Shown: positions 1 to 20,020 of the stretch, piece after piece
Numbering within the stretch: the first letter of the stretch is position 1
Layout: each line of letters opens with the position of its first letter
IMG/VR virus record: IMGVR_UViG_3300028388_001349
Coordinates: 1-20,020 of that record
DNA length: 20,020 nucleotides
DNA from: a virus
Strand: one strand, 5' to 3'
Notes under the pieces: generated by a model
Database searches by the model: none
What the model saw: the letters and a program-made list of their open reading frames with translations, nothing else
Told to the model about the DNA's origin: nothing
Translations under genes and position numbers: made by a program

Positions 1-3
1 TCG

Positions 4-1119
4 TTACACCTCCGTCGCCACGAACCGCAGGCGCAGGTCCGTGTAGCCCGTGATGGCCGTCACCTGTGGCCCGGTCAGGGTCTGGTCAGCCTGCGTCACT
101 GTCGTTCCAATATTATTATGCGTCCATGACGCGATTTCCGTGCCCGTGCCCAACCGAAGAGAGACGACCAGATTGATCGTCGATGACGTGTCGTTCTTTG
201 CATAGCGGTACGAGACAACGTGGTCTTTCGTGTCGTCCACGGTTTCTGTCGGGTTACTCAGAGACACCTCGAAGGTCGAGGAGGACGGCTCCGTCTCGCT
301 CTTGACGTAATCAGCGTCGCTGGGCGTGGCCTCGTCGATGGCCTGATAGATATTCGTCGTCCCGTCCGCGTTGTCGGTCCAGCTACCGAGGGTGATAACC
401 CCGTCCGGTCTCAGGTACATGTACGCATGGGTACTGCCGGAACCGGAGGCGGTAATACCCGGAAGGAGAAGCGTGGACTCGCCAAGCCACTTAATCCCAC
501 CGCTACCATCCGCCGTAACCGCCGGAAGGGTAACCGAGGGGCTTCCGCTGGACGTGATAGTCTGGGGGAGGCGAACCGGGGTAACACGCGTGGTATTGGT
601 GTACGTGTCTAGCGCAGAACCTTGGATGGTAACCTGAAATTCAAAGGTAGCGTCACGGGCACTGGCATCGTTCCACGCAATAACCCACTCACACTCGTAT
701 TCATCGTTACCTTGGGTGGCGGCCATCGCACCGGTATCGGAACCGCCACCATCCACGTAAACGAAATCACCATCCCGGAAAGTACCCCCACCAATCTGCT
801 GAGAGGTACCGGCACCATCGGTGACGTTGGCACTGGTTACCGCAGTGAAATACGTGTCGTCACTATCCGCCGGGGTCCACGCACCGAAGTTGGTACCACC
901 CGCCGGGTCCACGCGATACTCCAGCCGGAAGATCGGCGTATCGCCGGTTGTCGCACCCGCAGTCTCTTGAATAAGATAACGCAGCCGGTGCTGTGCGTCG
1001 GTGTACAGGGTGGTCGGATTAGCGTTAGTGGAGCCAATCTGACCGGTACCTTCACCGCCGGTATCAGCATACCAAGCAAACGAGTCTTGGTCCCAAGATG
1101 CGTTAACTGTCTTGGTCAC
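4..1119 (-). CDS. Putative tail fibre / structural protein, 371 aa
   Basis: Low-complexity, Thr/Ser/Gly/Asp-rich protein without cysteine clusters or a signal peptide, as expected of an extended beta-rich phage fibre or adhesin. The middle (around residues 185-235) carries two similar short segments, each with a PxxTAxGSGG-type motif, suggesting a small internal duplication. The C-terminal half reads like a beta-sandwich ending in LRLRFVATEV. The start is GTG at 1119, just after the TGA of the upstream gene at 1121-1123, with a GGTGAAG-like ribosome site. The gene ends with TAA at 4-6, so it is complete in the window. It is the last member of the fibre-like gene run; the role is inferred from composition and context, not from a recognised family. 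Confidence 0.7.
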   Translation of the reverse strand: MTKTVNASWDQDSFAWYADTGGEGTGQIGSTNANPTTLYTDAQHRLRYLIQETAGATTGDTPIFRLEYRVDPAGGTNFGAWTPADSDDTYFTAVTSANVTDGAGTSQQIGGGTFRDGDFVYVDGGGSDTGAMAATQGNDEYECEWVIAWNDASARDATFEFQVTIQGSALDTYTNTTRVTPVRLPQTITSSGSPSVTLPAVTADGSGGIKWLGESTLLLPGITASGSGSTHAYMYLRPDGVITLGSWTDNADGTTNIYQAIDEATPSDADYVKSETEPSSSTFEVSLSNPTETVDDTKDHVVSYRYAKNDTSSTINLVVSLRLGTGTEIASWTHNNIGTTVTQADQTLTGPQVTAITGYTDLRLRFVATEV

Positions 1120-1120
1120 G

Positions 1121-1483
1121 TCACTTCACCGTAGCCATAGGGGAGAGGGTATCCGGAGACTTACCGGGGAAATCTGGGTCATCGTTGGCCCGAATAAGTA
1201 TGGCGTTGTATTTTTCTTCTTCGATGTACTCTCCGGCCTTGACTACGATGTACGGCTCAATCAACGCCCGCTGAACCAAGGAGGCACTATCGAAGATGTC
1301 GATCCATTTATTGATAGTCGGTGACCAGACGTAGTAGTCCACCATCCGACAGATTCTACGTCCGTAATACTTGTCTTTCTGGATCACTACCTGAACGTGC
1401 AACGACGGGGCCTCTTGGGGACTTCCCATCGTAGAATCAAACGTCGATCCATCGGAGTAATAGATACGCCATTCAGGAGACAT
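1121..1483 (-). CDS. Hypothetical phage protein, 120 aa
   Basis: Unknown function. The protein is compact and rich in aromatic residues (WRIYYSDGSTF at the N-terminus, then VDYYVWSP and KWIDIF), which suggests a folded globular domain rather than a fibre shaft. The ATG at 1483 is preceded by an AAAGG ribosome site about seven bases upstream. It follows a terminator-like hairpin, so it may be translated from a reduced read-through message. It sits between two structural genes and could be a fibre-associated or chaperone-like factor; this is inference only. Confidence 0.75.
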   Translation of the reverse strand: MSPEWRIYYSDGSTFDSTMGSPQEAPSLHVQVVIQKDKYYGRRICRMVDYYVWSPTINKWIDIFDSASLVQRALIEPYIVVKAGEYIEEEKYNAILIRANDDPDFPGKSPDTLSPMATVK

Positions 1484-1505
1484 GGTTTACCTTTCTAGGA
1501 TATAC

Positions 1506-1543
1506 AAAAGGCCCTCGCAGTGACCAGCACAGCAGAGGGCCTT
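1506..1543 (-). terminator. Terminator-like hairpin with short U tract
   Basis: On the minus strand a perfect 9-bp stem (AAGGCCCTC pairing with GAGGGCCTT; arms at 1535-1543 and 1508-1516) encloses an 18-base loop and is followed by TTTT at 1509-1506. It lies in the gap between the genes at 1573-2031 and 1121-1483. The U tract is short, so termination is probably partial, reducing expression of the last two genes. Confidence 0.6.
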
Positions 1544-1572
1544 GAACAGATGCCGGTGACGCTGGCGCGGTA

Positions 1573-2031
1573 TCACACCTGCCCTGAAGCAGCCTTGTCC
1601 ACTTCGTTCATACCCTCTGGCGCATTCGGGTCTGCGGCCAATGACTCGTAGTGGCCTGTGAAGAGGGTCTTCACTTCCGCACGGGCCGCTTCCGGGGTGA
1701 TGCCCCGCACTTCCGCCAGAATATCTGCAATCGTGTACATGGCCGCCTTCGTAACCCGGTGGTGGTAGGCCCGCTCAGAGACGATAGCCTGAGACGGGAT
1801 AACTCGCGTTGCAGTCACCACCTCCTTGGGCTTGCCGTTCACAACTTGGATTTCCGCAGACACTTGCTGGTACCCCGGATCGACCGGGTCGGCAGGCTCC
1901 AGCTTGTAGAGGCCAAGGGATTCAAGTTCGGCGTCTGTCCAAAGAGTTTCGATATTCTTCGGATAGGCCACACCGTCGATGCGTTCCCCCTTCCACGGCA
2001 CTGCCTTGTTGTTTTCGATTTTGAATAGCAT
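1573..2031 (-). CDS. Hypothetical protein, possibly fibre-assembly-like, 152 aa
   Basis: The N-terminus reads MLFKIENNKAVPW, followed by an IDGVAYPKNIETLWTDAELE segment. This layout (short beta start, then a 'position/expected step' type linker and an alpha-helical C-terminal half) is reminiscent of small accessory proteins found beside tail fibres, some of which act as fibre chaperones. I cannot assign a family with certainty. The helical second half (from about residue 80) is Ala/Glu-rich. The start ATG at 2031 lies nine bases after the TAA of the upstream gene and has only a weak AAGG ribosome site. The gene is followed by the terminator-like hairpin at 1506-1543. Confidence 0.75.
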   Translation of the reverse strand: MLFKIENNKAVPWKGERIDGVAYPKNIETLWTDAELESLGLYKLEPADPVDPGYQQVSAEIQVVNGKPKEVVTATRVIPSQAIVSERAYHHRVTKAAMYTIADILAEVRGITPEAARAEVKTLFTGHYESLAADPNAPEGMNEVDKAASGQV

Positions 2032-2040
2032 GGTATCGCC

Positions 2041-2769
2041 TTACCAGATGTTTGGTTGTGCCCATGCGTACAGGGCCATGCAGCAGTTGTTGTTATCAGT
2101 CCCAAGCCTGATCTGGAGGCTGGAGCAGGTTTCTCCGGGCCGCCACATGCGGGCCGCAGCGCCGTAGTAAATCGGGGTCAGGTCCGGTGGGTTATACTCG
2201 TTGCCGACGTTTGTGGAAATTATCGCGCTGTCGTAGGAGTTGAACCCCTCCCCGCCATCGAAGTAGGCGGTTATTAGGTCACCGCGTGTGACGTATATCG
2301 CGCAGGCGTAACGGTAGCGGTCGATGTACGTGGAGTTCATCAAATTAAGTTGGGTCGAGTTGAAACTCTCCGTGACGACGTTATCGCCGTTGGAGTGTCG
2401 CCACAGGCTGCCTACTGTTGCCACTCCACTGAACGGACCCGGCACACGCACCATACAACTGCGGTCGTTCAGGAGCCTGTCTGGCGTAACATCGTCGCCG
2501 ACGTTGTAGAAGTTACGGCCTGCCCACGCCTTATGATCACCAGTTTCGTAAACCCCAAGTTCGGACCAACCGGTCGGTCTGGCGTTAATACTACCACCAT
2601 CGTTGGTCGTGATTTGGATGTACATGAACAGGTCGCCTTCCTCGACATCGCCATATGCCGAGTTGGCCATGTTGCAACTGATGTTGTAACCACGCTGCCA
2701 CCCGTTATAGATGCTGCCGTCAGGAGCCTTGTCGTAGACGTGGTTTGTAGAAAACAGTCCGGGTATCAT
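2041..2769 (-). CDS. Putative virion structural protein, 242 aa
   Basis: Unknown family. The protein is Asn/Gly/Tyr/Ser-rich with five cysteines (SCNMANS, RSCMVR, YACAIY, TCSSL, NCCMA), one of these sites being a CC pair near the C-terminus. Its composition suggests a beta-rich receptor-binding or fibre-tip protein. The start ATG at 2769 overlaps the preceding stop in an ATGA arrangement, so it is translationally coupled to the gene at 2766-3209. The position between fibre-like genes supports a structural role, but no domain was recognised. Confidence 0.75.
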   Translation of the reverse strand: MIPGLFSTNHVYDKAPDGSIYNGWQRGYNISCNMANSAYGDVEEGDLFMYIQITTNDGGSINARPTGWSELGVYETGDHKAWAGRNFYNVGDDVTPDRLLNDRSCMVRVPGPFSGVATVGSLWRHSNGDNVVTESFNSTQLNLMNSTYIDRYRYACAIYVTRGDLITAYFDGGEGFNSYDSAIISTNVGNEYNPPDLTPIYYGAAARMWRPGETCSSLQIRLGTDNNNCCMALYAWAQPNIW

Positions 2770-3209
2770 GACACGTTAACTGCCGCCGCGATAAATACAT
2801 CACCACCAGACAGAATATGGTAGAAGAGGATGTTCAGATCGTTAGCCCCCGTGCTTACGCTAGGGGCAGTGCCCTGCGTAAAGACGTAGTCGGTTCCATA
2901 GGACAGGGTACGTCCCCCTGTAGCATCCTGTAGCAACCTGATGTAACCGGATTGACCCACGTTCTTGTTGGGAGAATTGGCGAGGGTGGTGTTCTCGGTT
3001 AGCGTCAGGGTAAAGTTCAATCCACTTTTGAAGTCAATCGAAGTGGTATTCGACGACGACGTAAGGGTAACCTCCGTAGCAGCATCCCACACAACATCCG
3101 TAGTCAGAAACTTATCCGCCGCATTGGTACGGTAGTCGTTGGTGGACGCCACAATGCTTCCGGTAATCGTGGAGATTCCAGTTATCGAGGAAATTGAAAT
3201 CTCGCTCAT
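2766..3209 (-). CDS. Fibre-like structural protein, 147 aa
   Basis: The N-terminus is a repetitive Ile/Ser/Thr stretch (MSEISISSITGISTITGS) that looks like a short beta-repeat attachment segment. The C-terminal part (about residues 85-147) contains GYIRLLQDATGGRTLSYG followed by ANDLNILFYHILSGGDVFIA, a pattern I associate with C-terminal domains of phage fibre-type proteins. The ATG at 3209 overlaps the TGA of the 37-codon gene upstream (ATGA). Purine-rich AAGGAAAAGGGG just upstream can serve as the ribosome site. Likely part of an adhesion or fibre complex. Confidence 0.75.
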   Translation of the reverse strand: MSEISISSITGISTITGSIVASTNDYRTNAADKFLTTDVVWDAATEVTLTSSSNTTSIDFKSGLNFTLTLTENTTLANSPNKNVGQSGYIRLLQDATGGRTLSYGTDYVFTQGTAPSVSTGANDLNILFYHILSGGDVFIAAAVNVS

Positions 3210-3319
3210 CCCTTAACCCCTTTTCCTTTTCCGGGCGTCCATTCTGGTGGGCCGGACGGTACCCAACCGGGCTTGCCTCCCTTGGGAATATCATCAGATG
3301 TGCCGCTACCTTTAGCCAT
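3206..3319 (-). CDS. Small Gly/Pro/Lys-rich protein, 37 aa
   Basis: Short open frame filling the gap between two structural genes exactly. It begins MAKGSGTSDDIPKGG, continues with GWVPSGPPEWTPG, and ends in KGKGVKG. Its ATG overlaps the upstream TGA (TGATG at 3317-3321) and its own TGA overlaps the downstream ATG (ATGA at 3206-3209), the same coupling used by its neighbours. The composition predicts an unstructured peptide with a basic tail and two tryptophans in a Pro-rich context. Function unknown; the double coupling is the main evidence that it is translated. Confidence 0.7.
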   Translation of the reverse strand: MAKGSGTSDDIPKGGKPGWVPSGPPEWTPGKGKGVKG

Positions 3320-3939
3320 CACGCCACACTGTAGAGACAGGTCATAACACCGGGGAACCACGCGAGAGTGTTTACCGTGTTATTATTTCGGATACCCCAG
3401 AACGTATTGCCGCCGATAAGTTTACCACCAGCAACTGTGGCCGTAGCATCATTATAAGTTTCCCCGTTCATGCCGGTAGCCACATCCGCCAAAGTAAAAG
3501 AGGACACATCAGTCCACGTGTAGTCCGGAATTACTGCCGTACCCCACCACGTCACACTCCAACCAAAGTCCCAGCCTGCCCCGAGGCTTTCTTCGCCACA
3601 CTTCATCCAGAACCGCATGATAGTGTTGTTGGCTCCCGACGACGCCCTATCAAACGTCTCATAAAGCTGACCTTCAGTCGTCTGAATAAACTTGATGGGC
3701 ACACCTTTGTAATCGGGGAATTCGATAAAGCGGGCTTCGCCCGGCGGGATCAGTACGTAACCTTCCCGGATCACCATCGTCAGCGTATGGGTGCCATCCC
3801 ACGTATCCGTGGTGTCGTTATCATCCTTCAGGAGGACAAGACCCTCCTTGGTGGCGTCAAGGAGCGGACCCCCGTTCGGAAAAGAGGGGGAACCGGTTCC
3901 CGCCACGTCCGTGACGGTATCGACGGACAGATCACTCAC
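3319..3939 (-). CDS. Putative tail fibre / adhesin protein, 206 aa
   Basis: Begins MSDLSVDTVTDVAGTGSPSFPNGG, a segment typical of fibre proteins that attach through a short N-terminal domain, followed by a Trp-rich beta domain (FGWSVTWWGTAVIPDYTWTDV, around residues 125-145) and a C-terminal end with GNTFWGIRNNN. The start is GTG at 3939, chosen because GGAGG lies five bases upstream and the frame overlaps the preceding gene by eight bases. Its stop forms TGATG with the 37-codon gene. It may be a host-surface binding protein; this is inferred from composition and neighbours. Confidence 0.75.
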   Translation of the reverse strand: MSDLSVDTVTDVAGTGSPSFPNGGPLLDATKEGLVLLKDDNDTTDTWDGTHTLTMVIREGYVLIPPGEARFIEFPDYKGVPIKFIQTTEGQLYETFDRASSGANNTIMRFWMKCGEESLGAGWDFGWSVTWWGTAVIPDYTWTDVSSFTLADVATGMNGETYNDATATVAGGKLIGGNTFWGIRNNNTVNTLAWFPGVMTCLYSVA

Positions 3940-4162
3940 TGGAGCCTCCGTACTTCAAGGCGTCCCGAATCTGATCAATAGTCAGTCCAGTGGCCGCCTC
4001 CAGAGTGGCTGCATACGCCTGTGCGTTACTACGCTTCTGGTTGTCCGAATTCATACGGGCCTGTGCGGCTGCCTCGTTGGCCGCCCACTCAGCCCGAAGC
4101 TGGGCCTCCTCCTGTGGCTCAAGGGGTACCACTATCCCGTTGATGCGTTTCGTCAGTGCCAT
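3932..4162 (-). CDS. Small helical protein in the fibre cluster, 76 aa
   Basis: Begins MALTKRINGIVVPLEPQEEA and continues as an Ala/Gln/Glu-rich helix (AEWAANEAAAQAR), then a second helical part (LTIDQIRDALKY). Proteins starting with a KRxNGxxVPLxPEEE-like segment followed by a long helix are common beside phage fibre genes and may be chaperones or connectors, but the role is not established here. The start at 4162 is favoured over an upstream in-frame start because TGATG overlap at 4160-4164 couples it to the preceding gene and the extra upstream residues read as shadow sequence. Confidence 0.75.
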   Translation of the reverse strand: MALTKRINGIVVPLEPQEEAQLRAEWAANEAAAQARMNSDNQKRSNAQAYAATLEAATGLTIDQIRDALKYGGSSE

Positions 4163-4884
4163 CAGGAATTCCTTACGCCATACGCCGTGATGCTGCCGCT
4201 GGCGAGGTTGCCGCTGGACATGCGGAACACTACACAATCATCCGCTACCGCCGTGGTAGATGCCCCGCCAACAAGGCCGGAACTGTACACCCCGGCAGTA
4301 TCCGTCCAGCCCGCAAAAAGGAACATGCCGCTGGTTTTAACCGACGAGTCACCGGGCCTGTGAACGTAAACAGTACCGCTGACGCCGTGTTCTCCAGCAG
4401 CGTTGCCTAGCCCAATCGAGCCACCACCGTAGATGGCTACTAAGGCCGCCGAAGTACCTCCGTGAGACCCCCCGGTGCTATTCCATCCAGAGATGTAGTA
4501 ATCCCCCGTGGTACTACGTACCGTCACCCCACCATCTACCGAGAGGTTAGCCCAGAATTCTACGTTATTTGTGGCCGGTACGACGTTATCTACCGAGAAC
4601 ACGAACCTATCGTAGGTGTTAACTGGAAGGTCAAAGTACAGGGCGGCATCATTGGAAATCACCGTAGACGTAATCAGGTCCAGCCCCGTCGTCTTCCATT
4701 CCAGCGCGGTGGCACCGGTATTCACCATAGGAATCTGGCCTTCAGTCCCCAAGCCACCGCTGATGTTCAGCAGTTCACCATCCCTGTCCGGTAGCGTGAG
4801 AGACCGGTTGGAGTTGGTGCTGGGGGCCTCTACGGTAACCGTACCGGAGCCGGAGGCATTCCCTTTAAGCGAGACGCTAGACAT
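4162..4884 (-). CDS. Putative tail fibre protein, 240 aa
   Basis: The N-terminus MSSVSLKGNASGSGTVTVEA followed by SNRSLTLPDRDGELLN is a pattern seen in many phage fibre and stalk proteins. A linker (QIPMVNTGATALEWKT, about residues 50-65) leads into a beta-rich C-terminal domain containing DRFVFSVDNVVP and many Gly/Ser turns. The start at 4884 was chosen because its ATG overlaps the upstream TGA (TGATG at 4882-4886). It is coupled in the same way to the next gene. Likely a receptor-binding or fibre subunit; the evidence is pattern recognition and context. Confidence 0.8.
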   Translation of the reverse strand: MSSVSLKGNASGSGTVTVEAPSTNSNRSLTLPDRDGELLNISGGLGTEGQIPMVNTGATALEWKTTGLDLITSTVISNDAALYFDLPVNTYDRFVFSVDNVVPATNNVEFWANLSVDGGVTVRSTTGDYYISGWNSTGGSHGGTSAALVAIYGGGSIGLGNAAGEHGVSGTVYVHRPGDSSVKTSGMFLFAGWTDTAGVYSSGLVGGASTTAVADDCVVFRMSSGNLASGSITAYGVRNS

Positions 4885-5570
4885 CAGATCACCACCCATC
4901 TACTGCCGGTAGGTACAGTCACGGTAACCCCATTATCAATCGTCACCGGACCGGCAGTTACAGCATTCTTTCCGGACGTGATCGTGTAGCTGCTCGTCAC
5001 GTTCTGATCATTCTCGTAGAAAATCTGGTCTTGACCGGCACCGGTTGCGCCACCCCCGATGGCCCCCCATACAGTACCCGTGTAGCCCTCAAACGATTCT
5101 GCCGTACTGTTGTACCGGATCAGTACGCCGTCCGGGGACACCGGACGCTGGGCTTCCGTTCCGCTAGGGACACGCAAACCGGTGGTAAACCCGCCGGAAT
5201 CTTCGCTATCCAGCAAGCCCAAGTTTTCCAGAGCCTGCATGGCATTGGACGCCCCGGTACCGCCATCGGAGATGGCAAGATCGGTAATGCCCGATATCGA
5301 GCCACCAGTGATGGTGACGTTACTGGAAGTAATCGACCCACCGGTGATCGTGACGTTATTGGAATTCTGCCCCGCCATTGATCCCGCGTCGGTGATGTCC
5401 GACAGAGTATGATCATGTTGACTAGACAAAATAGAGCCGACAGTGAAGGTTACGACTTCACCATCGGCGTCAGGGGAAGTATCAGACACGTTAACCCCAA
5501 GCAGACGGTCGTTATCTGCCGGGGTTACTGCCGGAAACTCAGAGGTATTGTTGATTTTACCGCGTGCCAT
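4884..5570 (-). CDS. Putative tail fibre / stalk protein with tandem beta repeat, 228 aa
   Basis: The N-terminus MARGKINNTSEFPAVTPADN with an early DRLLGVNVSDTS resembles the virion-binding part of stalk proteins. A 12-residue repeat NVTITGGSI-x3 occurs twice in tandem around residues 72-95, typical of a trimeric beta-helix or collagen-like shaft. It is followed by the fibre signature SDGGTGASNAMQALENLGLL and a YNSTAESFEGYTGTVWGAIG segment. The gene has the best ribosome site in the window (AGGAGG five bases before ATG at 5570) and follows a 14-bp hairpin, so it probably has independent translation control. A structural role is well supported; the exact virion site is not. Confidence 0.82.
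   Translation of the reverse strand: MARGKINNTSEFPAVTPADNDRLLGVNVSDTSPDADGEVVTFTVGSILSSQHDHTLSDITDAGSMAGQNSNNVTITGGSITSSNVTITGGSISGITDLAISDGGTGASNAMQALENLGLLDSEDSGGFTTGLRVPSGTEAQRPVSPDGVLIRYNSTAESFEGYTGTVWGAIGGGATGAGQDQIFYENDQNVTSSYTITSGKNAVTAGPVTIDNGVTVTVPTGSRWVVI
5299..5363 (-). repeat. Imperfect 36-bp tandem repeat inside fibre gene
   Basis: Two copies of a block of about 29 bases (5299-5327 and 5335-5363) with a 36-base period encode the repeated peptide NVTITGGSI. They differ mostly at silent or conservative positions, which suggests an old duplication kept under protein-level selection. Confidence 0.7.
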
Positions 5571-5583
5571 ACCTTCCTCCTAA

Positions 5584-5617
5584 GATAGAGGGACAGCCCT
5601 AAAGCCGCCCCTCTATC
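5584..5617 (-). promoter_or_regulatory. Strong 14-bp hairpin upstream of fibre gene
   Basis: On the minus strand GATAGAGGG pairs with CCCTCTATC, and the stem continues through GCGGC/GCTGT with two G-U pairs to a six-base loop TTTAGG, giving 14 contiguous pairs. It is not followed by a U tract but directly by TTAGGAGGA, the ribosome site of the gene at 4884-5570. It may be an RNase-processing or mRNA-protecting stem between the head-proximal and fibre genes; intrinsic termination is unlikely without uridines. Confidence 0.65.
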
Positions 5618-5638
5618 ACTCTACCGGAGCGACCGGGA

Positions 5639-6025
5639 TCAGGAGGCGGGCATCGTGACGGTAAACGAGGTCACACTCACGGTGTCGCCCGCGCCAATCG
5701 TAACGCTGGACAGTTCCAGATCACCACCACCCGAAGTGACGGTCACCGTCCCCGAGAGGACTTCGGCGTTGGACAGGTTCTGGAAGATGAAGTTATCCGC
5801 CGTACCGCCCGCTGCGTTGGTGTCGTCCGAGATGGTGGCCGCCGTGGCGGTTCCGTTGCTGGAGGCACCAAACGCAGGGTTCGAAAAGGCGAGGGTCGCA
5901 ACCGGGGTGTTGCCCGAGTTACGGATAACAAGGTCACCGTTCGCATCACCAGTGCCGCCCTCGATCAGGTCAACAACTGCGTCGCAGGCGGCATCGCGGG
6001 CAGCAGTGGTAAGGGTCACAGCCAT
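5639..6025 (-). CDS. Head-proximal structural protein (decoration-like), 128 aa
   Basis: Starts with a short helix (MAVTLTTAARDAACDAVVDL) followed by a beta-rich Gly/Thr/Ser/Ala body: NGDLVIRNSGNTPVATLAFSN, then a GxVTVTSGGGDLELSSVTIG end. The layout matches small beta proteins found shortly after the capsid gene in many phages, which can decorate heads or form fibres; which one applies cannot be read from sequence. An AAGGA ribosome site lies upstream of the ATG at 6025. It follows the 57-codon gene by three bases. Confidence 0.75.
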   Translation of the reverse strand: MAVTLTTAARDAACDAVVDLIEGGTGDANGDLVIRNSGNTPVATLAFSNPAFGASSNGTATAATISDDTNAAGGTADNFIFQNLSNAEVLSGTVTVTSGGGDLELSSVTIGAGDTVSVTSFTVTMPAS

Positions 6026-6028
6026 TTA

Positions 6029-6202
6029 TCAGGTTCCTTGTGCGTCGTCAGCAATCGTCAGACCCAACGCCTGACGTTCTTCCGGGGAAAGCAGTTGGAT
6101 GTCCCGGATCGTCAGCATTTCCTTGATTGCCTGCGGGACATTCGACGGATCGTCGAATTTGGGTTTTCCGTTACGATCACGGACAATTCCATACGCTTTC
6201 AT
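6029..6202 (-). CDS. Small hypothetical protein after capsid gene, 57 aa
   Basis: Begins MKAYGIVRDRNGKPKFDDP, then VPQAIKEMLTIRDIQLLSPEE and a C-terminal ALGLTIADDAQGT. A GAGAG ribosome site lies about 8 bases before the ATG at 6202 and the TGA at 6029-6031 is three bases from the next ATG, so the spacing fits the operon. The first part has the look of a small beta segment and the second a helix. Function unknown; the position just downstream of the capsid gene suggests a head or head-completion role. Confidence 0.75.
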   Translation of the reverse strand: MKAYGIVRDRNGKPKFDDPSNVPQAIKEMLTIRDIQLLSPEERQALGLTIADDAQGT

Positions 6203-6222
6203 GTTCTACTCTCAAGTTGAAT

Positions 6223-6246
6223 AGGGGGCCACCGAAGCAGCCCCCT
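6223..6246 (-). promoter_or_regulatory. UUCG-tetraloop hairpin after capsid gene
   Basis: On the minus strand AGGGGGC pairs with GCCCCCT; the inner part TGC-TTCG-GTG adds a C-G pair closing a UUCG tetraloop and two G-U wobbles, about 10 pairs in all. It lies ten bases past the capsid stop. The following bases (ATTCAACTTG) contain no U tract, so it is more likely an mRNA 3' protecting or processing stem, or a weak attenuator, than an efficient terminator. Confidence 0.65.
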
Positions 6247-6256
6247 GAATTCGCCA

Positions 6257-7312
6257 TTAAGCGAGGTTGTAGACCGCCGTGAACAGCGCCTCCGGACGGA
6301 GGATTTTCCGCCCATAAAGCTGCATGCCACGGACCACGTCAGCAAACGAGGTCGGGCTGCGGAAGCTTTCCGACTTCATGATCTGCTGCGCCGTCGCAAC
6401 CGCCGAGTCGTGACCGGCAACAACCACACCGAAGTTGGTTTCGGAGCCGGTGCCCAGCGAGGTGCCGGGGCCGGTGCCGATGTAGGGCAGGTTGTTGGAC
6501 TTGTAGACCCGGAAGCCACGGATCGGGCCGGTGCCGACACGACCGTTGCGGATTTCGTCCCCACCGGCGTAGTCGGCGTTGACGAATTTCGAGTCTTCGT
6601 CCATCAGGACTTCGTAGAAGACCGGGTCAGCCACGAACCAGCGACCTTCCGGCTCCACGTTGTTCTGATCCATCAGACGCGCAATGCGGTTCAGGATGGT
6701 CAGGGGCGTGGTAACGCCATCAGCCGCGCCGGTCGAAGCAATCGGGATCGACGTGACTTCACCCAAGACGCCGAGGTCGGCACCACCGAAGTCAGTGATG
6801 TCCAGCTTGTGCGCCGCGAGAAGTTCATCGTTGTCGGCGTTGGTGTCGGCTTTCGTGCCCGAAACCGTCGTGTTGCGTGCCCACGAACCGGCACCACCGG
6901 TCCAACCGGACAGGTAGCCCAGAACCTCTTCGTCGAACGCGTCACGCAGGCGGTAGCCTGCACGGTCGGCGGCGAGGTCCATCCAGTTCACGTGGCTGTG
7001 GGCCTCTTCAATGTCGTCGAGGGCAAACTGGTAGTAGTTCGCCTGATCGACGATCATGGTGAAGTCCACGTCCGTCAGGTCTTGGGTGGAAAGGGCCGTA
7101 CCACGCTGAAGCGTGTTGATGGTGATTTCCGGCTCTTTGATGATCCGGACCGAATCACCGTACTGGGCGATTTCACCGGCGTAGTCGGTGTTGGTGATGT
7201 CTTCAACAACCGCCGACTTGCGGAAGGCCTTCTGGACCTTCTTGGAAAAGATGACCGGGCTGAAATTGCCGTTCGGCAGGTTGCCCCAGCCACCGTCTGC
7301 TGCGAATGCCAT
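6257..7312 (-). CDS. Major capsid protein, HK97-fold type, 351 aa
   Basis: Main head shell subunit. The N-terminal region MAFAADGGWGNLPNGNFSP leads into SKKVQKAFRKSAVVEDITNT. An extended-loop-like part follows, YGDSVRIIKEPEITI (about residues 51-65) with DLTDVDFTMIVDQANYYQFA (78-97), a combination characteristic of P22/HK97-fold coat proteins. The C-terminal half carries GRWFVADPVFYEVLMD (about 223-238) and GFRVYKSNNLP (266-276), typical of the core domain. Its length is normal for the family and no processing protease or delta-domain is evident, consistent with a separate scaffold gene upstream. The ATG at 7312 has GGAGG eight bases upstream. It can be expressed both by read-through of the late operon and from the internal promoter at 7645-7673. 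Confidence 0.92.
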   Translation of the reverse strand: MAFAADGGWGNLPNGNFSPVIFSKKVQKAFRKSAVVEDITNTDYAGEIAQYGDSVRIIKEPEITINTLQRGTALSTQDLTDVDFTMIVDQANYYQFALDDIEEAHSHVNWMDLAADRAGYRLRDAFDEEVLGYLSGWTGGAGSWARNTTVSGTKADTNADNDELLAAHKLDITDFGGADLGVLGEVTSIPIASTGAADGVTTPLTILNRIARLMDQNNVEPEGRWFVADPVFYEVLMDEDSKFVNADYAGGDEIRNGRVGTGPIRGFRVYKSNNLPYIGTGPGTSLGTGSETNFGVVVAGHDSAVATAQQIMKSESFRSPTSFADVVRGMQLYGRKILRPEALFTAVYNLA

Positions 7313-7559
7313 ATTACGTTCCTCCGTGGATTGGCATTGATTTGCTCAGAGCAGGCATAAGCCTGCGAAGGAGCGAACCGTCGCTTTCCAGAGGCCGCTG
7401 GCATTTCCGGGTATCCTAAGAAGGGGCCGGTAGAGCGGGTGGTCTGTTATTTGTGGTTCGCGAAACAGCCGAAGCTGCGTCGAATAAAAGATACAGGGGT
7501 AGGCGTACGAATAGCGGCCCTGCGGGGTCCAAAGGGACTAACGAATTGTTATGGAAGAT
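7313..7559 (-). other. Non-coding leader between tRNA and capsid gene
   Basis: 247 bases with no supported open frame. If the tRNA is cut out of the transcript, this becomes the 5' leader of the capsid message. It contains a perfect 6-bp hairpin (GCAGGC pairing with GCCTGC around TTAT on the minus strand, 7351-7366) about 40 bases ahead of the capsid start, and the capsid ribosome site GGAGG. No second promoter was found in it. Confidence 0.5.
7351..7366 (-). promoter_or_regulatory. Small hairpin in capsid mRNA leader
   Basis: GCAGGC-TTAT-GCCTGC on the minus strand gives a perfect 6-bp stem with a tetraloop. It lies upstream of the capsid ribosome site without covering it, so it could protect the message or be incidental. 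Confidence 0.4.
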
Positions 7560-7635
7560 TGGGGGCGGGAGGGGGACTTGCACCCCCGTCCTCCGGGATA
7601 TGAACCCGGCGTCCTAGCTGCTAGACCATCCCGCT
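7560..7635 (-). tRNA. tRNA with CAT anticodon (Met type), CCA encoded
   Basis: A full cloverleaf can be drawn. The acceptor is AGCGGGA with TCCCGCC (first pair A-C mismatched). The D stem is GTCT/GGAC with loop AGCAGCTA. The anticodon stem is CCGGG/CCCGG with loop TTCATAT (anticodon CAT at 7600-7602). The variable loop is AGGAC. The T stem is GGGGG/CCCCC with loop TGCAAGT. The discriminator is C, followed by encoded CCA at 7562-7560. The unpaired 1-72 position and three G-C pairs next to the anticodon loop are initiator-like. The D stem has the elongator-type T11-A24 pair and resembles glutamate tRNAs. Initiator, elongator Met or lysidine-modified Ile identity cannot be settled. It lies inside the head-gene operon behind its own promoter. 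Confidence 0.9.
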
Positions 7636-7644
7636 ACTACCCCT

Positions 7645-7673
7645 ATTATAGCACAAGCAGAGGAGTAGTTCAA
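7645..7673 (-). promoter_or_regulatory. Extended -10 sigma70-type promoter for tRNA and capsid
   Basis: On the minus strand TTGAAC (7673-7668), a 17-base spacer and a perfect TATAAT (7650-7645), with TG one base before the -10 (extended -10). The start of transcription would fall near 7638, only a few bases before the 5' end of the tRNA at 7635. There is no terminator before the capsid gene, so it should also transcribe capsid and downstream genes. Confidence 0.8.
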
Positions 7674-7688
7674 CACCCTATGGGTGTA

Positions 7689-8516
7689 TCAGCGACTCCC
7701 AGACAGGTCGTAGATGAAATTGCCGGTCTTCATGGCCTCAAGAATAGCCGCCTCGTTCTTCTCAAACTCGGCTTCCGACATCCTGTCCACTTCGCTTTCC
7801 CGGAACTGCTTCTTGTCACCTTCCGGGGGCGAAGTACGCGTGCTACGACCGGTATCTTCAGCCGCAGCCTCCTGTTGGGCACGCTGTTGCTTGGTACGCT
7901 TGCGACCCTTACCGGTGTCAGCCTTGTACAGGTCGATAGCCCGACCCGCTGCCTTCGCATCCGTGGCGTTCCGGTACAGGGCATCCTGAATATACATGGG
8001 CTGCTCCGCAACCCAATCGTGAAATTCCTGACTCTGCCTGATTTCACCGAAGTCGGGGTGCATCTCCAGAAGCTGCTGTTCCGCCTCTTTGCGGGAAAGC
8101 TGCTCCTGCTTCTCCTGAAGCTGCTTCATACGCTTCTCGCCCTCTTCAAGGGCCTCAGAGGCACGTTTGCGGGCGATGGTGTCCACGATCTTGGCGACTT
8201 CCGGGTACTTCTTAGACCACGCCTCGATTTCCTCGTCCGTCTTCGGGAACTTAATCTGTTCCTTGGTAGCAGCATCAAGTTGCGCCTGCATCTTCGCGAG
8301 GCGGTCGTTGTATTCCTGCTCTTTCTGCTGCATGTGACGACGAAGGTCACCATACCGCTTTTTGAAAGTGGCCTCTTCCGAATCCGGAGCAGCCGCATCA
8401 TCAGGTTCAGGAGGTTCCTGCTTGGAGGCGAAGGAATTTCGCTCCTGTTCCAACTCTTCCGCGTACGTCAGAGTATCTTCATCGTCGTCACGGTATGCGT
8501 TACGATACTTTGCCAT
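7689..8516 (-). CDS. Scaffolding protein, 275 aa
   Basis: Highly charged, Gln/Glu/Lys-rich, largely helical protein directly upstream of the capsid gene, where scaffolds usually sit. A long coiled-coil region (about residues 50-155: repeated KRY, MQQKEQEYNDRLAKM, LEEGEKRMKQLQEKQEQLSRKE) is followed by the segment FHDWVAEQPMYIQDALYRNA and DAKAAGRAIDLYKAD, which recurs in scaffolds of marine podovirus- and siphovirus-type phages. The basic stretch GKGRKRTKQQRAQQ could contact capsid acidic patches or DNA. The start ATG at 8516 overlaps the lipoprotein gene by 17 bases. It would act during procapsid assembly and leave before or during DNA filling. Confidence 0.85.
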   Translation of the reverse strand: MAKYRNAYRDDDEDTLTYAEELEQERNSFASKQEPPEPDDAAAPDSEEATFKKRYGDLRRHMQQKEQEYNDRLAKMQAQLDAATKEQIKFPKTDEEIEAWSKKYPEVAKIVDTIARKRASEALEEGEKRMKQLQEKQEQLSRKEAEQQLLEMHPDFGEIRQSQEFHDWVAEQPMYIQDALYRNATDAKAAGRAIDLYKADTGKGRKRTKQQRAQQEAAAEDTGRSTRTSPPEGDKKQFRESEVDRMSEAEFEKNEAAILEAMKTGNFIYDLSGSR

Positions 8517-8838
8517 GTTTGCACTCTTTCTTGGGGGCCGGGGTCTTATCCGGGTGGCCCTGCATTACCGGGGGGTGATCCCGGTCTTGTGTTTCGGATT
8601 CCTCCGAAAACTCCCCTTCCCTTTCTTCGGTTTCACGGTCCGGGGTCGAAACTTTGGTGTCCACAGCGTTCGTGCGGCTGGGTTTCGGGGCTTCATAATT
8701 CATCCTCCCCTCCCGGTCTCCGCCCCGTTCGATAGGGCAGTCCGGCCAGAAGTAGTCCGAGTTGTTCGGGCAGCGAAATTCGTTCTCGCCACAGGCTGCC
8801 AGCAACAGCACCCCCGAAAACACCATTACTAATCTCAT
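8500..8838 (-). CDS. Putative phage lipoprotein, 112 aa
   Basis: A classical signal peptidase II signal: MRLVMVFSGVLLLAAC, with basic Arg2, a hydrophobic core and lipobox LAAC, placing the lipidated cysteine at residue 16. The +2 residue is Gly, not Asp, which under the Lol rule of enterobacteria suggests the outer membrane. Two further cysteines (FRCPNNSDYFWPDCP) sit close to the anchor; the rest is hydrophilic, Glu/Asp/Pro-rich and probably disordered. The start ATG overlaps the upstream TGA (ATGA at 8835-8838) and the end overlaps the scaffold gene. Possible roles are superinfection exclusion at the outer membrane or an o-spanin-like lysis function; neither is proven. Confidence 0.8.
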   Translation of the reverse strand: MRLVMVFSGVLLLAACGENEFRCPNNSDYFWPDCPIERGGDREGRMNYEAPKPSRTNAVDTKVSTPDRETEEREGEFSEESETQDRDHPPVMQGHPDKTPAPKKECKHGKVS

Positions 8839-11006
8839 TCTTCAGTTCCTTCAAGATCATCAGTCCCGCTGAAAACACCTGCCCCAAGGAAGGACATCAA
8901 AGGTATTTCTCTGGAGAGAAGCTTACGGAACACCTCTTCCTTACTGATGCCCGTAGCCTTTGCGGTAACCCCGATCCGTTCATCGAGAAGGGTAACCACA
9001 GATGCCAGATCAGAGGCCAGCCCGGTGCGGTCACCAGAACCAAACCAGCCAAGGGATTGGGCTTCCGCAGGGAGAACCCCAAGCCGTTCAGCCGCCAGCC
9101 GGTAGATGTCAGAAAAGACAGAGTACTCAGTCTGAAGACTGTTCCCGTCTATTTTCTGAGAACCAAGCGTGTCATCAATCCAAGTAGCCGGATCGAGGTC
9201 TGCCGGGTTCGCCCGGTATGCTTCCCGGAATTGGGGTAGGATATACGCTTCCGGGATACTGCCGGGGGAAATCTCATTCATGGCATCCAACGCGCCGCGA
9301 ATAGCATGCGTATCGACGGTAACCCCATCAAGGTTCCCTGCTACGTTCTCAGCAAACGTAAAGGGCTTAGGGTTCGTGTCCGGATTTATGCCGCCGTTAT
9401 CGAGGGCATCAAGAAGACGCCGATGGATACCGGTTTCCCCGATCATCATCGGATAGCCTTTTTCGTTGACCCCATCGCCTCCGGGGCCAAGGATGTCGGC
9501 TATGTCTACGCCTCTCTCACGCTTGGCGATGGCCAAGGTAGCGTTTCTCAGGTTCTGGTCCGTCCTCGTACGCGGGCTGGTGGCTGCGTAGGCATCGGCA
9601 AAGTCACGAAGCCACGCATACGCTTCCTCTTTGGTATACCCAAGTTCCACAGCTTTATCGATGATCGGCCCGGTATGGTAGAAGTACTGGGCCTCAGTCC
9701 CGACCCACGGCTCCATACGTTCCGCCAGCCGATCCGCGATTTGCTCCCGCATATCCCAAACCGGTCTGGCCCGGTCGTTTTTCGGGAGGGCTTTATTGGA
9801 ACCTTCGGGCAGCCGGGGGGAATATACTACCGACTGCTCCGGCATGGTACGTTCATACGCTTCCGGGGTCGTTTCAAACAAAGGCTCCATATCATCGCCG
9901 GTCAGGCGGTCGGATGGTTTCTTTTCCATCTCCGCAGCCCGAAGACTGAGGATGTCCTCCATTTCGACATCCGCCGACGCAGTCGCCTCTTTGGACTTAA
10001 CAATCCGCACCCCAGCCGGACCAAGCCTTACCGGCTCAACCTCGAAACCGTCCCCCAGAACACCCTTCACGTACTCCATCAATTCCGCTTGCGTGAAGCC
10101 TTTCTGATAGGTGTTCCGGGAGGTGATGATCGACATATCCTCCGGACCGGGTTCACCCTTAGCAGACAGCACATCCCGCCCACGCGTAGTGATGATGGCG
10201 TTACCGCCCGGCTCCAGAACACGGCCAATCTCGCTAACAATCTCGTCACGGGTTTCCCGTGGCACCACGTTCAGTACATTCAAACTGACCACCCGGTTGT
10301 ACGAGTTGTCCGGGATGGCATCGGATTTCATGAAGGTGGGTTCGAAATCACTGGACGGAAACGGCTCATAGGTGTCGTAGCCCAATTGGGTGGACATCCC
10401 CTTACCGGCACCAAAATCGAGGGTATTTCCATCCACACCCCACGTATCGAACAGGGCGTCGGCTTTCTCGTAAGTCGGGAACGTACCCGTGATCTGGGTA
10501 AGGCGGGCGTTTTCGGCAGGAGGAAGGTTACCGAAGTTGCTGCCGACCGTACCCTCCCGGTAGCTACGGACACCCGCCTCAGACAGACGTTCAAGACCCT
10601 TCGCAGCACCCTTCACCAGAGGCTTGGTCAGGGGCAGGGCTTCCAAAGCACCCAAAGCCGCTTCACCAATGCCCAGAAGCATGGTCATCTCGTCGTCCGA
10701 GTTCCTGCCGCGTTCGAACGTCCGGGAACCTTCTTGTATGGCAAACCCGGCACCCGCAGGAGTGAAGTCCAGTAGGCCAACCCCGTAGCTATCATCGGTA
10801 GCGTTAGGATTACCGGTGACCTTTTCGGCCATCTTCATGGACTCGTATTGGTCGTACGGGCCGACACCTTCGAAGATTTGAGCCAGCCGGTATTTCAGCT
10901 TTTCACGCGCCGTAGGGGTGTATGGGCGTGCAACCGCACCGCCCTCGTCGATGATCTGCTGCTCTTCTTCCGGTGTTAGCGGAGTACGTCGTACAGTGTC
11001 GTTCAT
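8835..11006 (-). CDS. Large virion-module protein with embedded methyltransferase domain, 723 aa
   Basis: Three parts are visible. Residues 1-150 are mixed, with a Gly/Ala/Leu-rich helix LGIGEAALGALEALPLTKPL (111-130) that could be membrane-active. Residues about 160-340 look like a class I SAM-dependent methyltransferase: motif I LDFGAGKG (196-203), acidic YEP after strand 2, SDAIPDNSYNRVVSLNVLNVV (228-248), and VLEPGG (263-268). Residues about 410-700 hold an alpha-helical region with YFYHTGPI (441-448), YAATSPRTRTDQNLRNATLA (473-492), TVDTHAIRG (563-571) and AAERLGVLPAEAQSLGWFG (638-656), features recurring in large phage internal or injected proteins. ATG at 11006 overlaps the previous stop. 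The position between portal and scaffold suggests a capsid-packaged protein; substrate unknown. Confidence 0.82.
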   Translation of the reverse strand: MNDTVRRTPLTPEEEQQIIDEGGAVARPYTPTAREKLKYRLAQIFEGVGPYDQYESMKMAEKVTGNPNATDDSYGVGLLDFTPAGAGFAIQEGSRTFERGRNSDDEMTMLLGIGEAALGALEALPLTKPLVKGAAKGLERLSEAGVRSYREGTVGSNFGNLPPAENARLTQITGTFPTYEKADALFDTWGVDGNTLDFGAGKGMSTQLGYDTYEPFPSSDFEPTFMKSDAIPDNSYNRVVSLNVLNVVPRETRDEIVSEIGRVLEPGGNAIITTRGRDVLSAKGEPGPEDMSIITSRNTYQKGFTQAELMEYVKGVLGDGFEVEPVRLGPAGVRIVKSKEATASADVEMEDILSLRAAEMEKKPSDRLTGDDMEPLFETTPEAYERTMPEQSVVYSPRLPEGSNKALPKNDRARPVWDMREQIADRLAERMEPWVGTEAQYFYHTGPIIDKAVELGYTKEEAYAWLRDFADAYAATSPRTRTDQNLRNATLAIAKRERGVDIADILGPGGDGVNEKGYPMMIGETGIHRRLLDALDNGGINPDTNPKPFTFAENVAGNLDGVTVDTHAIRGALDAMNEISPGSIPEAYILPQFREAYRANPADLDPATWIDDTLGSQKIDGNSLQTEYSVFSDIYRLAAERLGVLPAEAQSLGWFGSGDRTGLASDLASVVTLLDERIGVTAKATGISKEEVFRKLLSREIPLMSFLGAGVFSGTDDLEGTEE

Positions 11007-11218
11007 TTCCGATTACTCTCCACTTCATCCCGTAGGGTACGAAGACGGCGCAATTCCCGAATCTGCCCCTGTACAGCAATAATCGCGTGATGGTCTGTCA
11101 GGTTTTCCAGTTGTCCCCTCAGAACGTCGATCCGATGACTGATGTACACCTCCAGCATCTGGAGGGCTTTCTTATCAGTCACCAGAGGGGTCAGACTTTG
11201 TGCCGTTTCCCTATCCAT
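11003..11218 (-). CDS. Small helical protein after portal, 71 aa
   Basis: All-helical, charged protein (MDRETAQSLTPLVTDKKALQ, then a predicted coiled coil through LRGQLENLTDHHAIIAVQGQ and RELRRLRTLRDEVE). Such short coiled-coil proteins commonly follow the portal gene in podovirus-type clusters; the function is not established and may be in head assembly or as a connector. The ATG overlaps the portal stop by one base (TAATG at 11216-11220) and the end overlaps the next gene (ATGA), so it is translated in a fixed ratio with both. Confidence 0.75.
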   Translation of the reverse strand: MDRETAQSLTPLVTDKKALQMLEVYISHRIDVLRGQLENLTDHHAIIAVQGQIRELRRLRTLRDEVESNRK

Positions 11219-13377
11219 TACTGGACCGGTCCTTGTCCCTGAGTGGGCTGCGGCGGGTTACCGCCGTTAGCCCCACCACCACCGCCGGTGAAGCCTTGTG
11301 CACCCGGTTCAGGGGCCGCTCCGGGGGCCACGTTACCGTTACCGGTCCCGGTGGGGTCAGACGGGCTGGGAGGGCCTCCTGCGCCTTGTCCGGGCTGCCC
11401 CTGCGGGGGTTGCGGCATCATGGATTGGATTTCAGCCATCATCTTGGCCTGAACCATCGCCTCACGCGGATCGTTCAGAATCTTGTCCTCGTCCAAGTCC
11501 ATCGACGCGGCCAGTTCGCGCAGCACGTAGTCGTACTTCACAAACGGGGCCATCTGCTGGTTCGCCGTCATCTGCATAAACTGGAGGAGACGCTGACTGC
11601 GAATTTCGTTACGCATCAAACTCTCTGTACCGCGTGCAACTACCTGAAGACCGCCATCAGTGTATTTCTTGTCAAAGTTGAACTGCATGTTGAAGGCGAA
11701 GAGGGCCTTGGCCAGAGGCACCAGAAGGTAGTCGTCGAAATTCCGGACCACGGCCTTCACGTTTTGGGCCGCTGCACCCATCAGCATAGACATACCGGAT
11801 GCCGTACGGCCAACACCCACCACGCCAGACATGCCGTGGGCGTAGGAGGGCATACCCGTGGACTCGTCAGCCATCTGACGGGCCTTATCGAACATCATAA
11901 ACAATTCATTGGAGATGTTCGGGAACTTCGTACCAAAAATGGCCTGACCCGGTGCCCCCGCCTGACGGCGGAAAATCTTACCGGGATGGATTTTCATGTC
12001 CTGACCGGGGATCAGGTTGGTCTCATCCACCTCGATCAAGAGGTTACCAGACAAGGCCGCATTATCCACCGCCATACGCATGAAGCCGTTCATGAGAAGC
12101 TGCGTGTCTTCCATGTTCTCGGCTACCCCGATCCCGAAGATCGAGTAGGGGTTCATTTCGTAGGGGACGATGTGATACGGGATACGGTTCGGTGTGAAGG
12201 GGTTCAGAACAAGACGGATCACCTGACCGTTGCACACCCACGCGTTGATCTGGATTTCGTCCTGATCCCGCAGGTCTTCCGGGATTTCCAGATCAGTGTT
12301 TTCAGCCGTCTCGGTATCGATGATGCCCCAATATTCCAGCACTTCGTACCGGTTCACCTTGTCGCCATGCGTGGCGTCGTCGATGGTGTGTTCCCAATCT
12401 TCCATGTGGTACTGCGGACCCATCTCAATTGCCGTCTCGATGCTTTCCTTGCGGAACAGGGGACGACGCTTCAGGGACCGAAGCTGGGTGCGGCTCATCT
12501 TGTGCCGCTGTACCACGAATTCACATTCGGAAACCGTACGGGCGTCCGGGTCAGGATAAATGTCCCAGACACTCACCGCTTCCATCTTCGGGATAGTGCG
12601 GAATTCCGGCTCGTATTCCCCTTCATCATTCCACTGCGGGTATTCCTTACGGAAGACGAACGGCCCCTTCATGACCCCGGAGCCAAACAGGCAGGATTCA
12701 AAGGCAGTCAGGCGAAGGTGCTTTTCACCATCACTTTCGTCCAACTGGTCCTGCATCTTGCGTTCCATCTCACGCGCAGCAGCCTTGGCCGGTTCGAACA
12801 CCGCCGCACCGGGAGACGGATCAGTCCCCAGCGTCAGGTTGTCCTGAACCGGTTCCAGACGTTCTTTATAGACACCCAAATCTTTTTCGATATCGGGACG
12901 GGAGTATTTCCGGGGAACTTCGTAGGAGACGTTGGCCTTCTCCTTGACCTTGTCTTCCGTAACCTCGTTGGGATTGTACGACACTTCACCCGCCACACCC
13001 GTAGGGATAAACGGAGCCTCGCACCCGATGGGGAAACGACCACCAGCCAGAAGAACATCCACGATCTGCGCGTAGGCCGCCTGCACCTTGGTTTTCGTGA
13101 TCTTGATGAAGGCGCGGCTTTTTTCTTCGTCCGTGAATTGCGTATCCGGGCCGTAGACCCCGCGATAATTCTGGTACGCCAGAAGCCAGCGTTTCTCGTC
13201 CGCACTGCGCCTGTCCTTGGATTTCCGGTACGCCGATTCAACGAATTCGACGAGGGGGGAGTACCGAAGGTTTTCCTCCGCTACATCATCCCCCTCTTCC
13301 AAGGAGGCTACAAAGCGCGGCTCAGTCTCGTCTTCAGGAGAGACGTTGCTGCGCGGATCAGTGACGAAGGATTCCAT
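11218..13377 (-). CDS. Portal protein (head-tail connector), 719 aa
   Basis: Forms the dodecameric ring at one vertex through which DNA enters and leaves the head. Recognisable features are AFESCLFGSGVMKGPF (wing/stem transition), EAVSVWDIYPDPDA, the DTQLLMNGFMRMAVDNAAL segment, and a long helix near GRTASGMSMLMGAAAQNVKA, a combination seen in P22-type and T7-type portals. Its length (719 aa) fits large podovirus portals. The last 66 residues (654-719) are a Gly/Pro/Gln-rich disordered tail. The ATG at 13377 has GAGGTG upstream and follows the TerL stop by nine bases. A long shadow frame on the other strand is not coding. Confidence 0.9.
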   Translation of the reverse strand: MESFVTDPRSNVSPEDETEPRFVASLEEGDDVAEENLRYSPLVEFVESAYRKSKDRRSADEKRWLLAYQNYRGVYGPDTQFTDEEKSRAFIKITKTKVQAAYAQIVDVLLAGGRFPIGCEAPFIPTGVAGEVSYNPNEVTEDKVKEKANVSYEVPRKYSRPDIEKDLGVYKERLEPVQDNLTLGTDPSPGAAVFEPAKAAAREMERKMQDQLDESDGEKHLRLTAFESCLFGSGVMKGPFVFRKEYPQWNDEGEYEPEFRTIPKMEAVSVWDIYPDPDARTVSECEFVVQRHKMSRTQLRSLKRRPLFRKESIETAIEMGPQYHMEDWEHTIDDATHGDKVNRYEVLEYWGIIDTETAENTDLEIPEDLRDQDEIQINAWVCNGQVIRLVLNPFTPNRIPYHIVPYEMNPYSIFGIGVAENMEDTQLLMNGFMRMAVDNAALSGNLLIEVDETNLIPGQDMKIHPGKIFRRQAGAPGQAIFGTKFPNISNELFMMFDKARQMADESTGMPSYAHGMSGVVGVGRTASGMSMLMGAAAQNVKAVVRNFDDYLLVPLAKALFAFNMQFNFDKKYTDGGLQVVARGTESLMRNEIRSQRLLQFMQMTANQQMAPFVKYDYVLRELAASMDLDEDKILNDPREAMVQAKMMAEIQSMMPQPPQGQPGQGAGGPPSPSDPTGTGNGNVAPGAAPEPGAQGFTGGGGGANGGNPPQPTQGQGPVQ

Positions 13378-13386
13378 ATTTCACCT

Positions 13387-15333
13387 CTAGTACCCGAATG
13401 TTGCGTCTACCGGCTGCCAGCGTTGCGGGGCTACGCCACGACCAAACTGATCAAACGGACTGAACGCACGCGGGCGGGACATGATGCCGTACCGAATAGA
13501 GTCATAAGCGTGGTCCGACGCGTACCGCTGATCGATGTCTTCCCCACCCTTGGGGTCCATCGGGATCACCGGAAGGTCGGCAATAATCTGGCGGCAAGTG
13601 TTGAAAAACATGATGCCGGGACGTTCGGTCACTTCATCAACTTTCAGAAGTTCGTGCAGGCGGTTCTTACCAGCCACACGCGACCGGGGGGACCGGTCGG
13701 AGGGACGCCACCGACATCCGGCAGCAATCATCTCCTCCGCAATCGAGGGGCCGACCTGCCCCCTCTGGTGCCAACACGACGAGTCGAGGACGCCGTAGTC
13801 GATACTTTCGCCTTTTTCCGCTTCCAGAACGGCTTTCGCCAGATCACGACCGGTGTATCTGGAGATATACAGTTCACGGTAGACAATCAGGGTTTCGTAC
13901 GCCGGGTCGATTGCATACCAGTGAACTGCTGAATACGATGAATAGCCGTAATCACAGGAACGAAACCGCCGCCAAGTATCAGGAATGTCGAAAGGGTCAC
14001 AGACATGGTGTTTAGCCCTGAATTCGGAGAATGCCGCCCCCTCGGCAATCGTCCAATCACCTTCCAGTAGCTGCCGTCGCTGCATTTCAGGGAGCGACAG
14101 CAGGTTTGCTTCGTAGTTTCCATCCTCCGTCAGGTACGGGTTGTCGTACAGGCTGGCGGGAATGAAGCGGCGCTGGAACAGAGGCTGACCCGCTTTTTCG
14201 TGATGCGGAGGGTACGACAGGACTTCACCGGTACTGATGTCGGTCGCCGGGAAAGGTTTACCGGGAGGCGACGGGTCGATGAACATCTGCTTCACCCAGC
14301 CGTGCCCCGGACCACCGGGGTTGGTGGTAGCCCGCATAAAGATAGGCAGGTCGGCAACCGTGGTACGCAGTCGTGACCGCATGTAGTTCCACGCAAACGG
14401 CGTGGGGTACTGAGTCAACTCGTCAAAGGCGATGTAGGAGAAGGCCTGACCTTGGTAACGCAGAACGTCCTCGTCCCGTTCAAGGTAGGTCAGCCACAAC
14501 CGGCCCCCTTTAGGGAAGGTCCACTGGCTCTTCTTCTCCTGCCATTTCGCACCCGGAAAGGCCTTGGGATACAACTCTTGGGACTTCCAGATCAGTTCCC
14601 GCAATTCGTCGTTCGTACGGCGGAATATGATGCCGTTGAATTGCGGATGATCGAAGTACCGCATAGGATCAGCCAGAAGGCCGTAAGACTTACCACCACC
14701 GGCAGCGCCACCATAAAGTACCTCCCGTTCTGCTGCGGCAAGAAACTCTGTCTGTGGTCCGGGGTTGGGGCTGAAAACAACCTCAACCTCGTCGGTGTTT
14801 TCCCCTACGACGCTGAAGTCCAGCGTATCGGAAATGGTTGGGGATGGGGGTTCTGGGTTGAGAGGCTCAAGGCCTCGCTCTTTTCTCCACTCGTCGTGGG
14901 GTTTCCAGTTGTCGAGTTGCTTTTGTTTAATCGCCGCAACTCGTTTGGCATCCGCGATTTTCCTTTTGATTCTCGCTTTGGCCTTCTCTTCGCCAGTTTT
15001 GGGTTTGTTCCTGCGGTGACGTTTACGCAGTTCCTTCGCGCGTTCGTTCTTTGGATCAGACCCACGACTTTCCTTCCATCGGTTAGAGACTCCTTGGTGA
15101 GAAATCTTTTTACCGGTAGCTGAAGTCAGCCAATCAGCCGCCTCACGAAACGAAGCACCAGCATCAATAGCATCGAAGGCCTTCTCCATAGCCTCTGCCA
15201 TCTCCGGGATGGGCTTGAGAAGGAGGGGGTCGTGAGAACACGGCTCGTAGCCCCACGCAGGCTTCTGGCGAGTGTACATACGCCTGCGGTACGGCCAGCC
15301 AGTAATGCTGCAAATGGTGACTTCGTCACTCAT
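13387..15333 (-). CDS. Terminase large subunit with N-terminal extension, 648 aa
   Basis: Motor and nuclease that packages DNA into the procapsid. ATPase domain: Walker A GGAAGGGKS (208-216), Walker B SYIAFDE (299-305), coupling motif ATTNPGG (335-341). Nuclease domain: acidic residues in SCDYGYSS (D461), GVLDSS (D517) and SDHAYDSIRYG (D607/D611). Residues 1-190 are an extension before the ATPase. It holds an ITGWPYRRRMYTR start with paired Cys (8 and 32), a helix-turn-helix-like segment FREAADWLTSATGKKISHQG (62-81), and a very basic helix (95-140). The start at 15333 is preferred over 15384 because the ATG overlaps the TerS TGA. It works with TerS and the portal. Confidence 0.92.
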   Translation of the reverse strand: MSDEVTICSITGWPYRRRMYTRQKPAWGYEPCSHDPLLLKPIPEMAEAMEKAFDAIDAGASFREAADWLTSATGKKISHQGVSNRWKESRGSDPKNERAKELRKRHRRNKPKTGEEKAKARIKRKIADAKRVAAIKQKQLDNWKPHDEWRKERGLEPLNPEPPSPTISDTLDFSVVGENTDEVEVVFSPNPGPQTEFLAAAEREVLYGGAAGGGKSYGLLADPMRYFDHPQFNGIIFRRTNDELRELIWKSQELYPKAFPGAKWQEKKSQWTFPKGGRLWLTYLERDEDVLRYQGQAFSYIAFDELTQYPTPFAWNYMRSRLRTTVADLPIFMRATTNPGGPGHGWVKQMFIDPSPPGKPFPATDISTGEVLSYPPHHEKAGQPLFQRRFIPASLYDNPYLTEDGNYEANLLSLPEMQRRQLLEGDWTIAEGAAFSEFRAKHHVCDPFDIPDTWRRFRSCDYGYSSYSAVHWYAIDPAYETLIVYRELYISRYTGRDLAKAVLEAEKGESIDYGVLDSSCWHQRGQVGPSIAEEMIAAGCRWRPSDRSPRSRVAGKNRLHELLKVDEVTERPGIMFFNTCRQIIADLPVIPMDPKGGEDIDQRYASDHAYDSIRYGIMSRPRAFSPFDQFGRGVAPQRWQPVDATFGY

Positions 15334-15709
15334 TCGTTTCCTGCTTCGGAGGGAGGACAAAGAGGCCACCTTTCGGCCCTTCAACCTCTACCTTTTCCGT
15401 TTTCACGATACCGGCACGATCCAGAAGTTCCTTGGCCGCAGCCACTTTGGTCTTCGCACCGAGCGAAGCCGGATCGTTAAGGACATCAATCATGCCGTAC
15501 ACGGCGAGAGGGCCGTGCAGGGCCAAGGTGGTCGTGGCGGCTTCCACCACGTGTTCCTTGATGGGTCCGATGGCTTCCATGATGGTGGTTGCATCGGAAT
15601 AACCGGCCACGCGCATCGCTTGCCGGATATTGCCCTTCGACTCCCCAAAGAGGGCGTCTAGGAATACTTTCTGACGTTCGGTCAGTTCTTTCTTTTTCTT
15701 GTCACTCAT
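15326..15709 (-). CDS. Terminase small subunit, 127 aa
   Basis: DNA-recognition partner of TerL. It starts with a basic MSDKKKKELTERQKVFLDAL, and residues about 10-40 form the helix-turn-helix region of this family (NIRQAMRVAGYSDATTIME). A central oligomerisation helix and a C-terminal tail (KVEVEGPKGGLFVLPPKQET), expected to contact the large subunit, follow. The length is normal for phage TerS. It lies directly before TerL, whose ATG overlaps its stop. The ATG at 15709 overlaps the stop region of the small membrane protein upstream. Confidence 0.85.
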   Translation of the reverse strand: MSDKKKKELTERQKVFLDALFGESKGNIRQAMRVAGYSDATTIMEAIGPIKEHVVEAATTTLALHGPLAVYGMIDVLNDPASLGAKTKVAAAKELLDRAGIVKTEKVEVEGPKGGLFVLPPKQETNE

Positions 15710-15857
15710 CGTTCAAAGCCTCCGTGCCAAACTGGAAGACCGGGGACACAAGGGTACGCAGGGTCTCCTGTGGGTCCATCTCAGCCGCCAGCATCCCCAC
15801 CCACATCAGGAACGAGAACAGGATCAAAGCGATTCCGGTCTTCAACGTCTTGGTCAT
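15702..15857 (-). CDS. Small membrane protein, candidate holin, 51 aa
   Basis: Found by reading the gap between two annotated genes. It begins MTKTLKTGIALILFSFLMWV and has one clear hydrophobic segment (about residues 9-25), then a short acidic hydrophilic tail (AEMDPQETLRTLVSPV, FQFGTEALNDE). Its ATG overlaps the upstream TGA (ATGA at 15854-15857) and its end overlaps the TerS start, matching the coupling of the neighbours. In T7 the holin gene lies immediately before the small terminase, so a lysis role is plausible. No endolysin gene was recognised in the window, and a single segment of this length is not diagnostic. Confidence 0.7.
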   Translation of the reverse strand: MTKTLKTGIALILFSFLMWVGMLAAEMDPQETLRTLVSPVFQFGTEALNDE

Positions 15858-16123
15858 CTGGAGAGGGATTCCCGGATCGTGATCAGGGAGGTGTCGATGG
15901 ATTGCAGCCGCTCATCGATGCGACCCAACTGAATAGCCTGCTCCCGCATCGAGTCACGGATCAACTCGACGCGGGCATCCAAGCGAGCAATGTCCTGAGT
16001 GTTACCATCAATGTCGGACTGCATCTGGGATACCGTCCAAACGATTGCGCCGCCCTGAATGATCAGGGCGACTATAAGGCTAATCGGGACACTCTTGGAG
16101 AGGTGCCAATCTTCCTTGACCAT
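15854..16123 (-). CDS. Membrane-anchored coiled-coil protein, i-spanin-like, 89 aa
   Basis: N-terminal cytoplasmic stub (MVKEDWHLSKSVP), one transmembrane segment (ISLIVALIIQGGAIVWTV, about 14-31), then a long heptad-type helix (SDIDGNTQDIARLDARVELI, IRDSMREQAIQLGRIDERLQ) to the end. This is the layout of inner-membrane spanins and of some phage membrane-anchored coiled-coil proteins of unknown role. The ATG at 16123 is chosen because a longer frame would start inside the preceding basic gene. No good ribosome site is visible. It overlaps the next gene by four bases (ATGA). With its small neighbour it may form a lysis pair; evidence is topology only. Confidence 0.7.
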   Translation of the reverse strand: MVKEDWHLSKSVPISLIVALIIQGGAIVWTVSQMQSDIDGNTQDIARLDARVELIRDSMREQAIQLGRIDERLQSIDTSLITIRESLSR

Positions 16124-16130
16124 AGAGGTA

Positions 16131-16490
16131 TCAGCTACGTCTACGGACACCGGCCTTACCAGCCTGACGCCGGGGCGGGGTGGCAGATGCACGGTTATTC
16201 CCGCGAGTGGGGGTACCCGTACGCGAACGCTTCATCTCGCGGGGGGATACTCCACCGGAGGCTTCCAGAGCCTTCGGGGACACCCGTCCACGGGACGCCG
16301 TCTGTGCCCGCGCCGTACCGGTCTGCTTGGCGGTACCCTTGTTGGAGGGTGCCTTCCTCTTCGCGGCCTTCGCCGTCGAGCCGGAGTCGGTGGTGGCGAT
16401 AAGACCACCATCCCCGCTGGGCTTCGTGCGTGCCTTGATGGCACGGGCACGACCCTTCGCACCCTTCATAAGTTTCTTGTTCAGTTCCAT
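16131..16490 (-). CDS. Very basic disordered protein, 119 aa
   Basis: Unknown family. Lys/Arg/Ala/Gly/Ser/Thr dominate and hydrophobic residues are scarce. Segments such as KGAKGRARAIKARTKP, KAAKRKAPSNKG, RQAGKAGVRRRS are spread along the chain, so it should be unfolded until bound and carry a high positive charge, as nucleic-acid- or capsid-binding tails do. The start ATG at 16490 is one base after the upstream TGA. Composition alone leaves room for a DNA-condensing or virion internal protein, but also for a mis-called frame over GC-rich sequence; neighbour spacing supports it as real. Confidence 0.6.
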   Translation of the reverse strand: MELNKKLMKGAKGRARAIKARTKPSGDGGLIATTDSGSTAKAAKRKAPSNKGTAKQTGTARAQTASRGRVSPKALEASGGVSPREMKRSRTGTPTRGNNRASATPPRRQAGKAGVRRRS

Positions 16491-16491
16491 G

Positions 16492-16680
16492 TCAGACTGC
16501 CTCGTCCCAATTAACGCATTGCACCCCGACCGGTATATAGCCGGGGAATTGATTCATCGCCGAGACAACGCCTCGGGTGTTCGCATCCTCGTAGCAGGCC
16601 TCTTTCGTTTCTGTTATAGGCCCACCAAGAGACAGACAGTGGGCGTCCACCGTGCAAACGAGAATGACTGCCGTCCACAT
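16492..16680 (-). CDS. Small cysteine-containing protein, 62 aa
   Basis: Starts MWTAVILVCTVDAHCLSLGG with a short hydrophobic head that could be a signal or a buried strand, then ETKEACYEDANTRGV and ends GVQCVNWDEAV. Four cysteines (about 9, 15, 29, 53) may make disulfides or bind metal. The start at 16680 was chosen because it is one base after the TGA of the 31-codon gene; a longer frame would run through that gene. I do not recognise the family. It belongs to the string of small genes that precede the packaging genes. Confidence 0.7.
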   Translation of the reverse strand: MWTAVILVCTVDAHCLSLGGPITETKEACYEDANTRGVVSAMNQFPGYIPVGVQCVNWDEAV

Positions 16681-16681
16681 A

Positions 16682-16777
16682 TCAGCAGCCGGTTTTCTTG
16701 ACGGTCTTCTTACCGCCCTTATACGAAGCACCCGCCGGGACCGGCTTGACCTTCGTGGACCACGTACGCTTCTTCAT
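16682..16777 (-). CDS. Basic microprotein, 31 aa
   Basis: Open frame of 31 codons in the gap between two genes, with a strong GAAGGA ribosome site about eight bases before its ATG at 16777. Sequence features: MKKRTWSTKVKPVPAG, then SYKGGKKTVKKTGC. It has ten Lys/Arg and no acidic residue, and it ends in a single cysteine. The TGA at 16682-16684 is one base from the next ATG, so it is coupled to the following gene. A strong ribosome site argues for real translation. Possible roles include nucleic-acid binding or interaction with a host target; none can be shown from sequence. Confidence 0.7.
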   Translation of the reverse strand: MKKRTWSTKVKPVPAGASYKGGKKTVKKTGC

Positions 16778-16790
16778 GGGGTTTCCTTCC

Positions 16791-17018
16791 CTACCGTGAT
16801 TTGATTTTGAATTGGCCGTGCTGGCCGTACTTACGCTGAAGTTGCCGGAGAACTACTTCCGCCTCTTCCTCCGTACGATACCGGCCCCACCTACTCCACT
16901 CACCCTCTCGCTTGAGGTAACTGAAACGCGACCAGACTTCGTACGGTTTTTCGTGTCGTCTCTTTTTGCGGAAACGCCGTGCAACCTCTTCGGGATCGGG
17001 CATCTCGGACGACTGCAT
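16791..17018 (-). CDS. Small basic protein, 75 aa
   Basis: Begins MQSSEMPDPEEVARRFRKKR, then a Trp-rich stretch WSRFSYLKREGEWSRWGRYR followed by TEEEAEVVLRQLQRKYG and a basic end FKIKSR. This looks like a short helix plus a strand pair with surface tryptophans, of the kind that binds nucleic acid or a partner protein; no family name can be given. The start at 17018 is preferred to a longer one because AGGTG lies just upstream and the previous gene stops at 17026. It is the second gene of the late operon. Confidence 0.7.
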   Translation of the reverse strand: MQSSEMPDPEEVARRFRKKRRHEKPYEVWSRFSYLKREGEWSRWGRYRTEEEAEVVLRQLQRKYGQHGQFKIKSR

Positions 17019-17025
17019 CACACAC

Positions 17026-17262
17026 CTATGAACCGGGGAGTACCGTATCCGGAAGACCCATCTCAGGGTCCAGATCAACCTCTACTTCCGCCCGCTCCAT
17101 CTCAAACAACTGATCGTAGCTGAAGATGGTCTTAGCATCCTCGTCAGCCTGTCGCTGCGTGATCAGCCCCTCCTCGACGAGGAGAGTACGGATGGTTTCT
17201 AGGGGTAGTCGTTGACCGGTAGCAGCTTCAATCGCCGCACGGATCAGATGCAGGTTGATCAT
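17026..17262 (-). CDS. First gene of the late operon, hypothetical, 78 aa
   Basis: Begins MINLHLIRAAIEAATGQRLP, followed by ETIRTLLVEEGLITQRQADE and an acidic C-terminus (AEVEVDLDPEMGLPD). The predicted helical N-terminal half could be a helix-turn-helix, but no regulator family is recognised. The ATG at 17262 is chosen because the longer frame would start upstream of, or inside, the -10 region at 17297-17302. The leader is about 26 bases and contains a small stem CACTC-CCCAA-GAGTG, with the only candidate ribosome site (AAGAG) inside it, so translation of this first gene may be tuned by that stem. Confidence 0.7.
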   Translation of the reverse strand: MINLHLIRAAIEAATGQRLPLETIRTLLVEEGLITQRQADEDAKTIFSYDQLFEMERAEVEVDLDPEMGLPDTVLPGS

Positions 17263-17296
17263 GCACACTCTTGGGGAGTGGCCGGGTCGTACCTTC

Positions 17297-17325
17297 ATTA
17301 TGGCATAAGAGGTGTAACAAGTCAA
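17297..17325 (-). promoter_or_regulatory. Extended -10 sigma70-type promoter of the late operon
   Basis: TTGACT (17325-17320), 17-base spacer, CATAAT (17302-17297), with TGC immediately before the -10. Its start point is expected near 17289, about 26 bases before the ATG at 17262. It points leftward into the small-gene, packaging and head genes. It is one of three promoter candidates in the window that share the TGN extension, which suggests use of the host housekeeping sigma factor. Confidence 0.78.
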
Positions 17326-17357
17326 CCTCTAGGTGAGTACGGACCGGGCCGGGGCAG

Positions 17358-17376
17358 TACCCCAAAAAAAGGGGTA
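17358..17376. repeat. Operator-like inverted repeat over the rightward -35
   Basis: TACCCC (17358-17363), seven A, GGGGTA (17371-17376): a perfect 6-bp inverted repeat with a seven-base centre. Its right arm overlaps the first two bases of the -35 box TAGACA at 17375-17380. A dimeric repressor binding here would block the small RNA promoter; this is inference from position. Confidence 0.5.
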
Positions 17377-17402
17377 GACAAATCTGAAAAATGTGATATA
17401 AT
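17375..17402 (+). promoter_or_regulatory. Rightward extended -10 promoter for the small RNA
   Basis: TAGACA (17375-17380), 16-base spacer, perfect TATAAT (17397-17402), preceded by TGA so that the extended -10 TG is present. The start is expected near 17409. It is the only convincing plus-strand promoter in the window and has no protein gene downstream of it. Confidence 0.78.
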
Positions 17403-17408
17403 AAGTGT

Positions 17409-17487
17409 AACGTCAAAGGGAAAAATAAACCTATAGGGGGGAGACCCCCTACCGGACATGAAGAGGCCTTACCGGGCCTCTTTTTTT
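17409..17487 (+). ncRNA. Predicted small RNA of about 79 nt
   Basis: The region between the rightward promoter and the terminator has no plausible start codon with ribosome site and no open frame. From the predicted start near 17409 it contains a single-stranded A-rich 5' part, a perfect 7-bp hairpin TAGGGGG-GAGA-CCCCCTA (17434-17451) capped by a GNRA-type loop, a short linker, and an 8-bp terminator stem with seven U at the end. This layout (promoter, structured body, intrinsic terminator) is what short regulatory RNAs show. It lies just downstream of the last gene of the leftward accessory operon and would be antisense to any read-through from it. It may act on host or phage messages, or bind a protein; function unknown. 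Confidence 0.65.
17461..17487 (+). terminator. Intrinsic terminator of the small RNA
   Basis: Perfect 8-bp stem AAGAGGCC (17461-17468) with GGCCTCTT (17475-17482), six-base loop TTACCG, and seven T at 17481-17487. In the leftward direction only two U follow the stem, so it is directional for rightward transcription. Confidence 0.82.
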
Positions 17488-17491
17488 GTGC

Positions 17492-17782
17492 CTACTCGTC
17501 TCCCATCAGGTCGTAGATGGCCTTCAGCTTTCTCTGAAGAAAACCCTCCCTCGCAGCGACGTTACTCTCCCTCTGCTCTATCTCCCTCTCAAGGGAAGCC
17601 AGCTTCGTATTGAGGTCGTGTGCGTGCTTGGAAAGGTACGCATTCTCAGTCTTTAACTTCTTGATACGGGTGTACGCCTCCTTGAGGAGCCGGGCCTCCT
17701 TGACCTTGCCCTTCTCGACCAGCCATTCGCCGTCATCAAGGTAGTACTCCCTGATCTTGTCTTCGATATCTTTACCGGCCAT
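17492..17782 (-). CDS. Coiled-coil protein, 96 aa
   Basis: Entirely helical and charged: MAGKDIEDKIREYYLDDGEW, then a heptad pattern through IKKLKTENAYLSKHAHDLN and LEREIEQRESNVAAREGFLQ. The ATG at 17782 overlaps the stop of the previous gene by 11 bases and has a GAGG ribosome site. It is the last gene of the accessory operon and probably partners with the coiled-coil protein upstream. No family recognised; such small proteins can be scaffolds for other factors. Confidence 0.7.
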   Translation of the reverse strand: MAGKDIEDKIREYYLDDGEWLVEKGKVKEARLLKEAYTRIKKLKTENAYLSKHAHDLNTKLASLEREIEQRESNVAAREGFLQRKLKAIYDLMGDE

Positions 17783-18278
17783 CGTCGCCCTCTTTCAGCG
17801 CGGCGCGGGCAAACAGGTTTGCGAAAAGACCAAGACTCGTCATAGCCTCAATGACACCCAGAACAAGATCACTTTCCTCTTGAGACATTCCACCAATACG
17901 GGACGTGCGGAGGTAGCCTGACGCTGCGTCGATGACTGCCTGATCCACGGCCTCGCGAGTTAACTTTCTGCGGTCAAACCACGCTTTGAGAGTGTCCTTG
18001 GCATCTTTCGCTTCTTCCCGCAGCCGCTCGTTCTCGTTCTCCAGCGCCTTGGTGCGGTCTAGTGCCTCCCAAGACGAATCGACCAGATGTGCAAGACGCC
18101 CTTTCAGCCGCTCGTTCTCGGCTTCCAGTTCTTTGATGCGGTCTAATGCCTCCCACGATACCTTGCACATTTCGGTGATACGACTACCCTCGTCCATTGC
18201 CTCTGCCGAAGGGCTAGAGAACAGGTGTAGACGTTGCTTGAGGTTAAGTTTTCCGCCTGTCTTTTTATCACTCATCAT
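17772..18278 (-). CDS. Coiled-coil protein with 28-aa duplication, 168 aa
   Basis: The N-terminal 35 residues are basic and Ser-rich. Two copies of SWEALDRxKxLExENERL follow, 28 residues apart (starting at 41 and 69), i.e. exactly four heptads, giving a long parallel coiled coil. The C-terminal part (LTREAVDQAVIDAASGYLRT, LVLGVIEAMTSLGLFANLFA) is more hydrophobic and may be a small folded domain. The start ATG at 18278 overlaps the upstream TGA (ATGA). Function unknown. Confidence 0.72.
   Translation of the reverse strand: MMSDKKTGGKLNLKQRLHLFSSPSAEAMDEGSRITEMCKVSWEALDRIKELEAENERLKGRLAHLVDSSWEALDRTKALENENERLREEAKDAKDTLKAWFDRRKLTREAVDQAVIDAASGYLRTSRIGGMSQEESDLVLGVIEAMTSLGLFANLFARAALKEGDDGR
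18021..18158 (-). repeat. In-gene direct repeat, 84-bp period
   Basis: Two blocks of about 54 bases (18021-18074 and 18105-18158), mostly identical, encode the duplicated heptad unit. The period of 84 bases keeps the reading frame and the heptad register, so the duplication lengthens the coil without disturbing it. Confidence 0.8.
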
Positions 18279-18469
18279 TCATCCCAATCGACGTTTGCTA
18301 TCAGACGACCCTCGACGCGGAAGTTAGGCAGCACCCGGCCCCAATCCTCCAGTAACTGATCCGGATTTGTGGCCGGTAGCTGGATGCCGTACCAAAACCC
18401 GTCCCGGTAGTACGTACACACCCATATTGGCATGTTCGCCAGATTGGGTTCAGACCCCCTACTCTTCAT
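18275..18469 (-). CDS. Hypothetical protein, 64 aa
   Basis: Begins MKSRGSEPNLANMPIWVCTY, with YYRDGFWYGIQLPATN and a C-terminal FRVEGRLIANVDWDE. The aromatic-rich centre suggests a small beta fold. No family recognised. The start ATG at 18469 is eight bases after the stop of the zinc-finger gene, with only a weak GCCGGGA ribosome site; its stop overlaps the next ATG. It is part of the accessory operon. Confidence 0.65.
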   Translation of the reverse strand: MKSRGSEPNLANMPIWVCTYYRDGFWYGIQLPATNPDQLLEDWGRVLPNFRVEGRLIANVDWDE

Positions 18470-18477
18470 AATCCCGG

Positions 18478-18711
18478 CTAGACCCCACCTTCAGGATCGA
18501 CCACAGCAGGAAGAGGAAGGCTGCGTACAAAAGCCCGCCCAGAAGGGGCAGACTCGCTATCATGATTTCGATCAACATCGATTATAAACCCCCGTCCCCG
18601 GCATGCGGGGCACTCCCGCATCAACACCGAATACCCCAAAAGGTCGTTGTTGGTGCGAGTGATGCCTACCCCACCGCACTCAGGACATTTTCTTGAGTAG
18701 TTACCGTTCAT
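18478..18711 (-). CDS. Small protein with two CxxCxGxG zinc-finger motifs, 77 aa
   Basis: Residues 9-16 read CPECGGVG and 34-41 CPACRGRG, the DnaJ central-domain type motif that binds one zinc ion through four cysteines. Between them lies a short hydrophobic strand (LLGYSVLM). This is all of a DnaJ-type domain that is present; there is no J domain. The ATG at 18711 is preferred over an upstream TTG at 18753 that would overlap the previous gene; neither has a clear ribosome site. Small proteins with this motif occur in many phages, with mostly unknown roles such as binding nucleic acid or a chaperone. Confidence 0.75.
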   Translation of the reverse strand: MNGNYSRKCPECGGVGITRTNNDLLGYSVLMRECPACRGRGFIIDVDRNHDSESAPSGRAFVRSLPLPAVVDPEGGV

Positions 18712-18749
18712 AGGGGCACTGTAACACACTTCTTGGGGGTGTTGGAAGG

Positions 18750-19193
18750 TCAAAACCAGAGTGGTTCCCGGTAATAATGGAATAAGGTTACCAAATCCCC
18801 TATCAGGTGGTCCCTATCCATGTCCTGCGGCCTCTCGTACTGGTTTACTCCCTTATTATTCACAATTTCCGCCTCCCGAAGCCTGAAATACCCCGTATCC
18901 AAGGCCACGAAGGCGTACCAATCCGCCTCTTTCCGCTTCACCGAATACTGGTACAGCCTCATCCCCCCTACACTGACCGGGGATGGGGCTGTTTTTACTT
19001 GCAGGGAGAACATCTGACCGCCTCCGGGGAACCTACAGAAGATATCCGTACCCCTCCGATCAACGATGGAGGCCGATACCCCCACCCCCTCCATCACAGA
19101 GGCCACCAGATACTCCCCAACCCGGCCAATATCGGCACTACCGATACTCCCGGATAGCGGGATACCCTCTTCAAACCGGAACAACACCCCCAT
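18750..19193 (-). CDS. PD-(D/E)XK-type nuclease-like protein, 147 aa
   Basis: Contains the order of elements of small PD-(D/E)XK enzymes such as Holliday-junction-resolvase-like and endonuclease-like families: GRVGEYLV (Glu27), GTDIFCRF (Asp50), FSLQVKTA (Gln65-x-Lys67), followed by ADWYAFVALDTGYFRL. The expected second acidic residue of the D-(E/Q)xK motif is Gln here, which is known in some active families. Its length of 147 aa fits the minimal fold. The ATG at 19193 is set by the TGATG overlap with the preceding gene. It could process DNA during replication or recombination or attack host DNA; no substrate can be assigned. Confidence 0.72.
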   Translation of the reverse strand: MGVLFRFEEGIPLSGSIGSADIGRVGEYLVASVMEGVGVSASIVDRRGTDIFCRFPGGGQMFSLQVKTAPSPVSVGGMRLYQYSVKRKEADWYAFVALDTGYFRLREAEIVNNKGVNQYERPQDMDRDHLIGDLVTLFHYYREPLWF

Positions 19194-19507
19194 CAGCCAC
19201 CTACCTTCATCGGCAGGGTGTCCCACAACTCCATCTGCTCCGGGGTGTCGGCCATCATATCAGCCTGTGACCGAAGCTGTTCGGCGTAGTAGGCCAGATC
19301 ATTGGCGATATTGTAGAGTGTGGTGCTGTCCAGCATCGCTTCCGCAGAGAGGGAGTACTGCACCATCTCCTCAAGGGGCACCGAGAATTGCATGTCCGGT
19401 ATATCTATAAAGGACACCACCACCGTGCCCTTATCCGGCTCCCAATCCAACTCGTACGTCACCTCCGTCACAAGGCACACAGACGGAACGCCGCTATCTT
19501 CGACCAT
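19193..19507 (-). CDS. Acidic hypothetical protein, 104 aa
   Basis: First gene of the accessory operon in the window. N-terminal beta-like half (VCLVTEVTYELDWEPDKGTV, VVSFIDIPDMQFSVPL) and helical second half (TLYNIANDLAYYAEQLRSQA). Strongly acidic. The ATG at 19507 has only a weak ribosome site. The stop overlaps the next start by one base, so it is coupled to the nuclease-like gene; small acidic proteins beside nucleases can be partners or inhibitors, but this is a guess from position. Confidence 0.65.
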   Translation of the reverse strand: MVEDSGVPSVCLVTEVTYELDWEPDKGTVVVSFIDIPDMQFSVPLEEMVQYSLSAEAMLDSTTLYNIANDLAYYAEQLRSQADMMADTPEQMELWDTLPMKVGG

Positions 19508-19675
19508 ATCAACAACCAGCTAAATAGGGCTATTGGATAACCCTGAACCACTAAATACCGTAACTGCTACCCCAATACAAGCATTTTTAACTTGGCGGCA
19601 GTGGCTTTACGAGGTGTGGAATTTGATTTTGGGGAATGTTTGTACACGACAACGGAGGGGGGTACCCCGGCACTC

Positions 19676-19698
19676 GCCCCCGGTCGAAACCGGGTGGC
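19676..19698. repeat. Stable hairpin with tetraloop
   Basis: GCC plus CCCGGT (19676-19684), loop CGAA, ACCGGG, one bulged T, GGC (to 19698). Nine pairs with one bulge on either strand; on the minus strand the loop reads TTCG. No U tract follows, so it is not a plain terminator. Confidence 0.55.
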
Positions 19699-19844
19699 TG
19701 TGGCATAGAGGTGGTGGTGTTGCCCCCGGTTTTAAGTTGTTGATCTGCAAGGGAAATCAACAGTGCTGGAAATGTTGTGTGATTTCAGTGGTCTCCCTAG
19801 AAAAGGCGCGGACCTAAACAGTACCAGCCCGGTGGTTTCGGGGT

Positions 19845-19900
19845 GCGTGAGGGTGCCCGGAGACCCTCCGGGATCGACCCCATCCGGCCCTCGATCACGC
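19845..19900. repeat. Compact multi-stem element (three-way-junction-like)
   Basis: Outer stem GCGTGA (19845-19850) with TCACGC (19895-19900); inner hairpins CCCGGAG (19856-19862) with CTCCGGG (19866-19872) and ATCGA (19873-19877) with TCGAT (19891-19895). The outer and last inner stems share one base, so one pair must open. An alternative stem GTGAGG/CCTCAC would compete with the outer one. Confidence 0.5.
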
Positions 19901-19961
19901 GGACCTCACCCTTGGAATAATTTGGGCATGGTAGGGCGTACCTACGGCATGCACGATACAA

Positions 19962-20020
19962 CCCCACATCCCCCCTCTTCACTGGTCATCTGGCAGCCCC
20001 ACATCCCCCCTCTTCACTGG
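19962..20020. repeat. 24-bp perfect direct repeat at window edge
   Basis: The 24-base block (CCCCACAT, then CCCCCC, then TCTTCACTGG) is found at 19962-19985 and 19997-20020, separated by 11 bases (period 35). The second copy ends exactly at the window edge, so the array may continue beyond it. Candidates are iterons of an origin, a packaging or terminal repeat, or an end-of-contig artefact. Confidence 0.75.

Follow-up and report, generated by a model that had tools for sequence, protein, structure and literature searches.

Phages related to the one analysed here share a promoter-driven noncoding unit, whose conservation is strongly supported by the comparison of their sequences. We favour, with middling confidence, the reading that this is an OOP-like unit of the CRP-3-like HMO-2011-type phages that would function mainly in cis and not via a conserved folded RNA. 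The unit was analysed in a virus record that comprises only one contig of 20,020 bases, and the whole of this stretch is called the window in the following. Promoter and neighbour gene allow the unit to be identified although its RNA is not conserved, and in CRP-3, whose genome was scanned completely, the best-scoring sigma70-type site makes no protein. If the unit acts in cis, it would provide a concrete handle on the start of replication or on operon switching in HMO-2011-type phages. The literature presents these phages as a dominant group with a wide distribution in the ocean (PMC9038755), and neither work on promoters or noncoding RNAs of this group nor a transcriptome of these phages was found in the literature searched.

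Within the window, the plus-strand promoter scores 11 of 12 with an extended -10 (TG before the -10) and is the top of four sigma70-like sites (Table 1). The combination of a promoter that has an extended -10 and scores at least 11/12 with a terminator within 150 nt downstream occurs once in the window, and 400 dinucleotide shuffles of the window yielded neither such a promoter nor such a promoter-terminator unit. Terminator-like hairpins alone are common (27 found in the window, 17.5 expected). The predicted RNA folds with -31.8 kcal/mol, which corresponds to a z of -3.6 against shuffles. The original prediction had listed an extended -10 box with a -35 one mismatch off consensus at 16-bp spacing, a terminator stem with seven T downstream, a GNRA-type hairpin between the two, and the absence of an open frame. 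All of these elements were found again: the promoter at 17375-17402, the terminator at 17460-17487, a GAGA loop on the middle stem, and no credible ORF in the unit, whose sole ATG sits within the terminator. An Rfam search of the window returned nothing at the unit, the only match above the gathering threshold being a tRNA elsewhere. A function as mRNA leader was rejected because there is no gene nearby on the plus strand.

Table 1. Position of the noncoding unit and of the adjoining promoters and genes in the window.
Feature	Positions	Strand	Remarks
Divergent partner gene, 78 aa (MINLHLIRAAIEAATG...), helical	17026-17262	-	Conserved family; homologue loci, structure prediction
Divergent late-strand promoter, TTGACT-17-TGCCATAAT	17297-17325	-	48 nt from the plus-strand -35; drives gene 17026-17262
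Inverted repeat between both promoters, TACCCC-A7-GGGGTA	17358-17376		Overlaps the plus-strand -35; read from the sequence
Extended -10 sigma70-type promoter, TAGACA-16-TGATATAAT	17375-17402	+	-35 TAGACA 17375-17380, spacer 16 nt, TGA-TATAAT 17394-17402; sequence read, promoter scan, shuffles; kept in relatives
Predicted noncoding RNA, about 79 nt	17409-17487	+	Start at 17409 predicted, 7 nt past the -10
GC-rich hairpin	17433-17452		GAGA (GNRA) loop on the + strand; on the - strand precedes TTTATTTTT
Intrinsic terminator, GAAGAGGCCT-UACC-GGGCCUCUUU and T-run	17460-17487	+	Terminator scan; hairpin 17460-17483 with 10 pairs (GU allowed), seven-T run ending at 17487
Convergent late-strand gene, 96 aa, coiled-coil-like	17492-17782	-	Stop 5 nt past the terminator; not a conserved neighbour

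The terminase of the window (13387-15384, minus strand) is 66-70% identical to those of the Roseobacter phages CRP-235, CRP-3, CRP-738, and CRP-212, and on this identity the window is assigned to a CRP-3-like HMO-2011-type podovirus. At the DNA level no similarity of the window to phage records was found. In CRP-3 the early genes run in one direction and the accessory and late genes in the other, and no RNA polymerase gene is annotated in CRP-3-like genomes. The window also carries a tRNA-Met (CAT) gene (7560-7635, minus strand) in the interval that separates the coat gene from its upstream neighbour. CRP-3 integrates into the host tRNA-Met (CAT) (PMC6918029), and the tRNA of the window could have to do with attachment, or the phage may just carry it. 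A small protein (18478-18753, minus strand) contains a DnaJ-type CXXCXGXG zinc domain (E 2.6e-7, just below the curated cut-off); a partial DnaJ domain is known within the DNA polymerase of HMO-2011-type phages (PMC6918029).

Among the loci fetched by similarity of the terminase, most of those that extend far enough have a strong promoter with an extended -10 at 1.0-3.1 kb upstream of this gene, on the strand opposite to that of the late genes. On an ad hoc promoter score with a threshold of 18.5 for relatives, 41 of 51 regions upstream of the terminase have a site of at least 18.5, compared to 1 of 51 shuffled regions and 1 of 50 structural-gene regions downstream, searched on the same strand. 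Because this first set of loci was partly chosen by promoter score, the test was redone with loci anchored on the protein of about 80 aa encoded beside the unit, and the promoter was sought within 260 nt of its gene (78 usable loci, 41 of them distinct). An opposite-strand promoter of at least 18.5 is present in 34 of the 41 distinct loci but in only one of 41 after shuffling. Some related sequences are counted repeatedly, although the main tests relied on distinct sets. The scan of the whole CRP-3 genome ranks the promoter of the unit first among all sigma70-type sites (21.4) and its divergent partner second (18.8). Five relatives of the window's own partner gene also have the unit, some with a clear terminator. 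A search of viral contigs with the promoter pattern of the window's group gave no match, and no similar unit was seen in the stretches fetched from HMO-2011, CRP-1, CRP-2, CRP-603, and HTVC033P.

The unit had been noted as the only plus-strand transcription unit seen, at the junction of the accessory and late operons. It is not isolated: the plus-strand promoter stands back to back with a late-strand promoter, and the position, although roughly right, is more exactly described as the intergenic region upstream of the conserved gene of about 80 aa. In the relatives the late-strand partner promoter has a TTGACT/C box, a spacer of 17-18 nt, and in most cases an extended -10, and the gap between both -35 boxes usually measures 9-65 nt (48 in the window). 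The family of the partner gene, with the motif INLxYIRAAIEAxTG..LLxEEGLIT..IFRGY, is found beside the unit throughout the relatives. Its protein is predicted to consist of short helices, with good confidence at residues 1-40. Profile and fold searches provided weak winged-helix hints but nothing firm; the best fold match (Z 2.6) is uninformative, and families absent from the listing may still apply. The partner gene is also present in three contigs filed as bacterial, L155 (from a Rhodobacteraceae bin), L156, and L157 (from a Pelagibacter MAG), which are probably phage or prophage DNA; the opposite-strand promoter beside it is strong in L155 and weaker in L156. While the divergent family is constant, the convergent gene differs among the phages, and the search run for relatives of the gene at 17492-17782 found none. 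Read by eye, the convergent gene of many relatives (L027, L037, L039, L058, L063, and others) resembles a short DUF1127-type protein, and in CRP-603 a DUF1127 gene is annotated close to the terminase.

Aligned on the -10, 39 loci reveal a common pattern around the expected start. A GC block at +12 to +21 after the -10, in which T is absent from +14 to +18 save for one locus at +15, is followed by an AT block at +22 to +33 that usually reads TATATA and is devoid of G at +23 to +25. In addition, about half of the loci contain an inverted repeat that begins directly past the -10 and spans the expected start. The arms of this dyad change together (CGAG/CTCG, GAAG/CTTC, CAGGA/TCCTG, and others). 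Stems of at least 4 bp are found in 17 of the 39 distinct loci, with 14 different left arms, whereas permutation gives 2.7±1.5 (maximum 8 in 2000), and the dyad is the first of 336 pairs of alignment windows for covariation. Since its left arm is situated ahead of the expected start, the dyad is a property of the DNA or of a melted strand and was rejected as part of the RNA. To our knowledge, no promoter class with a covarying start-site dyad has been described. A LexA-type operator, as suggested by CGAAC..GTTCG in some loci, was rejected because arms and spacing vary. Likewise rejected was a T7-type promoter: CCTATAGGGGGGAGA resembles CACTATAGGGAGA, but the specificity region is mismatched and CRP-3-like annotations contain no RNA polymerase. 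Some members have C-runs in place of G-runs, which weakens a G-cluster R-loop as the sole rule. The succession of a promoter and an AT-rich unwinding stretch is clear in the family but weak in the window, whose start region has no dyad and scores poorly for the GC/AT pattern.

Conservation concerns the promoter and the site of the transcription start, and not the shape of the RNA. In a lenient scan, 25 of 45 RNAs of relatives have a terminator within about 220 nt (7 expected by shuffling), and about 20 of these 25, the window included, have strong terminator hairpins. The fold is not kept: the mean z over the 45 RNAs is -0.70, with values below -1.5 in 7 only, and a fixed RNA family was rejected on these grounds. 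Covariation inside the transcript is weak (+14 to +19 with +40 to +47, z 3.3), and compensatory changes that would maintain stems there were not found. Of the two features whose joint loss in related genomes was, by the original prediction, to speak against the unit, the promoter is kept and the two stems are not. The original prediction had proposed a regulatory RNA or an RNA that binds a host protein. What stands of this is a conserved promoter-driven noncoding unit; nothing suggests binding of a host protein, and a folded RNA with such a role is not supported.

A diffusible or cis-antisense regulatory RNA, whose pairing partner would be either the 3' end of the convergent gene or some other RNA of phage or host, appears somewhat unlikely to us. 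It would fit the terminators in about half of the family and the RNA of the window, which folds better than its shuffles. The stop codon of the convergent gene is located about 20-300 nt from the start, so that many of the predicted transcripts overlap this gene. However, neither sequence nor fold of the RNA is conserved, and the varying convergent gene leaves no common antisense target. Complementarity to a fixed target gene as in OOP is thus not seen, and the RNA of the window already ends before the coding region.

Because evolution has maintained the promoter and its association with the small gene, as well as the start region of most relatives, we favour an action in cis over a folded trans-acting RNA. 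In the mechanism that we infer, a strong promoter for the host RNA polymerase would fire against the gene set and produce a short untranslated RNA, which in about half of the phages, including the window, would be ended by an intrinsic terminator. The unit always stands back to back with the promoter of a single small gene that is conserved, and it would act at initiation and early elongation on the site. There, RNA polymerase would open a start region that passes from GC-rich into TATATA in most relatives and that could fold on itself across the start in about half. Such an opening would suit a DNA-opening, R-loop, or priming role, with the RNA being product or primer. Read-through that comes from the convergent gene upstream would be disturbed by this transcription as well. 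Against the cis reading it must be considered that its features are weakest in the window itself, that the dyad is missing from about half of the family, and that the RNA of the window is more structured than expected, which would suit a role of the RNA.

An action in cis could extend to replication. The host RNA polymerase would then open the self-complementary start and the GC-then-AT DNA, and either the opening or the short RNA would prime or license replication of the phage; we regard this specific role as unlikely. The cumulative GC skew of CRP-3 has no switch at the unit and the fourfold-site skew of four complete genomes gave no signal, which speaks against an origin at the unit as far as these two measures go. 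CRP-3-like phages also have a stretch of 750-860 nt free of annotated genes (L082 3753-4610, L085 3099-3851, L086 4295-5100, L087 3811-4583), which contains short repeats and, around GTATAC, a block common to these phages, and which adjoins another late-strand promoter. This stretch is possibly an origin, a packaging site, or a long RNA.

Alternatively, the unit could be an insulator, with the promoter firing at the upstream late-strand operon and blocking its run-in to the next operon by transcription interference, while the hairpins help to terminate in one or both directions. The unit does face the end of the upstream gene, and interference between the convergent pR and pO has been discussed for lambda (PMC3985674). 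In the window, the scan lists the middle hairpin as terminator-like on the minus strand (17452-17433, followed by AGGTTTATTTTT). On that strand it would possibly terminate transcription of the upstream late-strand gene, a property that speaks for some insulation in the window, and it possibly has no part in the function of the plus-strand RNA. However, the covarying dyad and the GC/AT start region would be left unexplained, and an ordinary terminator would suffice; we consider insulation quite unlikely. That the region controls the divergent gene, with the dyad as operator and the plus-strand transcript as by-product or titration device, is very improbable: the invariant pairing with this gene, the helical fold, and the weak winged-helix profile matches would agree with it, but the arms of the dyad differ freely among the loci while their complementarity is maintained, and its loop is not of constant length either, which would be unusual for a protein site; the window has no dyad, and the fold search of the protein yielded nothing usable.

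Several phage systems share single aspects with the unit. T4 oriF and T7 phi1.1 are transcription-primed origins, in which a promoter is placed directly before an AT-rich stretch. A similar succession is seen in the family of the unit, though weakly in the window, but there was no skew switch or other evidence of an origin, and no phage RNA polymerase is annotated in the CRP-3-like genomes. The lambda 6S RNA is a short terminated leader without a gene; its strong promoter pR' points to the late genes, and Q extends the transcript. In contrast, the unit runs away from the late genes and there is no nearby downstream gene on its strand. P22 sar and P1/P7 c4 are small antisense RNAs of phages with a role in control (PMC12197685). 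Their target is fixed, whereas the gene overlapped by the unit differs among the phages and the RNA of the unit shows no conservation. Compared to lambda OOP, no O-like initiator or iterated origin was recognised, no sequence relation was seen, and the unit does not overlap a conserved cII-like gene but is divergent to a different conserved gene. Lambda OOP/pO is nevertheless the nearest parallel. Both combine a host promoter opposite to the neighbouring genes with a short noncoding RNA, predicted in the case of the unit, and an intrinsic terminator (PMC3985674, PMC12197685), and the window has both elements, its own host-type promoter in this orientation and a terminator within about 130 nt. 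For replication of lambda it is the activity of the promoter pO, and not the RNA, that seems to count (PMC3985674, PMC12197685); the oop RNA appears to be dispensable there (PMC3985674).
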